64,000 nucleotides of DNA from Alphaproteobacteria bacterium (lineage in GTDB: Bacteria; Pseudomonadota; Alphaproteobacteria; CAAHEQ01; UBA3637): NCBI GenBank assembly GCA_017962565.1, contig JAGCVC010000020.1, forward strand, positions 1 through 64,000, in the 5' to 3' direction. This document shows, piece by piece, positions 1 to 64,000 of this stretch (position 1 is its first letter; every line of letters starts with the position of its first letter). A program made the translations under genes and the position numbers. A model generated the notes under the pieces. That model worked only from the letters and a program-made list of their open reading frames with translations. It made no database searches and was not told the origin of the DNA.

Positions 1-1
1 G

Positions 2-193
2 CATACCAAAAAGACCATTGTACCGGCGGATGAATTTTATGCGATAAAAAGACCCAAACTGGCCGAAAATGAGTTAGCAACACTCCTGTTGAAAAAATGT
101 CTTAATGAAGATCCAGAAATCCGTAAGAAAATCAGTAAATACCGCGCCCCGGTCTTTGATTATGGGAACTTCGACATTCCAGCCGATAATTAA
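2..193 (+). CDS. C-terminal end of an unidentified protein (5' end outside window)
   Basis: An open frame enters from the left edge and runs 63 codons to a TAA. The visible part is charged, has no membrane segment and ends in '...FDIPADN'. I do not recognise the family. It is followed after about 30 nt by an intrinsic terminator on the same strand, which supports it being the real 3' end of a transcription unit. Only the tail is visible, so no function is offered. Confidence 0.6.
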   Translation, partial: HTKKTIVPADEFYAIKRPKLAENELATLLLKKCLNEDPEIRKKISKYRAPVFDYGNFDIPADN

Positions 194-223
194 AAATTGC
201 CTAGCGGATAAAGATACGAAACG

Positions 224-250
224 AAAAAGGCGCAAAGTTATGCCTTTTTT
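224..250 (+). terminator. Intrinsic terminator after the left-edge gene
   Basis: AAAAAGGC and GCCTTTTTT form an 8-bp stem around a 10-nt loop and end in a T run. The stretch from 251 to about 423 holds nothing I can support; its open frames are shadows. Confidence 0.6.
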
Positions 251-423
251 ATGGATTACCTAGCAAAGCTAAATTCGGGTCGGTTCATCTGCTCAAATAG
301 CACTTTTGCTTTCTTTCCCAAAAAATTGCGAATGAATTGTGGTAAACAGGCATTTTCACATTGAACCTAAAACTCATCACAAGAGCCTTTACAACGGGCT
401 TATCATCGCCTCATTTCAGGCAC

Positions 424-448
424 GAAAAAAGCCCGTTTCAAACGGGCT
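424..448 (-). terminator. Intrinsic terminator of the double-Nudix gene
   Basis: Read on the minus strand, AGCCCGTTT-G-AAACGGGCT is a near-perfect inverted repeat followed directly by a run of T. It lies about 45 nt beyond the stop of the Nudix gene. Confidence 0.75.
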
Positions 449-491
449 GAATCTTAAATTGGTGGTGTGTTGTCCCAATCGCAATAAGACA

Positions 492-1445
492 TTACGGCTC
501 TTCCTTTGTCAGCCGGGGAAAATAAGTGTTCAGGTAGATTTTGGCAAAGACATCCTTAAACTGTTCGGGATGTGTTTGAATTGTCGTTGCCAATTCCTGC
601 GGCGAGAAAGATCGGACTTCGGCAACTTCACTCGGGTCAAAAGTAATCGGCTCATCCGAAGTTGTCCGAAACACATGATGAAAAGCGCGCAGTTTCCCGT
701 TTGTGAATGTTTTTTCCGCCCCTACAAAAGTGAATGTTGTGGCCGTGATGCCCATTTCTTCCGCCAACTCACGGGCGGCGGCATGTTGATAATCTTCCCC
801 CGCATCTACATGGCCGGCGGCCGAATAACTCCATTTGCCGGGATCTGTTGCCTTTGAGAGGGCTACCCGTTGCAAGATGATGTTTCTGCGGCTATCGGAT
901 AGAATAACGGCCGCAATCATCGGGTATCTTTCGGGCGGGCGCTCTTCCCGTCGCAGGGCAACATCCATGGGATAGCCGGCCTCATTTGCCAGATTAATGA
1001 CCTCTTTTCCGCAACCGATCAGAACAAAAGGGGTCGCATTTTGACTCGATAACGTATCGATATCAACCCAGACGGCCCCGTTGGCATCCAATCCGTCGCC
1101 TTGTTCGGTCGGTGTGCCGTCCACCGTTACATCAAACAAGATACCCGTATGTTGCATACAACCGGTCTCACCGGATGCTTTTGTAAATTGAGAAAAGAAA
1201 ATCGTTTTTTCACGGTGATTTGTGGCCGTGATTACATCGCAGTCTGTTTCTTCCTTAATCTCTCGGACCAATGTTTGTTCCGGTGTCTCGCCCGCCTCGG
1301 GACTTCCACCCGGTAAATCATACAGTCCTGTATAGGGGCCGCGCGCTTTGCGAATAACCAAAATCTGATTATCCCGTCGAATAATACCATAGATGCCTCG
1401 ATGTGATCGGGTGACAAACGGATGCAGAAAAGATGGGGTTGTCAT
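492..1445 (-). CDS. Two-domain Nudix hydrolase
   Basis: The 317-residue protein holds two complete Nudix domains in tandem. The first, about residues 15-150, has a box beginning GGSPEAGETPEQ and ending REIKEETD. The second, about 170-305, has a textbook box, GHVDAGED...ARELAEEMGI. Nudix enzymes cleave nucleoside diphosphates linked to another group with Mg2+ held by the REXXEE glutamates, and both copies keep these. The second half resembles the IPP-isomerase/general Nudix type, but the substrate cannot be read from sequence. The gene is visibly richer in G and C than its neighbours and sits between a terminator and a tRNA gene, so it may be a horizontal acquisition. It appears to be transcribed alone. 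Confidence 0.85.
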   Translation of the reverse strand: MTTPSFLHPFVTRSHRGIYGIIRRDNQILVIRKARGPYTGLYDLPGGSPEAGETPEQTLVREIKEETDCDVITATNHREKTIFFSQFTKASGETGCMQHTGILFDVTVDGTPTEQGDGLDANGAVWVDIDTLSSQNATPFVLIGCGKEVINLANEAGYPMDVALRREERPPERYPMIAAVILSDSRRNIILQRVALSKATDPGKWSYSAAGHVDAGEDYQHAAARELAEEMGITATTFTFVGAEKTFTNGKLRAFHHVFRTTSDEPITFDPSEVAEVRSFSPQELATTIQTHPEQFKDVFAKIYLNTYFPRLTKEEP

Positions 1446-1507
1446 GATATTTCTCCTCTGTCCGTCAGTTTAAAGAATATTTTTGTAAAAGTCTATCCTT
1501 TTTTATC

Positions 1508-1534
1508 AAAAAAGCCACCGAAGAATCGGTGGCT
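1508..1534 (-). terminator. Terminator of tRNA-Ala
   Basis: On the minus strand AGCCACCG-ATTCTT-CGGTGGCT is an 8-bp stem followed by TTTTT, just past the tRNA 3' end. Confidence 0.8.
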
Positions 1535-1541
1535 GTTTCGT

Positions 1542-1617
1542 TGGTGGAGGTAAGCGGGATCGAACCGCTGACCTTTTGAATGCCATTCAAACGCTCTACC
1601 AACTGAGCTATACCCCC
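1542..1617 (-). tRNA. tRNA-Ala (anticodon GGC)
   Basis: The minus strand folds into a complete cloverleaf of 76 nt with an encoded CCA. The anticodon stem TTTGA/TCAAA closes the loop ATGGCAT, giving anticodon GGC. The acceptor stem GGGGGTA/TACCTCC contains the G3:U70 wobble pair that is the identity element for alanyl-tRNA synthetase. The D arm GCTCAGTTGGTAGAGC and T loop TTCGATC are standard. It has its own promoter and terminator. Confidence 0.97.
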
Positions 1618-1631
1618 AAAGGTCACGCATA

Positions 1632-1660
1632 ACTATACATGGATTCGATTTTATTTGCAA
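1632..1660 (-). promoter_or_regulatory. Promoter of tRNA-Ala
   Basis: On the minus strand TTGCAA is followed by a 17-nt spacer and TATAGT, with the predicted start close to the tRNA 5' end. It is one of several TTGCAA-type -35 elements in this window. Confidence 0.65.
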
Positions 1661-1670
1661 GTAAAATCTT

Positions 1671-1706
1671 AAAAAAACATGGGGCACATCAATTCATGCC
1701 CCATGT
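1671..1706 (-). terminator. Terminator of the zinc-ribbon membrane protein gene
   Basis: On the minus strand ACATGGGGCA...TGCCCCATGT forms a 10-bp stem and is followed by seven T, shortly after the stop at 1723. Confidence 0.8.
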
Positions 1707-1722
1707 TACTTTTCGGATTAAT

Positions 1723-2595
1723 TTACTTAAATAACTTTAACAAATTAAACTTAGCAGCTTTTGATAAGAAAACCTTTCCACAATACGGACATTCCGTAAA
1801 GTTTGCAGATAATTTCTTTGCAAGCCACCAAGCTGCTACAGCCGGGATTAATAAGATAATAAGCAACAATGCAGTGAAACCCCATGAAATCCATTTAAAA
1901 TATTTGTCAACTAAAGGAAGAAATTTTCTGAAAATCCCCGTTGAACCTTTTCCTAAATCTTCGTAGATTGCAGCAGTTATTTTACGTTCATTCTCTGTCT
2001 TCCATCCGAATTTTCCATTGACAAAGTTCTTATATGTTGCATCACTCAAACCCAATTGCTTTTTAATCTGCGTATCAGCCAATGCATTAACTTCTTTTCT
2101 TAAAGCCGCTTGAACATCTGTTTGCAACAAAGTCTGTGTTTTTGCTGTAATATCTTTAATCTGAGCATTAACTTTATCAACTTGCTTTTGCAACGTATTT
2201 GTTGTGTCTTGTACCTTATCCATACCTTTAACACCCAACTTTGACAAAGCAGTAGTTGCTTGATTTACCTTTTGGGTTGTTTCAGACACTTTATCCAACT
2301 TGTCTAACTTAATTTCCGGAATATCGATCTTAGACACGTATTTTGAAATATCCACTTTTGAAATAACTTGTTCAGACAAGTCTTTGTATTGTGTAATCAA
2401 TACATCATTAGCTTCATAAACACCCCAAACGAAAGCATATTCCTTAATCTGAACTGCGTATGTCAAGCTGATGTACATAGCCGGAACAATTATAAACAAT
2501 GTCCAAATTAAAATAAATATTTTTGCGATTCTTTTTGGCGTAGATTTTTGTTTTAAAACCTTGTATTCTTCGCCTGTTTTTGCTGTTTTTGCCAT
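1723..2595 (-). CDS. Membrane protein with coiled-coil middle and C-terminal CxxC motif
   Basis: I do not recognise a family for this 290-residue protein. It has a membrane segment at about residues 26-48, a long lysine/glutamine/valine-rich middle (about 70-165) with repeated 'KVNxQ/DKV' patterns that looks like a coiled coil, a second membrane segment near 238-258, and a C-terminal CPYCGKVF, one half of a zinc-ribbon-like site. The likely topology places the coiled coil on one side of the membrane between two anchors. The start is fixed by AAAGGAGATTAAA before the ATG. It is divergent from adhE and has its own promoter and terminator, so nothing in the context assigns a role. Phospholipid or envelope scaffolding is only a guess. 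Confidence 0.8.
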   Translation of the reverse strand: MAKTAKTGEEYKVLKQKSTPKRIAKIFILIWTLFIIVPAMYISLTYAVQIKEYAFVWGVYEANDVLITQYKDLSEQVISKVDISKYVSKIDIPEIKLDKLDKVSETTQKVNQATTALSKLGVKGMDKVQDTTNTLQKQVDKVNAQIKDITAKTQTLLQTDVQAALRKEVNALADTQIKKQLGLSDATYKNFVNGKFGWKTENERKITAAIYEDLGKGSTGIFRKFLPLVDKYFKWISWGFTALLLIILLIPAVAAWWLAKKLSANFTECPYCGKVFLSKAAKFNLLKLFK

Positions 2596-2622
2596 TTTAA
2601 TCTCCTTTCAGTTTCTTTTGCC

Positions 2623-2650
2623 ATTATATAGTCTGAGAAAAATTTTTCAA
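2623..2650 (-). promoter_or_regulatory. Promoter of the 1723-2595 gene
   Basis: On the minus strand TTGAAA, a 16-nt spacer and a perfect TATAAT precede the gene. Confidence 0.6.
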
Positions 2651-2698
2651 GTACTGTTTTAAAGATTTATTTTTGCAAAAATAAAAATGAAATTTCAC

Positions 2699-2727
2699 TT
2701 GCAAAAGTGTTTTAAAACATCTATGAT
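2699..2727 (+). promoter_or_regulatory. Promoter of adhE
   Basis: TTGCAA, 17-nt spacer and TATGAT lie about 40 nt upstream of the adhE start. The intergenic region is shared with the divergent gene on the left. Confidence 0.65.
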
Positions 2728-2766
2728 TCACTAAGAAAATACAGTTGCATTTCGAAAGGGGAAGAA

Positions 2767-5388
2767 ATGGTCAGAAAAGAACTGAAAGAAAAAACACAAA
2801 AAATTGCAACAGTTGCTGATTTGGAAAAATTGATTGAACGTGTACATATTGCACAAGATAAGTTTGCCGATTTTTCCGAAGAAAAAGTAAATGCTATTTT
2901 TAAAGCAGCCGCAACTGCAGCAGATAAGATGCGTATAGAATTGGCTGAAATGGCGGTTAAAGAAACCGGTATGGGTGTCGTTGAAGACAAGGTTATCAAA
3001 AACCATTTTGCTGCTGAGTATATTTATAACAAGCACAAAAACAAAAAAACATGTGGTATTATTTCCGTAGATAAAGCAAACGGAATAAAAATTGTTGCGG
3101 CTCCTTTAGGCGTTATTGCAGGTGTTATTCCGACAACGAATCCAACTTCAACAGCAATCTTCAAATCACTGATTTGTTTAAAAACGCGTAACGGAATTAT
3201 TTTTTCCCCTCATCCACGCGCAAAGCAATGTACAATCGCTGCAGCAAAAGTTGTTTTAGATGCAGCCGTGAAAGCGGGTGCCCCAAAAGACATTATCGGT
3301 TGGATTGATGAACCATCTGTGGAAATGACACAAACATTAATGACACATCCAAAAATTCAAGCTATTTTAGCAACCGGTGGTCCGGGAATGGTTAAAGCAG
3401 CCTATTCCTCCGGTAAACCGGCCTTGGGTGTCGGACCGGGTAACACACCGGCAATTATTGATGAAACAGCGGATATCAATATGGCCGTTTCTTCCATTTT
3501 AATGTCAAAAACTTTTGATAATGGTATGATTTGTGCTTCCGAACAATCCGTTATAGTCGTTGATAGCGTATATAAGGATGTCAGAAAAGAATTTGCTTAT
3601 CGCGGTGCATACATTATGAATTCAAAAGAAATGAACGCGTTGGGTAAAATTATACTGACACCCAAAGGCGTAAATGCCGCCATTGTCGGACAGCCGGCTT
3701 ATAAAATCGCTGAATTGGCCGGCTTTAAAGTTCCAAAAGATACTAAAATTTTATTGGCGGAACAGACATCATACGAAGAAAAAAATCCGTATGCCCATGA
3801 AAAATTATCACCCATTTTGACAATGTATAAAGCCAAAGACTTTAGGCAAGCAACGGATATTGCATTGGCTTTGGTAAAGTTAGGTGGTCTTGGTCATACA
3901 TCCGTTTTATATACAGATGAACGCGTACAAAACAGAATAGATTTTTATGCTAACAAAATGCCAACAGGACGTATTTTAATCAATACGCCCTCTTCACAAG
4001 GCGGCATTGGAGATTTGTATAATTTCCGTTTGGAACCATCATTGACTTTGGGATGCGGTTCCTGGGGCGAAAATTCTGTCAGCGAAAACGTTGGCGTTAA
4101 ACATTTACTAAATTACAAAACTGTTGCGGAAAGGAGAGAAAATATGTTGTGGTATAAAGTGCCGCCAAAAATTTATTTTAAACGTGGTTCAACCGATTTG
4201 GCTTTACGTGAGTTTGAAGGTAAAAAACGCGCCTTTATTGTAACAGACAGATTTTTGTTTGATTCCGGTGCAGTTCGAACAATTACTGATATTTTGGAAG
4301 AAATCGATACAGATTATCAAATCTTCTTTGATGTTAAACCCGATCCGACCATGTCGAATGTGGAACAAGCATTAACTATGGTGCGCCTGTATCAACCGGA
4401 TTTGATTATCGCCCTTGGTGGCGGTTCACCGATGGATGTCGCTAAAATTATTTGGTTGATGTACGAACAACCAAAGACAAACTTTGAAGATATATCTATG
4501 CGCTTTTTGGATATCAGAAAGAAAATTTGTTCCATTCCGGATTTAGGCGAAAAAGCAAAATTGGTTTGTATCCCGACAACATCCGGAACCGGATCGGAAG
4601 TAACCCCCTTTGCTGTTATTACAGACGACAAAACACACATAAAATATGCGATTGCAGATTATGCTTTAACACCGTCCATGGCGATTATTGACCCAAATTT
4701 TGTAGATAATATGCCAAAGGGTTTAACCGCTGCCGGTGGTATTGACGCTTTAGTACACTCTTTGGAAGCCTACGTTTCCGTCATGGCAACAAATTTCACA
4801 AATTCATCTGCTTTGGAGGCGACAAAGCAAATATTCCGTTATTTGCCACGCGCATACAAAGACGGAGCAGCTGATCCGTTAGCTCGTGAAAAAGTACACT
4901 ATGCCGCAACAATTGCCGGTATGGCTTTTGCAAATGCATTTTTGGGTGTATGCCATTCTATGGCTCATAAGTTAGGTGCTATGTATAACATTCCGCACGG
5001 GATAGCGAACGCTTTATTGATATGTCAGGTTATTCGATACAACGCAACGGATTGTCCGAAAAAACAAGGAATTTTTCCACAATATACAGTTCCGGAAGCC
5101 AAAAAACGTTATGGACAAATTGCCCATACATTGTATTTGGCAGACGAAAAAGTTTCCGATGATGAAAAAGTCGAATTGCTGTTGAAAGCTATTTCAAAAC
5201 TGAAAAAAGACCTAGACATCCCAAAATCAATCAAAGCTTATGGTATTGATGAAAAAACATTTATGAAGAATTTAGATGAATTAGTCCGCTTAGCTTTTGA
5301 TGATCAATGCACGGGTGCTAATCCGGTTTATCCTTTAATGGAAGACATTAAACAAATTTACATAAATGCGTATAAAGGTAAAGTTTAA
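2767..5388 (+). CDS. adhE: Bifunctional aldehyde-alcohol dehydrogenase AdhE
   Basis: This 873-residue enzyme converts acetyl-CoA to acetaldehyde and then ethanol, using two NADH, and is the redox sink of anaerobic mixed-acid metabolism. The N-terminal CoA-acylating aldehyde dehydrogenase (about 1-445) keeps the nucleophile Cys256 in [10 protein letters not shown]. The C-terminal iron alcohol dehydrogenase (about 450-873) has [10 protein letters not shown] for NAD binding and the iron ligands Asp660, His664, His730 and His744, matching E. coli AdhE D653, H657, H723 and H737 with a constant offset. Length is near the usual 890. A strong ribosome site, AAAGGGGAAGAA, precedes the ATG. It is monocistronic. 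Together with pta-ackA it gives ethanol plus acetate formation; full-length AdhE is not typical of free-living aerobic alphaproteobacteria. Confidence 0.97.
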
Positions 5389-5404
5389 AAGTTTATAGAT
5401 CACA

Positions 5405-5442
5405 TAAAAAAATACGCCGGTTTATTCCGGCGTATTTTTTAT
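5405..5442. terminator. Bidirectional terminator between adhE and the GDYXXLXY gene
   Basis: AAAAAAATACGCCGG-TTTATT-CCGGCGTATTTTTT is a symmetric stem with A and T tracts on both sides, placed between two convergent genes. Confidence 0.85.
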
Positions 5443-5447
5443 TTAAA

Positions 5448-5837
5448 TCAGCGTTTATACCACGGTTGCCCGTCAATCAATAATTCCTTTGCCACGACAA
5501 GCCTTTTGCTGTAAGCAAAAACTACTTGTGTATCAAATTGGCGATTATTTATAATACGTTCCAATTCATGAGCTTGACTTTCCGGGACATAATACCGTGT
5601 GACATCATCAAAATCTTTTCGTGGGCATGAACCATTCCAATCTAACTGATTGCAATTTGCCTTTGCCCAATCAATTCTGAATTCGATATAATGACCGGAA
5701 AGCAAATTACGTGGATCATAACCGGTAATAGGCAACCTGACTTCCGGTGCATGTTTTACAAAGTTTGCATAATACATAGCCCAACTGCACAAGCATAAAA
5801 AAGGAAGCAGTAAAATAAATATCTTAATTTTATTCAT
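5448..5837 (-). CDS. GDYXXLXY-domain membrane-anchored protein
   Basis: The protein of 129 residues has one N-terminal membrane segment and a small extracytoplasmic domain containing YDPRNLLSGHYIEFR, the signature region of the GDYXXLXY family. That family is usually encoded beside a DUF2157 membrane protein, as here. The chosen start gives MNKIKIFILLL and overlaps the upstream stop by 8 nt, with AGAGGA about ten nt before it; a longer frame reaches 5900 but would lie inside the upstream gene. Function of the family is unknown; co-occurrence suggests a membrane complex. Confidence 0.75.
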   Translation of the reverse strand: MNKIKIFILLLPFLCLCSWAMYYANFVKHAPEVRLPITGYDPRNLLSGHYIEFRIDWAKANCNQLDWNGSCPRKDFDDVTRYYVPESQAHELERIINNRQFDTQVVFAYSKRLVVAKELLIDGQPWYKR

Positions 5838-6837
5838 GTTTGATAAATCCTCTGATAGCATCTTGAATTTGTTTATAGTAGTAGGTGTAGAAACCGGCAC
5901 CGGCTAACAAAATCAAACCAAAAACGACCAAAGCAACACCTATATTCATCAAATCATAATATGCCCTGCAGAACAGTAAGAAAACACGCCATGCAACCAA
6001 CAAGAACAAGTAATTGTAATAGCGAACGGCACCATCTTCTGTTTTAGGAGAAGATAACATCATGATCAAGAAGAATGTTGTTGTAATAATACCCAAAACC
6101 CCTCTACCATTACTCAATCCAATATCACCGACATACAGACAGAACATACCTAGGATAAAGGCCAATTGCCGTATAAATTTAGCTTTAGAGCCTGTGAAGA
6201 AATGAGTTAACATCATGATAAGGAACATCATTCCTGCAAGTAACATATAATTCATTTCCCATATAATATCCCAAACGGCAAAACCCAATAAAGCAATAGA
6301 GCATAAAGGAAGTAATTTGTATCTTGTAAAGAAAAGCAGTGGAAGTGAAAGCAACCACCAAATTAAACTTCCTTTCTGTAAAGAAATACTGAGGTGATAG
6401 CTTTGTTGTATTAATGCAATATTACCACCGATTAACAGGAAGGAGATAAACAAAAAGGCTTCTTCCCACAGCTTCTTTTTGTTTTGATGAAAAAAGAATG
6501 CTGTTATCAAAGAAATAACTAACAATCCCAAACCAAAAGAAACCTTTACAATAGCAGGAAGTCCCAAGAAAAACTTCCAATTAGCCGCAATAATCAAACC
6601 TATTCCGGCCAACACACTGAAAATACCCAACAAAGCAACCGAAAAAATGATCCGCTTTCTGATCCTTTCCGGATCCATCGGTACACGCTTCACAGAACCA
6701 GATGGCTCATACGAACGAGGACTTCTTACTTTTCCATTTGCCTCTTCGTCCAACTTATCAAGAGCATCATAATACTCCTCTTCCGATAAAAGACCTTCAT
6801 TTCTCAATCTTAATAAATCTTCTGGTGTTGTTTTCAT
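5830..6837 (-). CDS. DUF2157 polytopic membrane protein
   Basis: The 335-residue protein starts with a short cytoplasmic helix pair (LLRLRNEGLLSEEEYYDAL), typical of DUF2157, and then carries about nine hydrophobic segments between residues 65 and 325. A good ribosome site, AAAGGAGAGAAAG, fixes the ATG. It is translationally coupled to the GDYXXLXY gene by overlap, the usual partnership for this family. In other bacteria DUF2157 and DUF4401 are often fused or paired; here only the DUF2157 part is evident. No biochemical role is established. Confidence 0.8.
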   Translation of the reverse strand: MKTTPEDLLRLRNEGLLSEEEYYDALDKLDEEANGKVRSPRSYEPSGSVKRVPMDPERIRKRIIFSVALLGIFSVLAGIGLIIAANWKFFLGLPAIVKVSFGLGLLVISLITAFFFHQNKKKLWEEAFLFISFLLIGGNIALIQQSYHLSISLQKGSLIWWLLSLPLLFFTRYKLLPLCSIALLGFAVWDIIWEMNYMLLAGMMFLIMMLTHFFTGSKAKFIRQLAFILGMFCLYVGDIGLSNGRGVLGIITTTFFLIMMLSSPKTEDGAVRYYNYLFLLVAWRVFLLFCRAYYDLMNIGVALVVFGLILLAGAGFYTYYYKQIQDAIRGFIKHE

Positions 6838-6923
6838 CTTTCTCTCCTTTTGTCTATAAGATGGTTCATTTTATCAAACCAAATCAAATACTGTCAAGAA
6901 AATAATTTAAAGGGCAAAATATA

Positions 6924-9900
6924 CTAATTTTCACCATTTAACATTTTTTTTGCAGTCTGATAATCAAACTTACCAGTCCCCAATACAGGTGGATTTTTCA
7001 TATAAATCACGTTTTTGGGAATCCAAAGTTCACTGAAACCCTTTTCTTTAAAGAACTTTCTAAGTTCTGCAACAGATGGCTTTTCATGATTTGTAACCAA
7101 AATTAATTGTTCACCTTTTTTCTCATCAGGTGCCGTTAAAATCCCTTGAACCGCACCAGAATAAAGCTGGTCAATTGCCTGTTCAACAGAAGTCAAAGAA
7201 ACCATTTCTCCGGCGATCTTAGCAAAACGTTTTGCCCTGCCCTGAATGGAAATAAAACCATCAGGATCAATCGAAACAATGTCACCCGTATCATACCAAT
7301 GATCCTTGGCAGGTTGTAACTTACCTGGCTTATCTGATTTTATATACCCCAACATAACATTATCACCTTGAACTAAAAGTTGCCCACCGTTTTCAACCCC
7401 TGCAACTTTCTTTATTTTATAATTGATATGAGGAACAAAACGTCCGACAGTACCTTGTTTAATATTCATAGGTGTGTTAAGTGCCAAAACCGGTGATGTT
7501 TCGGTAGAACCGTAACCTTCCAAAATACGTACTCCAAATTTTTTCATCCACAAATCGGCTGTTGTTTCCTTTAATTTTTCACCACCAACAACCGCATATT
7601 TCAGATTAAAGAAATCATAAGGATGTCCCATACGTCCATAACCAAAGAAGAACGTATCCGTTCCACATATAATTGTTGCATTGATATCATAAACCAATTC
7701 CGGCACAATACGATAATGTAACGGGGACGGATAAAAGAAAGTTTTAATACCGGATAAAATCGGTATCACTGTCCCAACGGATAAACCAAACGAATGGAAC
7801 ATTGGTAAAGCATTAAAAAATACATCTGACGAGTTGAACGCCATGATACTGGTGATTTGATAGCGGTTAGCTTGTAAATTTTTATGTGAAAGCAAAACAG
7901 CTTTGGGCATACCTTCCGAACCGGAAGTAAATAAAACAACTGCCGGTTTATCAGCTGTATGGACGGGTTTTTGCTCTCTCAAGTAACAACCAAAACCACC
8001 AATTTTATCAGACAAACTAATTTTCTTGGCAAAGTCTTCCAAATATACAACCTTTGTTCCGTTCGCCATAATTGCCTTTTCAACTTCTTCCAAATGAGCC
8101 AAATGAATAAAGAGTTTCGAAGTAATAATCGTCTTCACTTTCACTGTATTGATACAAGAAACAATCTGCTGAATACCTTGAGAAAAGTTCAACATTACAG
8201 GCACTTTATCAACTGATTGCAAAGCAAAAAAGCTGACAACATTTGCAAGCCCGTTTGGCAACATCAAACCTACGTATTCTTCTTTAAATGCTGTCTTATA
8301 TGCTTTTCCTAATACATATGCTTTTTTAATCAAACTGTTATAAGTCAAAGGTTTTCTGGAAATATCTTCCGCAATTTTTTGATGACGACCATATAAATCG
8401 GCCGACTTCAACAATGATACAAACAAATGCTCTTCTATGTTAGATGTTTCATACATCATATTTGCCATCAAATCATATAATTGAACAGAGATGTAATGTC
8501 TGCGTTCTCGCCCGACAATACCATCGGGAACGGTAAATTCTCTGGGCGATAAAATCGTCATGTTAATCTTCGGGAAAGCACGTGTTTTAATCTTATTTTT
8601 AAGATATGAAAACTTGCTAAATTGTGCCCCGTTAATACGAACAGGTACAATCTTCGCTTCTGCTTTTTGTGCAACAACCCCCGCACCTTCATACACTTTC
8701 ATCAATCCCCCTGTTACACTGATGCGTCCTTCCGGGAAAATCATGACCTTTTTGTCCTTTTTGACTTCATGGATGAGTGAACGAATAGCCATTGGATTTG
8801 TAGGATCCAACGGGTATAAATCAACCAACAGTCCAAAAGGTTTTATAAACCACTTTTTAGCCCATTCCGTGTTAATAGCAAATGTAATCTTGTCCGGCAT
8901 AAATGCTGCGATTAATAGTCCATCCAGTAAAGATGTGTGATTTGCCACCAACAAAACACGTTTTCCGGCCCTTTTAAAGTTTTTAATTCCTTCCAAATGT
9001 ACCCGGAAAAACAACTTTAACAGACCTTGAAAAACAGATCGAACCAAAGCATCCGGTAACAATTTGCAAATATAAAAGAAAACACCTACACTGGCAATTG
9101 CTACTAACAAAAACAATTGCGGGATTGTCAACCCAAACGCCAATAAAAGCACAGCTAAAATAGAAATTCCCGCCATACCCAATGCATTTAGAATATTGTT
9201 GCCACCTATTATCGTAGCCGTATATGCCTTTGGAGCATGAGCTTGAATTAAAGCATTTAACGGGACAATGTATAACCCGCCAAAAAACGCCAAGAAAAAT
9301 AATGCTAAACTGATACCAAAAGCATGGGGGCGTTCAAAAAAGAAATCTTTGCAACCGACTATACTATTGAAAGACGGATAATTATTTGTTAAGGCATACA
9401 ATGCATAAAAGCAAATACCTATTGCCAAAGCACTGATAGGAATATACGTAGTATGAATAACTTCCTTCATTAACTTTTCACAAGAAATAGATCCCAGCGC
9501 TACTCCGATAGAGAACAAAACTAAAAAGAAAGTGATCACTGTATTAGATACGTGCAAAATATTACCCGATAAAGGATAAATTTGTACTGCAATAAAAGCT
9601 CCGACAGTCCAAAACCAAGTTGCCCCTAAAACAGAAAGAAAAACAACTTTGTTTTGGTGTATCAAAGAAAGTGTCTGTTTGGTAGCATTAAGAATATTCT
9701 TTGAAATGGTGGCTTCAGGTCGTACCGGTGTTGCTTGCGGAATATTCCAAGCGGAAATAACCCCGGCGATTGCCAACGTAATTAAAATCAGAATTACTCC
9801 TTCTATCGGTACTAATGTCCCAGTAATCAAACCCATCAGAATTGCTACATAAGTAGATGCTTCCACATATGCATTACCGGCGACCAATTCACTTGGCTTT

Positions 9901-10292
9901 AATTGTTGTGGCAACAATGAATATTTAACAGGTCCGAAAAATGCTGATTGAACACCCATTAAACCCAGTAAAACAATTAAACAAGGTAAACTTTGGAGTA
10001 AATAAACAATGCCAACACCTAGCATCAAAAACAACTCAGCAACTTTTAGAATGCGTGCGACACGAGAACGGTCATATTTATCGGATACTTCACCGGCAGT
10101 TGCAGAAAATAAAAAGAAAGGAATAATAAACAATGCCGCAATAATATTGGATAAAATATCTGCCTTTTCTGCCATACGCAATGTTACCAACATCAACAGA
10201 GCATTTTTGAACAAATTATCATTTAAAGCACCAAAGAATTGCGTAAGCAAAAGTGGTAAAAAGCGTTTGGATTTTAATATGTTTTCAGACAT
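6924..10292 (-). CDS. aas: LplT-Aas fusion: lysophospholipid transporter, acyltransferase and acyl-ACP synthetase
   Basis: At 1,122 residues three modules sit in one chain. Residues 1-410 are a twelve-helix major facilitator domain like LplT, which flips lysophospholipid across the inner membrane. About 430-620 is a PlsC-type acyltransferase with the HX4D motif at His452-Asp457 (HTSLLD) and a FPEGRIS block. About 650-1122 is an AMP-forming acyl-ACP synthetase with FTSGSEGMPKAV and the later YDTGD and RAKRFAKIAGE motifs. In E. coli LplT and Aas are separate neighbouring genes; the fused form is known from several proteobacteria. The role is re-acylation of lysophosphatidylethanolamine. It appears monocistronic, with GAGGAGG before the ATG. 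Confidence 0.93.
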   Translation of the reverse strand: MSENILKSKRFLPLLLTQFFGALNDNLFKNALLMLVTLRMAEKADILSNIIAALFIIPFFLFSATAGEVSDKYDRSRVARILKVAELFLMLGVGIVYLLQSLPCLIVLLGLMGVQSAFFGPVKYSLLPQQLKPSELVAGNAYVEASTYVAILMGLITGTLVPIEGVILILITLAIAGVISAWNIPQATPVRPEATISKNILNATKQTLSLIHQNKVVFLSVLGATWFWTVGAFIAVQIYPLSGNILHVSNTVITFFLVLFSIGVALGSISCEKLMKEVIHTTYIPISALAIGICFYALYALTNNYPSFNSIVGCKDFFFERPHAFGISLALFFLAFFGGLYIVPLNALIQAHAPKAYTATIIGGNNILNALGMAGISILAVLLLAFGLTIPQLFLLVAIASVGVFFYICKLLPDALVRSVFQGLLKLFFRVHLEGIKNFKRAGKRVLLVANHTSLLDGLLIAAFMPDKITFAINTEWAKKWFIKPFGLLVDLYPLDPTNPMAIRSLIHEVKKDKKVMIFPEGRISVTGGLMKVYEGAGVVAQKAEAKIVPVRINGAQFSKFSYLKNKIKTRAFPKINMTILSPREFTVPDGIVGRERRHYISVQLYDLMANMMYETSNIEEHLFVSLLKSADLYGRHQKIAEDISRKPLTYNSLIKKAYVLGKAYKTAFKEEYVGLMLPNGLANVVSFFALQSVDKVPVMLNFSQGIQQIVSCINTVKVKTIITSKLFIHLAHLEEVEKAIMANGTKVVYLEDFAKKISLSDKIGGFGCYLREQKPVHTADKPAVVLFTSGSEGMPKAVLLSHKNLQANRYQITSIMAFNSSDVFFNALPMFHSFGLSVGTVIPILSGIKTFFYPSPLHYRIVPELVYDINATIICGTDTFFFGYGRMGHPYDFFNLKYAVVGGEKLKETTADLWMKKFGVRILEGYGSTETSPVLALNTPMNIKQGTVGRFVPHINYKIKKVAGVENGGQLLVQGDNVMLGYIKSDKPGKLQPAKDHWYDTGDIVSIDPDGFISIQGRAKRFAKIAGEMVSLTSVEQAIDQLYSGAVQGILTAPDEKKGEQLILVTNHEKPSVAELRKFFKEKGFSELWIPKNVIYMKNPPVLGTGKFDYQTAKKMLNGEN

Positions 10293-10320
10293 GCTTTCCT
10301 CCTCTACTAAAGTTTAATAT

Positions 10321-10348
10321 AGCATAAAACAATCAAGATAAAATGCAA
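10321..10348 (-). promoter_or_regulatory. Candidate promoter of aas
   Basis: On the minus strand TTGCAT, 16-nt spacer and TATGCT lie about 30 nt upstream of the aas ATG. The -10 is weak. Confidence 0.4.
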
Positions 10349-10419
10349 GTCTTATTGTATAAAAAAATATTCACACAAAAAATTGCCATTTTGAACTTGT
10401 TTAGAATCTTAGAAGATTA

Positions 10420-10574
10420 TTATTGTACACACTTGCCGGTTGTTCGGTTGACCGTACCGACACAGTAACGACAAGTACCAGTCTGTCCGGGTGAAACATC
10501 AGATGCTTGATGTGGACAACTTAAACATTCCTCAAATGGCACGTCCGGATTGCTTTTTCATCTGCCTTTTCCAT
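10420..10574 (-). pseudogene. Short cysteine-rich reading frame broken by a frameshift
   Basis: Minus-strand codons from the ATG at 10574 give MEKADEKA, then the frame closes early. Shifting by one base at the A run near 10555 joins a second frame reading NPDVPFEECLSCPHQASD and on to GTCRYCVG...GKCVQ and TAA at 10420. That segment has two CxxC pairs and a final cysteine. A good promoter (TTGACA-17-TAAAAT) lies just upstream, so this was or is a transcribed gene. The cysteine spacing recalls the cysteine-rich proteins at 17433 and 38845. A single missing A would explain the break; a sequencing error or a slippage-corrected gene is equally possible. Confidence 0.4.
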
Positions 10575-10597
10575 TTGTTCATTGACTTTATTCTTTG

Positions 10598-10626
10598 ATT
10601 TTATTTGCTTATTTTCTACCTGTCAA
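10598..10626 (-). promoter_or_regulatory. Promoter reading into the broken cysteine-rich frame
   Basis: On the minus strand a perfect TTGACA, 17-nt spacer and TAAAAT. No intact gene follows before aas, about 300 nt away. Confidence 0.55.
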
Positions 10627-10637
10627 GCGCTTTTTCA

Positions 10638-10666
10638 TTTACTTTTTTACGAAAATAAGCTATAAT
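10638..10666 (+). promoter_or_regulatory. Candidate promoter of the ankyrin-like gene
   Basis: A perfect TATAAT lies about 35 nt upstream of the start, with a weak TTTACT 17 nt before it. It overlaps the divergent promoter at 10598-10626. Confidence 0.4.
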
Positions 10667-10700
10667 ATAAATATGTGAAAAAAAACGGAGGAGTATGGAA

Positions 10701-12233
10701 ATGTCGTTAATAGATGTTTTTAAATTCCGCCCTTTTGAAAAAGAGGGACAAAAAAGACCGATAAAAGAGAAAAAAGCTGAAGAAGCAAAAATGGAAACAA
10801 TTTTGAATTCAGCCGAGAATAACGTTGTCTTTTATCAGAAAAAATTGTCTCCTTTGGAAGAAATTCTTAAAAAAGACGATATCGGACGTTTAATCTCTTT
10901 TGCAGAGGATGCTATATCAAAAACGACACCGGAAGAATTATCTAAAACATTATCTGATGCATTGCCACATGCTTCTTCCATTGAGGCTGTTGATATACTG
11001 ATTTCCTGTGGAGCAATAATATCAAGAGAAGCTGCTTGGCGAATAGCGGGAAATATACTAAAAAAACTAAAATCAAAAAAAGTAAATACAGATACTCTTA
11101 TATTTTTTAGAGCCAACAAAGATAATGGTCTTTCCATGAATTATACTTATCAAAAAGATCCTCTTAATCACAGTGCGGATCAATCTCTATATGACCTAGC
11201 AGAAAGTAAGGAAGATTGGATCGAACTGGCAGAAAATGATGAAATTAATCAAGAATTTATAAGTGCAATTTCTTCTCAAAACCACTCTAAGGCAGAAAAA
11301 TTATTTGATGTAGCAGAGGCATGCGGAAAACGAATTGACCTGGATGCAACGGATGAAGAAGGATTAACCGCAATGAGCCATGCTCGTAATGAAAAAGACA
11401 TTATGTTTCTTTATAGAAACGGAGCAGAGTTGTATAAAGAAGACAGTCATGGCTTGAATCCATTTGAACGTGTATCTCCGGAAATTCAAGAAAAATTGGT
11501 TTTGGAATGTCTTAAACGTGATGATATAATGGGACTGGCAGCTGCCGTAAAAGCCGGTATTCCATTAAATAATGTATCTTATTTGGAAGAAACAAAAAAT
11601 CCCAGAGTTTTGGCATTTCTGGTCAGTCGAGGGGCCTCAATAGATGATGCCATACTCAATTTGAAAAAATCAAATAAATTTCCATGGAGTTTAAAAAGGA
11701 AAAAAGGACAAATCAGCGTACTGCAGTTGACAAAAGAAGTTATTGCTACTCGAAAACAAGATATGCAAAAAATGACGCCAGAACAGATAAAAGAAATAGA
11801 GCATGAATTCCGTCAAAGCGTTGTTAATAAAAATCAAAAGAAAGTTTTAAAGATGTTAACAAAATATGCAGGTATCTTAAATGTTGATGCTCAGAGCAGC
11901 GAAGGCTATACAGCATTGATGTATGCAGCACGTGCAAATGACATCAGTATGATAACCCTTTTGACACAATTTGGTGCGTCAACGTCAATTAAAAATAACA
12001 AAGGTAAAAACTTCTTCAGCTATGCCACTCCTTTGGCAGGTAATAAATTCCTTGCAAAGTATATAGATGAAGGAAATATAGAAGGGTTAAAAGCTATAAC
12101 TGCTGCTGATTATCCCGTTTCAGCTTCCTTTATAGAACGTGCAAAAATTACGAATAAAGAATCTTATAATTACTTTGCCCGTCTGAAAAATAACATTTTA
12201 CTTGTAGCAGCTGGAAACAACAAAACCAAATAA
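10701..12233 (+). CDS. Ankyrin-repeat-like protein
   Basis: The 510-residue protein has no signal peptide or membrane segment. Degenerate ankyrin-type helical units are visible around residues 205-260 (DLDATDEEGLTAMSHA, then FLYRNGAELYKEDSHG) and 395-450 (DAQSSEGYTALMYAARAND, then LLTQFGASTSIKNNKG); the N-terminal 60 residues are lysine-rich. Ankyrin arrays bind proteins, and in host-associated alphaproteobacteria some are secreted effectors, but nothing here shows secretion. I start at the second ATG (10701) because GGAGGAG lies 7 nt before it and only 1 nt before the first ATG at 10695. It is monocistronic and convergent with ackA. Confidence 0.75.
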   Translation: MSLIDVFKFRPFEKEGQKRPIKEKKAEEAKMETILNSAENNVVFYQKKLSPLEEILKKDDIGRLISFAEDAISKTTPEELSKTLSDALPHASSIEAVDILISCGAIISREAAWRIAGNILKKLKSKKVNTDTLIFFRANKDNGLSMNYTYQKDPLNHSADQSLYDLAESKEDWIELAENDEINQEFISAISSQNHSKAEKLFDVAEACGKRIDLDATDEEGLTAMSHARNEKDIMFLYRNGAELYKEDSHGLNPFERVSPEIQEKLVLECLKRDDIMGLAAAVKAGIPLNNVSYLEETKNPRVLAFLVSRGASIDDAILNLKKSNKFPWSLKRKKGQISVLQLTKEVIATRKQDMQKMTPEQIKEIEHEFRQSVVNKNQKKVLKMLTKYAGILNVDAQSSEGYTALMYAARANDISMITLLTQFGASTSIKNNKGKNFFSYATPLAGNKFLAKYIDEGNIEGLKAITAADYPVSASFIERAKITNKESYNYFARLKNNILLVAAGNNKTK

Positions 12234-12236
12234 AAA

Positions 12237-12270
12237 AACAGCCTATTGAAATATAATTCAATAAGCTGTT
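12237..12270. terminator. Terminator between the ankyrin-like gene and ackA
   Basis: AACAGCCTATTGAA and TTCAATAAGCTGTT pair with one mismatch. The T run is strong on the minus strand (ackA side) and weak on the plus strand. Confidence 0.75.
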
Positions 12271-12286
12271 TTCAAAGTACTTTTTA

Positions 12287-13492
12287 TTACATCAAAGCCA
12301 ATGTTTCGTTTGCTATTTCTAATTCCTCATTTGTACGAATAACGTAAATTTTAAATTTGGAATCCGGGGCGCTGATTAAAGCATATTCACCCGGACGTTG
12401 ATTATTTGCGTTTTCGTCCAACTTAAAGCCCAAACCGGTTAAACCGTTTACAACTTCCTTACGGACGATTTCGTCATTTTCACCAACACCGGCTGTCCAA
12501 ACCAAAGCATCCAACTGTCCGTTTAATTGAGCAAAATAAGCGCCGATAAAACTGCGAATGCGGTATGTCAACATATCAAGTGCCAATTTGGCTTTTTTGT
12601 CGCCTGCGGCTATTTTAGCATGAACATCACGCATATCATTAACACCGCAAATACCAATCAATCCGCTTTGTTGTGTCATCATCTTATCGACTTCATCAAT
12701 ATTTAAACCGGCATTACGCATTAAAAATCCAACCGTTGCCAGATCAATCGAACCGCAACGTGTTCCCATCATCAAACCATCCAACGGTGTCAATCCCATT
12801 GAAGTGTCAATGCAAAGTCCGTTTTTAATGGCTGAAACAGAAGAACCACTACCAATATGACAAGTAATAAAATTACATTGATCTAAAGGCTTATTCAATA
12901 ACTGAGCACAACGACGAGCTACATATTTATGACTTGTCCCGTGTGCACCATATTTACGTACAGCGTATTTTTCATAAATTTCATAAGGCAATGGATACAT
13001 AAAAGCATAATCTGGCATTGTCTGATGGAACGCAGTATCAAAAACAACCACATGTTTAGCATTCGGGAAAATTTCTTGAGCAACATTAATACCAATTAAG
13101 TGCGCAGGATTATGAAGCGGAGCCAAAGGAATAACCTTTTCCAAATTTGCTTTTACTTCGTCCGTTACAATCATAGGTTTTACGTAAGAACCACCATGAA
13201 CAATACGGTGTCCGACACCACCGATTTCTGAAATATCAGAGATAACAGCGGTTTCACCATTCATCATCATATCAACGGCTTTGCGCATGCCTTCTGCATG
13301 TGTCGGAAAACGTTCTTCAATTACCGTCTTGGTCGCTTTGTCCGTATCCGGAAATTTTTTGTGCGTAATACGGCTGATAGATTCACCGATTTTTTCAACC
13401 AATCCGGAACATAAAACTTCCTTACTGTCCATGTTAAACAATTGATATTTGATTGTGGAAGAGCCACAATTAATCACTAAAATCTTTGTCAT
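12287..13492 (-). CDS. ackA: Acetate kinase
   Basis: AckA interconverts acetyl phosphate plus ADP with acetate plus ATP and is the ATP-yielding step of acetate fermentation. The 401-residue protein has the expected size and opens with the phosphate-binding strand VINCGSSTIKYQLF; later it has the acetate kinase signature around GHRIVHGG, the FDTAFHQTMP segment, HIGSGSSV and TAGVGEND. It starts 2 nt after the pta stop on the same strand, so the two enzymes of the pathway are co-transcribed and probably translationally coupled. A terminator follows. Confidence 0.97.
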   Translation of the reverse strand: MTKILVINCGSSTIKYQLFNMDSKEVLCSGLVEKIGESISRITHKKFPDTDKATKTVIEERFPTHAEGMRKAVDMMMNGETAVISDISEIGGVGHRIVHGGSYVKPMIVTDEVKANLEKVIPLAPLHNPAHLIGINVAQEIFPNAKHVVVFDTAFHQTMPDYAFMYPLPYEIYEKYAVRKYGAHGTSHKYVARRCAQLLNKPLDQCNFITCHIGSGSSVSAIKNGLCIDTSMGLTPLDGLMMGTRCGSIDLATVGFLMRNAGLNIDEVDKMMTQQSGLIGICGVNDMRDVHAKIAAGDKKAKLALDMLTYRIRSFIGAYFAQLNGQLDALVWTAGVGENDEIVRKEVVNGLTGLGFKLDENANNQRPGEYALISAPDSKFKIYVIRTNEELEIANETLALM

Positions 13493-13494
13493 TT

Positions 13495-14982
13495 TTATCT
13501 TTCCTTTTGTGCAAATAAAGCCGTTACGGCTACTGTATTAATAATATCCGGAACTGTTGCTCCGCGTGATAAGTCATTGACCGGTTTATTCAATCCCTGC
13601 AAAATAGGACCTACTGCTAAACACTCACTTTCCAACGATCTTTGGATTGCTTTATAACAGCAATTTCCCGTATTCAAATCAGGGAAAACAAACACGTTTG
13701 CCCTACCCGCAACTTCACTGTTCGGCAACTTTGTTTTTGCCACAGACGGATCAACAGCGGCATCAAATTGAATAGGTCCTTCAAAAGCAAAATCAACGCC
13801 CTTTTCTTTTGTCAAACGAACAGCCTCTTTTACCAAATCAATGTCAGGTCCTTTACCTGAATCTCCCGTTCCGTACGATAAGAAAGCAACTTTTGGTTCC
13901 AAACCGAATAATTTTGCTGTTTCGGCTGTCGTTACAGCAATTTCCGATAATTGTTCAGATGTCGGGTTTGGCGTTACAGCACAATCCGCAAAAACAGATA
14001 ATTTTCCGTTCATACACATCAAAAATACACCGGAGACCAAAGAAGTATTGGGTTTTGTCTTAATAAATTGCAAAGCCGGACGAATTGTATTAGCGGTTGT
14101 ATGTTCAGCGCCGGAAACCATACCATCAGCCTGTCCTTTATAAACCATCATCGTCCCGTAATAAGCACCGTCTTTCATCAGATTATGAGCTTCTTCAATT
14201 GTCATTCCTTTTGCCTTACGCAATTCAGCCAATGTTGAAGCATATTCTTCAAAATTATCTGATGTTTCGGGATCAATAATATTAACCCCTTCCAACGACA
14301 AACCTAACTCCTTCGCTTTTGAAAGAATTTCTTGTTTATTACCCAAAATAGTTAAAGAAGCAATTTGGCGACTGTTTAAATTATCTGCAGCACGCAAAAT
14401 TCGTTCACAATCACCTTCCGGTAAAACAATCCTTTGTTTATTGGATTGAGCTTTATTTACCAGTTGCCATTCAAACATTTTAGTAGAAAGCATCGGATCA
14501 TTAAATTTTTCACTTTCTTCCAATAAGAAATCCAATCCTTTTTCACCTGAAAGCATACCCAAAACATTTATTTGATGTTGTTTTAAAATACGCAGAATAA
14601 AATCAGAAGATTCCAAAACATTTGTATCTTCACGCATAACTAAAATAACAGGCAAACACAAATACTTTGCAACTTGCTGATTTAAGCGAAATTCAATAAC
14701 AGTATCTTGAACCATTAAATTTGTGCCTTCAACGACTACAAAATCATTTTTAGCTTCTAATCTTTTATAGGCTTCTATAATATCTTCAATCAACTTATCT
14801 ATTTGTCCGCTAACAATCAAATGTCTGGCCGAAGACAATGAATAAATAACATCATGTTCATTACCAACCGGCTTGAAATAAGCAACTTTTTTACCTTTTG
14901 CTCTCATTTTATTCAATGCCATTTCGACAATTTCACTTTTATTTGTTTCGCTTTCGCCTGCTATAAAAAATACACCCTTCAT
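13495..14982 (-). CDS. pta: Phosphate acetyltransferase, short form
   Basis: Pta exchanges CoA for phosphate on acetyl-CoA to give acetyl phosphate for AckA. Residues from about 185 to the end form the catalytic PTA_PTB domain (RIVLPEGDCERILRA, SGAEHTTANTIRPALQ, FPDLNTGNCCYKA, NDLSRGATV). The first ~170 residues look like the BioD-like N-terminal domain of long Pta (FKPVGNEHD, VVVEGTN), but the P-loop is not canonical and the central DRTGG regulatory domain of the ~700-residue enterobacterial enzyme is absent. At 495 residues it is therefore an intermediate-size Pta that probably lacks NADH/pyruvate control of the long form. AAAGGTG precedes the ATG. Confidence 0.94.
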   Translation of the reverse strand: MKGVFFIAGESETNKSEIVEMALNKMRAKGKKVAYFKPVGNEHDVIYSLSSARHLIVSGQIDKLIEDIIEAYKRLEAKNDFVVVEGTNLMVQDTVIEFRLNQQVAKYLCLPVILVMREDTNVLESSDFILRILKQHQINVLGMLSGEKGLDFLLEESEKFNDPMLSTKMFEWQLVNKAQSNKQRIVLPEGDCERILRAADNLNSRQIASLTILGNKQEILSKAKELGLSLEGVNIIDPETSDNFEEYASTLAELRKAKGMTIEEAHNLMKDGAYYGTMMVYKGQADGMVSGAEHTTANTIRPALQFIKTKPNTSLVSGVFLMCMNGKLSVFADCAVTPNPTSEQLSEIAVTTAETAKLFGLEPKVAFLSYGTGDSGKGPDIDLVKEAVRLTKEKGVDFAFEGPIQFDAAVDPSVAKTKLPNSEVAGRANVFVFPDLNTGNCCYKAIQRSLESECLAVGPILQGLNKPVNDLSRGATVPDIINTVAVTALFAQKER

Positions 14983-15008
14983 ATTACACCTTTCTTTTTA
15001 ATACACTT

Positions 15009-15041
15009 TAAGCCCCTTTTTAACGGGGCTTTATTTTTTTC
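15009..15041. terminator. Terminator-like hairpin between popZ and pta
   Basis: AAGCCCC-TTTTTAAC-GGGGCTT is a 7-bp GC-rich stem. The long T run lies on the plus-strand side, so on the minus strand, where both flanking genes lie, it has only an imperfect U tract. It may end popZ transcripts weakly. Confidence 0.45.
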
Positions 15042-15054
15042 TTGATATTTTATC

Positions 15055-15543
15055 CTATGATAACTTAACTTTCTTTGCTAATTTTTCGACTTCTTTTTGA
15101 ACAACCTTTTCAACTAATGTTGGCAAATTTGCATCCAACCATTCCTTTAAATAAGGACGCAACAGAGTTATTACAATATCTTCCAAATTATTGGAATTGG
15201 AAACTGTTGCAACAGGAGCTTGTTTTTTTTCTTGGCTAACAGAATCAATTAAACGAGACAGACGATCTGTTGAAGCTTGCACAGCTTCTTCCGACAAAAG
15301 AACCATATCATCCGGAAGGCTACTCTCTTCTTGCGTCTCAGGAACTGATTCAACTTCAAAATTGCTTCCGACACGCATTTGTTCCGTCAATTCCATTACA
15401 TCTTCTTTAGCAGTTTCTAAAGCAGAAGTACTAACGGACGTTCTCAAATCTTCTTCCGATTGAGATGTCGTTTCTTCTTCATGTGACAAAATACGACGAA
15501 TAGAAGATAAGATTTCTTCCATAGATGGTTCTTTTTGTTCCAT
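15055..15543 (-). CDS. popZ: PopZ-like polar organising protein (DUF2497)
   Basis: PopZ forms a ribosome-excluding matrix at the cell pole of alphaproteobacteria, tethering the chromosome-origin/ParB complex and recruiting signalling proteins. This 162-residue protein has the family's three-part plan: the N-terminal binding helix (PSMEEILSSIRRILSHEEE), an acidic disordered middle rich in E, S and T (about 25-105), and the C-terminal oligomerisation helices (LEDIVITLLRPYLKEWLDAN followed by LVEKVVQKEVEKLAKK). It lies 17 nt behind tolC, the arrangement seen in many alphaproteobacteria where valS usually follows; here pta follows instead. The gene is one of the best lineage markers in the window. 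Confidence 0.92.
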   Translation of the reverse strand: MEQKEPSMEEILSSIRRILSHEEETTSQSEEDLRTSVSTSALETAKEDVMELTEQMRVGSNFEVESVPETQEESSLPDDMVLLSEEAVQASTDRLSRLIDSVSQEKKQAPVATVSNSNNLEDIVITLLRPYLKEWLDANLPTLVEKVVQKEVEKLAKKVKLS

Positions 15544-15560
15544 AAAGTTGTCCTTTCCTT

Positions 15561-16934
15561 TTAAATACCTGTTCCAATAAATTTGTTCCGCACGTCATTA
15601 TAATACGCGTCCAAAACATAACGGTCAACATCTAAATTTAATCCATCTGCAGTCATTTTACCCATTGCGGAAAGTAATCTTAATGCCGCAACCGTCATAT
15701 TACGTTCTGCAGATACCAAATTAACACGATAATTTAAATATTCTTGTTCAGCATCTAAAACATCCAATACCGTTCTGGATCCGACATCCGCTTCACGAAT
15801 AACGCCGTCTAACGCCATCTTTGAAGCTTTAATTTGTGCCTTAATAGCTTCCATAGCGGCCTTTGTTGTTTGATATGTTTCCCAAGCCTGTGTTGCACCT
15901 TTTGTCAATTCACGTTCGACTTGAACCAAATTGATACGTGCTTGATTTTCCAATTGTTTGGCTTCTCTGACCTTGGAATATTCACCACCACCTTGATATA
16001 AAGGAACACTCAATGTGGCGCCGATTCGCCAATAGTGCCCATCATAGTTATCATCTAATTGAGGCAACGGTTGCCCCCATTGATAACCAGCACCAGCTGT
16101 AACATCCAATGACGGCAACAAATCACCTTCTTGCAAATCGATATTATGGCGATAAACTTCAACAGCCATCTGAGCTGCCTTCAAAGAAGGATTATTTTCC
16201 TTCATATGAGCAATGGTTTTATCCAAACTGTCGGGCATAAACACCGTCAAATCATTCAGTTCTATATCTTTAGCAGGATTTTGTCCCACAACGCTAACAT
16301 AATTAGCTATTGCCGTTTCCAAGTTTCCTTCGGCCCCGATTCGCGCTGCCGTCGCCCCCTTCAAACGAGCTTCAGATTGTGCTACGTCTGTTTTTGTTAT
16401 TTCACCGACTTTAAAACGTTTTTGATAACTTTTATAATGACGATCTAACACAGTTTCTTGATTTTTTTGCAAATCTAATAAAGCACGCGTTTGAATAACA
16501 TCCACAGCAGCAATAGCTGCATTTAATAATACGTTTTGCTCTGTTTGACGAACATTTTCACGTTCCATCAAAACATTGCTTTCAGCATAGTCGACAGCAG
16601 AAACAGTTTTAAAACCTGAAAAAACGGATTGTTTTGCTACTATTCCGACATCGTATGCATCATTATCATAGGAAAAATCATTTGTTCCCGGATAATCTTT
16701 AAAACGCTGGTCCATATAGGCGGCATTACCTTCTACTCCGACATAGGGTCTCCAGGAAGATTTAGCTTGTCCGACACGTTCATCGACTGCACGCAAATGT
16801 GCCTGGCTTGATTGTAAAACAGGACTTGTTTGATACGTTTTTGCTAAAACATCAAACAGGGTTTCGGCCTTCACCAAAGACGTGGAAAGAAGCAAACAAA
16901 CCGCACCCAAAAGTACATTTTTCATTTTTTTCAT
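15561..16934 (-). CDS. tolC: TolC-family outer membrane efflux protein
   Basis: The protein forms the outer membrane and periplasmic tunnel for type I secretion and tripartite efflux pumps. Of its 457 residues, the first 23 are a signal peptide ending in KAE, followed by ETLFDVLAKTYQTSPVLQSS, the usual TolC start. Two homologous halves with long helices and two beta-strand stretches follow (VGEITKTDVAQSEARLKGA in the first half; EADVGSRTVLDVLDAEQEYLN in the second). The late YRVNLVSAERNMTVAALRLLSAMG is also typical. It forms an operon with popZ. No inner-membrane partner is in the window. Confidence 0.93.
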   Translation of the reverse strand: MKKMKNVLLGAVCLLLSTSLVKAETLFDVLAKTYQTSPVLQSSQAHLRAVDERVGQAKSSWRPYVGVEGNAAYMDQRFKDYPGTNDFSYDNDAYDVGIVAKQSVFSGFKTVSAVDYAESNVLMERENVRQTEQNVLLNAAIAAVDVIQTRALLDLQKNQETVLDRHYKSYQKRFKVGEITKTDVAQSEARLKGATAARIGAEGNLETAIANYVSVVGQNPAKDIELNDLTVFMPDSLDKTIAHMKENNPSLKAAQMAVEVYRHNIDLQEGDLLPSLDVTAGAGYQWGQPLPQLDDNYDGHYWRIGATLSVPLYQGGGEYSKVREAKQLENQARINLVQVERELTKGATQAWETYQTTKAAMEAIKAQIKASKMALDGVIREADVGSRTVLDVLDAEQEYLNYRVNLVSAERNMTVAALRLLSAMGKMTADGLNLDVDRYVLDAYYNDVRNKFIGTGI

Positions 16935-16965
16935 CAGTATTCCTCTTCGTTGATTATAAGCCTAT

Positions 16966-16993
16966 CTTATACAAAATTTTATTTGATTTGCAA
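16966..16993 (-). promoter_or_regulatory. Candidate promoter of tolC-popZ
   Basis: On the minus strand TTGCAA, 16-nt spacer and TATAAG, about 30 nt before the tolC start. Confidence 0.5.
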
Positions 16994-17023
16994 ACTTTTT
17001 TTTGTTTTTTTTAAATTTTTCTC

Positions 17024-17051
17024 TTGACGAATCAAAAAAATATGATAAAAG
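17024..17051 (+). promoter_or_regulatory. Promoter of tRNA-Cys
   Basis: TTGACG, 16-nt spacer and TAAAAG, about 17 nt before the tRNA. Confidence 0.5.
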
Positions 17052-17067
17052 TATATTGTTTTAAAAA

Positions 17068-17142
17068 GGTCGGTTGGCAGAGTGGCTCATGCAGAGGACT
17101 GCAAATCCTTTTACACTGGTTCGATTCCGGTACCGACCTCCA
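17068..17142 (+). tRNA. tRNA-Cys (anticodon GCA)
   Basis: A 75-nt cloverleaf with encoded CCA. The acceptor stem GGTCGGT/ACCGACC is fully paired and is followed by U73, the discriminator expected for cysteine. The anticodon loop CTGCAAA within AGGA/TCCT gives GCA. The T loop is TTCGATT. Confidence 0.96.
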
Positions 17143-17158
17143 AAATAAAAAAAAATAC

Positions 17159-17187
17159 TTGCAAATATTTTTTATTTGGTGTATTTA
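17159..17187 (+). promoter_or_regulatory. Promoter of tRNA-Asn
   Basis: TTGCAA, 17-nt spacer and TATTTA between the two tRNA genes, so tRNA-Asn probably has its own start in addition to read-through. Confidence 0.5.
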
Positions 17188-17201
17188 TTCTTGGTGTCGA
17201 T

Positions 17202-17276
17202 TCTGGCGTAGCTCAGCGGTAGAGCTATCGGCTGTTAACCGATCGGTCGTAGGTTCGAATCCTACCGCCAGAGCCA
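17202..17276 (+). tRNA. tRNA-Asn (anticodon GTT)
   Basis: A 75-nt cloverleaf with acceptor TCTGGCG/CGCCAGA, G73 and encoded CCA. The loop CTGTTAA in stem ATCGG/CCGAT gives anticodon GTT. D arm GCTCAGCGGTAGAGC and T loop TTCGAAT are canonical. Confidence 0.96.
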
Positions 17277-17280
17277 ATAG

Positions 17281-17314
17281 AAAAAAGAGTCATTATTTCA
17301 ATGGCTCTTTTTTT
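17281..17314 (+). terminator. Terminator after tRNA-Asn
   Basis: AAAAAAGAGTCATT and AATGGCTCTTTTTTT pair with a short loop and end in seven T. Confidence 0.75.
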
Positions 17315-17368
17315 GTTATGTTTTCATGTACACCACTCATTAAACAAAAAAATAAATTCAAAAAACTA

Positions 17369-17396
17369 TTGCAACTAAAAACGAGCATGTTATAAT
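17369..17396 (+). promoter_or_regulatory. Promoter of the cysteine-rich pilin-like gene
   Basis: TTGCAA, 16-nt spacer and a perfect TATAAT about 37 nt before the ATG. Confidence 0.6.
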
Positions 17397-17432
17397 CGAA
17401 AAAAATGTATTTCAAAATGCTGAGGAAAAAAC

Positions 17433-20369
17433 ATGAAAAAACTCTTACATAAACTTGAACAATGTCTTACTTTTGAAAGAAATACTTCTGGTTTTCTTAA
17501 AAAATCACGCGGTCGGACGATGTTGGAAACCTTAGCCGTATTGGCGGTATTGGGTTTGCTAACCATAGGCAGTATAAAAGGCTTGAATGCTGTATTTATG
17601 AAATCGAGAATAAACAAAATTTTGGATGATGCTGCTAAAACCTATACAATTTTATCCGTATCTAAAAAATTTCATGAAAATTGGGTACTCACTTTGCCTG
17701 CAGACAAATCCCAAAGTGGCTTTGACTTTTCCGGCAAACAGGCTATAAAAGAAGTAAATGATGAGACGAATGGTCCTATTATGACTTATGTCCGCGTCAA
17801 TCTTCCGAAAGACTTCTGTACAGCTGTCCTTGAAGAGCAAGCAGAAGGATTTTCAATTCATAAAGCAAGTGCTTCGGGTGAGATTTCAACCTATTCCTTA
17901 ACAGAGTGTGAAGATGAAAATGATGTGGTCTTTATTTTCAATATGGCACGTTCTTGTGCTTCAGACAGACAATGTCTAGACAAATACGGAAAAGGTTATA
18001 TCTGTATAAACGGATCTTGCATCAGAAGAGAATGTGAAGATGATTATGATTGCAAAAGTGGTGAAACTTGTGTTGCAGGCATGTGTAAATCGGAAGCGGG
18101 TTGCACGTATGATGATCAATGTGCTGCGGGTCACATTTGTGTAGAAGGTATTTGTATAAAGGCCTGTGAAAGTAATAACGATTGTCCGGAAGGCCAGAAA
18201 TGCATTACTGGAGAAGGCATTTGTTCTTCTGCTTGTAGTTTTGATACAGACTGTCCGGATGGATATAAATGTTCTTACGGAAATTGCATTACAGATGTTG
18301 AATATAACAAATGTCGAAATAGTGCTGATTGTCCAAACGGAAAATATTGTTTTAATTCCGCTTGTATGACTTGCGGAACCGATAGATATTGGAATTCAGT
18401 GCAACAAAATTGTTTGGATTGTCCATCTGATGCAACGTGTAATGGCGCGGACGGAACATGTAAAAATGGTTACACAGGACACTATAAATCTGATGGAACT
18501 TTAGCTTGTTGCTCAAATGACCTTCATTGGAATGGCTCTGAATGTGGGAATTGCCCAACTGGTGCGATATGTAACGGGACAGAAAAAATAACTTGCCCCA
18601 ACGGGGAATATGATCCTATTTTGTCACGTTGTCAAAATTATGCTTGTCACAACTGGGACACTGTTTTGAATTGCTGTTTAGATGATGGACGTTGTACTTG
18701 CAGAAGTTGTTGCTCACATTGGAATAGCGAGTTTAAATGTTGTATGGACAGTGGTTGCAACACTGGTGAAGAAGCGTGCGAAAACGGATATGTATCACAT
18801 GGTGGATATCGTGGAACCATTCGTTGTTGTCACCCAACAAGGGAATATTGGAACGGCGATAATTGTTCGGCATGTCCTGCGGGATGTACATGTGACGGAA
18901 CGACAAGCAGCTGTTTTGATAGCTCCTGTCCGGGAGGCTCTGATTGGAATGGCGCACAGACAGTTTGTTGTCAAACAGGTGAGGTATTGCTAGAGGCGGG
19001 TACTAGAGGTGATCACATCTGTTGTCCTGAAGGAACTCCTTATGCAATAGACAAAACAGGATATAATACTTCTATTCCACAACATCAAGATTATACTTGT
19101 GCAGATGTCTGCCAAGCGGGTACGTACGTAAATGGTAAACAATGTTCAACCTGTCCTGCTGGAACTTATAGTTCTGCTGCTTCAACAAGTTGCACAACCT
19201 GTCCTGCAGGAACTTACAGTGCCGCCGGTTCAGAAAGTTGTACACAATGTCCAGCTGGAACTTACAGCACTGCCGGTTCAGAAAGTTGTACAGAGTGTCC
19301 TGAAGGAACTTATAGCTCTGCAGGTTCAGAAAGTTGTACAGAGTGTCCTGAAGGAACCTACTACAGCGCCACCAGTTCAACTAAATGCAAACCTTGCCCC
19401 AATTATGCTTCGTGCTCTGATGGCAATATAGTTTGCAATGACGGCTATACATTAAGTGGAGGAACTTGTTTGTGTTTAAGTCGCAGTTGTTGCAGTAACT
19501 GGAATTCCGAATTCAACTGCTGTAAGGACACCGGTTGTACATCAGTAGAGACGTGTGCTCCAGGATATGTAGCACATGGAGGACAACGTGGTGTTGTTCG
19601 TTGTTGCAATGAGGAAACGCAATATTGGAATGGCGATAATTGTTCTGACTGTCCAGAAGGATGTACATGTGACGGAACGACAAGCAGCTGTTTTGATAGT
19701 TCCTGTCCGGGAGGCTCTCGTTGGAATGGAATACAGTATGTTTGTTGTCAGGCAGGTGAAGTAGTATTACGGGCGGGTACCAGAGCTGATTACATCTGCT
19801 GTCCTGAAGGAACTCCTTATGCGATAGATAAAACTGGATATAATACTTCTATTCCACGACATCAAGATTATATTTGTGCTCCTTGTAGCAGCTGCGGAAC
19901 TTGCCCAGAAGGTTATGCCTGTGATGGTTCAAATTTAGTTGGATGTGCAACTAATTACACAGCACACTATGATTCCAAAGGAACTTTACATTGTTGCAGA
20001 AATGATAACTATTGGACGGGTAGCAGTTGTACATCATGCCCGACCGGTGCAACATGTGATGGATCAACCCTAACTAGTTGTGGCCCTGGTAAATATTTAA
20101 CTGCGGACAAAACTTGTAAAAATTGTGATGATCTTTACAGAAGTACCACTGCTACTGATGATGACTGTTTGGTGTGTGCAGATCGTACAGTGGAGTTTGG
20201 TTATTGCGATTGGATATGTCCGTTATCATGGTTCAGAAATGCCAATGGTAACTGTACAAGATGTACTGAATCAAACAAGAAGGAAACATCCAAAACAGAA
20301 TGTGACAAATGTAATTATACCGGAAGTCCGCATGTTCGTACCTATGACGGAACATATTGTAAATACTAA
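17433..20369 (+). CDS. Giant cysteine-rich protein with prepilin-type N-terminus
   Basis: The 978-residue protein begins with a basic leader and a type IV prepilin site: cleavage expected after Gly27, then RTMLE with Glu at +5 (Glu32) and the hydrophobic stretch TLAVLAVLGLLTIGSIKGL. After a ~100-residue pilin-like head comes an almost wholly cysteine-rich region: about six units of the form C..D.DC..G..C..G.C (about 170-312); a 130-residue Cys module (about 423-557); five 16-17-residue units of the type CPAGTYS.AGSESCT.C (about 574-654), like the GCC2/GCC3 or ephrin-receptor-type repeats common in eukaryotic surface proteins; then a second, nearly identical copy of the Cys module (about 684-816) and a further Cys tail. 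It is presumably processed by a prepilin peptidase and displayed or secreted by a type IV pilus or type II-like machine, as an adhesin or extracellular binding protein; that role is inference. No pilus assembly genes lie in the window. Own promoter and terminator. Confidence 0.85.
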   Translation: MKKLLHKLEQCLTFERNTSGFLKKSRGRTMLETLAVLAVLGLLTIGSIKGLNAVFMKSRINKILDDAAKTYTILSVSKKFHENWVLTLPADKSQSGFDFSGKQAIKEVNDETNGPIMTYVRVNLPKDFCTAVLEEQAEGFSIHKASASGEISTYSLTECEDENDVVFIFNMARSCASDRQCLDKYGKGYICINGSCIRRECEDDYDCKSGETCVAGMCKSEAGCTYDDQCAAGHICVEGICIKACESNNDCPEGQKCITGEGICSSACSFDTDCPDGYKCSYGNCITDVEYNKCRNSADCPNGKYCFNSACMTCGTDRYWNSVQQNCLDCPSDATCNGADGTCKNGYTGHYKSDGTLACCSNDLHWNGSECGNCPTGAICNGTEKITCPNGEYDPILSRCQNYACHNWDTVLNCCLDDGRCTCRSCCSHWNSEFKCCMDSGCNTGEEACENGYVSHGGYRGTIRCCHPTREYWNGDNCSACPAGCTCDGTTSSCFDSSCPGGSDWNGAQTVCCQTGEVLLEAGTRGDHICCPEGTPYAIDKTGYNTSIPQHQDYTCADVCQAGTYVNGKQCSTCPAGTYSSAASTSCTTCPAGTYSAAGSESCTQCPAGTYSTAGSESCTECPEGTYSSAGSESCTECPEGTYYSATSSTKCKPCPNYASCSDGNIVCNDGYTLSGGTCLCLSRSCCSNWNSEFNCCKDTGCTSVETCAPGYVAHGGQRGVVRCCNEETQYWNGDNCSDCPEGCTCDGTTSSCFDSSCPGGSRWNGIQYVCCQAGEVVLRAGTRADYICCPEGTPYAIDKTGYNTSIPRHQDYICAPCSSCGTCPEGYACDGSNLVGCATNYTAHYDSKGTLHCCRNDNYWTGSSCTSCPTGATCDGSTLTSCGPGKYLTADKTCKNCDDLYRSTTATDDDCLVCADRTVEFGYCDWICPLSWFRNANGNCTRCTESNKKETSKTECDKCNYTGSPHVRTYDGTYCKY
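18699..19102 (+). repeat. Cysteine module, first copy (duplicated within the gene)
   Basis: This segment recurs at 19482-19880 in the same gene. Blocks such as TGTACATGTGACGGAACGAC are identical in both, and the encoded CTCDGTTSSCFDSSCPGGS and YAIDKTGYNTSIP match exactly, which indicates a recent in-frame duplication or conversion. Confidence 0.8.
19152..19394 (+). repeat. Five tandem 48-51 nt units encoding GCC2/GCC3-like repeats
   Basis: Units begin at 19152, 19200, 19248, 19296 and 19344, each encoding C-P-(A/E)-G-T-Y...C.(E/Q/T)C. Units 3-5 are nearly identical in DNA, so the number of copies could vary by slippage or recombination. Confidence 0.85.
19482..19880 (+). repeat. Cysteine module, second copy
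   Basis: Second copy of the 18699-19102 segment. The two differ at scattered codons (for example NGAQTVCCQ versus NGIQYVCCQ) but keep every cysteine that I compared. Confidence 0.8.
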
Positions 20370-20383
20370 ATGTTTCCGTTAAC

Positions 20384-20413
20384 AAAAAGCCCGTCGTTAT
20401 GGCGGGCTTTTTT
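20384..20413 (+). terminator. Terminator of the cysteine-rich pilin-like gene
   Basis: AAAAAGCCCG...CGGGCTTTTTT, GC-rich stem with a T run, about 15 nt after the stop. Confidence 0.85.
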
Positions 20414-20519
20414 ATATATCCCCTATATTCGCATAAAATGTACAAAATAAACTTATCATTTAAACACTTTATTAACTCTTTTGTTTTATGGTGGATTTTG
20501 AATGAAGGAGTTGTGAGTA

Positions 20520-21026
20520 ATGTTTGAAAATATTTTAAGTAAAATTGAAGAAATCGGCGGCGCGTTTATGGCCGCCCCTTTATCTGATGAAGGCTATGAA
20601 AAACTAACTAATCAATTACAAGAAATGAAAATTGAATTGCCGGATGAATATGCAGAATTGCTATTCACTGCAGATGGTTTAAATTGGGGTGGTTTGGAAT
20701 TTTTTGCCTCTGCTATGCACGCTGACAAAAAACGGGGATTTAACATTACCGACTTGGTTTCACAAAATCGGTTGTTTCAAGCTTTAAATCCGGACAAAAA
20801 AGGTTGTGTTTTACTGGGACACACTGACGAAGAAAGTTATATTTACAATTCTAAAAACAATAAATATGAAATTATTGAAGAATTCGAAGACAACGTATTA
20901 AAATCTTTCACTTCTTTTGAAGAATTGTTTCAATATGTGATTGATGAACAAATCGAAGTTGTTCAAAACTTTGTCGTTTTCAATGAAGATGAAATCAAAG
21001 ACGAAGCATCTGATGAAGATTTTTAA
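20520..21026 (+). CDS. SMI1/KNR4 (SUKH)-like protein
   Basis: The 168-residue protein has the SUKH-type order: an N-terminal helix with ELPDEYAELLFTADGLNWGG, a middle strand region (FNITDLVSQNRLF), then GCVLLGHTDEESYIYNSKNNKYEI and a final FTSFEELFQYVIDEQ helix. SUKH proteins often act as immunity proteins against contact-dependent or polymorphic toxins, but housekeeping members exist. No toxin gene is adjacent; the next gene is queA, whose ATG follows the stop directly, so the two are co-transcribed. Its role here is therefore open. AAGGAG lies about ten nt before the start. Confidence 0.7.
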   Translation: MFENILSKIEEIGGAFMAAPLSDEGYEKLTNQLQEMKIELPDEYAELLFTADGLNWGGLEFFASAMHADKKRGFNITDLVSQNRLFQALNPDKKGCVLLGHTDEESYIYNSKNNKYEIIEEFEDNVLKSFTSFEELFQYVIDEQIEVVQNFVVFNEDEIKDEASDEDF

Positions 21027-22073
21027 ATGAGAGTTGATATTTTCAATTTTGAGTTACCTGCTGACAGGATTGCCAACGAACCGGCAAATCCGCGTGACAG
21101 TGCAAAATTACTTCATATTATGCAGAACGGATTGGAAGATAAAACCATTCGTGACTTACCTTCACTGTTACATGCCGGTGATGTGTTGGTTTTTAATGAT
21201 ACAAAAGTTATTCCGGCCCGTATCTATGGCAAGCGTGGACAGGCAAGCATTGAAGCTACTTTGTTAAAACAATTGGATTTATCGACCTGGAAATGTTTAA
21301 TCAAAAATGCGCGTCGTCTAAAAATCGATGATGAGATTATTTTTTCCGATGATTTTACTGCAAAAGTATTAAAAAAAGATAGCGATGGCCCGGTTACTTT
21401 ACAATTTAACGTTGCAGGAGCTGATCTTTTTGCTGCACTGCATTTACATGGTATCATGCCCCTTCCCCCTTATATCAAACGTGGTAAAAGCGGAGAAGAA
21501 ACGGACAAAGCAAATTATCAGACGGTTTATGCAAAACATGAAGGCGCTGTTGCTGCTCCGACAGCCGGCTTACATTTTACAAAACCTTTATTGAAACAAA
21601 TCAAAGATATGGGTGTTCAAGAAGAATTTTTGACTTTACACGTAGGTGGCGGTACTTTTTTACCTGTCAAAGTTGAAGACACAGACAATCATAAAATGCA
21701 CGCCGAATATGGTATTATCACACCCGCCGTTGCAAAAAGATTAAATCAAGCAAAACAAGAAGGCAGACGCATTATCCCCGTTGGAACAACCGCACTACGT
21801 TTAATCGAAAGTGCTACGGATGAAAATGGTGTTATTCATCCTTTTGCTGAGGAAACATCCATCTTTATTACGCCCGGTTACCATTTCCGGTTTGCTGATG
21901 CTTTATTTACAAACTTTCATTTGCCACAAAGCACGTTATTTATGTTGGTATGTGCTTTTGCCGGTATTGATACAATGAAAAAAGCATATCAACATGCAAT
22001 TGATGCGCACTACCGTTTCTTTTCATATGGCGATGCTTGTTTTATCGAAAAAAAATCAGATTCTGCGTTGTAA
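21027..22073 (+). CDS. queA: S-adenosylmethionine:tRNA ribosyltransferase-isomerase
   Basis: QueA transfers and isomerises the ribosyl group of S-adenosylmethionine onto preQ1 at position 34 of tRNAs for Asp, Asn, His and Tyr, giving epoxyqueuosine. All 348 residues align with the family: DFELPADRIANEP-like start, LLHAGDVLVFNDTKVIPAR, IMPLPPYIKRG, AAPTAGLHFT, LHVGGGTFLPVK, PVGTTALRLIES and NFHLPQSTLFMLVCAFAG. It begins immediately after the SUKH-like stop. Its last 18 nt overlap the 3' end of the convergent U32 gene, with no terminator visible between them. Confidence 0.96.
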   Translation: MRVDIFNFELPADRIANEPANPRDSAKLLHIMQNGLEDKTIRDLPSLLHAGDVLVFNDTKVIPARIYGKRGQASIEATLLKQLDLSTWKCLIKNARRLKIDDEIIFSDDFTAKVLKKDSDGPVTLQFNVAGADLFAALHLHGIMPLPPYIKRGKSGEETDKANYQTVYAKHEGAVAAPTAGLHFTKPLLKQIKDMGVQEEFLTLHVGGGTFLPVKVEDTDNHKMHAEYGIITPAVAKRLNQAKQEGRRIIPVGTTALRLIESATDENGVIHPFAEETSIFITPGYHFRFADALFTNFHLPQSTLFMLVCAFAGIDTMKKAYQHAIDAHYRFFSYGDACFIEKKSDSAL

Positions 22074-24308
22074 GTTTCCGATGTAAGTCTGCGGTATAGA
22101 TTTTCCATTTTTCACCGCTTTTATAATATTTTCTATCTGTTCAGATGTGTAATCCTTGTAGATAAAATCAATCCGCAAATAATCTGCATTGACCTTATCG
22201 ACAGCATTTCCAAAATAAAAAGCTTTATGGTTAAAAACAACCGTTTGACAAGGTTCCGATAAAGCATCATATTTTTGGTTATCTTTCGTTAATTTAAACC
22301 ATTGAGTTCCACCTTTACAATGCTTACAATCATGCGGACGAATACAATTTGCGCTGATAAATAAAGGCACGTCACTGTAAATTGGCAGAACAACCGGCAG
22401 TACGGCTTTCGTTGTTAAATCCGCTAAGTTATCTGATGTATCTTCAAAAGAAAGTGTCACACGACTTGCACCTATTTCTTTTGCCATTTGAACAGATTGA
22501 GTATTCATCATATAAATTGAATTATCAAATGTTAAATCTATACCTTTTGCAGGTAACATTTCCAAAGCCCAAACATTACCGATTTCCCATTTTTTATAAC
22601 CGGCATTTAATGCGTTTCTTACAACATCAGTGAAGACTTTCGGATTGCGACAAACCGCAGGCAAAGCCAAACGTACTTTGTTTTTCGGTAATTTTTGCAA
22701 ACATGCTAGATCTGTATTAGGCGACAGAGCCACTATTATTTCAGCGACATTATCTAAATCGGGTAAATTTTCCGGCTTATCCGTTTTGACAATATAACCT
22801 TTAAAACTATGCTTTATTGTTTTAACAGATGGCAAAAAACGTTCTTCATTTTTTACTTCTATTTGTTCATAAAGTTTGCGCCTTAATTCATTTAAAATTG
22901 ACAAAGGAACAAATAAATTTTGCGGATTTTCAATGTTTAATTTATTCAGTTTTAAAGGCGTATTACCGACTTTTTCAAATGCTTGCTTAACAGAATCATT
23001 TACCTTTTGTATGTTTTGAGCAGATGAAAGACTATCATCAATACGAGCACACCATTGTCCGCAATCTGCACGAATAAAATCTTTTTCAATTTGTACATCA
23101 ACATCTATCGGCATGCGGTAAACAAATGCTCCCGCCTTTGGTTTTTCGTAATGATAAGATCCTTTAACACGTGAAGAAGAAGCCAAATAAATAACTGCAC
23201 CGCTTGGAATAAAAGGTGTTTTTGGTGGTAAAGTAATTTCAACAATACTTCCGGCTTTTGCTTCAAAAACAGAACGACCAGATACATGCATTTTTTCCAA
23301 AGAAAAACCAAAAGGCTTTTCATCCCCTGCCACATCAATTTGAATACCGTCATAACGTGCAATATCTGCATTTGTTTTAAAAGTCAAACGACCATGCACA
23401 ACATTTTTAACCAAACCTATTTTTAAACCACGATGACCGACAAATTCTGTGTCAATTACATCTTTGTTTTTACCATTGAAATGCAACTTTGTCCAAGGAC
23501 GCGCAAAAATTTGCATGATATCTTTATCTAAATCTTGAACAGATTTTCCATCTAAAATCCGGCGATAATAATTGGTGACGGCCGCAACATAAAGTGCATT
23601 TTTCTTGCGTCCTTCTATTTTTAAAGAAGAAACCGGCATTTTTAAAATATCTTCTTGCAATGCCATATCTTTCATTGAAAATAAATGTTTTTTTCCCAAA
23701 TCACCATCAAACAAAGCACGGCACGGATATAAACATTTCCCACGATTAGCACTCATCCCTGTTTCCATAGACGAAAACAAACACAAGCCACTATAAGAAT
23801 AACATAGCGCGCCATGAATAAATGCCTCTGTTTCTAAACCTTTAATTGAGGCAATTTCTTGAATTTCCGATAAACTTAATTCGCGTGCTAAAACGACACG
23901 TGAAAAACCCATTTTTTTCAAAGCCAAAGCACCCTGCTCGTTATGAACAGCCATCTGTGTACTGGCGTGCATTTGAAGTTCCGGATAACCTTCACGAATA
24001 ACACGAGCAACACCAAGATCTTGAATAATAACGGCATCCACACCGGCTTTGACACAAGCATCTAAACTTTTCGTCAAACCGGACAATTCAGCATCTTGCA
24101 ACAAAGTGTTAATCGTTACGTAAATTTTGGCATTTTTTGTATGTGCATAGTTTGTTATTTCACACAATTCTTCATCCGAAAAATTCGTTGCCGTTGCACG
24201 CGCTGAAAATTGCTTTAATCCCAAATAAAGTGCATCTGCGCCATAAAAAAGCGCGGCATACGCTGCTTCAATATCACCGGCAGGAGCCAATAACTCTGGT
24301 TTTATCAT
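22056..24308 (-). CDS. rlhA: Peptidase U32 family protein, probable 23S rRNA hydroxylase RlhA
   Basis: The 750-residue protein starts PELLAPAGDIEAAYAALFYGADALYLGL and contains the U32 signature region EAFIHGALCYSYSGLCLFSS followed by SANRGKCLYPCR, whose cysteines are the conserved set of this family. The long C-terminal part (about residues 340-750, including a DUF3656-like stretch and a second barrel-like domain with HDCKHCKGG) matches the large YdcP/RlhA subtype, which hydroxylates C2501 of 23S rRNA in E. coli. Older annotation as collagenase is not supported by known biochemistry for this subtype. It follows glgX by 53 nt on the same strand and may belong to the glg transcript. Confidence 0.82.
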   Translation of the reverse strand: MIKPELLAPAGDIEAAYAALFYGADALYLGLKQFSARATATNFSDEELCEITNYAHTKNAKIYVTINTLLQDAELSGLTKSLDACVKAGVDAVIIQDLGVARVIREGYPELQMHASTQMAVHNEQGALALKKMGFSRVVLARELSLSEIQEIASIKGLETEAFIHGALCYSYSGLCLFSSMETGMSANRGKCLYPCRALFDGDLGKKHLFSMKDMALQEDILKMPVSSLKIEGRKKNALYVAAVTNYYRRILDGKSVQDLDKDIMQIFARPWTKLHFNGKNKDVIDTEFVGHRGLKIGLVKNVVHGRLTFKTNADIARYDGIQIDVAGDEKPFGFSLEKMHVSGRSVFEAKAGSIVEITLPPKTPFIPSGAVIYLASSSRVKGSYHYEKPKAGAFVYRMPIDVDVQIEKDFIRADCGQWCARIDDSLSSAQNIQKVNDSVKQAFEKVGNTPLKLNKLNIENPQNLFVPLSILNELRRKLYEQIEVKNEERFLPSVKTIKHSFKGYIVKTDKPENLPDLDNVAEIIVALSPNTDLACLQKLPKNKVRLALPAVCRNPKVFTDVVRNALNAGYKKWEIGNVWALEMLPAKGIDLTFDNSIYMMNTQSVQMAKEIGASRVTLSFEDTSDNLADLTTKAVLPVVLPIYSDVPLFISANCIRPHDCKHCKGGTQWFKLTKDNQKYDALSEPCQTVVFNHKAFYFGNAVDKVNADYLRIDFIYKDYTSEQIENIIKAVKNGKSIPQTYIGNLQRRI

Positions 24309-24361
24309 TCAACAATCCTTTTTATTGGCTGCATTTTAACACAAAAATAAGATAAATTCAA

Positions 24362-26389
24362 CTATTCTTCTAGCAAAACAGTAAAACTCCAAGGAGCCAC
24401 CTGAATATCTTTACCAACGAAAACGCTCTCTTCTGCCGTATCCAACAGACACTGATAAGAAATTCCCTTTTTCAAACGATACTGGACAGGCTTATCAGAG
24501 GCATTCATTATTATAAAATATGTCTCTCCTAACGTTTGACAAACAAAAGCAAAATCCCTCATTCCTTCTGACAAATGATTTGCATCCAACGGAATACCGT
24601 TTCTATCTTGCAAACAAACCCAAGTATCTTCCGCAAAAAAAGGTGTTTCTTTGCGCATTGTCAAAACACTTTGAACAAAAGATTGCATTTTACGAGCATA
24701 AGGCCCCATATGATTCCAATCCAACCAACCGACTACATTGTCTTGTGCGTAAGCGTTATTGTTTCCGTATTGCGTATTTAATCTTTCATCTCCGGCTAAT
24801 AACATCGGGGTTCCGTTTGATAACAATAAAGTCGCTAACATAGCTTTCAAACGTTTAAAACGTAAATCCAAAATTTTTTTGTCTTTCGTTTGACCTTCTA
24901 CACCGCTATTCCAACTCCAATTTGCAGAGTTACCATCCCGATTTTCTTCGCCATTCATTTGATTATGTTTTTCGTTATAACTGACCAGGTCATAAGCGGT
25001 AAAGCCATCATGAGCCGTCAAAAAGTTTATCCTGCGCCATGCATCTTGATAATATATTTTTTCATCATATTGAACTGCTGCAAATTCCGTAAATAAATCG
25101 CGCACTTGACCAAAATCACCTTTCCAAAAACGTCTGCAAGCGTCTCTAAATCTGTCATTCCATTCCGCAAAACGAGTCGGGAAATTGCCTCGCTGATATC
25201 CTCCCCAACCGATATCCCAAGGTTCTGCAATCAGTTTTGTATCCTTTAATATATTATCTTTCGATAAAGCTTCAAAGAATGGCGCATCTTTTGAATAAAC
25301 ACCCTTATCACCGACACGAGCCAGAGTCGTTGCCAAGTCAAATCTGAAACCATCGATATCAAACATTTCTTTCCAATAACGCATGGAATTCAATACTAAA
25401 GCCAGAGTTGCCGAGCTGTCAAAATTAAGCATATTACCGCAACCGGTATCATTCATATAATAACGTTTATTTTCCGGACTTAATCGGTAATATGTCAAAT
25501 TGTCTATCCCTTTTAAAGACAGACTTGGCCCCATTTCATTTCCTTCGCCCGTATGATTATAAACAACATCAAAAATGACCTCTATACCGACATCATGCAA
25601 AAGCCTGACCATTGTCTGTATTTGGCCCAAATTCTTACGATACATATAAGCAGGCTCCGGAGCCATAAAACAAACAGGATCATATCCCCAATAATTTGAT
25701 AAACCTTTTTCTTTTAAAAACAGCGGATTTGTATGAGCGGCAATCGGCAACAACTCTACACTTGTAATTCCCAACGATTTTAAATACCTTACGCTTTTTT
25801 TTGCAGAAAGACCCAAAAAACGACCTTGCTCACTTTTTGAAAGCTGCGTATTTAATTTTGAAAATCCGCGCAAATGCATTTCATAAATAACTGTATCTTC
25901 CCATGCAATATCTGGGGAATTTTGTATTACATCATTTCTTAATTTTTCAACGTCAACAACTATACATTTTGGTGTAAATGGCGCACTGTCTGTTTTTGAA
26001 AAAGACAAATCCAAATTTTCATCACCCATTTTGTATGCAAATTGACTTTTGTGAATTTCCACACTATGAGTCAACAACTTTGCAGTCGGATCTAACAATA
26101 ATTTGTTTTTGTTAAAACGCATACCGTTTTCCGGATCCCATGGTCCATCAACACGATAAGCATAACGTTGTCCGGCTTTTGCTCCAGCTACATAAATATG
26201 CCATACATCATCTGTCTTCTCTGTAAGTTGAAAAACGTTTGTTTCATATCCAAAAGCATTATAAAAATGTAAACTAATACCCGTTGCATTTTGGGAATAA
26301 ATCGAAAAATTAACTCCGTTTTTATCAGGAGTCGCGCCTATTGGATAAGGACGTCCGGATTCGGTTTTAAAATGATTTAATCGAAACAT
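24362..26389 (-). CDS. glgX: Glycogen debranching enzyme GlgX
   Basis: GlgX hydrolyses alpha-1,6 branches of phosphorylase-limited glycogen in the cytoplasm. The 675-residue protein has an N-terminal CBM48-type domain (GRPYPIGATPDKNGVNFSIYS, about 1-130) and a GH13 barrel with WEDTVIYEMHLRGFSK, FDVVYNHTGEGNE, DGFRFDLATTLAR (nucleophile Asp), LIAEPWDIGWGGYQ (acid Glu) and FLTAHDGFTAYDLVSY (third Asp). It begins right after the glgB stop, so the pair is translationally linked. Confidence 0.95.
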   Translation of the reverse strand: MFRLNHFKTESGRPYPIGATPDKNGVNFSIYSQNATGISLHFYNAFGYETNVFQLTEKTDDVWHIYVAGAKAGQRYAYRVDGPWDPENGMRFNKNKLLLDPTAKLLTHSVEIHKSQFAYKMGDENLDLSFSKTDSAPFTPKCIVVDVEKLRNDVIQNSPDIAWEDTVIYEMHLRGFSKLNTQLSKSEQGRFLGLSAKKSVRYLKSLGITSVELLPIAAHTNPLFLKEKGLSNYWGYDPVCFMAPEPAYMYRKNLGQIQTMVRLLHDVGIEVIFDVVYNHTGEGNEMGPSLSLKGIDNLTYYRLSPENKRYYMNDTGCGNMLNFDSSATLALVLNSMRYWKEMFDIDGFRFDLATTLARVGDKGVYSKDAPFFEALSKDNILKDTKLIAEPWDIGWGGYQRGNFPTRFAEWNDRFRDACRRFWKGDFGQVRDLFTEFAAVQYDEKIYYQDAWRRINFLTAHDGFTAYDLVSYNEKHNQMNGEENRDGNSANWSWNSGVEGQTKDKKILDLRFKRLKAMLATLLLSNGTPMLLAGDERLNTQYGNNNAYAQDNVVGWLDWNHMGPYARKMQSFVQSVLTMRKETPFFAEDTWVCLQDRNGIPLDANHLSEGMRDFAFVCQTLGETYFIIMNASDKPVQYRLKKGISYQCLLDTAEESVFVGKDIQVAPWSFTVLLEE

Positions 26390-28612
26390 TTATTTTTCCT
26401 TTTCCAATTTTTTTGGCTTTAAAATAATTGTTGCCAAAGGCGGTATAGTTAAATTTAGTGCGTAATCTTTAAAATTCCAACCCGGTTGAACAGTTTTTAA
26501 ATCTCCCTTATTTAAAACATCTCCACCACCGTACTTCAAATTATCAGAATTGAATATTTCCGTGTAGATACCCGCCCTGTTCACACCGACCTTATAGTCA
26601 TGCAAAGGCACCGGTGTAAAATTAGAAACACAAACCAAAAAATCATCCGGATCTTTTGATTTACGCATAAAAGAAATTACGCTATGTTCAACATCCGCAC
26701 CATCGATCCATTCAAAACCATCCTCTTCAAAATCTAATTGGTGTAAAGCAGGCTCCGTTCTGTGCAATTCGTTTAAATCCTTAACCAATTTTTGTATGCC
26801 CCTGTGATCTGAATTAGATAATAAATTCCAAGATAAACTGTCGTCATAACGCCATTCATGATCCTGAGCAAATTCATCCCCCATAAATAAAAGCTGTTTT
26901 CCGGGATGCGCATACATGAATGTAAAGTAAGCCCTCAAATTAGCAAACTTTTGCCACCTGTCACCCGTCATTTTGTCAATCAAAGGTCCTTTTCCATGTA
27001 CGACTTCATCATGTGACAAAGGCAAAACAAAATTTTCATTAAAAGCATATACAAAACTGAATGTCATTTCGGATTGGTGATATTTACGATAAACAGATTC
27101 TCTGTGCATATATTGCAAAGTATCGTTCATCCATCCCATATTCCATTTAAAAGTAAAGCCCAGACCGCCAACGTAAGTTGGTCTGGACACCATCGGCCAT
27201 GAAGTTGACTCTTCCGCAAAAGTAACCGCTCCCGAATTTTCGGCATATACCCATTCATTCAATCGGCGCAAAAGTGAAATGGCTTCTATATTTTCATGCC
27301 CGCCATATTGATTTGGAATCCACTCTCCCGCCTTTCTGCCATAGTCCAAATAAAGCATACTTGCCACAGCATCCACACGCAAACCGTCAATATGATATTC
27401 CCTTATCCAAAAAAGCGCATTTGCAAGCAAAAAGTTAGCAACTTCATTCCGTCCGTAATTATAAATTTTTGTTCCCCAATCTTTTTGCTCACCTTTACGA
27501 GAATCGGCATGCTCGTACAAAGCGGTTCCGTCAAAATACTCTAAACCATACGTATCTTTCGGAAAATGTGCCGGCACCCAATCGATGATGACTCCTATAC
27601 CTTCTCGGTGCAGACAATCGACTAAAAATTTGAAATCGTCCGGATTACCATAACGTGCAGTCGGCGCATAAAGACCCAACGTTTGATATCCCCAAGAACC
27701 ATCAAACGGATGTTCTGAAACAGGCAAGAATTCAACATGCGTAAAGCCCATATACTTAACGTATTCAGGTAGTTCAACGGCCAATTCTCGATAAGTCAAG
27801 AAGCGATTACCTTCCAAAGAATTACGCCGCCAAGATCCTAAATGCACTTCATAAATGCTCATAGGTTTGTCTAACGGATTTGTGTTTTCCTTGCGTTGTT
27901 TCATCCATTTTTCATCAGCCCATTGATAACGCTTTGGATTGTAAACGGCAGATGCTGTATTCGGTCGCAATTCAGCTGCAAACCCGACAGGGTCTGCTTT
28001 CAAAGGTAAAACCTGTCCTTTGTTATCAACAATTTCGTATTTATAAAATTCACCTTCGACTAAATTAGGAACAAATATTTCCCAAATACCATGTCCGGCA
28101 CGGTTACGCATCATGTGTCGCCGACCATCCCAAGTATTAAAATTACCGATAACGCTGACACGTTTTGCATTTGGAGCCCATACGGCAAAAAAGACACCAT
28201 CAACACCTTGATGCCTAATTAAATGAGCTCCCAACTTATCATATAAATTCTTGTGTGTCCCTTCGTTTAACAAATATAAATCGAAATCGGATAAAACCGG
28301 CTCAAAACGATAAGGATCTTCCGAAATATAATTGCGCCCATCCAGAAAATAAATGTGCAATTTATATGCGAAAAAATTCGTTGCGTCAGGTAAATTTAAT
28401 TGAAAAAGCCCATAAGAATGGATTTTTTCCATCACTCCAAACACTGTTTTTTCATCATAAGAAATGACTTCTATTTTGTCTGCGCCCGGATAGCAAACAC
28501 GCACGAATAAACCGCCATTATCGGATTTATGCATACCCAAAACAGAGAACGGATCTCCATATCCGTTTGTCATTAAAGAGTGTTTGAAACTTTCAGATAA
28601 ATGTTCTTTCAT
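26390..28612 (-). CDS. glgB: 1,4-alpha-glucan branching enzyme GlgB
   Basis: GlgB introduces alpha-1,6 branches in glycogen. The 740-residue protein has two N-terminal CBM48 domains (long form, about 1-110 and 125-225) and a GH13 barrel: YEVHLGSWRR, EFLPVSEHPFDGSWGYQ, IGVIIDWVPAHFPKD, DGLRVDAVASMLYLDY (nucleophile Asp), TFAEESTSWP (acid Glu) and LPLSHDEVVHGKG. Signal-free and cytosolic. It opens the glgB-glgX unit. Synthesis genes glgA and glgC are not in the window. Confidence 0.97.
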   Translation of the reverse strand: MKEHLSESFKHSLMTNGYGDPFSVLGMHKSDNGGLFVRVCYPGADKIEVISYDEKTVFGVMEKIHSYGLFQLNLPDATNFFAYKLHIYFLDGRNYISEDPYRFEPVLSDFDLYLLNEGTHKNLYDKLGAHLIRHQGVDGVFFAVWAPNAKRVSVIGNFNTWDGRRHMMRNRAGHGIWEIFVPNLVEGEFYKYEIVDNKGQVLPLKADPVGFAAELRPNTASAVYNPKRYQWADEKWMKQRKENTNPLDKPMSIYEVHLGSWRRNSLEGNRFLTYRELAVELPEYVKYMGFTHVEFLPVSEHPFDGSWGYQTLGLYAPTARYGNPDDFKFLVDCLHREGIGVIIDWVPAHFPKDTYGLEYFDGTALYEHADSRKGEQKDWGTKIYNYGRNEVANFLLANALFWIREYHIDGLRVDAVASMLYLDYGRKAGEWIPNQYGGHENIEAISLLRRLNEWVYAENSGAVTFAEESTSWPMVSRPTYVGGLGFTFKWNMGWMNDTLQYMHRESVYRKYHQSEMTFSFVYAFNENFVLPLSHDEVVHGKGPLIDKMTGDRWQKFANLRAYFTFMYAHPGKQLLFMGDEFAQDHEWRYDDSLSWNLLSNSDHRGIQKLVKDLNELHRTEPALHQLDFEEDGFEWIDGADVEHSVISFMRKSKDPDDFLVCVSNFTPVPLHDYKVGVNRAGIYTEIFNSDNLKYGGGDVLNKGDLKTVQPGWNFKDYALNLTIPPLATIILKPKKLEKEK

Positions 28613-28675
28613 TTTTCTCCCTTTTTCCCCTATATAACACGGAAGAAAAGTTTTTTAAAGCATAAAATTTATTTT

Positions 28676-29257
28676 TTATTCTTCTCTTTGAACCGGCTTT
28701 TCGTCTGAAACAACCTGTTTTTCAATTTTTACACGATGAACTCTTCTTTTGGAAAAAGTTTTCTTATCTGAATGGTCATGCTGTGCTTCGGCATCTTCTA
28801 CCCTATCACAAGTATTTGGTTTGGCTGCCGCTTCTGCACCCGATACATCAGATTCCAAAACCAACATTCCGCATTCATTTGTTTCAACCTGTTCCTTCTG
28901 AACTTCTGAAGCCTCTTGCAAAGTTGCTGTATTTTCGTCTGAAGCATTCTCCACAACTTCTTGTTCGACAAATTCATGTTGTTGTCTTGGGGCATCATTC
29001 GCTGTAGCAATTTCTAGCATACGAATATAATGTTCCGCATATTGCATATATGTTTCATATAACACACGATCATCATCAGCTCTGGCATCTTTTGCCAATG
29101 ATGTATATTTTTCAATTAACTGAGCTGCTATACCGCGAATTCGACCGGCAGGGCCGCAACTATCAAAAACAGTATTTCGAGTAATACCATTTGAACGCCG
29201 ATTATTTTGGCGTGCATGACGTCCGTTAGAACGATTCTTATTTGAATTTTGTTTCAT
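28676..29257 (-). CDS. DUF4167 protein
   Basis: The first half of this 193-residue protein is the DUF4167 domain: a basic, asparagine/arginine-rich start (RSNGRHARQNNRRSNG), then NTVFDSCGPAGRIRGIAAQL, EKYTSLAKDARADDDRVLYE and YMQYAEHYIRML. The rest is acidic and low-complexity, ending in a basic tail. The domain is nearly confined to alphaproteobacteria, and the arginine-rich start suggests RNA or DNA binding, but the function is not established. It is transcribed divergently from lpxC with its own promoter. Confidence 0.87.
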   Translation of the reverse strand: MKQNSNKNRSNGRHARQNNRRSNGITRNTVFDSCGPAGRIRGIAAQLIEKYTSLAKDARADDDRVLYETYMQYAEHYIRMLEIATANDAPRQQHEFVEQEVVENASDENTATLQEASEVQKEQVETNECGMLVLESDVSGAEAAAKPNTCDRVEDAEAQHDHSDKKTFSKRRVHRVKIEKQVVSDEKPVQREE

Positions 29258-29337
29258 TATTTTATAACCAATTTTTGCTTAAAAATTAAAGGGTATCTAA
29301 ACCCACAAAACACTCCCTGGTGTTTCCTTACGTTATA

Positions 29338-29365
29338 ACTATAACAAAATTGTAAATTTTTGCAA
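29338..29365 (-). promoter_or_regulatory. Promoter of the DUF4167 gene
   Basis: On the minus strand TTGCAA, 16-nt spacer and TATAGT. The predicted leader is about 75 nt and shows no clear Shine-Dalgarno before the ATG. Confidence 0.55.
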
Positions 29366-29479
29366 GTATTTTTTTGTAATTTTCGAAAATGTAACACTTT
29401 GTAAGAATCTTTGATTTGATGTTTACATACAAAACGAATATTCTGAACCAAGCATTATAAACAAAAAAGGACTTTTAAA

Positions 29480-30361
29480 ATGACATATAAATTTTGCGAA
29501 CATACTTTTAAAAACACTATTCAGGCCACAGGCGTAGGCATCCATTCAGGTGCTCCGGCAACCATTATTTTAAGCCCCGCCCCTGTTGGAACAGGAATTG
29601 TTTTTAGGCGTTCGGATATTACAGACAAAAACAATGTTATTCCGGCCGATTATTTGCATGTAGCAGACACACGCCTTTGTTCTTGTTTTGCTAATGAAGC
29701 CGGTGTTTCGGTTTCCACAGCCGAACACTTAATGGGGGCATTAAATGCTTTTGAAATCACAAATGCTTTTATTGACATAAACGGGCCGGAAATTCCGATT
29801 ATGGACGGCAGTGCAAACGACTTTGTTACCTTGTTTGAAAAAGTCGGCGTTGAAAATCAAGATGCGCCACAAAAGGCTTTGAAAATCAAAAAAGAAGTTG
29901 TTTTTACTGACGATAAAGGTATTTCGGTTTCCTTCACTCCCGCTCAAAAAAATCTGACAATCGATTTTGAAATCGACTTTGCCGCACAAGCAATCGGGCA
30001 TCAGGCTTTTATCTTTACTTTATCCTTGGATGACTTCAAAAAAGAAATCGGTTTTGCACGTACGTTTGGTCAAATGCAAGAAGTGCAAATGCTTCATCAG
30101 ATGGGATTGGGACGTGGCGGTTCATTGGACAATACCGTTATTGTTGATAATGATAAAATTTTAAACCCGAACGGGCTTCGTGACAAATTGGAATTTGTCC
30201 GCCATAAAATTTTGGATACAGTCGGTGACTTATATCAAGCCGGCATGCCCATTATCGGTTATTTCAAAGGACGTAAATCCGGACATTATCACAACAATAT
30301 GATTTTGCGTGAAGTATTTAAAAATCCGGAAAATTATGAAATTATCGATTTAAACCAATAA
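29480..30361 (+). CDS. lpxC: UDP-3-O-acyl-N-acetylglucosamine deacetylase
   Basis: LpxC carries out the committed deacetylation of lipid A synthesis using zinc. All 293 residues fit: GVGIHSGAPATI at the start, zinc ligand His83 in STAEHLMGAL, then His242 and Asp246 in RHKILDTVGDL, matching H79, H238 and D242 of E. coli, and the late GHYHNN with the catalytic histidine region. The organism therefore makes lipid A and has a standard Gram-negative outer membrane. AAAAAAGGACTTTTAAA precedes the ATG. It is convergent with mutY with only 3 nt between the stops. Confidence 0.97.
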   Translation: MTYKFCEHTFKNTIQATGVGIHSGAPATIILSPAPVGTGIVFRRSDITDKNNVIPADYLHVADTRLCSCFANEAGVSVSTAEHLMGALNAFEITNAFIDINGPEIPIMDGSANDFVTLFEKVGVENQDAPQKALKIKKEVVFTDDKGISVSFTPAQKNLTIDFEIDFAAQAIGHQAFIFTLSLDDFKKEIGFARTFGQMQEVQMLHQMGLGRGGSLDNTVIVDNDKILNPNGLRDKLEFVRHKILDTVGDLYQAGMPIIGYFKGRKSGHYHNNMILREVFKNPENYEIIDLNQ

Positions 30362-30364
30362 TAA

Positions 30365-31366
30365 TCAAAGCATCGCTTTAACGACTTTTTTCATTAACGT
30401 AGAAAGCGCATAATCTTTTAAATTCTTCGGCTGAACAAACAATCCTGTTTGTTTGACATTATGGGCAATATAAATGTCAGCCGTATAGTCTATATGTGTA
30501 AAGACGTGGTGAATTTTTTTACCCTGCTTTTTCCATTTTTCATCAAAAGGCGGTTCCACACTTTCTATATTCCAAGGGAATTCGAACAAACCGGAAAGTA
30601 AGCCTTTATCTCTTTTGGTCAAAAGTAAAGCACCTTTATCATCAAAAGCCAAAAATATAGCCCCATGAGCTTTTCGTTTTTGAAGTTTTTTTATCTTTGG
30701 AACTTCATTTTGAATACCTTGTTTTGCCGCAATACAGTTTTTATTCCACGGACAACTCAAACACAATGGGTTTTGCGGTTTACAAACCGTTGCGCCCAGG
30801 TCCATAATGGCCGAAGCATAATCTGCACCACGTGTTTTTGAGGTTAACTGTTGAGCCAACGGATAAATAATATCTTTATCGACTTCTTGCATTAAACCGC
30901 ATAATCTGGCAACAACTCTGATGACATTTCCATCCACAACTGTTTCCGGTTGATTAAATGCAAAAGCACATATACTGGAAGCCGTATAAGGGCCAATCCC
31001 CGGAAGTTTTAATAATTCTTCTCGCTTTGTCGGAAATTTTCCTTGATACTTATCCATTAAAACACAAGCACATTCATGTAACTTTTTTGCTCTGGTGTAA
31101 TAACCTAATCCTTGCCAAGCGTGTAAAACATCATCTATATCAGCTTTTGCCAAACTTTCTAATGTCGGAAAATGCTTCATCCAACGCAAAAAATAATCCA
31201 TCACTGTCACAACTGTTGTCTGTTGCAACATAATTTCCGAAATCCAAACAGGATAAGGATTCGGTGCAGCACCTCTAAATCGCCACGGCATTTGCCGTCC
31301 GTTTTCATCATACCAATCCAATAATTTTTGCGTTAATTCAATTTTATTTGAATTCATAACCGTCAT
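30365..31366 (-). CDS. mutY: A/G-specific adenine DNA glycosylase MutY
   Basis: MutY removes adenine mispaired with 8-oxoguanine. The 333-residue protein has RQMPWR at its start, ISEIMLQQTTVVTVMDYF with the catalytic glutamate, the helix-hairpin-helix LPGIGPYTASSI, VVDGNVIRVVAR with the catalytic aspartate, the iron-sulfur loop CKPQNPLCLSCPWNKNC, and a C-terminal Nudix-like 8-oxoG recognition domain (about 225-333). The start overlaps the upstream membrane-protein gene by about 20 nt; a second ATG three codons on is also possible. Confidence 0.95.
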   Translation of the reverse strand: MTVMNSNKIELTQKLLDWYDENGRQMPWRFRGAAPNPYPVWISEIMLQQTTVVTVMDYFLRWMKHFPTLESLAKADIDDVLHAWQGLGYYTRAKKLHECACVLMDKYQGKFPTKREELLKLPGIGPYTASSICAFAFNQPETVVDGNVIRVVARLCGLMQEVDKDIIYPLAQQLTSKTRGADYASAIMDLGATVCKPQNPLCLSCPWNKNCIAAKQGIQNEVPKIKKLQKRKAHGAIFLAFDDKGALLLTKRDKGLLSGLFEFPWNIESVEPPFDEKWKKQGKKIHHVFTHIDYTADIYIAHNVKQTGLFVQPKNLKDYALSTLMKKVVKAML

Positions 31367-32111
31367 AAACTATTCGTGTCAAATAAAGTTGAAAGTTTTT
31401 TCTGAGTTTTACTTCTTCTCTTTTGGTAGGTATTGTTTCACCAGAAGATAACGCCGTTTTGAATCTGTATTCACCATCTTTACTTTCCACAGTATCCCAA
31501 TCAATCAAAAATCCTTCCAGATAAATATTTTTATTTTCAGGGTGTTCTGGTAAGGTACTCACCGCTTTTTCAATAGCTTTGTTTGCAGGAATTATATGGT
31601 AATTGTTAACATGACATTCTTCTTCTTTTATCTCTTTCCCGCATTTTACGTACGAAACCTCTGTTTGATCAAAATCGCATTTAATTGGAGCCAAACTCGC
31701 CTTTTTTCCCCAAACAACGCTTATATTATCCGGAGAAATATCCATATACGTTTTTTTATCTTCATCACTAAAATTGGCAAGACTGTAATTTATAAAATCT
31801 CTGTTAGTCTTGTGAGCAGCAAAAATTCCGGATACAGAATATTTCTTTTTAGCAACTTTATAAATTACATGTCCCTTTACATCAACTGCTTTTCCCGCAC
31901 TGTAATCAAAGTAATCCTCAATAACTTCGTTATTTTCATATACTTCTACGACATGCTCTTCACCATAGAGTTTTCTGCGGACAAAAGACTCCAATCCGGC
32001 AAATTTCCAAACCGAAAAGTATACAATTAAAAGAAGTAAAAATAATTTTAAAAGCGCATATTTTTCCACACTGAAAAAATTTTTCAATCGCAAAAAGAAA
32101 AGAGGTGGCAT
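31344..32111 (-). CDS. Membrane-anchored protein, paralogue of the upstream gene
   Basis: This 255-residue protein has one membrane segment at about residues 20-38 and a ~210-residue, probably extracytoplasmic, domain. It shares with the preceding gene product the order Y.(V/L)SGI, D...S(V)VWGK, NYHIIPAN, a (V/L)EG(F/Y)L..W segment, an SAL.S stretch and the C-terminal QLYLT...YDGY.F. This resembles an uncharacterised proteobacterial envelope family with an '...HLIPA...' motif; I cannot name it. It belongs to the AAA+ operon and overlaps mutY. GAAAGG precedes the start. Confidence 0.75.
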   Translation of the reverse strand: MPPLFFLRLKNFFSVEKYALLKLFLLLLIVYFSVWKFAGLESFVRRKLYGEEHVVEVYENNEVIEDYFDYSAGKAVDVKGHVIYKVAKKKYSVSGIFAAHKTNRDFINYSLANFSDEDKKTYMDISPDNISVVWGKKASLAPIKCDFDQTEVSYVKCGKEIKEEECHVNNYHIIPANKAIEKAVSTLPEHPENKNIYLEGFLIDWDTVESKDGEYRFKTALSSGETIPTKREEVKLRKNFQLYLTRIVYDGYEFK

Positions 32112-32138
32112 GTTTTTTTCCTTTCTATAATTTTATTG

Positions 32139-32897
32139 TCATTCAAAAGTATAACCATCATAAATAAATTTTGTCAAGTAAAGTTGATAACAAAGTCCTG
32201 TTTTTCTTCCACCGGCCTTCTGATGAGATACCGTATGGGAGTCAAGAGCACTCTCCATTTTCAAATCTTTATAATCCCCTGTTCCATACCAATATGTCAA
32301 ATAACCTTCAACATAAATCGGGACTCTTTTTGACTCCGGCAATATAGATAAAGCCTTGTCCAATCTTTCATTTGCGGGAATGATATGGAAATTATTGTTT
32401 TCCTCTTCTGAAAAATAACAAGCAGTTTTCCAAGAATACGAAGCTCCGTTCAATTCATGAGTAATTTTTATTTTTTTCAAATTACTCGGTTGAGCCGTTT
32501 TTCCCCAAAAAATTGTTAAATCATGCGATGCTATTTGATTATAGATTTCGCCTTCTTTTCCATATATATTCCAAAAATGTTTTTTCCAAAAACTTGTATT
32601 ATCATCATGATAAACCAATATCCCGGACAAAGCATACTTTCTTTTAAAAGACCTTAAGACCGGATAGCCGTTAAAATTATCGGGTTCTAATGCACCATCA
32701 TAATCCAAAATTTGTTCCTTCTCCCAAATGGTAAGAGTTTGAACCGTTGGCTTACCGTAAAGACGCTTATAAGTAAAAGTTCTGATACCTAAATAATTCC
32801 AACTTATCCATAAAACCAAGAAAACTCCTAAAAACAACTTTAAAAGATATTTTCCGTTAATGCGCAGAATAAAAAGAAGTTTTCTGAAAAAGATCAT
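32139..32897 (-). CDS. Membrane-anchored protein, paralogue of the downstream gene
   Basis: Of 252 residues, about 18-36 form the only membrane segment; the rest is a soluble domain with YALSGILVYHDD, HDLTIFWGKTA, NFHIIPANERLDKAL, VEGYLTYWYG and CYQLYLTKFIYDGYTFE. The pairing with 31344-32111 clearly reflects tandem duplication followed by wide divergence. Its ATG follows the stop of the ClpB-like gene directly, so it is translated from the same message. This suggests the AAA+ protein and the two envelope proteins work together, which is inference. Confidence 0.75.
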   Translation of the reverse strand: MIFFRKLLFILRINGKYLLKLFLGVFLVLWISWNYLGIRTFTYKRLYGKPTVQTLTIWEKEQILDYDGALEPDNFNGYPVLRSFKRKYALSGILVYHDDNTSFWKKHFWNIYGKEGEIYNQIASHDLTIFWGKTAQPSNLKKIKITHELNGASYSWKTACYFSEEENNNFHIIPANERLDKALSILPESKRVPIYVEGYLTYWYGTGDYKDLKMESALDSHTVSHQKAGGRKTGLCYQLYLTKFIYDGYTFE

Positions 32898-34622
32898 CTA
32901 GTCCCCTTTTTTTGCGAACATTTGGACTTTCTTGCCGGTAGCATCCATTGTAACCAAAACATCTTGTCCGGGCTTTACTTTGCCCTGCATAATCAAAAAA
33001 GCCAGCTTGTTTTCGATTTGGTGTTGCAACAATCGCTTCAAAGCACGAACACCGAATTTTGAAGTGTACACTTCATCAACAAACCATGCTTTTGCTTTAT
33101 CGTCCACGGTTACGTTGTATCCGACATTTTTTGCCCGTTTCAACAACTTATTCAAGTGAATATTGATAACTTTTGCCAAATCTTCTTCCGTCAACTGGTG
33201 GAAAGTCACAATATCATCGATACGGTTTAAAAATTCAGGTCTGAAGTAATTTGTCAAAACGTCCATACGCTGATAAGTCGGTAAATCAGATGCAACGTTA
33301 GAAGTCATAATGATAATCGTGTTTCTGAAATCGACATGAGTTCCTTTACTGTCCGTCAAGCGCCCTTCATCCAAAACCTGCAACAACAAAGTCAAAATAT
33401 CCGGATGCGCTTTTTCGATTTCATCGAACAAAACGACTTGGAAAGGCTTTAAACGAACGCCCTCGGTTAAAATACCGCCCAATTCAAAGCCTGGAGTTCC
33501 GGGAGGCGGACCAATCAAACGTGTTACGGAATTTTTTTCCATATATTCGGACATATCCAAACGCAACATAGCCGTTTCTTCGTTGAACATAAATTCAGCC
33601 AAGGATTTTGCCAATTCCGTTTTACCGATACCGGTTGCACCGATGAACAAGAAAGAACCAATCGGTCGATTCGGATCTTGCAAACCGGAACGTGAACGCC
33701 GTAGCGAATCGGACACAACCTTCACGGCTTCGTTTTGCCCAATCACACGCGCATGCAAAAATTCTTCAGCCAAAGCCAAACGTTTTTGGTCTTCCAAATC
33801 GACTTTTTCCAAAGGAATTCCCGTCCATGCGGAAATTGTCCGCATAGCATGTTCCACGGTCAATGTTTTATTTTCGCTTTTATCCATCAAAATCAAACTG
33901 GAAGCATCATCCAACAAGTCGATTGCCTTTTCGGGCAAATATCTTTGCTTAATGTAACGATGCGCCAAATTAACGGAAGCTTTAACAACATCATCCGGAA
34001 TAGTCACGCCGTAATGTTCTTCAAATTGCGCTTTTTGATTAGAAACAATTTCAATTGCTTCATCAACTGTCGGTTCTTCCAAAAACAAAGTTTGGAACTT
34101 GCCGAGCAAAGCAATATCTTTTTCCACATAAGCGCGATAGGACAAAGGATCCGATTCCAAAATACATCTGACGGAACCTTCCAATATTTTTAATTTTAAA
34201 AACTTAGCCGGTTCGATATTTTCCGGATTGATGTCTGTCCGAACAATCAAGCTGACATCCTTTGCATATAAAATCTTTTTACCACCGGAAGCATAAATAT
34301 CTTCAAAAATCTGTTTTAAAATGAACGAATATTCCTCATCCGTTTTGGTGTCCAACATAATAGCGGCAACATCCACACCGACAACTTCGATTTTTTTAAA
34401 TACAGTCGGAGCCGCATCAGATGCTATAAAGTTAATTAACCCTTCAATCAACGCGGTTTTTCCAATACCGGAAGGCCCCATAACCAAAGGATTATTATTG
34501 TTTTTACGCAACAAAATGTGAACCAAACGATTAACTTCATCGTCACGTCCGACAAGTTGTGTCAATTGCCCTGCTTGTGCTTTTTTTGTATAATTGATAA
34601 CATATTTTGAAATGTCAGTCAT
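32898..34622 (-). CDS. ClpB/ClpA-like AAA+ protein with degenerate first ATPase domain
   Basis: The 574-residue protein contains two AAA+ modules but lacks the ClpB N-domain and the coiled-coil M-domain. D1 (about 20-280) keeps Walker A GPSGIGKTA, but Walker B is ILYAKDVSLIV instead of the usual F.DE.H, and the arginine-finger site reads ALLGKFQ where ClpB has ALERRFQ. D2 (about 300-574) is intact: GATGIGKTEL, VVLFDEIEKAH, LNRID. No ClpP-binding IGL/IGF loop is visible between MTSN and FRPEFLNRID, so it is unlikely to feed a protease. I start at 34622 (MTDISKYV) after AAAGGGTGG; the open frame extends further upstream but into the divergent LOG gene. Two paralogous membrane proteins follow in the operon. 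Confidence 0.85.
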   Translation of the reverse strand: MTDISKYVINYTKKAQAGQLTQLVGRDDEVNRLVHILLRKNNNNPLVMGPSGIGKTALIEGLINFIASDAAPTVFKKIEVVGVDVAAIMLDTKTDEEYSFILKQIFEDIYASGGKKILYAKDVSLIVRTDINPENIEPAKFLKLKILEGSVRCILESDPLSYRAYVEKDIALLGKFQTLFLEEPTVDEAIEIVSNQKAQFEEHYGVTIPDDVVKASVNLAHRYIKQRYLPEKAIDLLDDASSLILMDKSENKTLTVEHAMRTISAWTGIPLEKVDLEDQKRLALAEEFLHARVIGQNEAVKVVSDSLRRSRSGLQDPNRPIGSFLFIGATGIGKTELAKSLAEFMFNEETAMLRLDMSEYMEKNSVTRLIGPPPGTPGFELGGILTEGVRLKPFQVVLFDEIEKAHPDILTLLLQVLDEGRLTDSKGTHVDFRNTIIIMTSNVASDLPTYQRMDVLTNYFRPEFLNRIDDIVTFHQLTEEDLAKVINIHLNKLLKRAKNVGYNVTVDDKAKAWFVDEVYTSKFGVRALKRLLQHQIENKLAFLIMQGKVKPGQDVLVTMDATGKKVQMFAKKGD

Positions 34623-34713
34623 TCTGCCACCCTTTCGTATTCTACAATATAATTTATATTCCCTTAATAAAAGATTAAGAAATTTCAGATAAGATGATTT
34701 TAGGAGATTAAAA

Positions 34714-35298
34714 ATGACATTCAAAAAAATTACTGTATTTGGTAGTGCATCAAAGACTGTTTCAGCGAAGTATAATGCACAAGCTTTTAAGTTGGGTGAA
34801 TTGATTGCCCGCAACAATTCGACATTGGTTTACGGAGTCGGTGACACAGGAATGATGGGGCAAGTTTTCCATGGCTTGTTGAAAGGATGCGGTGCTGTTC
34901 GTGGTATTACCATACAAAAATTATTGGAGGCACAGTGCGAAAACCCGGATGTGTTCAAAGAAGGTGAAATGGTTGTCGTTCCCGACTTGTCCACACGTAA
35001 ATTTATGATGTTTGATGAAGGCGATATGATGGTCATTTTGCCGGGCGGTTGGGGAACCCTTGATGAGTTAGCTGAATTTTGTGTCATGGTTCAAACCGGA
35101 AAAATCCGCAAAAAACCAATGGTTTTTGTCAACCTGGGCGGTTTTTGGAACCCGATGAAAAAACTGATTAAACAAATGTATAAAGAAGGTTGCCTTAATG
35201 ATAGCCGAATTAATTTTATCGGCTTTGTCAGAAAGGTGGAAAGAGTTATTCCGAAAGCAACCAAAATCGCAAAGAAGTTGGAAAAATTGGAAAAATAA
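34714..35298 (+). CDS. LOG-family nucleotide phosphoribohydrolase
   Basis: The 194-residue Rossmann protein carries the LOG signature: VFGSAS at the first strand, VYGVGDTGMMG, STRKFMMFDEGDMMVILPGGWGTLDELAE with the catalytic PGGxGTxxE, and a final FVNLGGFWNP region. LOG proteins cleave ribose 5-phosphate from nucleoside monophosphates or cytokinin ribotides and are often misnamed lysine decarboxylases. Natural substrate in bacteria is uncertain. AGGAGATTAAAA precedes the ATG. It is divergent from the AAA+ operon and convergent with rpsI across a bidirectional terminator. Confidence 0.9.
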   Translation: MTFKKITVFGSASKTVSAKYNAQAFKLGELIARNNSTLVYGVGDTGMMGQVFHGLLKGCGAVRGITIQKLLEAQCENPDVFKEGEMVVVPDLSTRKFMMFDEGDMMVILPGGWGTLDELAEFCVMVQTGKIRKKPMVFVNLGGFWNPMKKLIKQMYKEGCLNDSRINFIGFVRKVERVIPKATKIAKKLEKLEK

Positions 35299-35317
35299 AA
35301 CATTATACCGAATAAAA

Positions 35318-35347
35318 AAAATCCCCACCGGACTGATGGGGATTTTT
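35318..35347. terminator. Bidirectional terminator between the LOG gene and rpsI
   Basis: AAATCCCCA-CCGGACTGA-TGGGGATTT with A and T tracts on either side, between two convergent genes. Confidence 0.85.
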
Positions 35348-35365
35348 GTAAAGCCAATCCAAAGA

Positions 35366-35830
35366 TTAACGCTTTGAAAACTGGTATCTCTTACGAGCTT
35401 TCGAACGACCTGCTTTCTTACGTTCAACAGCACGGCTATCACGTGTTAAGAAGCCTCCTTGACGCAATGTTTTGTGCAATTCCGGTTCAAATAAATCCAA
35501 ACAACGGGAAATACCATGACGGACAGCACCGGCTTGACCGGATAACCCACCCCCACGAACTGTACAAACAACGTCAAATTGACCTTCACGTGCAGTTGCA
35601 ACAAACGGTTGATTGATAATCATTTGCAAAACAGGACGGCCAAAGTAAGCAACAGAATCTTTTCCGTTAACTTCAATTTTGCCCTTACCCAATTTCAACC
35701 AAACACGAGCAACGGCATCTTTACGTTTGCCGGTTGCATAAGAACGACCTAACTTGTCTTTCTTCGGTTCGCGTTTTACGTTTTCTTCAGGAGCTTGAAC
35801 AGCATTTTTTAAATCTTTTAATTCAGTCAT
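35366..35830 (-). CDS. rpsI: 30S ribosomal protein S9
   Basis: S9 binds the 3' major domain of 16S rRNA, and its basic tail contacts P-site tRNA. The 154-residue protein has [45 protein letters not shown] and the C-terminal [18 protein letters not shown]. Its ~25-residue N-terminal extension is common in alphaproteobacteria. Its ATG overlaps the rplM stop; AAAGGAG lies upstream within rplM. Confidence 0.98.
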
Positions 35831-36297
35831 TATACGTCACTCCTTTTGTTCTTCGGGTTCTTTGCAGCCAAATCCAAAACGATTGGATTTTGTGCTGTGT
35901 GCGGATGTTCTGCACCGGCATAAATGCGCAACTTTGTCATCATTTGACGACCCAATTTGTTACGAGAAATCATACGTTCTACAGCTTTATAGATAACATC
36001 TTGTGGTTTCTTTTCCATCAATTTGCCTGCGGAAATACCTTTGATGCCACCGATATAACCTGAATGGTGATAATACATTTTTCTTTCCAACTTCTTACCC
36101 GTTAAAGCAACTTTGTCGGCGTTGATAACAACAACATAGTCACCACAATCCATGTGCGGTGTATAAGAAGTTTTATTTTTACCACGCAAAATTGTTGCGA
36201 TTTGACTTGCCATACGACCCAACACTAAATCCGTTGCATCGATCAAGTACCAATCACGCTTAATTGTTGCGGGTTTTGCACTTAAAGTAGTTTTCAT
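35830..36297 (-). CDS. rplM: 50S ribosomal protein L13
   Basis: L13 is an early-assembling large subunit protein. The 155 residues match throughout: [58 protein letters not shown] and [17 protein letters not shown]. First gene of rplM-rpsI with a good promoter upstream and AAAAGGATT before the ATG. Confidence 0.98.
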
Positions 36298-36329
36298 TTT
36301 TTAATCCTTTTTGTTAAAACACGGACACT

Positions 36330-36357
36330 AATATATCACATTTATATTCTTTGTCAA
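36330..36357 (-). promoter_or_regulatory. Promoter of rplM-rpsI
   Basis: On the minus strand TTGACA, 16-nt spacer and TATATT, about 30 nt before the ATG. Confidence 0.6.
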
Positions 36358-36446
36358 GCAGTTTTTTGCGATTTTTTTATATGGTATTATAATACCGTAT
36401 ATTTTAAGCAAGAAAAACAAAGGATTTTAGAGGCTTTATTTTCAAC

Positions 36447-36475
36447 TTGACAAAAATACGCAAAAGAAGTATAGT
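36447..36475 (+). promoter_or_regulatory. Promoter of rnpB
   Basis: Perfect TTGACA, 17-nt spacer and TATAGT; the predicted start falls within a few nt of the RNase P RNA 5' end. Confidence 0.75.
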
Positions 36476-36483
36476 GTAGGTCA

Positions 36484-36848
36484 AGAGGGGCAGACAATCG
36501 CTGGTCAAAGCTTTAAAGCAATGACGAGAGGAAAGTCCGGACTTCACAGGAACAAAATGACGGCTAACGGCCGCCCGGGGCAACCCGAGGGATAGTGCCA
36601 CAGAAAACAAACCGCCCTGCTATATGCAGAGTAAGGATGAAACGGCGGGGTAAGAGCCCACCGCTTGACTGGTAACAGTTCAAGGCTTGGTAAACCCCAT
36701 TTGAAGCAAGACCAAGAAAATGGCAGCGATTTATTTCGCAAGGTATCGTTCCTGTACCGCCTGATAGGTAGGTCGCCAGAAAGTTATAGTAATATAGCTT
36801 CTAGATGAATGATTGTCCTTTGACAAAATCCGGCTTATCGCCCCTCTT
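36484..36848 (+). ncRNA. rnpB: RNase P RNA, bacterial type A
   Basis: The catalytic RNA of RNase P, which matures tRNA 5' ends. The ends AGAGGGGC and CGCCCCTCT pair as helix P1. Diagnostic conserved parts are GAGGAAAGTCCGGAC after P3/P4, the CR regions around CCACAGAAAAC and GGTAAGAGCCCACCG, and the closing AAAATCCGGCTTATCG that forms P4 and the 3' core. Length is about 365 nt, in the usual range. It lies between divergent rplM and gapA. Confidence 0.95.
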
Positions 36849-36978
36849 ATTTTTCATTTTTCTCTTACCGATAATCACTTTTTTTTAATTTTTTTAAAAT
36901 AAGACTAGCTTTTTTTTCAAAAACAGGCTATAAGACGTTTTGTATTGTTTTATGCTAATTTTATATAAGGAGATTTAA

Positions 36979-38052
<1,074 letters not shown>

Positions 38053-38062
38053 TGAAAAATTT

Positions 38063-38096
38063 AAAGGGGTATTTCGTACTGGAATACCCCTTTTTT
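38063..38096 (+). terminator. Terminator of gapA
   Basis: AAAGGGGTATT...AATACCCCTTTTTT, an 11-bp stem with a T run just after the stop. Confidence 0.9.
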
Positions 38097-38113
38097 CATT
38101 GGGGGGGAGAAAG

Positions 38114-38686
38114 ATGATAAAAAAAGTTATTATTGGCGATCTACTTTGTTCTGTTCTTTGTTCTTGTATTTCTGTTGAAGAACGTACCGCAGCAAAAAAC
38201 AGAATGAACAGCACGCTTAACCAACAATGCTCCGTTACTATGGGATTTAAGTTGGGAACGGAAGAATACATGCAATGCCGTATGTTTTATGATGATGTTC
38301 TCCGCTATCGAAATATCAACATTAATAATATGTCGTTATCTTCTGCCGATTCGTTCAGAGTAGAAATGGAAGATTTAAATAAAACTTGCATGGAATATCT
38401 GGGTAACTTTAACCCTCCTCCAGGAGCCATCTGGAACTGTGTTCATAAGAAAGAACAAGATGCTATTGATGCCGCCATCCGTAAGAAAGAGTTGAAGGAA
38501 GAAGAAGAGATGCGCCAACGTTCTCTTTCAAACGCCATGAAAGATGCTAATGCAGACGAAAGATTGCAAAAACGTATTGATGAAGAACGCGAACGTGTTG
38601 CGGCCGAAACCGGTAAACGTCCTAGCAAAGTAAAATGTAAGACGTATGAAAAAAGCAACGGATACATCCAAGTAAAGTGTAAATAA
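38114..38686 (+). CDS. Putative lipoprotein with charged helical C-terminus
   Basis: The start at 38114 follows GGGGGGGAGAAAG and gives a 190-residue protein with MIKKVIIGDLLCSVLCSC, a plausible lipoprotein signal with the lipidated Cys in LCSC. Conserved-looking cysteines occur in the middle (NQQCSVTMGF, EYMQCRMF, KTCMEYLG, WNCVH). Residues about 120-175 are a long charged helix rich in E, K and R, and the end is CKTYEKSNGYIQVKCK. No known family is recognised. It has no visible partner; the next gene is another small lipoprotein. Confidence 0.7.
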   Translation: MIKKVIIGDLLCSVLCSCISVEERTAAKNRMNSTLNQQCSVTMGFKLGTEEYMQCRMFYDDVLRYRNININNMSLSSADSFRVEMEDLNKTCMEYLGNFNPPPGAIWNCVHKKEQDAIDAAIRKKELKEEEEMRQRSLSNAMKDANADERLQKRIDEERERVAAETGKRPSKVKCKTYEKSNGYIQVKCK

Positions 38687-38781
38687 TTCATTTTTTAGTA
38701 CTTTTGATAGTGCTTTTGAAACATGTTTTTTCAATAAAATCAATAAATAAAAAAGAAAATTAAAAAAATATTAAAAAAAAC

Positions 38782-38810
38782 TTGCCAAAAAGTTAATTTT
38801 GAGTTAATAT
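38782..38810 (+). promoter_or_regulatory. Promoter of the small lipoprotein gene
   Basis: TTGCCA, 17-nt spacer and TAATAT, about 35 nt before the ATG at 38845. Confidence 0.55.
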
Positions 38811-38844
38811 GGTGTGCATTTTAAAAGCAAGAAAGGAAAAAAAT

Positions 38845-39150
38845 ATGAAAAAAACACTCTTATTAGCCGCATTGGCTTGTTGCGCTTTAACAGCTTGCCA
38901 AAGTACACAACCTGAACCGGTCGTTTGCCCATCATGCAACCCACCGACTCGTCACTTTGAAGTTGTAACAGAATGCTCCGACTACAAAGAAAGAGATTTA
39001 GGTAATGGTGCTTACTCACAATGCCGTTTCTGCACAAACAGAATTTATTCAAATGGTGTTGATGTAACGGATCAATTCAAAGCTCCTTCTGACAATAAAA
39101 TTACGATTCGTCAAAGACGCGTGAAGACTCCTTGCGAAAGCAACCAATAA
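38845..39150 (+). CDS. Small cysteine-containing lipoprotein
   Basis: The 101-residue protein starts MKKTLLLAALACCALTACQS, a classical lipobox (LTAC) with lipidation expected on Cys18. The mature part is short and has CPSC, CSD, CRFC and a final PC. I do not recognise the family. The start is chosen at 38845 because AAAGG precedes it and because the upstream part of the open frame would spoil the signal peptide. Own promoter and terminator. Confidence 0.8.
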   Translation: MKKTLLLAALACCALTACQSTQPEPVVCPSCNPPTRHFEVVTECSDYKERDLGNGAYSQCRFCTNRIYSNGVDVTDQFKAPSDNKITIRQRRVKTPCESNQ

Positions 39151-39160
39151 AAAAATAACT

Positions 39161-39196
39161 AAAAAAAATCCCCTGCACTTTGCGGGGGATTTTTTA
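39161..39196 (+). terminator. Terminator of the small lipoprotein gene
   Basis: AAATCCCCTGC-ACTTT-GCGGGGGATTTTTT, GC-rich stem with A and T tracts. Confidence 0.85.
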
Positions 39197-39306
39197 TTTG
39201 CATATAGCTATAAAAAAACAATCATCCTTACCATCAATAAAAATCGAATCATTCATTTCCACAATGATGTCAATACCTGTTTAATGTCTATTTTAAGTTT
39301 TTTTAC

Positions 39307-39336
39307 TTGCATTTTTCAAAAAATTTGTCATACTGT
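39307..39336 (+). promoter_or_regulatory. Promoter of the SRP RNA
   Basis: TTGCAT, 18-nt spacer and TACTGT, ending 5 nt before the predicted RNA 5' end. Confidence 0.55.
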
Positions 39337-39341
39337 TTGTC

Positions 39342-39437
39342 GGAAGAACTTTGGATGGACAAAACGTTGGTTACCAAAGTCAGGTTCGGAAGAAAGCAGC
39401 TTAAACCTTTTGCTTTTGGGTCGTTCTTGGTTCTTCC
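39342..39437 (+). ncRNA. ffs: Signal recognition particle RNA (4.5S)
   Basis: The apical part reads GTCAGGTTCGGAAGAAAGCAGC, the conserved Ffh-binding hairpin with a GGAA tetraloop and the asymmetric loop ACC...AGCAGC. The outer ends GGAAGAAC and GGTTCTTCC pair to close a hairpin of about 96 nt, the usual bacterial 4.5S size. It lies 17 nt before dnaX and may be co-transcribed with it, an arrangement common in alphaproteobacteria. Confidence 0.92.
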
Positions 39438-39454
39438 ACCAAAAGGAATAAAAA

Positions 39455-41167
39455 ATGGCGGAAGAAACAAAATATCGAGTCCTGGCACGAAAGTATCGCC
39501 CTCAAGGTTTTAAAGACTTAATCGGGCAAGATGCTTTAGTACGCACAATTTCCAATGCAATTGCTCAAAACAAATTGGCACAAGCGTATATTCTGACCGG
39601 TATCAGAGGTATCGGAAAAACATCTTCTGCTCGTATTATTGCAAGGGCTTTTAACTGTATCGGACCAGATGGCAAAGGAGGCATGACGCCCAATCCTTGC
39701 GGTGTTTGTAAGCATTGTAAAGATATTGCTAATGATTGTCACGTGGATGTTATTGAAATGGACGCCGCCAGCAATACCGGTGTTGACAATATTCGTGAAA
39801 TTATTGAAGGTGCGCGTTATAATCCGCTTTCTGCTCGTTACAAAATATACATTATCGATGAAGTGCATATGCTGTCAAAATCCGCATTTAATGCACTGCT
39901 CAAAATTTTGGAAGAACCACCTGAAAAGGTTAAATTCATTTTTGCAACAACTGAAATTCGTAAGGTTCCCGTAACTATTTTATCCCGTTGTCAACGATTT
40001 GATTTAAAGCGTATTGATACGGCTGTGTTAGCAGCTTATTTTAAAGAAATTGCTCAAAAAGAAAACGTCACTTTTGAAGATACAGCATTGGCCTTGATTG
40101 CTAAGGCGGCTGACGGTTCTGTGCGTGACGGCTTGTCATTATTGGATCAAGCAATTGCTCACGGCAACGGACATGTTGGTGAAGAGCAAGTCCGCCAAAT
40201 GATCGGTTTGGCTGACAAAGGTTCTTTGTTCGAATTGTACGAATTGTTGATGAAAGGCGATATGCCTGCCACATTAAAAGCCGTTCAAAAACAGTATGAT
40301 TTAGGAACGGATCCTTTAACATTAACAACAGATTTAATGGATTTAACACATTGGTTGACGCAAATCAAAATCACGCCGGATGTCTTAAATGACGATATCT
40401 TGTCCGAACAAGAAAAAACAGAGGGCAAAAAGTTGGCCGATAATTTATCCATCAGCACTTTATCAAGAACCTGGCAAATGCTGTTAAAAGGTTTTTCGGA
40501 AGTCAAATTTTCGGAAAGCCCAATTAAAGCATTGGAAATGTTGCTTGTTCGTATCGTTTATGCTTCCGATTTACCCTCACCTGTCGAGTTAATTCAACAA
40601 ATAAGAAACGGTAGTATTGAAGTAATACCAATGGCTCAAAAAAAAACTGAAAAATTAACAGTTCAAACAGCGGAACCGATTGCAAGACCGGTCGTTGATA
40701 ATGTTCCTAAAAAGACAGTTCAAACATCGCAAGAACCAACCGACAAAACCACGTTAAATACTTTGCAAGATATTGTATCTTTTGCCCGCAAAAAAGGTCA
40801 AATGCTGTTTGCATTTAATTTATCAACCTTTGTCCATCCGTTGGAAGTCAGTTATGGTAAATTGCATTTCAGTGCACCGGCTGAAGCTCCTAAAACATTA
40901 TGCCAAGAATTGCGTAAGTTTCTGTCAGAAGCTACCGGTATTGAATGGGATATTGCTTTGTCGGAACAAACTGGCGGGCTCAGTTTAAAAGAACAAGCTA
41001 ATGAAAAGAAAGAACACATCAAAGAAAAATTAAGTGAAACACCTTTGGTTTCTGCTGTATTGAAGACATTCCCGAATTCTCAAATCGATGGCTTTAAGAT
41101 GTTGGAAAAAACATCGGATGATGAAAAAGATTTAATGGGTGAACCCGTTTATGAAACAAATGAGTAA
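39455..41167 (+). CDS. dnaX: DNA polymerase III subunit tau/gamma
   Basis: DnaX is the ATPase of the clamp loader. The 570-residue tau form has Walker A GIRGIGKTS, the zinc module CGVCKHCKDI, Walker B YIIDEVHML, the SRC motif ILSRCQRF, and AAA+ domains I-III to about residue 370; the remainder is the tau-specific tail. At codons 395-398 there is a run of nine A (40638-40646) that contains an in-frame A AAA AAA heptamer. A -1 slip there adds one Asn and stops at the TGA at 40648, giving a 398-residue gamma form. It follows the SRP RNA closely. Confidence 0.96.
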   Translation: MAEETKYRVLARKYRPQGFKDLIGQDALVRTISNAIAQNKLAQAYILTGIRGIGKTSSARIIARAFNCIGPDGKGGMTPNPCGVCKHCKDIANDCHVDVIEMDAASNTGVDNIREIIEGARYNPLSARYKIYIIDEVHMLSKSAFNALLKILEEPPEKVKFIFATTEIRKVPVTILSRCQRFDLKRIDTAVLAAYFKEIAQKENVTFEDTALALIAKAADGSVRDGLSLLDQAIAHGNGHVGEEQVRQMIGLADKGSLFELYELLMKGDMPATLKAVQKQYDLGTDPLTLTTDLMDLTHWLTQIKITPDVLNDDILSEQEKTEGKKLADNLSISTLSRTWQMLLKGFSEVKFSESPIKALEMLLVRIVYASDLPSPVELIQQIRNGSIEVIPMAQKKTEKLTVQTAEPIARPVVDNVPKKTVQTSQEPTDKTTLNTLQDIVSFARKKGQMLFAFNLSTFVHPLEVSYGKLHFSAPAEAPKTLCQELRKFLSEATGIEWDIALSEQTGGLSLKEQANEKKEHIKEKLSETPLVSAVLKTFPNSQIDGFKMLEKTSDDEKDLMGEPVYETNE

Positions 41168-41183
41168 AAATTTGTTTTTTCTG

Positions 41184-41211
41184 TTGACTTTTAATAAAAT
41201 TAGTTTATAAT
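41184..41211 (+). promoter_or_regulatory. Promoter of the rpsF operon
   Basis: TTGACT, 16-nt spacer and a perfect TATAAT. The transcript would have a leader of about 115 nt before rpsF. Confidence 0.7.
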
Positions 41212-41217
41212 AACGCG

Positions 41218-41332
41218 CACAGATAGCTCCTTGTCAGCTCCAAAGAAGGGTTGACTATGTCACAAGGCATTTGCAAGTGGTTTGCAAAAATGTCAGAAAC
41301 CGTGACCGAGATATCCTAAAGGAGAAAGATTT
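41218..41332 (+). promoter_or_regulatory. Structured 5' leader of rpsF, candidate S6:S18 autoregulatory site
   Basis: The leader folds: CCTTGT (41229-41234) pairs with ACAAGG (41262-41267), with GTCA/TGAC inside, and TTTGCAA/TTGCAAA can form a second hairpin. Two CCG triplets lie just before the ribosome site. Many bacteria regulate rpsF-rpsR through an S6:S18-binding leader with an exposed CCG. The position and CCG agree, but I cannot confirm the exact fold. Confidence 0.4.
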
Positions 41333-41719
41333 ATGTCTTTTTATGAACATGTATTTGTTACACGTCAAGATTTAACTCCTGCTCAAGTAGATGAATTGAC
41401 CGACAAGTTTGCCGGTGTCATTGAAAAAGAAGGCGGAAAAGTCACAAAACGTGAAAACTGGGGTTTGCGTAATTTAGCATACCGCATTCAAAAAAACCGT
41501 AAAGGTTATTATGTCTTATTAAACATTGACGCACCTGCCGTTGCCGTTCAAGAATTAGAACGTGTAATGCGTATTGATGAAGATGTTATTCGTCACTTGA
41601 CCGTTAAAGTAGAAGCTTTGGAAGAAGGTCCGTCAGTTATGTTGGCTCCAAAGGCAAACAAGAAAGCTGATGATGTCGATGATTTGTTTAACATGGAAAA
41701 TGAAAGTGAGGCATTCTAA
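41333..41719 (+). CDS. rpsF: 30S ribosomal protein S6
   Basis: S6 binds the central domain of 16S rRNA as a dimer with S18. The 128-residue protein has [39 protein letters not shown] and [18 protein letters not shown], plus an acidic tail of about 30 residues as in other proteobacteria. The ATG follows AAAGGAGAAAG, and its stop overlaps the rpsR start by 1 nt. Confidence 0.97.
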
Positions 41720-41961
41720 TGGCTGAAGTTCGTAGTTCATTTTTTCACCGTGCAAAATCTTGCCCATTCTGTGGTAAAGATGCACAAGTAATCGATTACA
41801 AAGATGTTAAATTATTGTCCCGTTTCATTACAGAACGCGGCAAAATGGTTCCGTCTCGTATTTCTTGTGTTTGTGCAAAGCATCAACGTCAATTGGCAAA
41901 AGCAACTAAACGTGCTCGTTTTTTGGCTTTATTGCCTTTCGTCAGTGGCACTGAAAATTAA
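41719..41961 (+). CDS. rpsR: 30S ribosomal protein S18
   Basis: The 80-residue protein has the S18 core: [51 protein letters not shown]. It also retains C39-type cysteines near the start (CPFCG), as in zinc-binding S18 forms; only part of the usual set (CPFC plus CVC) is visible, so zinc is uncertain. It is coupled to rpsF. Confidence 0.97.
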
Positions 41962-41972
41962 GGAGATTAAAC

Positions 41973-42548
41973 ATGGAAGTTATTTTATTAGAACGCATTG
42001 AACGCTTAGGTCAAATGGGCGATGTGGTCAAAGTAAAAAACGGATATGCCCGTAATTATTTGTTGCCACAAAAGAAAGCTTTACGTTCCACAAAGGAAAA
42101 TATGGCTTATTTCGAAAGCAAACGTACCGAATTGGAAGCTCGTAACTTAAAGTTGCGCGAAGAAGCACAAAAGGCTGCCGAATCAATCAAAACAGTTTCT
42201 TTGTCCTTGGTTCGTCAAGCTGCAGAAAGCGGTATGTTGTATGGTTCTGTTTCTGCACGTGATATCTTCGAAGCATTACGTGATATGAACGTCAAATTGG
42301 AACGTCATCAAATTGATATGCCTCAACCGATTAAAAACGTTGGTGTTTATGATGTTCGCATTGTTTTACATCCGGATGTTTCCGAAACAATTAAAGTGAC
42401 GGTTGCTCGTTCGGGTGAAGAAGCAAACAAATTGGCCGCTTCTTACAACTCTGATTTAGTTAAACCGGTTGAAGAAGTAATCAATGAAGAAGCAGTGGTT
42501 GTCGCTGAAGAAGCAAAAGTAGCAGAAGAAGCGAAAACCGAAGAGTAG
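41973..42548 (+). CDS. rplI: 50S ribosomal protein L9
   Basis: L9 binds domain V of 23S rRNA and reaches toward the next ribosome. Of 191 residues, the N-terminal domain reads MEVILLERIERLGQMGDVVKVKNGYARNYL-like across residues 1-40, followed by the connecting helix and a C-terminal domain (GMLYGSVSARDIFEAL). A ~35-residue E/A/V-rich tail extends beyond the typical ~150, as in several alphaproteobacteria. AAGGAG precedes the ATG. Confidence 0.97.
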   Translation: MEVILLERIERLGQMGDVVKVKNGYARNYLLPQKKALRSTKENMAYFESKRTELEARNLKLREEAQKAAESIKTVSLSLVRQAAESGMLYGSVSARDIFEALRDMNVKLERHQIDMPQPIKNVGVYDVRIVLHPDVSETIKVTVARSGEEANKLAASYNSDLVKPVEEVINEEAVVVAEEAKVAEEAKTEE

Positions 42549-42583
42549 TAACAATTTAATTCCTTCGAAAGGAGGGGAGTACC

Positions 42584-42790
42584 ATAGTTCAAGTTATCGT
42601 GCGTGACAACAACGTCGAACAAGCATTGAAAGCATTAAAGAAGAAAATGCAACGCGAAGGTTTGTTCCGTGAAATGAAAATGCGTCGCGAATTCGAAAAA
42701 CCATCTGAAAAACGCAAACGCGAAAAAGCAGAAGGAATTCGTCGTAACCGCAAAATTCAACGCAAACGTAGATGGGCAGAAGGTTACTAA
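42584..42790 (+). CDS. rpsU: 30S ribosomal protein S21, apparently initiated at AUA
   Basis: S21 helps base-pairing between 16S rRNA and the Shine-Dalgarno. The frame encodes (M)[17 protein letters not shown], then [31 protein letters not shown] and a basic tail, 68 residues. The conserved N-terminus requires reading from position 42584, where the codon is ATA, not ATG. A very strong ribosome site, AAAGGAGGGGAG, ends 5 nt before it. The first ordinary start in frame, GTG at 42599, would remove VQVI and lies too far from the ribosome site. Terminator follows. Confidence 0.9.
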
Positions 42791-42804
42791 TCTGAACGCC
42801 TTTG

Positions 42805-42840
42805 AAAAAAGCCGGAAGTTATCTCTTCCGGCTTTTTATT
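42805..42840 (+). terminator. Terminator of rpsU
   Basis: AAAAAAGCCGGAAG-TTATCT-CTTCCGGCTTTTTA, a 9-bp GC-rich stem with T run. Confidence 0.9.
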
Positions 42841-42886
42841 TAATTATCACCACAACAGTTTTTATAAAAAACGCCTTAATGTCAAA

Positions 42887-43864
42887 TTAATGACATTTGA
42901 AAATATGTAAAAGCGAAACAGATACTAATAAAGTCTTAAACCTTTTCTTTAAAAGAAGAGACAGTAAAATACGTTGAAAAAAATTAAATTCTTTTATATC
43001 TAAAATTTTCTTCCTTTCAAAATATTCAGACAGTTCTTTCCATGATAGCAGGCACTTTTTCTTCTGATACCTATATGGTTTATAAATAACCCATCGAATA
43101 AAAATACGATTATTCTTTTTTCTAAGCTTGTGATGCAACAAAATGTTTTTATCAAAAAAATTCTTTAGAATTTGGTATGCTTCTATATGCATATAGACCA
43201 TTTTAAAATCAAATTTTCTTGTTAAAGAATTATGACTTTCACGATATAAAACTAAATCTTCTTCTATATGTGAAATCTTATTTATTTTGCTAAATATTTG
43301 ATATATAAAGGTACGATCTTCCGATGTTTTCAGCTTTTCTACAAAAGGCGTTCTCTCAACAAATTCTTTTAAATAAAGCTTATTCCAAACGACAATATGC
43401 GGATCTATACGTTTCTTTAAATACATTAACAGTGGATTGTCGTGTATTTTAACCTTATGTTTGCACGACAGAGTAACTAATGGTTCATTGTACTCTTCTG
43501 CAACAACGCGATAATCACAACAAACGATTGGTGTATTATTTTCTTTTGCAATAATAAGCATTTTTTCCAAAAAAGTCGGCATCATTAAATCATCTGCATC
43601 AAAAAAAGATATCCACTTTCCTCTTGCATTTCGAACACCAACATTGCGAGCTACCGAAACTCCTTGATTTCTTTGATTTATGATTCTTAATCGTTTATCT
43701 TTAATTTTTTTTAAAAGATTAAGTGAATCATCTGTTGAGCCATCATTAACGCAAATTACTTCAAAATTTTTAAATGTTTGATTGAATATACTTTGTAATG
43801 TCGAAAGCAAATACTTTTCTGCATTATAGACCGGCACAATCACGGATATCTCGACCATCTTCAT
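42887..43864 (-). CDS. Family 2 glycosyltransferase
   Basis: The 325-residue protein has a GT-A fold N-terminus: VSVIVPVYNAEKYLLSTLQSI-like start, FEVICVNDGSTDDSL, NQGVSVARNVG and the metal-binding FDADD of ISFFDADDLM. The C-terminal ~100 residues are basic and less conserved. It probably adds a sugar to a surface polysaccharide or lipopolysaccharide; donor and acceptor cannot be read. Its ATG overlaps the stop of the small membrane protein gene upstream. The gene is AT-rich even for this genome. Confidence 0.88.
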   Translation of the reverse strand: MKMVEISVIVPVYNAEKYLLSTLQSIFNQTFKNFEVICVNDGSTDDSLNLLKKIKDKRLRIINQRNQGVSVARNVGVRNARGKWISFFDADDLMMPTFLEKMLIIAKENNTPIVCCDYRVVAEEYNEPLVTLSCKHKVKIHDNPLLMYLKKRIDPHIVVWNKLYLKEFVERTPFVEKLKTSEDRTFIYQIFSKINKISHIEEDLVLYRESHNSLTRKFDFKMVYMHIEAYQILKNFFDKNILLHHKLRKKNNRIFIRWVIYKPYRYQKKKCLLSWKELSEYFERKKILDIKEFNFFQRILLSLLLKKRFKTLLVSVSLLHIFKCH

Positions 43865-44139
43865 TTTTCTTTCTCTAATAACTGATCAAAATAAGAATCT
43901 ACTTTTAGATCTGTAAAGAACAACAATGTTAACAAAAAAGAAAGTACTGAATTAATCCAAAACAAACTGTCATAAAAGAAATTCAGATAAATCAAAAGAA
44001 AAAGAATTACAAAAAAAGTAAAAATATAAAAAATATCCCAAACAGAATTTAAAATATATCTGTTAATTGAAATACAACCTTTTGCCCATACAATTCCTAT
44101 CAAGAGAAAAACTATTAGTAAAAAGCAGGAAAGTAGCAT
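43861..44139 (-). CDS. Small membrane protein
   Basis: The 92-residue protein has about three membrane helices (near 1-20, 28-52 and 57-75) and a short polar tail (KVDSYFDQLLEKEK). I take the ATG at 44139, with GGAG 8 nt upstream, rather than the GTG at 44154 that lies right at the T run of the preceding RNA terminator. It is coupled to the glycosyltransferase by a 4-nt overlap. It has no obvious promoter of its own, so its mRNA may arise by read-through of the upstream RNA gene. Not recognised. Confidence 0.65.
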   Translation of the reverse strand: MLLSCFLLIVFLLIGIVWAKGCISINRYILNSVWDIFYIFTFFVILFLLIYLNFFYDSLFWINSVLSFLLTLLFFTDLKVDSYFDQLLEKEK

Positions 44140-44154
44140 ATTAAAAATCTCCAC

Positions 44155-44181
44155 AAAAAAACCACCTTTTGAAAAGGTGGT
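44155..44181 (-). terminator. Terminator of the unassigned structured RNA
   Basis: On the minus strand ACCACCTTTTCAAAAGGTGGT is a perfect inverted repeat followed by seven T. Confidence 0.9.
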
Positions 44182-44426
44182 CGGAGAGTTCGAAAATCAA
44201 CATTCAAGTGATGACTCCCCCTGTCTTTAAGACCTTTAAAAGTCCCTGAACATACACAGGGGGCTCCCCGACCTTTCGGAACGGAGCTTTATCTAACATA
44301 GTGTGCTTTTCATCAGGAAAAAAGACACACTGTCATATGGACGGGGTGTCTACCCGCCCCTTGAACGTGAGCTTTCGACAGCTCTCTTGCACCTTTAAGG
44401 CACTCAAGATGTTTTCTCAAACATCT
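44155..44426 (-). ncRNA. Unassigned structured non-coding RNA, about 270 nt
   Basis: A near-perfect promoter and a strong terminator bracket a 270-nt segment without a credible coding frame. On the minus strand it is dense in hairpins: AGATGTTT/AAACATCT at the 5' end; CTTGA/TCAAG enclosing two small hairpins; AGTGTG/CACACT (44326-44331 with 44300-44305); a 10-bp pair between 44264-44273 and 44179-44188 (GGTCGGGGAG with CTCTCCGACC), stacked directly on an 8-bp pair between 44256-44263 and 44217-44224 (CCCCCTGT with ACAGGGGG). It is not RNase P or SRP RNA (both are elsewhere), and I see no tmRNA tag codons, T arm or known riboswitch core. It could be a divergent 6S-type, a housekeeping or a regulatory RNA. 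Confidence 0.7.
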
Positions 44427-44432
44427 AGTTTC

Positions 44433-44462
44433 ATTATAGCTACACAAATAAAAGCATGTCAA
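44433..44462 (-). promoter_or_regulatory. Strong promoter of the unassigned RNA
   Basis: On the minus strand a perfect TTGACA, 18-nt spacer and a perfect TATAAT, the best consensus match in the window. Confidence 0.8.
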
Positions 44463-44499
44463 GTAATTTTTACACTTTTATGATATAAAAAAATAATAT

Positions 44500-44528
44500 T
44501 TGCATTTTTCATTTTATTGCTCTATCCT
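44500..44528 (+). promoter_or_regulatory. Candidate promoter of fabI
   Basis: TTGCAT, 17-nt spacer and TATCCT, about 30 nt before the fabI ATG. Confidence 0.5.
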
Positions 44529-44558
44529 TATCGCAGATAAGAAAAGAAAGGGAATAAA

Positions 44559-45377
44559 ATGACAAAATTGATGGAAAATAAACGTGGTTTAATTATGGGC
44601 GTTGCAAATGACCATTCTATTGCTTGGGGAATTGCTAAAGCTTTGGCTGATGCAGGAGCTGAATTGGCATTCACTTACCAAGGTGAAGCATTAAAACGCC
44701 GTGTTGTACCATTAGCTGAATCCTTGGGTTCGAATTTCGTTCTGCCTTGCGATGTTACGGATACGGACTGTATGGACACCTTGTTTTCCATTTTAAAACA
44801 AGAGTGGGGCAGCTTGGATTTTGTTGTTCATGCAATTGCTTTTTCCGATAAAAACGAATTACAAGGTCGCTATGTTGATACAACGGCTGAAAACTTTGAT
44901 CAATCGATGCGTATTTCCGTATATTCATTTACGGACGTCTGTCGCCGCGCATCAGAGTTAATGCCAAATGGCGGTTCATTATTAACACTTTCATATATTG
45001 GGGCAGAAAAATACATTCCGAATTATAATGTAATGGGTGTTGCCAAAGCCGCTTTGGAAGCATCCGTTCACTTTTTGGCTTTTGATTTAGGTAAACAAAA
45101 TATTCGTGTTAATGCTATTTCAGCAGGTCCAATTCGTACTTTAGCAGCATCTGGTATTGACGGATTAAGAAACATTCTGGAATGGAATAAAATTAATTCT
45201 GCTTTGCGTAGAAACGTAACTATTGATGACATCGGACAATCAGCACTTTATTTGCTTTCTGATATGTCAAGCGGTGTTACCAGTGAAGTTGTCCACGTAG
45301 ATGCCGGTATGCATAAACAAGGCATGATTAATGCTGATTCTACATCTGCTTTATCTGAGCTCTTAGGGTCATTTTAA
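44559..45377 (+). CDS. fabI: Enoyl-ACP reductase (NADH)
   Basis: FabI performs the last reduction of each fatty acid elongation cycle. The 272-residue short-chain dehydrogenase starts with GLIMGVANDHSIAWGIA, has CDVTDTD, the typical SYIGAEKYIPNYNVMGVAKAALE with the catalytic Tyr-x6-Lys pair, NAISAGPIRTLAASGI, and the final SDMSSGVTSEVVHVDAG. FabI is the triclosan target; no substitution in the inhibitor-contact region is obvious. RBS AAAGGGA. Its stop overlaps the stop of the convergent small gene by 4 nt. Confidence 0.97.
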   Translation: MTKLMENKRGLIMGVANDHSIAWGIAKALADAGAELAFTYQGEALKRRVVPLAESLGSNFVLPCDVTDTDCMDTLFSILKQEWGSLDFVVHAIAFSDKNELQGRYVDTTAENFDQSMRISVYSFTDVCRRASELMPNGGSLLTLSYIGAEKYIPNYNVMGVAKAALEASVHFLAFDLGKQNIRVNAISAGPIRTLAASGIDGLRNILEWNKINSALRRNVTIDDIGQSALYLLSDMSSGVTSEVVHVDAGMHKQGMINADSTSALSELLGSF

Positions 45378-45595
45378 AGTAAATTCTTTTTCATAGAAGC
45401 TAGTTCAACTTCTTCTTGTACGATTTTTTCATGATAATGATCAACAAGGTGTTTCATCTTGCTGAAAAAACCATTTTCAATTGCTGTAAATGTTCCCCAT
45501 AAGGCTATAATAGAAACGACAATTGTAAAAAATGCTTCCAATATGTCCATTTTATCTTTAAATGTAAGTTGTTTCCAATCGCTACGAAAACTCAT
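45374..45595 (-). CDS. Small single-pass membrane protein
   Basis: I take the ATG at 45595, which follows AGGAGG by about 8 nt, giving 73 residues; the longer frame adds 14 residues with no ribosome site. There is a single membrane segment at about residues 20-42 (FFTIVVSIIALWGTFTAI) and a charged helical C-terminus (DHYHEKIVQEEVELASMKK). No family is recognised. It stands alone between fabI and the ankyrin gene. Confidence 0.65.
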   Translation of the reverse strand: MSFRSDWKQLTFKDKMDILEAFFTIVVSIIALWGTFTAIENGFFSKMKHLVDHYHEKIVQEEVELASMKKNLL

Positions 45596-45683
45596 TTTTC
45601 TATCCTCCTGCCCTTTAAATAGAAAAATAGAAGCCATTTTTCAATGACTTTTATTCGTATTTGCATAAATAGCTATAAAAGAT

Positions 45684-46178
45684 TCAACGGCCTTCGTTTT
45701 TCCAAACACGCCCTAGTCCCGTTTGAAACGAACGTATTGAAGTAACTGCTTTTTGGCTTTTTCCGCTAATTGCCCAATCTAACGCAAACCAACCGTTTTT
45801 ATCTTTCATATCCAAACGAGCTTTTGAAGTTACCAATTCGATAATCATTATCGCATTATCGTTAATAGCAGCAAACATTAACGCAGTCATCTTATCATCA
45901 TCTTGAATGTTCGGATCGGCTCCTTTTTTTAATAGTGATCCTACCGCAGTAATATCATCTAAAACCGCTGCCATTATCAATGGAGTTTTACCGTTACTTT
46001 TAATATTAAGGTCTGGCTTATGAAGCAGGACTTCCTCTAATGCTTTTGGATTTTTACTTATTACCGCATTCATTAAAAGCGTATTACCATTCTCATCAAA
46101 AGCATCAATTCCGTTTTGCTCAACCCAGTTTCTTATATCTTCTGCAACGTTTTTATTTTCTTCCGAAAAATCAACCAT
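45684..46178 (-). CDS. Ankyrin-repeat protein
   Basis: The 164-residue protein is essentially four ankyrin repeats: FDENGNTLLMNAVISKN; SNGKTPLIMAAVLDDITAVGSLLKKGADPN; DDDKMTALMFAAINDNAIMIIELV; DKNGWFALDWAISG. No signal peptide. Ankyrin repeats bind protein partners, which are not identifiable from the sequence. It lies between a small membrane gene and leuS, all on the minus strand. Unlike the larger ankyrin-like protein at 10701, its repeats are close to consensus. Confidence 0.88.
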   Translation of the reverse strand: MVDFSEENKNVAEDIRNWVEQNGIDAFDENGNTLLMNAVISKNPKALEEVLLHKPDLNIKSNGKTPLIMAAVLDDITAVGSLLKKGADPNIQDDDKMTALMFAAINDNAIMIIELVTSKARLDMKDKNGWFALDWAISGKSQKAVTSIRSFQTGLGRVWKNEGR

Positions 46179-46275
46179 ATTCCAAAACCCTTTTTAAAAA
46201 CTTTTTTCTTCAAAATATATATGGTTATCCTATACTTTTTTCCTGTATTTGTCAATATTTTTCTTTTAAATCAAA

Positions 46276-46305
46276 GAAAGCGCCCTGCTCGGACGCTTCC
46301 TTATT
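46276..46305 (-). terminator. Probable terminator of leuS
   Basis: On the minus strand AAGCGTCC...GGGCGCTT pairs with one mismatch and is followed by a T-rich stretch, about 15 nt after the leuS stop. Confidence 0.5.
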
Positions 46306-46320
46306 TTTCTTTATCAATTT

Positions 46321-48849
46321 TTATCTGATAACAATATTCAACAAACGTTTAGGCACATAAATAACCTTAACGATTTGCTTGTCTTTAATGAAATCCTGAA
46401 CCCGACTTTCTTGTTTTGCTATAGCCAAAACATCATCTTGCGTTGCATCAACCGGCACTTTAATGTTTGCGCGCTTTTTGCCCATAATCTGGACAACAAC
46501 TTCGACTTCATTTTCGACCAGTTGTGAAGCATCATAAGTCGGCCATTTTTCGTAAGCTATCGTGTCTGTATGCCCCAAACGTTGCCACAATTCTTCCCCT
46601 ATATGAGGAGCTATCGGAGAAAGAATTAAAACAAATGCTTCCATAACGGATCTGTTTACCTTTTGTGCTTTGTAAATAGCATTTGTTAATTCCATCAACT
46701 TGGCAATAGCTGTATTGAAAGACATTTTTTCCATATCTTCCGTAACACCTTTAATTACCTTCTGAGCAAACTTATCAACGTCAGCATCACCACCTTGATC
46801 GACTATTCTGTCGGACAGTTTATCATTTTCGTCAATAAACATACCCCAAACACGTTTAACAAAACGATACGCACCGTTAATACCTTCATCAGTCCATGGT
46901 TTTTCGGCTGAAACAGGTCCCATAAACATTTCATAAAGACGTAAAGAGTCTGCACCATATTGTTTTGCAACGTCATCCGGATTAGCAACATTGTATCTGG
47001 ATTTTGACATTTTTTCGACCTGAGTATTAACACGAACTCCGGTTGCTTTCACATACCATTCGTTTCCTTTACGTTCAACTTCACTGGGATGATAATATTT
47101 ACCATTGTCATCTTTATATGAATAAGCCGTAATCATACCCGGATTGTACAGCTTTTTAAACGGCTCTTTTGTTGAAACCAAACCGGCATCAAACAACACT
47201 TTATACCAGAAACGAGAATACAACAAATGCAACACGGCATGTTCTGCACCACCGATATAATAATCGACCGGCATCCAATAATTTTCCGCTTCTTTACTCC
47301 ATGCTTCTTCATCATTGTGAGGATCACAATAGCGCAAGAAATACCAACATGAACCTGCCCATTGTGGCATTGTATTTAAATCACGTGTTGCGGCCATTCC
47401 TGTTTCTTCATCAACCGTATTAACCCAATCTGTTGCTTTTGACAAAGGCGGTTGACCGTCCTTCGATGGGCTGAAATCAGTCATCGGTGGTAATATCAAC
47501 GGTAAATCCTTTGTCGGTATAGTTTTGATTGTTCCGTCAGCCAAATGGATAATCGGGAACGGTTCACCCCAATAACGTTGACGTGAAAACAACCAGTCAC
47601 GCAATTTATAGTTAACCGTACCTTTTCCGAAGCCTTTTTCTTCCAACCATTCTATCATTTTCTTTTTAGATTCGGCAACGTGTAATCCGTTCAAAAAACC
47701 GGAATTAACTAAAGCGCCATCACCTTCCCAAGCGGCTTTTGACAAATCAAAATCAGCAGGACATTGAATAACTTCGATAATCGGCAAATCAAACTTTTTG
47801 GCAAAATCATAGTCACGTTGATCATGAGCCGGAACAGCCATAATCGCACCATATCCGTAATCACCTAAAACATAATCGGCAATATAAATCGGAATTTTAC
47901 GACCATCGACAGGATTGATAGCATAAGCGCCGGTAAAAGCTCCTGTCTTTTCTTTGGAATCTGCCAATCTGTCTTGAGCAGATTTTTTAGCAGTCTCAGC
48001 AACGTATTGTTCTACTGCAGCGCGTTGAGCTTCCGTTGTAATTTCTTTAACCAAAGAATGTTCAGGAGCTAACACACAATAAGTTGCGCCAAACAAAGTA
48101 TCCGGACGGGTTGTATAAACAGTAAATTCCGCTTTTGTACCATCTACTTTAAATTTAACATCAGCACCATTGGATTTGCCAATCCATTCACGTTGCATGA
48201 TTTTAATACCTTCCGGCCAATCCAATTCATCCAAATCGGCCAACAACCGTTCTGCATAGGCGGTAATTTTAAGCATCCATTGACGCATCGGTTTTTTAAT
48301 AACTTCATCACCGGTTTCAACGTATTTGCCATCTTTGACTTCTTCATTGGCCAAAACAGTTCCCAACTTCGGGCACCAGTTAACCGGAACTTCAACTTCA
48401 TAAGCCAACCCTTTATCAAACAACAATTTAAATATCCATTGTGTCCATTTGTAATAGGACGGATCAGATGTTTTTATTGTTCTATCCCAATCGTATGAAA
48501 AACCGACATTTTTCATTTGTTCTGTAAAATAATCACAGTTTTTCGTTGTCACTTCACTGGGGTGAATGCCCTTGCGTTCTGCATAACGTTCTGCCGGCAA
48601 CCCGAAAGAATCATAACCCATCGGATGTAACACATTGAATCCATTCATCCGTTTAAAACGCGCAATAATATCGGAAGCAGTATAACCTTCTACATGCCCG
48701 ACATGCAAACCATCTCCGGATGGGTATGGAAACATATCCAATACATAATATTTGGGTTTGTTTTTATCGATTCTTGATTTAAATGTTTCGTTGTCTTCCC
48801 AATATTTTTGCCATTTTTTTTCTATGGCCTGATGATTGTATTCTGTCAT
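46321..48849 (-). CDS. leuS: Leucyl-tRNA synthetase
   Basis: LeuS charges tRNA-Leu and edits mischarged norvaline or isoleucine. The 842-residue class I enzyme has the HIGH-type motif [18 protein letters not shown], the CP1 editing domain with [18 protein letters not shown] and the conserved [15 protein letters not shown] (editing Asp), the [10 protein letters not shown] block, and KMSKS in [11 protein letters not shown] followed by [14 protein letters not shown]. The anticodon-binding and C-terminal domains are complete. It has its own promoter. Confidence 0.97.
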
Positions 48850-48877
48850 GTTAACTCCTTTAAAAATGAATGTTTCG

Positions 48878-48905
48878 ATGATAACATAAAAGAAAAAATT
48901 TGCAA
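48878..48905 (-). promoter_or_regulatory. Promoter of leuS
   Basis: On the minus strand TTGCAA, 16-nt spacer and TATCAT, about 30 nt before the ATG. Confidence 0.5.
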
Positions 48906-49016
48906 AGAAAAAACTATCTTTTTAATCTAAATAAATTTTAAAAAATTTTATTTTCATAACCACTTGTTAACTAAATTGAGTATAAATTAAGATAAATATG
49001 TGTAAAAGGTGTTAAA

Positions 49017-49529
49017 ATGGCAGAAAAAACAGAAATTGAAAACTCCACTCCCAAAAGATCGTGGCTTTTTATACTTTTCATCACTTGCGTTTGTGCATTT
49101 TCTTTGTTTTGGGCGGTTTTTGGAATTTGGTCATATTTATACCCTACGGATATCAACTATACGGTATCCACGTCAAAAAATTCATCTGAAGAACTTTCTT
49201 TATATGGCAAAGACGGAAAATTCTTCATCAGCCTACCAGTTCAACAAATTCAATTAGCTGAAGCTGTTTTACCTTATCATCTTTTGGAAATACAAATTGC
49301 GTTTGCCGTCAAACAATCCTCTGACAAATCAGAAATTCTATCAAAGTTACCGGTTATACAAGATGCGTTAATTAGCAATTTTAGAACTTTAACATTTGAA
49401 GAATTACAAGAAAACGGACGTTTGTTTTACTTAAAGGAGTCTTTGTTGGAACAAATGAATAATCTGTTATATCCTGTACAAATTCAAGATGTTTTGTTTC
49501 AGAAAATTGTTGTAAAAGAGGGGATGTAA
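49017..49529 (+). CDS. fliL: Flagellar basal body-associated protein FliL
   Basis: FliL surrounds the flagellar stator in the inner membrane and supports torque. The 170-residue protein has a short cytoplasmic start, a membrane segment at about 16-40 and a periplasmic SPFH-like domain with the ending LLYPVQIQDVLFQKIVVKEGM, which corresponds to the family's VxxVLFxxFVVQ motif. It heads a six-to-seven-gene motility operon; fliM follows after 5 nt. Divergent from other FliL in its middle, but position and C-terminus make the call. Confidence 0.82.
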   Translation: MAEKTEIENSTPKRSWLFILFITCVCAFSLFWAVFGIWSYLYPTDINYTVSTSKNSSEELSLYGKDGKFFISLPVQQIQLAEAVLPYHLLEIQIAFAVKQSSDKSEILSKLPVIQDALISNFRTLTFEELQENGRLFYLKESLLEQMNNLLYPVQIQDVLFQKIVVKEGM

Positions 49530-49534
49530 CGTAA

Positions 49535-50470
49535 ATGGAAACATCATCTTTAAGCAACATTTTAACACAAGAAGAAATAGATGCCTTGCTCAATCCGCAA
49601 GAAGAAACGGTTGAAAAGACAAACTCGCTTCAGTTGTTAAAAACAGCCGCTCCTCCCAAAAGATATCCTGCCTTGGAAAAATATATGGATGCATTTTGCC
49701 GTTCCATAATGACATCTTTACACCAATTAACACAAATGGAAAACATCCATACAAGCATTCAAAGCTTTGTTTTCGGGCAATTAGGGGCTTATCTAGACAC
49801 GCTGGCATCACCATCTATGCTGGGATTTTATAAAATTCAAGAATGGAAGCAGTCAGCATTAGTTTCGCTAGATTTCAATTTAACATATTGTTTATTGGAT
49901 ATGACCTTAGGCGGACGGCGTGGAACATCTGCGATGTCTTTGGAAGGACGCGCCTATACACCAATTGAAAAAAGCATTATTCAAACAATTTTAAAAACAT
50001 TGACATCCGACTTTGACAAATCATTTGAACGGACTTTTGTTTTTGAAAATATGGAAACAAATCCGAAAACTGCATTGATTGCTTCTCCGGCATGTGATGT
50101 TGTCATTACTCGTATTGAAATCTCGTTGGATAAAAGAAGAGGTATTTTGGATTTCATCCTGCCGGCGCACTTATTAAGCCAAATGGATGATGCAGAAAAT
50201 CTCATTTCGGCACAAGATGATTATACTGAAAAATTAACCGCTGCTCTTAGTCGGGTTCCTTTGGAATTAAACGCGGTTCTTGATAAAAAGGAAATTCCTT
50301 TCAGCTCTGTCTTGAAATGGAAAGTCGGCGACACATTGCCATTAAATTATTTCGAAGAAAAACCGTTGGAAATATCCTGTCAAAACCAGTTGTTATTTAA
50401 AGGAAGTTTGCACGTAAACAAGAAAAATATTTCTGTTCAAATCGAAAAAAATATCTTTGAGGATTTTTAA
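49535..50470 (+). CDS. fliM: Flagellar motor switch protein FliM
   Basis: FliM links CheY-P binding to rotor switching. The 311-residue protein starts SNILTQEEIDALLNPQEE, which keeps the LTQEEIDALL hallmark, though the usual CheY-binding EN-terminal peptide lies right at the start. The middle domain has YCLLDMTLGGRRGTS with the GGxG motif, and the C-terminal SpoA domain (about 235-311) reads VPLELNAVLDKKEIPFSSVLKW. It is followed directly by the DUF6468-like gene. Confidence 0.93.
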   Translation: METSSLSNILTQEEIDALLNPQEETVEKTNSLQLLKTAAPPKRYPALEKYMDAFCRSIMTSLHQLTQMENIHTSIQSFVFGQLGAYLDTLASPSMLGFYKIQEWKQSALVSLDFNLTYCLLDMTLGGRRGTSAMSLEGRAYTPIEKSIIQTILKTLTSDFDKSFERTFVFENMETNPKTALIASPACDVVITRIEISLDKRRGILDFILPAHLLSQMDDAENLISAQDDYTEKLTAALSRVPLELNAVLDKKEIPFSSVLKWKVGDTLPLNYFEEKPLEISCQNQLLFKGSLHVNKKNISVQIEKNIFEDF

Positions 50471-50908
50471 ATGGACAATATTTTGAACTTAGCCATCATT
50501 ACACTTTTAATTGTTGCCATTATCTACGCTATGGTTTTGAATTATCGTCTTAATTCATTCAAAGAAGGTAAGAAAGAAATTACAAAAACCATACACACAT
50601 TTAATCAAGTTGTTCAAAATGCCGAAACAATGTTATCTCAATTGCAAAAAAGCACTCAAAACATTGCAGATCAATTAAAAATAGAAATAAATAAAGCTAA
50701 TTTATTGCGTGATGATTTGGTTTTGATTTTGGATAAAAACAACAGAAAGTCGGAAACAAAAATGACTGCTCCTAAATTTACATATGCTCCGGTCGATAAA
50801 GATTCTCCTGCTCATTTTACAACATCAAAGCAACCTTTGAACATCTATCAGTCCGATGCGGAAAAAGAACTTTATCAGGCGTTACAACGATTGAAAGGTG
50901 AACAATGA
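50471..50908 (+). CDS. Flagellar-operon membrane protein, DUF6468-like
   Basis: The 145-residue protein has one N-terminal membrane segment (NLAIITLLIVAIIYAMVLNY) followed by a long helical, coiled-coil-like part (about 30-95) and a disordered tail. An uncharacterised protein of this build, assigned to DUF6468, commonly sits between fliM and motE in alphaproteobacterial flagellar operons; the domain name is from memory. It starts one nt after the fliM stop and overlaps the next gene by 4 nt. Confidence 0.7.
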   Translation: MDNILNLAIITLLIVAIIYAMVLNYRLNSFKEGKKEITKTIHTFNQVVQNAETMLSQLQKSTQNIADQLKIEINKANLLRDDLVLILDKNNRKSETKMTAPKFTYAPVDKDSPAHFTTSKQPLNIYQSDAEKELYQALQRLKGEQ

Positions 50909-51348
50909 AATTATTTTTTTATTTTCTTTTTCTTCTTGTCCTTCCCTTTTTGCTTCACGCCGAAGTAGTAACTTCCGGCACAGAGGTTCAAGGATGTGTT
51001 TATTCAGAAAAAGAGCTGAACTTATTTGAACAATTATCCAAACGGCATTTAGAGTTGTTAAAGAAAGAAGCTGAACTGAATGCTCGAGAAAAAGCTTTAA
51101 ATGAAAGAGAAGAACTGTTACAAGGTGCACAACCTTCTTTTACTTCAAAAACCAACTCAACTGTCCGAATTTATATGCAACTTCCCCCTGCAAAGGCTGT
51201 AGAGCTACTCAACTCAGAAACACCAGAAAAAGCCGCAGAAATCTTATCGCAAATGCCAAGTGCTTTTTCCGGACGTTTAATTGATAAAATGGAAACCTCT
51301 CGTTCTGAAATTATCTTAAAGAAAATGGCTGAAATTCAAGAACCATAA
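50905..51348 (+). CDS. motE: MotE-like periplasmic protein
   Basis: The 147-residue protein has a signal peptide (cleavage near HAE at 18-20), a coiled coil with ELLKKEAELNAREKALNEREELL (about 45-75, shown in part), and a C-terminal MgtE-N-like fold: YMQLPPAKAVELLNS, AAEILSQMPSAFSGRLIDKM. MotE in Sinorhizobium is a chaperone for the periplasmic motor protein MotC. Position in a fliL-fliM-motB-like operon supports the call. Confidence 0.82.
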   Translation: MKLFFYFLFLLVLPFLLHAEVVTSGTEVQGCVYSEKELNLFEQLSKRHLELLKKEAELNAREKALNEREELLQGAQPSFTSKTNSTVRIYMQLPPAKAVELLNSETPEKAAEILSQMPSAFSGRLIDKMETSRSEIILKKMAEIQEP

Positions 51349-51358
51349 AGGATAAAAT

Positions 51359-52012
51359 ATGGCAGAAAACATTTTATTTAGCAAACATCAAACTTTAAGT
51401 GTAAGCAGTAAAAAAGCCGCGCCAGTTTCTTTTTCCTTTATCTTTCTTTCTTTGATCTTAACGATTTTAAGTTTTTTTATTTACCTGGTATGCACATCAT
51501 CTTTTGAAAATATAAAGTTCGAAGCCGCAAAAAGCAGTTTGCATTCATCATTCAGTTTTCAAATCCCTTTATTTCAAAAGGTATCCCCTTCAAATGAATT
51601 AAGTGGCATTGTTCTTTATCATCAAAACAATATTGCTTTAAGCTTCCCTTCATCAGAACTTCATCAAGATCCGGTGAATGATGAAGTGACTATTTTGATA
51701 AAAAGCGATTTGATTTTTGAAAAAACAACTTCAACATTAACACCTCATGCACATGTTCTTTTCAATCAGATGAAAAATTTATTAAATACGACTTTGATAA
51801 GGAATAAATATGTTGTTGACTTTATTTTATTTGAAGATTTAACACAATCTCAAAATTATCCCGTTTTCAACGAAATAACAACAGAGCGATTACAAAAAAT
51901 TTCTGAAAAAATGAAAGGACTTTCCGTTGATGAAAGTCTGTATGGTGTCGGAATAGAAAAAAACGATCGGCATGAATTAAAAATTCACTTTTATAAAAGG
52001 ATTTCATCATGA
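51359..52012 (+). CDS. MotB/OmpA-like protein without the proton-carrying aspartate
   Basis: The 217-residue protein has one membrane segment (about 23-46, SFIFLSLILTILSFFIYLV) and a periplasmic domain whose second half resembles a degenerate OmpA/MotB peptidoglycan-binding domain: VTILIKSDLIFEKTTSTLTPHA, then TTERLQKISEKM and HELKIHFY. The membrane segment contains no aspartate, unlike a true MotB. It sits between the motE-like gene and motB, overlapping the latter by 4 nt. It may be a second stator-associated anchor; this is inference. Confidence 0.6.
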   Translation: MAENILFSKHQTLSVSSKKAAPVSFSFIFLSLILTILSFFIYLVCTSSFENIKFEAAKSSLHSSFSFQIPLFQKVSPSNELSGIVLYHQNNIALSFPSSELHQDPVNDEVTILIKSDLIFEKTTSTLTPHAHVLFNQMKNLLNTTLIRNKYVVDFILFEDLTQSQNYPVFNEITTERLQKISEKMKGLSVDESLYGVGIEKNDRHELKIHFYKRISS

Positions 52013-52581
52013 AAAAGGAGATTTTTTCTAATACTTCACCGCGAAAAAAAGCATGGATGTTAACATTAACAGACTTGATGATGTTGATGTTGACTTTTTT
52101 TATTTTACTTTATTCAATGTCCACTCCTGCATCAAAAAATGACAATGCTTTTTTCAAAGGTATTTCACTTGACGAATATCCTGTTTATTCACATGGAGTT
52201 CACTTAAATTATCTTGGGCAAATTTTGGCACAAAAAATAAAAAACTATGACGGATATCGTATTAATCAAGAACAAGGAATATTGTATATTCAAATTCCCA
52301 AAAAGATTTTTGAAGACGCCAAAAATCGTGTTGTTTCCGTAGAGGATAAAAAGCGCATTGAAAGCTTGGGAGAACAATTAAACAACATACCAAATAAAAT
52401 ATTTTTACAAGTTTCACAAAGCATACAACCAACACAGGAGGCTTTATTAGAAGCATCTGTAGTGGCTAATTTATTAAAACAAGGTGGTTATCCTTTTAAT
52501 TTACGCATTGTTCAACAAAAGGACAGTAAAAACGAATTTATTCAAATTGTTATTTTCCCGAATGCAAGGAGTGAATTATGA
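52009..52581 (+). CDS. motB: MotB-like flagellar stator protein
   Basis: The 190-residue protein has a short cytoplasmic start and a membrane helix, WMLTLTDLMMLMLTFFILLYSMS (split here for length: WMLTLTD-LMMLMLTFFILL), whose Asp corresponds to the proton-carrying residue of MotB. It resembles the PomB/MotB LTDLM..MLTFF type. The periplasmic part (about 45-190) has a weak OmpA-like pattern (RIESLGEQLNNIPNKIFLQV, LLKQGGYPFNLRIVQQ) but lacks the clear TDxxGxxxxN core, so peptidoglycan binding may be shared with the preceding protein. No motA lies in the window. Confidence 0.75.
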   Translation: MKKEIFSNTSPRKKAWMLTLTDLMMLMLTFFILLYSMSTPASKNDNAFFKGISLDEYPVYSHGVHLNYLGQILAQKIKNYDGYRINQEQGILYIQIPKKIFEDAKNRVVSVEDKKRIESLGEQLNNIPNKIFLQVSQSIQPTQEALLEASVVANLLKQGGYPFNLRIVQQKDSKNEFIQIVIFPNARSEL

Positions 52582-54449
52582 AGCGTATAATTTTATTTAT
52601 TTTTCTGCTGTTATTTACCACTCCTGCTTTAGCAACACAAGTACAGATATCTCCTTTGTGGTATGAGGATTCGGTTCAGAGTGTTCAAATAAAAATTCCA
52701 TCCACTGATGGTTTGAAAATGGCATTGTTTAAGCGCAACGGATACACATATTTTGTGTTTCAATCACCTGACGGTTTACAAATTGATGAAGCAACCTTGC
52801 AACAATTACCTATTGTACATTTAAAACATCCAACTGCTTTAATTCTAAGAGGCGTTTTTCAAAAAGGCATGCAACCTGAATTTTCAGCTAGAAATCGTAC
52901 GCTTCTTTTAAAAATGAGAACCAAAAACGACACGGAAGAAAGTTCTTTTAAGACTAAATGGTTACTTAATGGTGCATTATTGGAATTGAACGATGCCAAT
53001 TTGATAGAGTTTAAAGATCCAAATACAATGGAAAATTTCTTTACATTTCTAACCCCCTACTCTTCTTTATTTATGAAAGAACAGTATGACACTCCGGAAA
53101 TGACCTTTCTACCAACCGTTCAAGGCATCGTAATTTATCCTAAAACATCTTCTTTTCATATTCAAAGAACAGAAAACGGTTATGTTATTCATCCACAAAA
53201 CAAAAAGTCTTTAACTATCCCTGAAAGTAATACAAATCAGTTTGAGGAAATTAATTGGAAATCTTATGCCAATTTATCTGCACAAGATACAAACAAAGAA
53301 ATGCAAAACTTAAAAGACTTCATTTTATACGTTTCGGACAGCGCAAAAGATCGCTTACATCAAGAAATGGTTCAAATTTATTTAAGTCAAGGCTTTGTAC
53401 AAAATGCATTAGAAGTTTTAGAAAACATGCCCGAAAGTGAAATAAAAGAAAATCTGACCTTTTTAGCTTACATTATGGAAAACAATCCGATACAAGCATT
53501 AACATTATGGGATAATATTCGCAATCCTTCATCTGACTTAGAATTATGGAAAAATACGATAGATGATAAACCACTCTTAAATGAAATGGCTTTCGAAAGA
53601 ATAAATTTGTCACCGATGATGGCCTTTGTTTTCTGGAGAAATATAGGACAGAAAGCAAATGGTGAAAACAATCTTTCCATGTTAGAAAAAGCGACTGATG
53701 AATTGGAACAGTTATCATTAAATGACTATCAAAAGCAGGCTTTGATTTATCTTCAAGGACAGCTTGCTGGGAAGAAATATGAACTTAAAAAAGCCATTGA
53801 AATTTATACAGCTGCAGAACAACTGCCTTTCTCACAATACAGCACACAAATTATATTTTCAAAAATAAACGCTCAAATTGAAACAGGAAACATAAATACC
53901 GATGAAGCAATCTTGAAACTTGAAAAAATACGTCACTTATTGGCAGCAACAGAACTGGAAATACCCCTGTTGCAATTGCTTGCCAACCTATACAATGAAA
54001 AAAAGGATATTACACAAGCTTTGCAAACTGAACGTCAAATGCTTTCACTTACAAGGGATGACGATGTTTTAAAAAGAATGCAACGTCACTTTGAACATTT
54101 TGTTATGACAAGTCAAAGTCCTATTCAACGTATAGTCATCTATAATGAATTTAAAGAACTGATGCCAACCGGTATAAAAGCTCTTCAAATAAAAGAACAG
54201 TTAATTCGTGACTTCATTACGCTGGATTTATTGGATAAGGCTTATGATCTAGCATTTGAAACTGCACAAACAACTTTTGGAAGAAGACGGCAAAAATTTG
54301 CCTTATATGCCTATTTAACGGCAATCACTTTATCCGATACAGAAAAGCAAGAAAATGCCATACAGTACTTAGATGCTGATTGGCAGAAACAACCTATTCC
54401 CAGCGATATACCGGAAATTTTAAAGTGGAGTTACAGGAAGAAGAGTTAA
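52578..54449 (+). CDS. Large periplasmic helical-repeat protein of the flagellar operon
   Basis: The 623-residue protein has a signal peptide (cleavage expected after ALA at 19) and an N-terminal beta-rich domain (about 20-110; VQISPLWYEDSVQSVQIKI and YTYFVFQSPDG) that looks AMIN-like. From about residue 230 the sequence is helical with TPR-like units (LSQGFVQNALEVLENMP, KKYELKKAIEIYTAAEQLP, LLANLYNEKKDITQALQTE). Four-nt overlap with motB shows co-translation. By position it may be a functional counterpart of MotC, the periplasmic partner of MotE in rhizobia, but sequence similarity is not evident. It ends the operon. Confidence 0.7.
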   Translation: MKRIILFIFLLLFTTPALATQVQISPLWYEDSVQSVQIKIPSTDGLKMALFKRNGYTYFVFQSPDGLQIDEATLQQLPIVHLKHPTALILRGVFQKGMQPEFSARNRTLLLKMRTKNDTEESSFKTKWLLNGALLELNDANLIEFKDPNTMENFFTFLTPYSSLFMKEQYDTPEMTFLPTVQGIVIYPKTSSFHIQRTENGYVIHPQNKKSLTIPESNTNQFEEINWKSYANLSAQDTNKEMQNLKDFILYVSDSAKDRLHQEMVQIYLSQGFVQNALEVLENMPESEIKENLTFLAYIMENNPIQALTLWDNIRNPSSDLELWKNTIDDKPLLNEMAFERINLSPMMAFVFWRNIGQKANGENNLSMLEKATDELEQLSLNDYQKQALIYLQGQLAGKKYELKKAIEIYTAAEQLPFSQYSTQIIFSKINAQIETGNINTDEAILKLEKIRHLLAATELEIPLLQLLANLYNEKKDITQALQTERQMLSLTRDDDVLKRMQRHFEHFVMTSQSPIQRIVIYNEFKELMPTGIKALQIKEQLIRDFITLDLLDKAYDLAFETAQTTFGRRRQKFALYAYLTAITLSDTEKQENAIQYLDADWQKQPIPSDIPEILKWSYRKKS

Positions 54450-54469
54450 ACTCTCTCATTTATCTTTTT

Positions 54470-54757
54470 TCAAAAAAAGAATGCCATAAGTGGTAATAAT
54501 AACAAAAAGAACCAGCCCTTAATCCATCCCAAAATAATAATACATGATACAAGCAAAAAGAAAAATAATGCCTCTAATGTAGATGTTTCCCGTCCGTTTG
54601 CATCGAGAATGAATGAAGCTAAAATAAAAAATACGAATGAAACAAACATGATGGCTGATGTCATCAATGTTTTAAATACAACATGAGTAGTTTTCTTCGA
54701 CACAGAAACGATTTCTTGCTTTTCCACTTTTTTAGTTTCTTCATTTTCTTCTGTCAT
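54470..54757 (-). CDS. Small membrane protein downstream of spoT
   Basis: The 95-residue protein has an acidic/basic cytoplasmic start (about 1-25) and three closely spaced membrane helices (about 28-50, 58-75 and 78-95) with no C-terminal tail. Not recognised. It begins 8 nt after the spoT stop with GGAAG before the ATG, so it is the third gene of the rpoZ-spoT transcript. Confidence 0.7.
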   Translation of the reverse strand: MTEENEETKKVEKQEIVSVSKKTTHVVFKTLMTSAIMFVSFVFFILASFILDANGRETSTLEALFFFLLVSCIIILGWIKGWFFLLLLPLMAFFF

Positions 54758-54764
54758 TTCTTCC

Positions 54765-56906
54765 TTATTTATCCTTCTTTAAGGAAACGACAAAAGGCAA
54801 GGCCTTCAGGGCAACAATAACGTCTTCCAGATGTTCTGTATTTTTAACATCCACATCCATGACTAACTCAATAAAGTTACCGCTTTTGCCACGTGTAACC
54901 AAATGTGAAATATTACTGCCAGCCTTAGATACAGTTGTTGAAATTGTGGCTAATACGCTTGGTTTATCCATAATGGTCAGCACCAAACTAACAGGAAACA
55001 CACGATCAGTTCCTGAATTTTCGTTCCATTCAATATCCAGCCAACGTTCCGGTTCGTGTTTATATTTCTTCAACATGACACAATCCGCACGGTGAATAGC
55101 AATTCCTTTTCCTGTTGTTACAATACCTACAATCTTATCCCCCGGAACAGGATGACAACACCGAGAATAATGCAACGCAATACCGGAAACCAAACCTTTA
55201 ATTAAAGTTTCTTTTTCTTCTTTATTGATTTTGGTCGGCTTACGTTTGAAAATATCTACAACACGTTGCAAGGTAGACCGTTTTTCGGAATGCAATTTAT
55301 AGAACACATCACTGGGTAATACTAAACCTTCACCCACCATGACATACAAGTCATCCAACGTTGATTGTTTAAAATTTTGAACAACAGATTCAACTTCCTT
55401 TTCATTAAAGGTAACTTTGTGTTCCTTATACAAATTTTGAATTAAAGCTTTACCCAACTCTATAAATTGAGTGCGTTTCTCGTTGCGGATAAAACGACGA
55501 ATCGCGGCCTTGGCTTTTGCAGTAACAACAAAACGTTCCCATTCCGGTGATGGGTTCTGTGTTTTAGAGGTCAAAACTTCTACCTGATCCCCATTTTGCA
55601 AAATGGTACGCACCGGCTTGATTTCACCGTTAATTTTAATACCAACACAATGGTCACCAATATTTGAATGAACAGCATAAGCAAAATCAAGGGCTGTCGC
55701 ATCTTTTGGCAAACTGAACAAATCGCCTTTTGGTGTAAAGCAGAAAATTTGGTCATTGTACATAGAAATTTTGGTGTTTTCCAAGAACTCATCCGAGTTA
55801 GAAGAATTGTTCAGCAGATCCAACAATTCACGCATCCAACGGAATTTTTTACCATCCACCGTTGTTGACATGTTTTGCTTATATTCCCAATGCGCTGCCA
55901 CACCAAGTTCTGCAACTTCGTGCATTTCTTCCGTTCTGATTTGTACTTCGATTCTTTGACGGAAAGGACCGATTACGCCTGTATGTAATGATTGATAACC
56001 GTTACTTTTTGGTGTTGAGATATAATCTTTATAGCGCCCGGGGATCATTGGATACTTTGTATTGATAATTCCCAAAGCATGATAACAATCCGCAACTGTT
56101 GGTACAACGATTCGAAAAGCCATAATATCGCATATTTGCTCAAAAGAAATATTCTGCCGTTGCATTTTGCGCCAAATGGAATAAGGACGTTTTTCACGAC
56201 CATAAACTTCAACATTTTCACCGATTTCAGCAACGTCTTTTGTTAATTGTTCGACAATGCGTTCTGTTAAATCGCCACCCTTCTCACGCAAAAAATTCAA
56301 TCTTGAAATAATGGATTGGTAAGCATCCGGATGCAACTGTTTGAAAGCCAAGTCTTCCAGTTCATCCTTCATCTTGTTCATACCCAAGCGTTCTGCAAGT
56401 GGTGCATAAATATCCAATGTCTCACGAGCAATACGAATGCGTTTTTCTTCCTTCTTACAAAAATGAAGCGTCCGCATGTTATGCAGACGATCCGCCAACT
56501 TTATCAGCAATACGCGAATATCTTCACTCATTGCCAAAACCAGTTTTCTGAAATTTTCCGCTTGTTTATTATGCTCTGATTGAGTCTGAATTTTGGACAA
56601 CTTTGTTACACCCTGTACCAGGGTAGCAACTTCAGTTCCGAATAACTTTTCAATGTCTTCATAAGAAGCTGCAGTATCTTCCATTGTATCATGCAACAAT
56701 GCCGTAACAATCGTTGCATAATCCAACTTATACTCGGTTAAGATACCTGCGACTTCAACAGGATGAGAAAAATACGGATCCCCCGATTCGCGTTTTTGAG
56801 ATCCGTGCATTTTGACAGCAAAAACATAGGCGCGATTTAAACCTTCCTCATCCGCATTGGGATCGTAGGATTTAACGCGTTCGACTAGTTCAAACTGTCT
56901 GAGCAT
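54765..56906 (-). CDS. spoT: Bifunctional (p)ppGpp synthetase/hydrolase
   Basis: The enzyme makes and degrades (p)ppGpp in the stringent response; alphaproteobacteria usually have this single Rel/Spo. The 713-residue protein has an HD hydrolase domain (about 30-175) with YFSHPVEVAGIL and TALLHDTMEDT, a synthetase domain (about 235-350) with YGREKRPYSIWRKM and DIMAFRIVV, a TGS domain (about 385-450; FTPKGDLFSLPKDATALDFAY) and an ACT domain at the end. Both HD and synthetase motifs are intact. Operon with rpoZ. Confidence 0.96.
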   Translation of the reverse strand: MLRQFELVERVKSYDPNADEEGLNRAYVFAVKMHGSQKRESGDPYFSHPVEVAGILTEYKLDYATIVTALLHDTMEDTAASYEDIEKLFGTEVATLVQGVTKLSKIQTQSEHNKQAENFRKLVLAMSEDIRVLLIKLADRLHNMRTLHFCKKEEKRIRIARETLDIYAPLAERLGMNKMKDELEDLAFKQLHPDAYQSIISRLNFLREKGGDLTERIVEQLTKDVAEIGENVEVYGREKRPYSIWRKMQRQNISFEQICDIMAFRIVVPTVADCYHALGIINTKYPMIPGRYKDYISTPKSNGYQSLHTGVIGPFRQRIEVQIRTEEMHEVAELGVAAHWEYKQNMSTTVDGKKFRWMRELLDLLNNSSNSDEFLENTKISMYNDQIFCFTPKGDLFSLPKDATALDFAYAVHSNIGDHCVGIKINGEIKPVRTILQNGDQVEVLTSKTQNPSPEWERFVVTAKAKAAIRRFIRNEKRTQFIELGKALIQNLYKEHKVTFNEKEVESVVQNFKQSTLDDLYVMVGEGLVLPSDVFYKLHSEKRSTLQRVVDIFKRKPTKINKEEKETLIKGLVSGIALHYSRCCHPVPGDKIVGIVTTGKGIAIHRADCVMLKKYKHEPERWLDIEWNENSGTDRVFPVSLVLTIMDKPSVLATISTTVSKAGSNISHLVTRGKSGNFIELVMDVDVKNTEHLEDVIVALKALPFVVSLKKDK

Positions 56907-56921
56907 TTGACCTCTTTTTTA

Positions 56922-57317
56922 TTAAGATTCTAAGTCCTCTGTTACTTGGAAAGCTTCTGATTCATCAAAAACAGCTTCACCGGCAAAGATTTCGGATGTT
57001 GCTTCCTTGGCTTCTTGAGCATACTCATCACCGGCCAACTCAGCATCAACCTCTTTTAATTCTTCATCTTCTGAAACCATCTTTTGTACCGGAGCACTCT
57101 TTTGGAATCCGGCAACTAACATATTATCTAAATCTTCCAAACAAATTGTGCTGTCCGCAATTTCACGCAAAGCGACGACGGAATTTTTATCATTATCACG
57201 ATCAACCGTTATTGGTTCTCCTGCAGCAATACTCTTTGCTCTTTGGCTTGCCAACAAGACCAATTCAAACCGATTCGGAACTTTTTCAACACAATCTTCT
57301 ACTGTTACACGTGCCAT
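56922..57317 (-). CDS. rpoZ: RNA polymerase omega subunit
   Basis: Omega assists beta-prime folding and, in proteobacteria, contributes to the ppGpp site. The first 60 residues match the family: [55 protein letters not shown]. The rest of the 131 residues is an acidic extension seen in many alphaproteobacteria. It lies 15 nt before spoT on the same strand, the usual operon. Confidence 0.96.
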
Positions 57318-57393
57318 TTTTTAACCTTCTATACTTAAATTTGTTTAAACAGACTTCCTTTATACAATATTTCGAAAAAAAAATCAAGACTTC

Positions 57394-57422
57394 TTGCATT
57401 TATTTTTTTTCTGTCGTATGAT
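57394..57422 (+). promoter_or_regulatory. Promoter of metG
   Basis: TTGCAT, 17-nt spacer and TATGAT, about 30 nt before the ATG. Confidence 0.55.
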
Positions 57423-57453
57423 AAGGCCGTTTTAACAAAAAAAGGATTAAAAA

Positions 57454-59163
57454 ATGAATAAACAAAAATATCTGATTACCAGCGCATTACCATACATTAA
57501 CGGACTACCTCACTTAGGTCATATGGTCGGTTGCTTGTTGCCTTCCGACGTTTACGCCCGTTTTATGCGAATGCAAGGGGCAGATGTTTTATATATTTGC
57601 GGTACGGATGAACATGGAACGGCATCTGAAGTTGCTGCTTTAAAAGCAGGTGTTCCAGTTCAACAGTATTGTGATGAATTTCATGAAAAGCATAAGAAAA
57701 CCTATGCGGATTTTAATTTATCCTTTGATTATTTAGGCCGTACAAGTACAGAACAAAATAAAGAAATAACATACCGAATTTCTTCAAAATTAATGGAAAA
57801 CGGCTATATTGAAGAAAAAACAATTAAACAAATTTTTTCCGTTGATGATAACCAATTTTTGGCGGACAGATACATTACCGGGACATGCCCTTATTGCGGA
57901 TATGATAAAGCCCGTGGCGACCAATGTGAAAATTGCACAAAGGTTCTTGATCCGACTGATTTAATTAACGCACGCAGCACTATCTCTGGTTCAACAAATT
58001 TGGAAGTACGTGAAACAAAACATTTATTTCTTAAATTGACGGCTTTACAATCAGAGTTAAAAAAATGGTTGGAAACAAAAGAATTCACTTGGCCGGAGGT
58101 AGCCTATTCCATTGCGCAAAAATGGTTGAATGAAGGGTTACAACCGCGTTGTATTACACGTGACTTAAAGTGGGGCTTCCCCGTCAATAAACCGGGATTT
58201 GAAAATAAAGTTTTCTATGTCTGGTTTGACGCACCAATCGGCTATATCGGAATCACAAAACAGTGGAGTGATGAAAAACCGACCGAACGCAATTGGGAAG
58301 ATTGGTGGTTAAAGCCTGATGATGTACATTACGTTGAATTTATGGGAAAAGACAATGTTCCTTATCACACAATTACCTTCCCTGCTACATTGATGGGAAC
58401 GGGTGAAAATTGGAAATTGGTTGATTATTTGAAAGGCATGAGTTATTTGACCTTCAACGGCGGTAAATTTTCAAAGTCCGAACAAATCGGAATTTTCTGT
58501 GATCAAGCCATTGAAGAATTCCCTGCAGATTATTGGCGTTATTGGTTAATGGCTAACGCACCGGAATCTTCTGACTCCTCATTTACCTTTGAAGGTTTTG
58601 CAAATACAATCAATAAAGATTTGAATGATGTTTTGGGTAACTTCATCAATCGTGTTTTAAAAATGACAACTTCCAACTTCGGACAACAAGTGCCGGATGG
58701 TGGTGTTGCCGGAGATGATGAAGAAGCCTTATATACACGCTTAGATGAATTAGTCGGTGATTATACTTCATACATGAAGGAAATGGAATTCCGTAAAGCA
58801 TTAGGAAGTTTGCGTGAGATTTGGGTTGAAGGTAATAATTATATTGCTCGAAACGAACCTTGGAAAGTTGTCAAAGTAGACAAAGATCGTGCTGCTGTTA
58901 TTTTACGTACGGCAATCAATATGATACGTTTATTTGCTATTCTGTCTGCACCGATTATGCCGGACACATCCAAAAAAATGTTGCAATTGTTGAACTTGCC
59001 GACAGATAATCTCTTGTGGGTCGGTGCCTCGATGTCTGAATTTTTAACATTATTGGAAATCGGACATGCATTTAATACTCCGGAATTATTATTTTCAAAA
59101 ATAACTCCAGAAAGAGTGGAAGAGTTGTCAATTCGTTATAAAGAAAAGAAGGAAAATGAATAA
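57454..59163 (+). CDS. metG: Methionyl-tRNA synthetase, zinc type
   Basis: MetG charges initiator and elongator tRNA-Met. The 569-residue class I enzyme has SALPYINGLPHLGHMVG (HIGH), a zinc knuckle CPYCG...DQCENC (about 147-170), YVWFDAPIGYIG, EFMGKDNVPYHT, and GGKFSKSEQIG, a KFSKS variant of KMSKS typical of the zinc-containing archaeal/eukaryotic-like subgroup. The C-terminal tRNA-binding (EMAP) domain of E. coli MetG is absent. The stop overlaps the next ATG by 1 nt. Confidence 0.96.
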   Translation: MNKQKYLITSALPYINGLPHLGHMVGCLLPSDVYARFMRMQGADVLYICGTDEHGTASEVAALKAGVPVQQYCDEFHEKHKKTYADFNLSFDYLGRTSTEQNKEITYRISSKLMENGYIEEKTIKQIFSVDDNQFLADRYITGTCPYCGYDKARGDQCENCTKVLDPTDLINARSTISGSTNLEVRETKHLFLKLTALQSELKKWLETKEFTWPEVAYSIAQKWLNEGLQPRCITRDLKWGFPVNKPGFENKVFYVWFDAPIGYIGITKQWSDEKPTERNWEDWWLKPDDVHYVEFMGKDNVPYHTITFPATLMGTGENWKLVDYLKGMSYLTFNGGKFSKSEQIGIFCDQAIEEFPADYWRYWLMANAPESSDSSFTFEGFANTINKDLNDVLGNFINRVLKMTTSNFGQQVPDGGVAGDDEEALYTRLDELVGDYTSYMKEMEFRKALGSLREIWVEGNNYIARNEPWKVVKVDKDRAAVILRTAINMIRLFAILSAPIMPDTSKKMLQLLNLPTDNLLWVGASMSEFLTLLEIGHAFNTPELLFSKITPERVEELSIRYKEKKENE

Positions 59164-60296
59164 TGAGCTTTAGAAAAAAAGGTTTTTTAGATTCTTTTGG
59201 TAAATGGAATTTTGCTTTTCTCTTTCGCGTATCCCAGTTCTTTAGTTGGAAATGGGGACGGAAGTTTATGTATGAAGCCTTACGAGAAAAGAGCATTTAT
59301 GAAGAAGGTTATAGAAATCCTATACTAAAAACTTCTCTTCTCGGAAAGGAGTTTCCCTCTCCTCTTGGTATAGCCGCAGGATTTGACATTAAATTTAAAT
59401 ACAATGATGAATTAATTCAATACGGTTTTGGTTTTGAAGAGTTTGGTACTTTCACTTTTTATGAAAAATATACAGCACGAAAAATACGCTTTTTATCGTC
59501 TCAAAAAGCTGTATTGGTGGATGAACCATTTTTCAAAAATGGCGGTATTAAGTTTGCTCAAAAAGAATTAATAAACCGCAGACATTTACCCCATATTGCC
59601 GGTGTCAGCATTGCATCAAATCAAAACCCGGATGAGGAAAACAAAGCTGAAATCAATATTATTTATGAAAAAATTGAAAAAGAACTTATTGATTGTGTTC
59701 AATGTGTTGCTCCATATTGCGACTACATTGTGTTAAATTTATCACACCCTCAATTGCCTATTTCCAGTTTAGTTGTTAATTTAGGTATTTTACGACAAAT
59801 CATTGTTCGATTGAAGGATGTTATTGATAAAGTAGCACCTATTTTAAAAACAAAATTATTATTGAAAATCCCTTTGGATGTATCAGCAGAACAAGTATCT
59901 TTAATTTCTGAAATGATGATTGAAACTGGAATTGATGGTATTATAATTGGCGGTTATTCGATGGGTAATAAAGAAAATCACAAAGGTTTACGTCATTATG
60001 GATACAGTTACCTTTGCGGAAAACCGATAAAGAATGAAACTTTGCGTATTGTCGGCAACTTTTATAAAGTTCTTCAGGGGCGTATTCCAATTATTTCTTC
60101 CGGTGGTGTTTTTACCGGTGATGATGCTTTTGAAATGATTCAGGCAGGTGCAAACTTAGTACAAATTCACACAGCAATCCTTTATAAAGGGCCTAGCATA
60201 GGTCGAAAGATCTGCAAACGTTTAGCTGATTTATTGCATAAAAATAATTTTGGATCTGTTTCTGAAGCAGTTGGCTCGAAATTTTCGCAACAATAG
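59163..60296 (+). CDS. Dihydroorotate dehydrogenase-like protein with altered active site
   Basis: The 377-residue protein has the class 2 DHODH layout: N-terminal membrane-associating helix region (about 1-40), SPLGIAAGFDIKFKYNDELI, FEEFGTFTFYEKY and the FMN-phosphate end IISSGGVFTGDDAFEMIQAGANLVQIHTAILYKGP. At the catalytic loop, however, it reads NLSHPQL (Asn192-Gln197) where active enzymes have NxSSPNT, so the base Ser and the orotate-contacting Asn are replaced by His195 and Gln197; the NTT motif is IGGYS and GxNxGKNK is VSIASNQN. It may bind FMN but use another substrate. It is translationally coupled to metG. Confidence 0.8.
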   Translation: MSFRKKGFLDSFGKWNFAFLFRVSQFFSWKWGRKFMYEALREKSIYEEGYRNPILKTSLLGKEFPSPLGIAAGFDIKFKYNDELIQYGFGFEEFGTFTFYEKYTARKIRFLSSQKAVLVDEPFFKNGGIKFAQKELINRRHLPHIAGVSIASNQNPDEENKAEINIIYEKIEKELIDCVQCVAPYCDYIVLNLSHPQLPISSLVVNLGILRQIIVRLKDVIDKVAPILKTKLLLKIPLDVSAEQVSLISEMMIETGIDGIIIGGYSMGNKENHKGLRHYGYSYLCGKPIKNETLRIVGNFYKVLQGRIPIISSGGVFTGDDAFEMIQAGANLVQIHTAILYKGPSIGRKICKRLADLLHKNNFGSVSEAVGSKFSQQ

Positions 60297-60339
60297 TTTC
60301 TGATTCAAATATATTTATTCTTTTTTAATAATTCCATTG

Positions 60340-60345
60340 TACAAT
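60340..60345 (+). promoter_or_regulatory. Candidate -10 element implying a leaderless message
   Basis: TACAAT ends 6 nt before the ATG at 60352, so the start site would coincide with the start codon. No Shine-Dalgarno and only a weak -35 are visible. Confidence 0.3.
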
Positions 60346-60351
60346 GGTCTT

Positions 60352-61290
60352 ATGGTGTACGTTTTTAAAAAGAGTATGTTGTCTGTTTGCTTGCTGTTTT
60401 TTTTAACAGCATGTGGTGTTAGTTCTGCCGATTTTCTTGCTACACTAAAACCACGTACTTACACTGTTCGATCAAATGATACAGTCTATACTTTATCGCG
60501 TAAATATAAAGTCCCTATTCGAACAATCATTGAAGCAAACGATTTAAAAGCTCCTTATGTACTTCAAAAAGGACAAACTTTGAAAATTCCCCGCGCCCAA
60601 ATTCACACCGTTAAAAGTGGAGAAACGCTTTACAGTATTTCACGTACCTACGGTGTAGATTTCACAACATTGGCAAAACAGAACAAAATTAAAGAGCCTT
60701 GGACATTATCTGTGGGACAGAATTTGTATTTACCTGCAACTTTGAATAAAAACATGACCGATTATCCAACCGAAGAAGATACAACGGTAACACAAACAAC
60801 ATCGGCAGCACAGGAAACACCTCAAGAAGTTGCTAAAAACGAAACGGTACCAACAAAAAAGAAAAAAGATACTAAAAAAGTTGCTTTACCTGCCGCTCCT
60901 AAACGATCCGGTAACTTTGCTTGGCCGGTACAAGGAAGCATTATTTCCGGGTTTGGCGTTTCAGGAAACGGACGCCGTAATGATGGTATCAATATTTCCG
61001 CCAAAAAAGGAACAAACATTAAAGCAGCTGAAAATGGTGTTGTGGCTTATTGTGGCAACGAACTGAAAGGCTTTGGCAATCTAATTTTAATAAAGCATTC
61101 AGATGGTTGGGTCACAGCATATGCTCATGCAGACAAGATTTTAGTAAAAAAAGGAGTAACCGTTAAAAAAGGTCAAGTTATTGGTGAAGTTGGTAACACA
61201 GGTAATGTGAAAAATCCGCAATTACACTTTGAAGTCAGGAAAGGAACAAAGGCGGTAAATCCGATAAATTATCTAAAAAATAAAAAATAG
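60352..61290 (+). CDS. nlpD: LysM/M23 lipoprotein, NlpD-like
   Basis: The 312-residue protein has a lipoprotein signal (MVYVFKKSMLSVCLLFFLTAC, lipobox LTAC, shown here only in outline), two LysM peptidoglycan-binding domains (YTVRSNDTVYTLSRKYKVP and HTVKSGETLYSISRTYGVD), a linker rich in T, K and P, and a C-terminal M23/LytM domain (GSIISGFGVSGNGRRNDGIN; VVAYCGNELKGFGNLILIKH; GNTGNVKNPQLHFEVRKG). The first zinc His of active M23 (HxGxD) is replaced: the site reads NDGIN, so it is probably non-catalytic and acts, like E. coli NlpD or EnvC, to activate amidases during division. Confidence 0.87.
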   Translation: MVYVFKKSMLSVCLLFFLTACGVSSADFLATLKPRTYTVRSNDTVYTLSRKYKVPIRTIIEANDLKAPYVLQKGQTLKIPRAQIHTVKSGETLYSISRTYGVDFTTLAKQNKIKEPWTLSVGQNLYLPATLNKNMTDYPTEEDTTVTQTTSAAQETPQEVAKNETVPTKKKKDTKKVALPAAPKRSGNFAWPVQGSIISGFGVSGNGRRNDGINISAKKGTNIKAAENGVVAYCGNELKGFGNLILIKHSDGWVTAYAHADKILVKKGVTVKKGQVIGEVGNTGNVKNPQLHFEVRKGTKAVNPINYLKNKK

Positions 61291-61349
61291 TGTGGACGAA
61301 ATAATTTTTTGTGCTACAATAGAAAAAAAATGGAAGGGGCTAAAAGAAA

Positions 61350-62735
61350 ATGAAAAAGAAATGGATTGTTTGCTTATTATGTTCGACTTTTATTTCAAGC
61401 ATGGCTTTTGCCGGTTTGGAAGAAGGTTTAAAAGCTTTTGAACAAAAGAAATATGATCAGGCTCTTGAAGAATTTTCATATCTTGCTGATGAAAACAATA
61501 ACATTGCCGCATATCATTTAGGCTTGATGTACGAGGAAGGATTAGGTGTTGAACCTTCTCCCGAAAAAGCGGCACAATATTATTTAGCAGCCTATAATGC
61601 TGGCAACACATTGGCAGCATCCAGATTGGGACGTTTTTTGATAGAAGGTAAAGGCGTTGAAAAAAATGTTGACGATGGTTTAAATTTATTAAAAACAGCC
61701 GGCCGTGCAGGTGACAAAGAAGCCCTTTATGCCTTAGGTGAAATTTATAACAAAAGTGAAAATGTAGACCACGATTATGTTGTCTCGGGTGCTTATTACA
61801 AACTCGCAGCTCTGCAAGGTTATGCTCCTGCTCAGTACCAATTGTCGTTGTTGTACCTTTTCGGACGAGGTGTTCCGCAAGACTACTCTTTGGCAATAAA
61901 ATGGATGAGCCGTTCTGCTTCTCAAGGCTATGTACAGGCACAAAAAGATTTGGCTGAATTGCTGTCATCGAATGCTCGAATGATGAATTTTGTTGAAGCG
62001 TATGCATGGTTCAGTGTTATTGCAGCTTACAATACGGATGAAACTGGATCATGGGCTGCGGAAAAACGTGATGCTATAGCTAATCAAATAAAGGATACAA
62101 AGAATTTGATTATTGCACAGCAATTAGCTCGTAAATGGCAACCAACTCCGGCTGCAAAAACCGTTCCGGAAGCTGAGTTGAGTGAACCAACGCCTATTAT
62201 CCCCGGCTTTAATGATAAGGATACTTTGCGTGAATTAGAAGAACAAAATATCACCGTCCTGGCAAATGGCTCTGAATATGGCATTTTAGCTGATGATGTT
62301 GAACAAGCTATTATTAAGAATGATACTACCAAGCTAGAAGAGATTATTACGGATTGGGGTAAGAACGGTCGTCCCGATGCACTTACTTATTGGGGAAAAA
62401 TTGTGGAGTATCGTATGCAGGATCCTCAAAAAGCTGTAGAATGGTATAGACAAGCTGCTGATTATGGTGATCCGGAAGGTGCTTTCTTTACCGCACGAAC
62501 ATATTGTGAAGGCAAATTGGCCGAAGCAAGTTCTGTACAATGCTATAAATGGTTGATAATTGCAAAAGACAGAGTAACGGAAAAAGAAAAAGATACTTTA
62601 TTGCCTTTAATTGAGCAAACAATAGAAGTTGTTGAACCGCAAATCAGTCCAGAAGAAAAGGAACAGGCCTTAAAAGAAGCAAAAGAATTTGCTCCGGCCG
62701 ATTCCAAAAAGAAGAGTGGATTTAGATTATTCTAA
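61350..62735 (+). CDS. Periplasmic Sel1-repeat protein
   Basis: The 461-residue protein has a signal peptide (SSMAFA, cleavage near 22) and at least five Sel1-like repeats: AAYHLGLMYEEGLGVEPSPEKAA-type units at about 50-225 (also RFLIEGKGVEKNVDDG and LYLFGRGVPQDYSLAIKWM), then two more after a linker at about 335-400 (YWGKIVEYRMQDPQKAVEW). Such repeats form helical scaffolds for protein contacts in the envelope. GGAAGGGG precedes the ATG. Position behind the NlpD-like gene suggests an envelope role; partner unknown. Confidence 0.85.
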   Translation: MKKKWIVCLLCSTFISSMAFAGLEEGLKAFEQKKYDQALEEFSYLADENNNIAAYHLGLMYEEGLGVEPSPEKAAQYYLAAYNAGNTLAASRLGRFLIEGKGVEKNVDDGLNLLKTAGRAGDKEALYALGEIYNKSENVDHDYVVSGAYYKLAALQGYAPAQYQLSLLYLFGRGVPQDYSLAIKWMSRSASQGYVQAQKDLAELLSSNARMMNFVEAYAWFSVIAAYNTDETGSWAAEKRDAIANQIKDTKNLIIAQQLARKWQPTPAAKTVPEAELSEPTPIIPGFNDKDTLRELEEQNITVLANGSEYGILADDVEQAIIKNDTTKLEEIITDWGKNGRPDALTYWGKIVEYRMQDPQKAVEWYRQAADYGDPEGAFFTARTYCEGKLAEASSVQCYKWLIIAKDRVTEKEKDTLLPLIEQTIEVVEPQISPEEKEQALKEAKEFAPADSKKKSGFRLF

Positions 62736-62747
62736 GTTTCTTGATAA

Positions 62748-62787
62748 TAAAAACCCCGTATGTTTTTCATCATACGGGGATTTTTTT
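62748..62787. terminator. Bidirectional terminator after the Sel1 gene
   Basis: AACCCCGTATG-TTTTTCAT-CATACGGGGATTTTTTT, an 11-bp stem (with A run upstream) shared by two convergent genes. Confidence 0.85.
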
Positions 62788-63007
62788 ATTCTTTTTTCAA
62801 AAACAAATTACAATGGCAATGTCCCATTTCGGCAACTTCTTTTGCATGCTCTCCGCAAGGGCAAAAGCCACGTGACATATCGCAAGGACACTTCCCTTCG
62901 CATACATTTAAACAACGATTGATAATCTTATCTGCATATGGAGACAATTGATAACCTTTTGCAGCTGCGTAAAGTTCTAAAACATGTTTAAAGTGTTCGT
63001 TTTGCAT
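62786..63007 (-). CDS. Small FTR catalytic-domain-like iron-sulfur protein
   Basis: The 73-residue protein ends CEGKCPCDMSRGFCPC, then 12 residues and CHCNLFL. CPC...CPC...CHC(N)LFL is the fingerprint of the catalytic chain of ferredoxin:thioredoxin reductase, where it holds a 4Fe-4S cluster next to a redox disulfide. The spacing between the two CPC pairs is shorter (6) than the usual 16, and an additional upstream pair (RCLNVC) is present. The N-terminal helix region YADKIINRCLNVC fits the family. It may reduce a disulfide partner with ferredoxin electrons. Monocistronic, GGAAGG before the ATG. Confidence 0.75.
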   Translation of the reverse strand: MQNEHFKHVLELYAAAKGYQLSPYADKIINRCLNVCEGKCPCDMSRGFCPCGEHAKEVAEMGHCHCNLFLKKE

Positions 63008-63130
63008 TTTTATTTCCTTCCATTTTTATTTTAATGGACAGAGTATAAAAGATTTAATTTTAAAATACAATCTTTTTTCCTTGTTTTTTTATATTATTGA
63101 ATTAATATATGCGCCAAGAAAGGAAATATC

Positions 63131-63592
63131 ATGGATTTGACAGTTATTGCCATTGGAAAAATGAAAAAGAATTCACCCGAAAAAGAATTGATTGATACCT
63201 ACGTCAAACAATGCGGATGGAATATTCAAATTGTAGAATTAGAAGAAAAACGCAACTTAACCGGCCTAGCATTGAAAAAAGCCGAAGGTGAATTATTGTT
63301 AAAACACGTTCCGGAAGATGCAAAAATTGTTGTATTGGATGAAAGAGGTGCAAATATATCTTCCCGCCAATTTGCAGAAAAATTAGTTTGTTGGCAAGAT
63401 TACGGTGTCCGAAACATTGCCCTGTTAATCGGCGGAGCTGACGGACATTGTGACAAAATCCGCGAAAAAGCCGATTTAGTTTTAAGTTTTGGAAAAATGA
63501 CATTACCTCACATGCTAATGCGTGTTGTTTTATGCGAACAACTATATCGTGCCTATACAATCAGTATCGGTCACCCTTATCATAAAGACTAA
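63131..63592 (+). CDS. rlmH: 23S rRNA pseudouridine-1915 N3-methyltransferase RlmH
   Basis: RlmH methylates pseudouridine 1915 in helix 69 on assembled ribosomes. The 153-residue SPOUT enzyme starts VIAIGKMKKNSPEKELIDTYVKQ (quoted in part), has VVLDERGANISSRQFAEKL, the SAM-knot LLIGGADGHCD and the C-terminal MLMRVVLCEQLYRAYTI followed by GHPYHKD with its typical final HPYH. RBS AAAGGAAA. In many alphaproteobacteria rlmH lies near rsfS and nadD, which are not visible here. Confidence 0.96.
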   Translation: MDLTVIAIGKMKKNSPEKELIDTYVKQCGWNIQIVELEEKRNLTGLALKKAEGELLLKHVPEDAKIVVLDERGANISSRQFAEKLVCWQDYGVRNIALLIGGADGHCDKIREKADLVLSFGKMTLPHMLMRVVLCEQLYRAYTISIGHPYHKD

Positions 63593-63618
63593 CTTTTAAA
63601 CTTATCAAACAGATAAAA

Positions 63619-64000
63619 TTATATTTTACCGAAGATCAAGCAACCGTTTGTTCCACCAAAACCAAAGGAATTGGATAAAGCTACATTTATCTTCTTTTCT
63701 TTAGCTACTTTCGGAACTAAATCAATACCTTGAGTTCCTTCATCCGGATCTTCCAAATTAACGGTTGGCGGTAAAATCCCGGCATTCAAAGCCTGTAAAC
63801 TATAAACCGCTTCAATTGCACCGGCTGCACCCAACAAGTGCCCTACAGTCGATTTTGTAGAAGAAATAGAAACTTTATCGATATCTGCACCGAAAAATTC
63901 TTTAATAGCATTCAACTCAACCATATCGCCCGCTGGTGTAGAAGTTCCGTGCGCCTTAACGTATCCGATATCGGCTATATTTAATCCGGATTGTTTTAAG
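63619..64000 (-). CDS. fabF: Beta-ketoacyl-ACP synthase II, C-terminal part (runs off the window)
   Basis: The minus-strand frame is open from the right edge and encodes the last ~126 residues of a KAS II. Visible are GYVKAHGTSTPAGDMVEL with the first catalytic histidine, STKSTVGHLLGAAGAIEAV with the lysine and second histidine, PTVNLEDPDE and the final SNSFGFGGTNGCLIF. FabF elongates acyl-ACP with malonyl-ACP. The nucleophilic cysteine lies beyond the window. With fabI and lpxC it completes the picture of standard type II fatty acid synthesis. Confidence 0.93.
   Translation of the reverse strand, partial: LKQSGLNIADIGYVKAHGTSTPAGDMVELNAIKEFFGADIDKVSISSTKSTVGHLLGAAGAIEAVYSLQALNAGILPPTVNLEDPDEGTQGIDLVPKVAKEKKINVALSNSFGFGGTNGCLIFGKI

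Follow-up and report, generated by a model that had tools for sequence, protein, structure and literature searches.

A probable type IVb modular pilin with a long cysteine-rich ectodomain in a small-genome alphaproteobacterium

Type IV pilins are the subunits of thin, retractile hairs on the cell surface. Modular type IV pilins are an established kind of protein, with more than 1,200 members in 264 architectures reported in one survey (PMC8179133, Raynaud et al. 2021). The vWA-bearing PilB and the lectin-bearing PilC of Streptococcus sanguinis are modular pilins that act as adhesins, an activity proven for PilB, and the most extreme multi-domain protein named in the same survey has 860 residues and 12 repeats (PMC8179133). 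A gene in a 64,000-nucleotide stretch of alphaproteobacterial DNA (GenBank assembly GCA_017962565.1, contig JAGCVC010000020.1, positions 1 to 64,000; hereafter the window) encodes a protein organised like the two S. sanguinis pilins, with a prepilin leader, a small pilin module and a bulky non-pilin module at the C-terminal end. A relative of the present protein (L096) has the vWA module as well. However, whereas the known modular pilins mostly possess one or two globular modules, the protein described here carries a long chain of small, Cys-rich units akin to those of animal receptors (118 Cys). It differs further in size, its 978 residues, and the 4,335 residues of a second protein from the same genome, comparing with 860 for the survey protein with the most domains. 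Moreover, many paralogues occur per small genome, unlike the surveyed modular pilins, and the pilins of this clade lie below the N_methyl signature on which modular-pilin surveys rely. A search of one literature library for Cys-rich, lectin-bearing or multi-lectin pilins yielded only articles on modular pilins, the comparison with PMC8179133 being with the article apart from its Dataset S1. The preliminary description of this DNA had contrasted the protein with normal pilins. Since modular pilins are already established, the contrast does not hold for all known pilins; what appear to be new are this architecture, its size and its clade-wide repertoire.

Comparison can also be made with the tip subunits of type IVb pili, such as CofB/TcpB and PilV of R64, the predicted machine of the present genome being likewise of type IVb, with a PilN-family secretin, PilO, TcpQ and a PilS-like pilin. 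The ectodomain gave no sequence match to CofB, TcpB or PilV in the searches made, nor did a shufflon come to light. CofB, which like CofJ is mentioned in the survey, is a large minor pilin whose extra C-terminal domains are thought to be exposed at the tip (PMC8179133). A further parallel is provided by KilLMN of Myxococcus, which belong to Tad/Kil pili with adaptable tips (PMC12075869). As in the Kil system, a single genome seems to provide several minor-pilin tips that can replace one another and that have additional domains as well as predicted disulfides. However, the Kil tips are those of Tad pili and are encoded in gene clusters, whereas the present ones are scattered single units associated with a type IVb machine.

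The gene and its pilin module

The open reading frame at positions 17433-20369 (+ strand), with the same limits as in the preliminary description, encodes 978 amino acids including 121 Cys, 120 of which follow the cleavage site. The features of the gene and of the N-terminal part of its product are as follows:

17280..17314, + strand: terminator-like hairpin after the upstream tRNA-Asn, which parts this tRNA from the pilin gene
17369..17396, + strand: putative promoter, TTGCAA-16-TATAAT, the -10 being preceded by TG; it lies 36 nt ahead of the ATG and is a match to the consensus only
17422..17426, + strand: Shine-Dalgarno-like GAGGA ahead of the ATG, recognised from its sequence
17433..17513, + strand: class III (prepilin) leader, aa 1-27, K/R-rich and basic, ending in Gly27
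17514..17612, + strand: N-terminal pilin helix alpha1, RTMLETLAVLAVLGLLTIGSIKG..., with Glu at mature position 5
17514..17948, + strand: pilin module (aa 28-172), in which Cys129 and Cys159 are a conserved, D-region-like pair, from the alignment and family profile
20384..20413, + strand: intrinsic terminator predicted from sequence, AAAAGCCCG-TCGTTATGG-CGGGCTTTTTT, with a loop of 9 that keeps it off the list given by the terminator scan

With its own promoter-like site and GAGGA motif, the upstream hairpin and the downstream terminator, the pilin gene is therefore predicted to form a single-gene transcription unit. Promoter-like sites are no more numerous in the region than in shuffled sequences; the TTGCAA-16-TATAAT arrangement is also present at the gene for the 4,335-residue pilin. 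The gene is flanked by two tRNA genes and by a two-gene pair ending in a putative queA (named from its sequence). Neither the second genome of the genus nor any of the further family genomes examined showed a modular pilin between the queA-side genes at the corresponding position, and orthology by position was rejected on these grounds. That not even the second genome of the genus has the gene at this position suggests that it is an accessory gene and that the set of modular pilins turns over.

The leader region reads ...FLKKSRG27/RTMLETLAVLAVLGLLTIGSIKG (the slash marks the cleavage site), with Glu at +5 followed by a hydrophobic helix, that is, the G/xxxxE motif and the approximately 20 hydrophobic residues that characterise class III leaders. 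A leave-one-out profile, made from the clade's 23 remaining prepilins in the alignment after removal of the row of the window protein, recovers the window ORF at E=2.4e-30, the next best among the 404 window ORFs being at 0.13. A profile of the globular part alone, with the helix left out, gives E=1.6e-16 for the window protein, and internal shuffling of the helix and of the globular part leaves at most 7.6 bits, compared with 83.9 for the real sequence. In the 24-row alignment Gly-1, Met+3 and Glu+5 are invariant, and Cys129 and Cys159 match a Cys pair kept in most of the modular relatives. Against the PDB, the alignment profile matches eight sequences, all of them type IV pilins (best 0.0041), while within its own genome the window protein matches ordinary pilins through its leader. 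The prepilin site put forward in the preliminary description (Gly27/RTMLE, Glu at +5, hydrophobic helix) is thus borne out by the leave-one-out profile and the failure of shuffled sequences. The leader does not, however, run straight into Cys repeats as had been proposed: a pilin module of ~145 residues intervenes, detected also by the globular-part profile. Judged by these comparisons, the pilin part of the window protein is real and not a chance resemblance.

With the N_methyl model (PF07963, part of IPR012902), the window protein scores 10.9 bits, below the cut-off of 21.2. The ordinary 130-160 residue pilins of the clade also fall under this cut-off, those of 130 residues scoring 16-18 bits, and the model is therefore insensitive here; it is a detection tool and not a biological definition of a modular pilin. 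At 27 aa the leader is longer than those of the clade's ordinary pilins (7-9 aa), and among its other modular pilins leader lengths reach 55 aa when counted from the first ATG. Single-sequence AlphaFold predictions for aa 28-200 and aa 420-818 had pLDDT values of 48.6 and 48.5, with alpha1 predicted as a helix (2-43) at low confidence, which lends slight support to a long alpha1 helix. An NCBIfam scan of the protein gave no match. The N-terminal 200 aa had no match in PHROGs, so that no phage origin is indicated.

The cysteine-rich ectodomain

The Cys-rich ectodomain proper extends over aa 175-978 (~804 aa, 118 Cys). Its Cys-rich nature had been correctly recognised, whereas the size of ~850 residues and the starting point initially given have to be amended, since the repeats begin after the pilin module. 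The following parts can be distinguished:

17955..18371, + strand: short Cys-repeat array, aa 175-313, DUF7107/EB/Dickkopf_N/WAP-like (Pfam on the segment)
18372..18692, + strand: Cys-rich W-N-G..C..CP unit or units, aa 314-420
18693..19109, + strand: 140-residue Cys unit, copy A, aa 421-559
19143..19397, + strand: five 16-residue Ephrin_rec_like (GCC2/GCC3)/TNFR-like units, aa 571-655, with a 48-nt period in the DNA
19473..19883, + strand: 140-residue Cys unit, copy B, aa 681-817
19884..20366, + strand: C-terminal Cys-rich module, aa 818-978

When aa 178-326 are scanned alone, the Pfam cut-offs are exceeded for DUF7107 (43.5 bits vs 24.6), Dickkopf_N (38.0 vs 25), EB (28.5 vs 24.3) and WAP (22.9 vs 20.8). 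A 74-nt stretch related to the region of the W-N-G Cys unit recurs at 19943-20016. Copies A and B of the 140-residue unit, which share 76% identity in protein and 80% in DNA, flank the Ephrin_rec_like array. Towards the C-terminus, aa 867-976 share 43% identity with a module that is repeated in L093, a pilin of 718 aa (mature) from another genus. Lectin-like, vWA and Hint modules are absent from the window protein, in which there is no ligand-binding site to point to.

The presence of GCC2/GCC3 ephrin-receptor-like units, noted in the preliminary description, was confirmed with PF07699 (Ephrin_rec_like), which gives 70.0 bits against a cut-off of 23.1 for aa 555-665 scanned alone; TNFR_c6 passed as well. 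The full-length Pfam scan did not report PF07699, the units passing the cut-off only in the segment scan. Against the PDB, this 111-residue segment matches the mastigoneme protein Mst1 of Chlamydomonas (8tx1) at E=1.1e-28 and ELAPOR1 at ~2e-10. The segment shuffled with every Cys fixed has no PDB match, and composition alone therefore does not explain the two matches. Mst1 and ELAPOR1 are eukaryotic proteins without a pilin, and the likeness concerns only ~90 residues of the array. On sequence grounds the match is one of unit type, an extracellular disulfide unit, and makes no statement about a shared ligand or about what the units bind.

The number of Cys residues in the mature protein is even in 24 of 28 proteins (p 9e-5, an optimistic value as the proteins are related), and even numbers favour disulfides over metal sites. 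Strong periplasmic disulfide formation had been anticipated for folding of the ectodomain. Two DsbA-like proteins are encoded in the same genome; the oxidative half of the pathway was not found, with no match to DsbB or VKOR in this genome (~97% complete, 21 contigs).

Pilus machinery, paralogues and relatives

The 1.34 Mb genome, which may be that of a gut-associated bacterium, encodes one prepilin peptidase and ordinary pilins of 130 residues. A cluster on contig C8 specifies a PilC/GspF-type protein (T2SSF), a PilB/GspE-type ATPase (T2SSE), a PilP-like protein, PAP_PilO, a PilN-family secretin and a TcpQ-domain protein. A second, PilT-like ATPase is located on C11 and a PilS-family pilin, above the cut-off (PF08805, 33.9 bits), on C14. 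Among the type IVb models, PF06864 (104.7 bits) and PF10671 (59.4) are over their cut-offs, and TIGR02520 (274 vs 287.65) and TIGR03021 (30.8 vs 34.65) are just under. Judged by this gene content, the machine is a type IVb pilus set. The sole secretin of the genome matches PilN/MshL models and sits in the type IVb cluster; it is not a GspD-type secretin in a gsp operon, and identification of the window protein as a type II secretion pseudopilin was rejected for this reason. It was also rejected as a signal-peptidase I protein. The preliminary description had stated that the pilin assignment would fall if the genome had neither type IV pilus or type II secretion machinery nor a prepilin peptidase, or if the protein had a signal-peptidase I site and no pilin-like relatives. 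Neither is the case, and a search for pil or gsp loci leads to a type IVb pilus operon with secretin and ATPases, together with the prepilin peptidase.

A search with the pilin alignment gives 14 matches in the genome. The leader of the window protein, for which it had been suggested that counterparts be sought, recurs in many genes and in most of these matches. Four of the 14 are large and Cys-rich: the window protein, a C11 protein with an open frame of 1,526 aa, a C6 protein of at least 628 mature residues at the contig start, and a C8 protein (C8:83185-96189). The latter, with 463 Cys in an unbroken 13-kb frame, has 4,335 residues, far above the ~150 of a normal pilin. It has the leader G/RTMLEML and a pilin module, and a domain of ~110 residues, marked by the motif W-W-x-A-x-N-W-C, is repeated 13 times in it. 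The 1,526-aa protein has a single copy of this domain, which is also present in seven pilins from relatives. Its only two PDB matches, both C-type lectins, are not significant (E=0.37-0.40), and together with the motif they suggest a C-type-lectin fold. The 4,335-aa protein pairs with the window protein in a tree built from the pilin modules (96/78), both branches being long and the join possibly false. Several contig ends carry identical pilin 5' DNA (at least 137-141 bp) behind different leaders. It therefore seems possible that a common carrier is joined to different ectodomains, and recombination may help tip variation.

Similar combinations are found in relatives. The pilin leader is associated with Ephrin_rec_like and Hint in L019, with vWA and Ephrin_rec_like in L096, and with 594-718 residues of Cys repeats in L093 and L097, while some pilins have lectin-like ends. 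One related genome (G003) has 27 pilin-family matches at E<=1e-8, many of them in frames of 300-1,071 aa. Not all Cys modules are joined to a pilin: in L034 they follow an ordinary signal peptide, and in L035 they lie in a long frame that lacks a prepilin leader. Outside the family, 113 genomes of the class were searched; the pilin family was detected in 8 of them, in frames of 67-222 aa and one of 345. As these are frames of ordinary size, the large Cys-rich form characterises one family within this sample. The window protein is one of a large and apparently unreported family of Cys-rich modular pilins, a repertoire probably overlooked because the pilins of the clade fall under the cut-off of the standard signature.

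Proposed role and alternatives

The gene probably encodes a minor modular type IVb pilin, which would be displayed at the pilus tip as an adhesin or a ligand-binding stalk. At the sequence level, this proposal draws on the leader, the homology of the pilin module to ordinary pilins from both the genome itself and the clade, the grafted ectodomain, the type IVb machine with its peptidase, and the paralogues; we infer insertion, cleavage, folding, tip placement, secretin passage and binding from established type IV pilus biology. The prepilin would insert in the inner membrane by its alpha1 helix and be cut after Gly27 by the prepilin peptidase, the ectodomain folding in the periplasm with the assistance of DsbA into a rod of small disulfide-stapled units. 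The alpha1 helix would take the pilin module into the pilus, at or near the tip because of the bulk of the protein. The protein would leave by way of the PilN-type secretin, in the form of a thin rod stapled by Cys residues, passage of a folded ectodomain of ~800 residues being assumed. At the tip, the protein could bind a host surface or another cell, in the role of an adhesin or of a ligand-binding stalk, and would be one of a repertoire of interchangeable tips including lectin-like, vWA and Hint-bearing versions.

Type IVb machines both build pili and secrete proteins, for example CofJ and TcpF. Such release makes it conceivable that the window protein never enters a pilus, its helix being an inner-membrane anchor or the machine releasing it, with a periplasmic or secreted ectodomain as the outcome. 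The Cys modules found without a pilin in L034 and L035 are in keeping with this. It nevertheless seems unlikely, since the pilin module itself has been kept with its Cys pair and Glu5, which is more than a membrane anchor needs, and the same carrier is retained in dozens of paralogues; moreover, CofJ and TcpF themselves are not known to have prepilin leaders. The attribution of the pilin likeness to a chance hydrophobic N-terminus or signal anchor, on an ordinary membrane-anchored Cys-rich surface protein, is barely credible. It could draw on the low PF07963 score and on a leader that is long for the clade's ordinary pilins. However, these pilins miss the same cut-off, leaders in other modular pilins of the clade reach 55 aa, and the profile matches to the whole module and to its globular part, which shuffled sequences do not reproduce, refute it at the sequence level.

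A different nature has also to be considered for the repeats, which could bind metals or carry electrons in a conductive or metal-collecting pilus subunit and not form disulfide-stapled adhesive modules. The density of Cys (118 in ~800 residues), the anaerobic habit attributed to the organism in the preliminary description and the lack of a detectable DsbB or VKOR in the genome would fit such a function. It is very improbable, however: no CXXCH haem motifs or ferredoxin pattern were seen in the protein, and relatives carry binding modules such as vWA on the same carrier. A metal-binding or conductive pilin was rejected on the basis of segments over the cut-offs for Ephrin_rec_like, TNFR_c6, EB, Dickkopf_N and WAP, all of them extracellular disulfide families, of the even Cys counts among the relatives, and of the presence of DsbA.

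Interpretation of the protein as a tip-displayed modular pilin makes two questions testable: the size limit of folded cargo that a pilin can take through a type IVb secretin, and the route to ~60 disulfides in a genome with DsbA and without a recognised DsbB or VKOR. We also suggest, tentatively and with rather less than even confidence, that in this family of small-genome bacteria the type IVb pilus has become a display platform for a large and fast-changing array of giant Cys-rich tips (reaching 4,335 residues and 13 lectin-like domains, with as many as 27 pilin-family genes in a ~1.2 Mb genome). The repertoire across the clade suggests that pili are a main means of adhesion and recognition for these bacteria, and probably allows organisms with small genomes to present many different sticky tips.

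A giant pilin and repeated pilin carriers

The genome to which the window belongs also encodes a pilin far larger than the 978-aa Cys-rich modular type IV pilin of the window.

L127:1186-14190 (C8:83185-96189), 4,335-aa pilin ORF, frame without interruption

This ORF, which starts with a prepilin leader and pilin module, contains 463 cysteines and 13 C-type-lectin-like domains, and is possibly one of the largest known pilin-type proteins. A promoter-like site, TTGCAA-16-TATAAT, is common to it and the window gene.

Pilin 5' DNA (RSTLEMLGVLAIGGLL...) also recurs at contig ends of the same genome:

C3 start (L135)
C6 start (L129)
C19 start (L004)
C20 end (L005)

C3 and C6 overlap by 137 bp, while C19 and C20 share 141 identical bp from the cleavage site onward but differ in the leaders upstream. 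The assembly breaks at repeated pilin carriers (a common pilin part that may be joined to differing ectodomains), hinting at one carrier in several genes, or at gene conversion.

Ordinary pilins and disulfide formation

L016:9484-10457 (C1), two ordinary pilins, 134 and 143 aa
L048:1021-1947 (C15), DsbA-like protein
L049:973-1746 (C18), DsbA-like protein

The two ordinary pilins are likely the major pilins; they adjoin genes resembling anaerobic NrdG/NrdD and lie 3 kb from the sole prepilin peptidase of the genome. Searches of this genome, which encodes two DsbA-like proteins, found neither DsbB nor VKOR.

Pilin bodies and Cys modules in other combinations

L019:96-1469 (relative G003), pilin with Hint
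L096:1038-3749 (relative G010), pilin with vWA, frame cut by contig end
L130:1478-2308 (C20) and L133:839-1423 (C12), own genome, pilin-like bodies without prepilin leader
L035:97-3213 (relative G006), Cys-module open frame, 2,293 aa

In the G003 pilin, the prepilin leader is followed by Ephrin_rec_like units (GCC2/GCC3 Cys repeats) and a C-terminal Hint/PT-HINT domain, possibly self-processing. The G010 frame, with prepilin-type leader, Cys repeats, vWA domain (DNSGS motif) and Ephrin_rec_like units, resembles S. sanguinis PilB in combining such a leader with vWA. In L130 and L133, a SHOCT domain (with TM2 in one) precedes a fused pilin-like body (NRHR.NEILDYV...), which is carried by a different membrane anchor. 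The G006 frame, which opens with an ankyrin-like part and has a transmembrane segment as well as at least 10 Ephrin_rec_like units, contains no pilin: anchors other than pilin also bear Cys modules.
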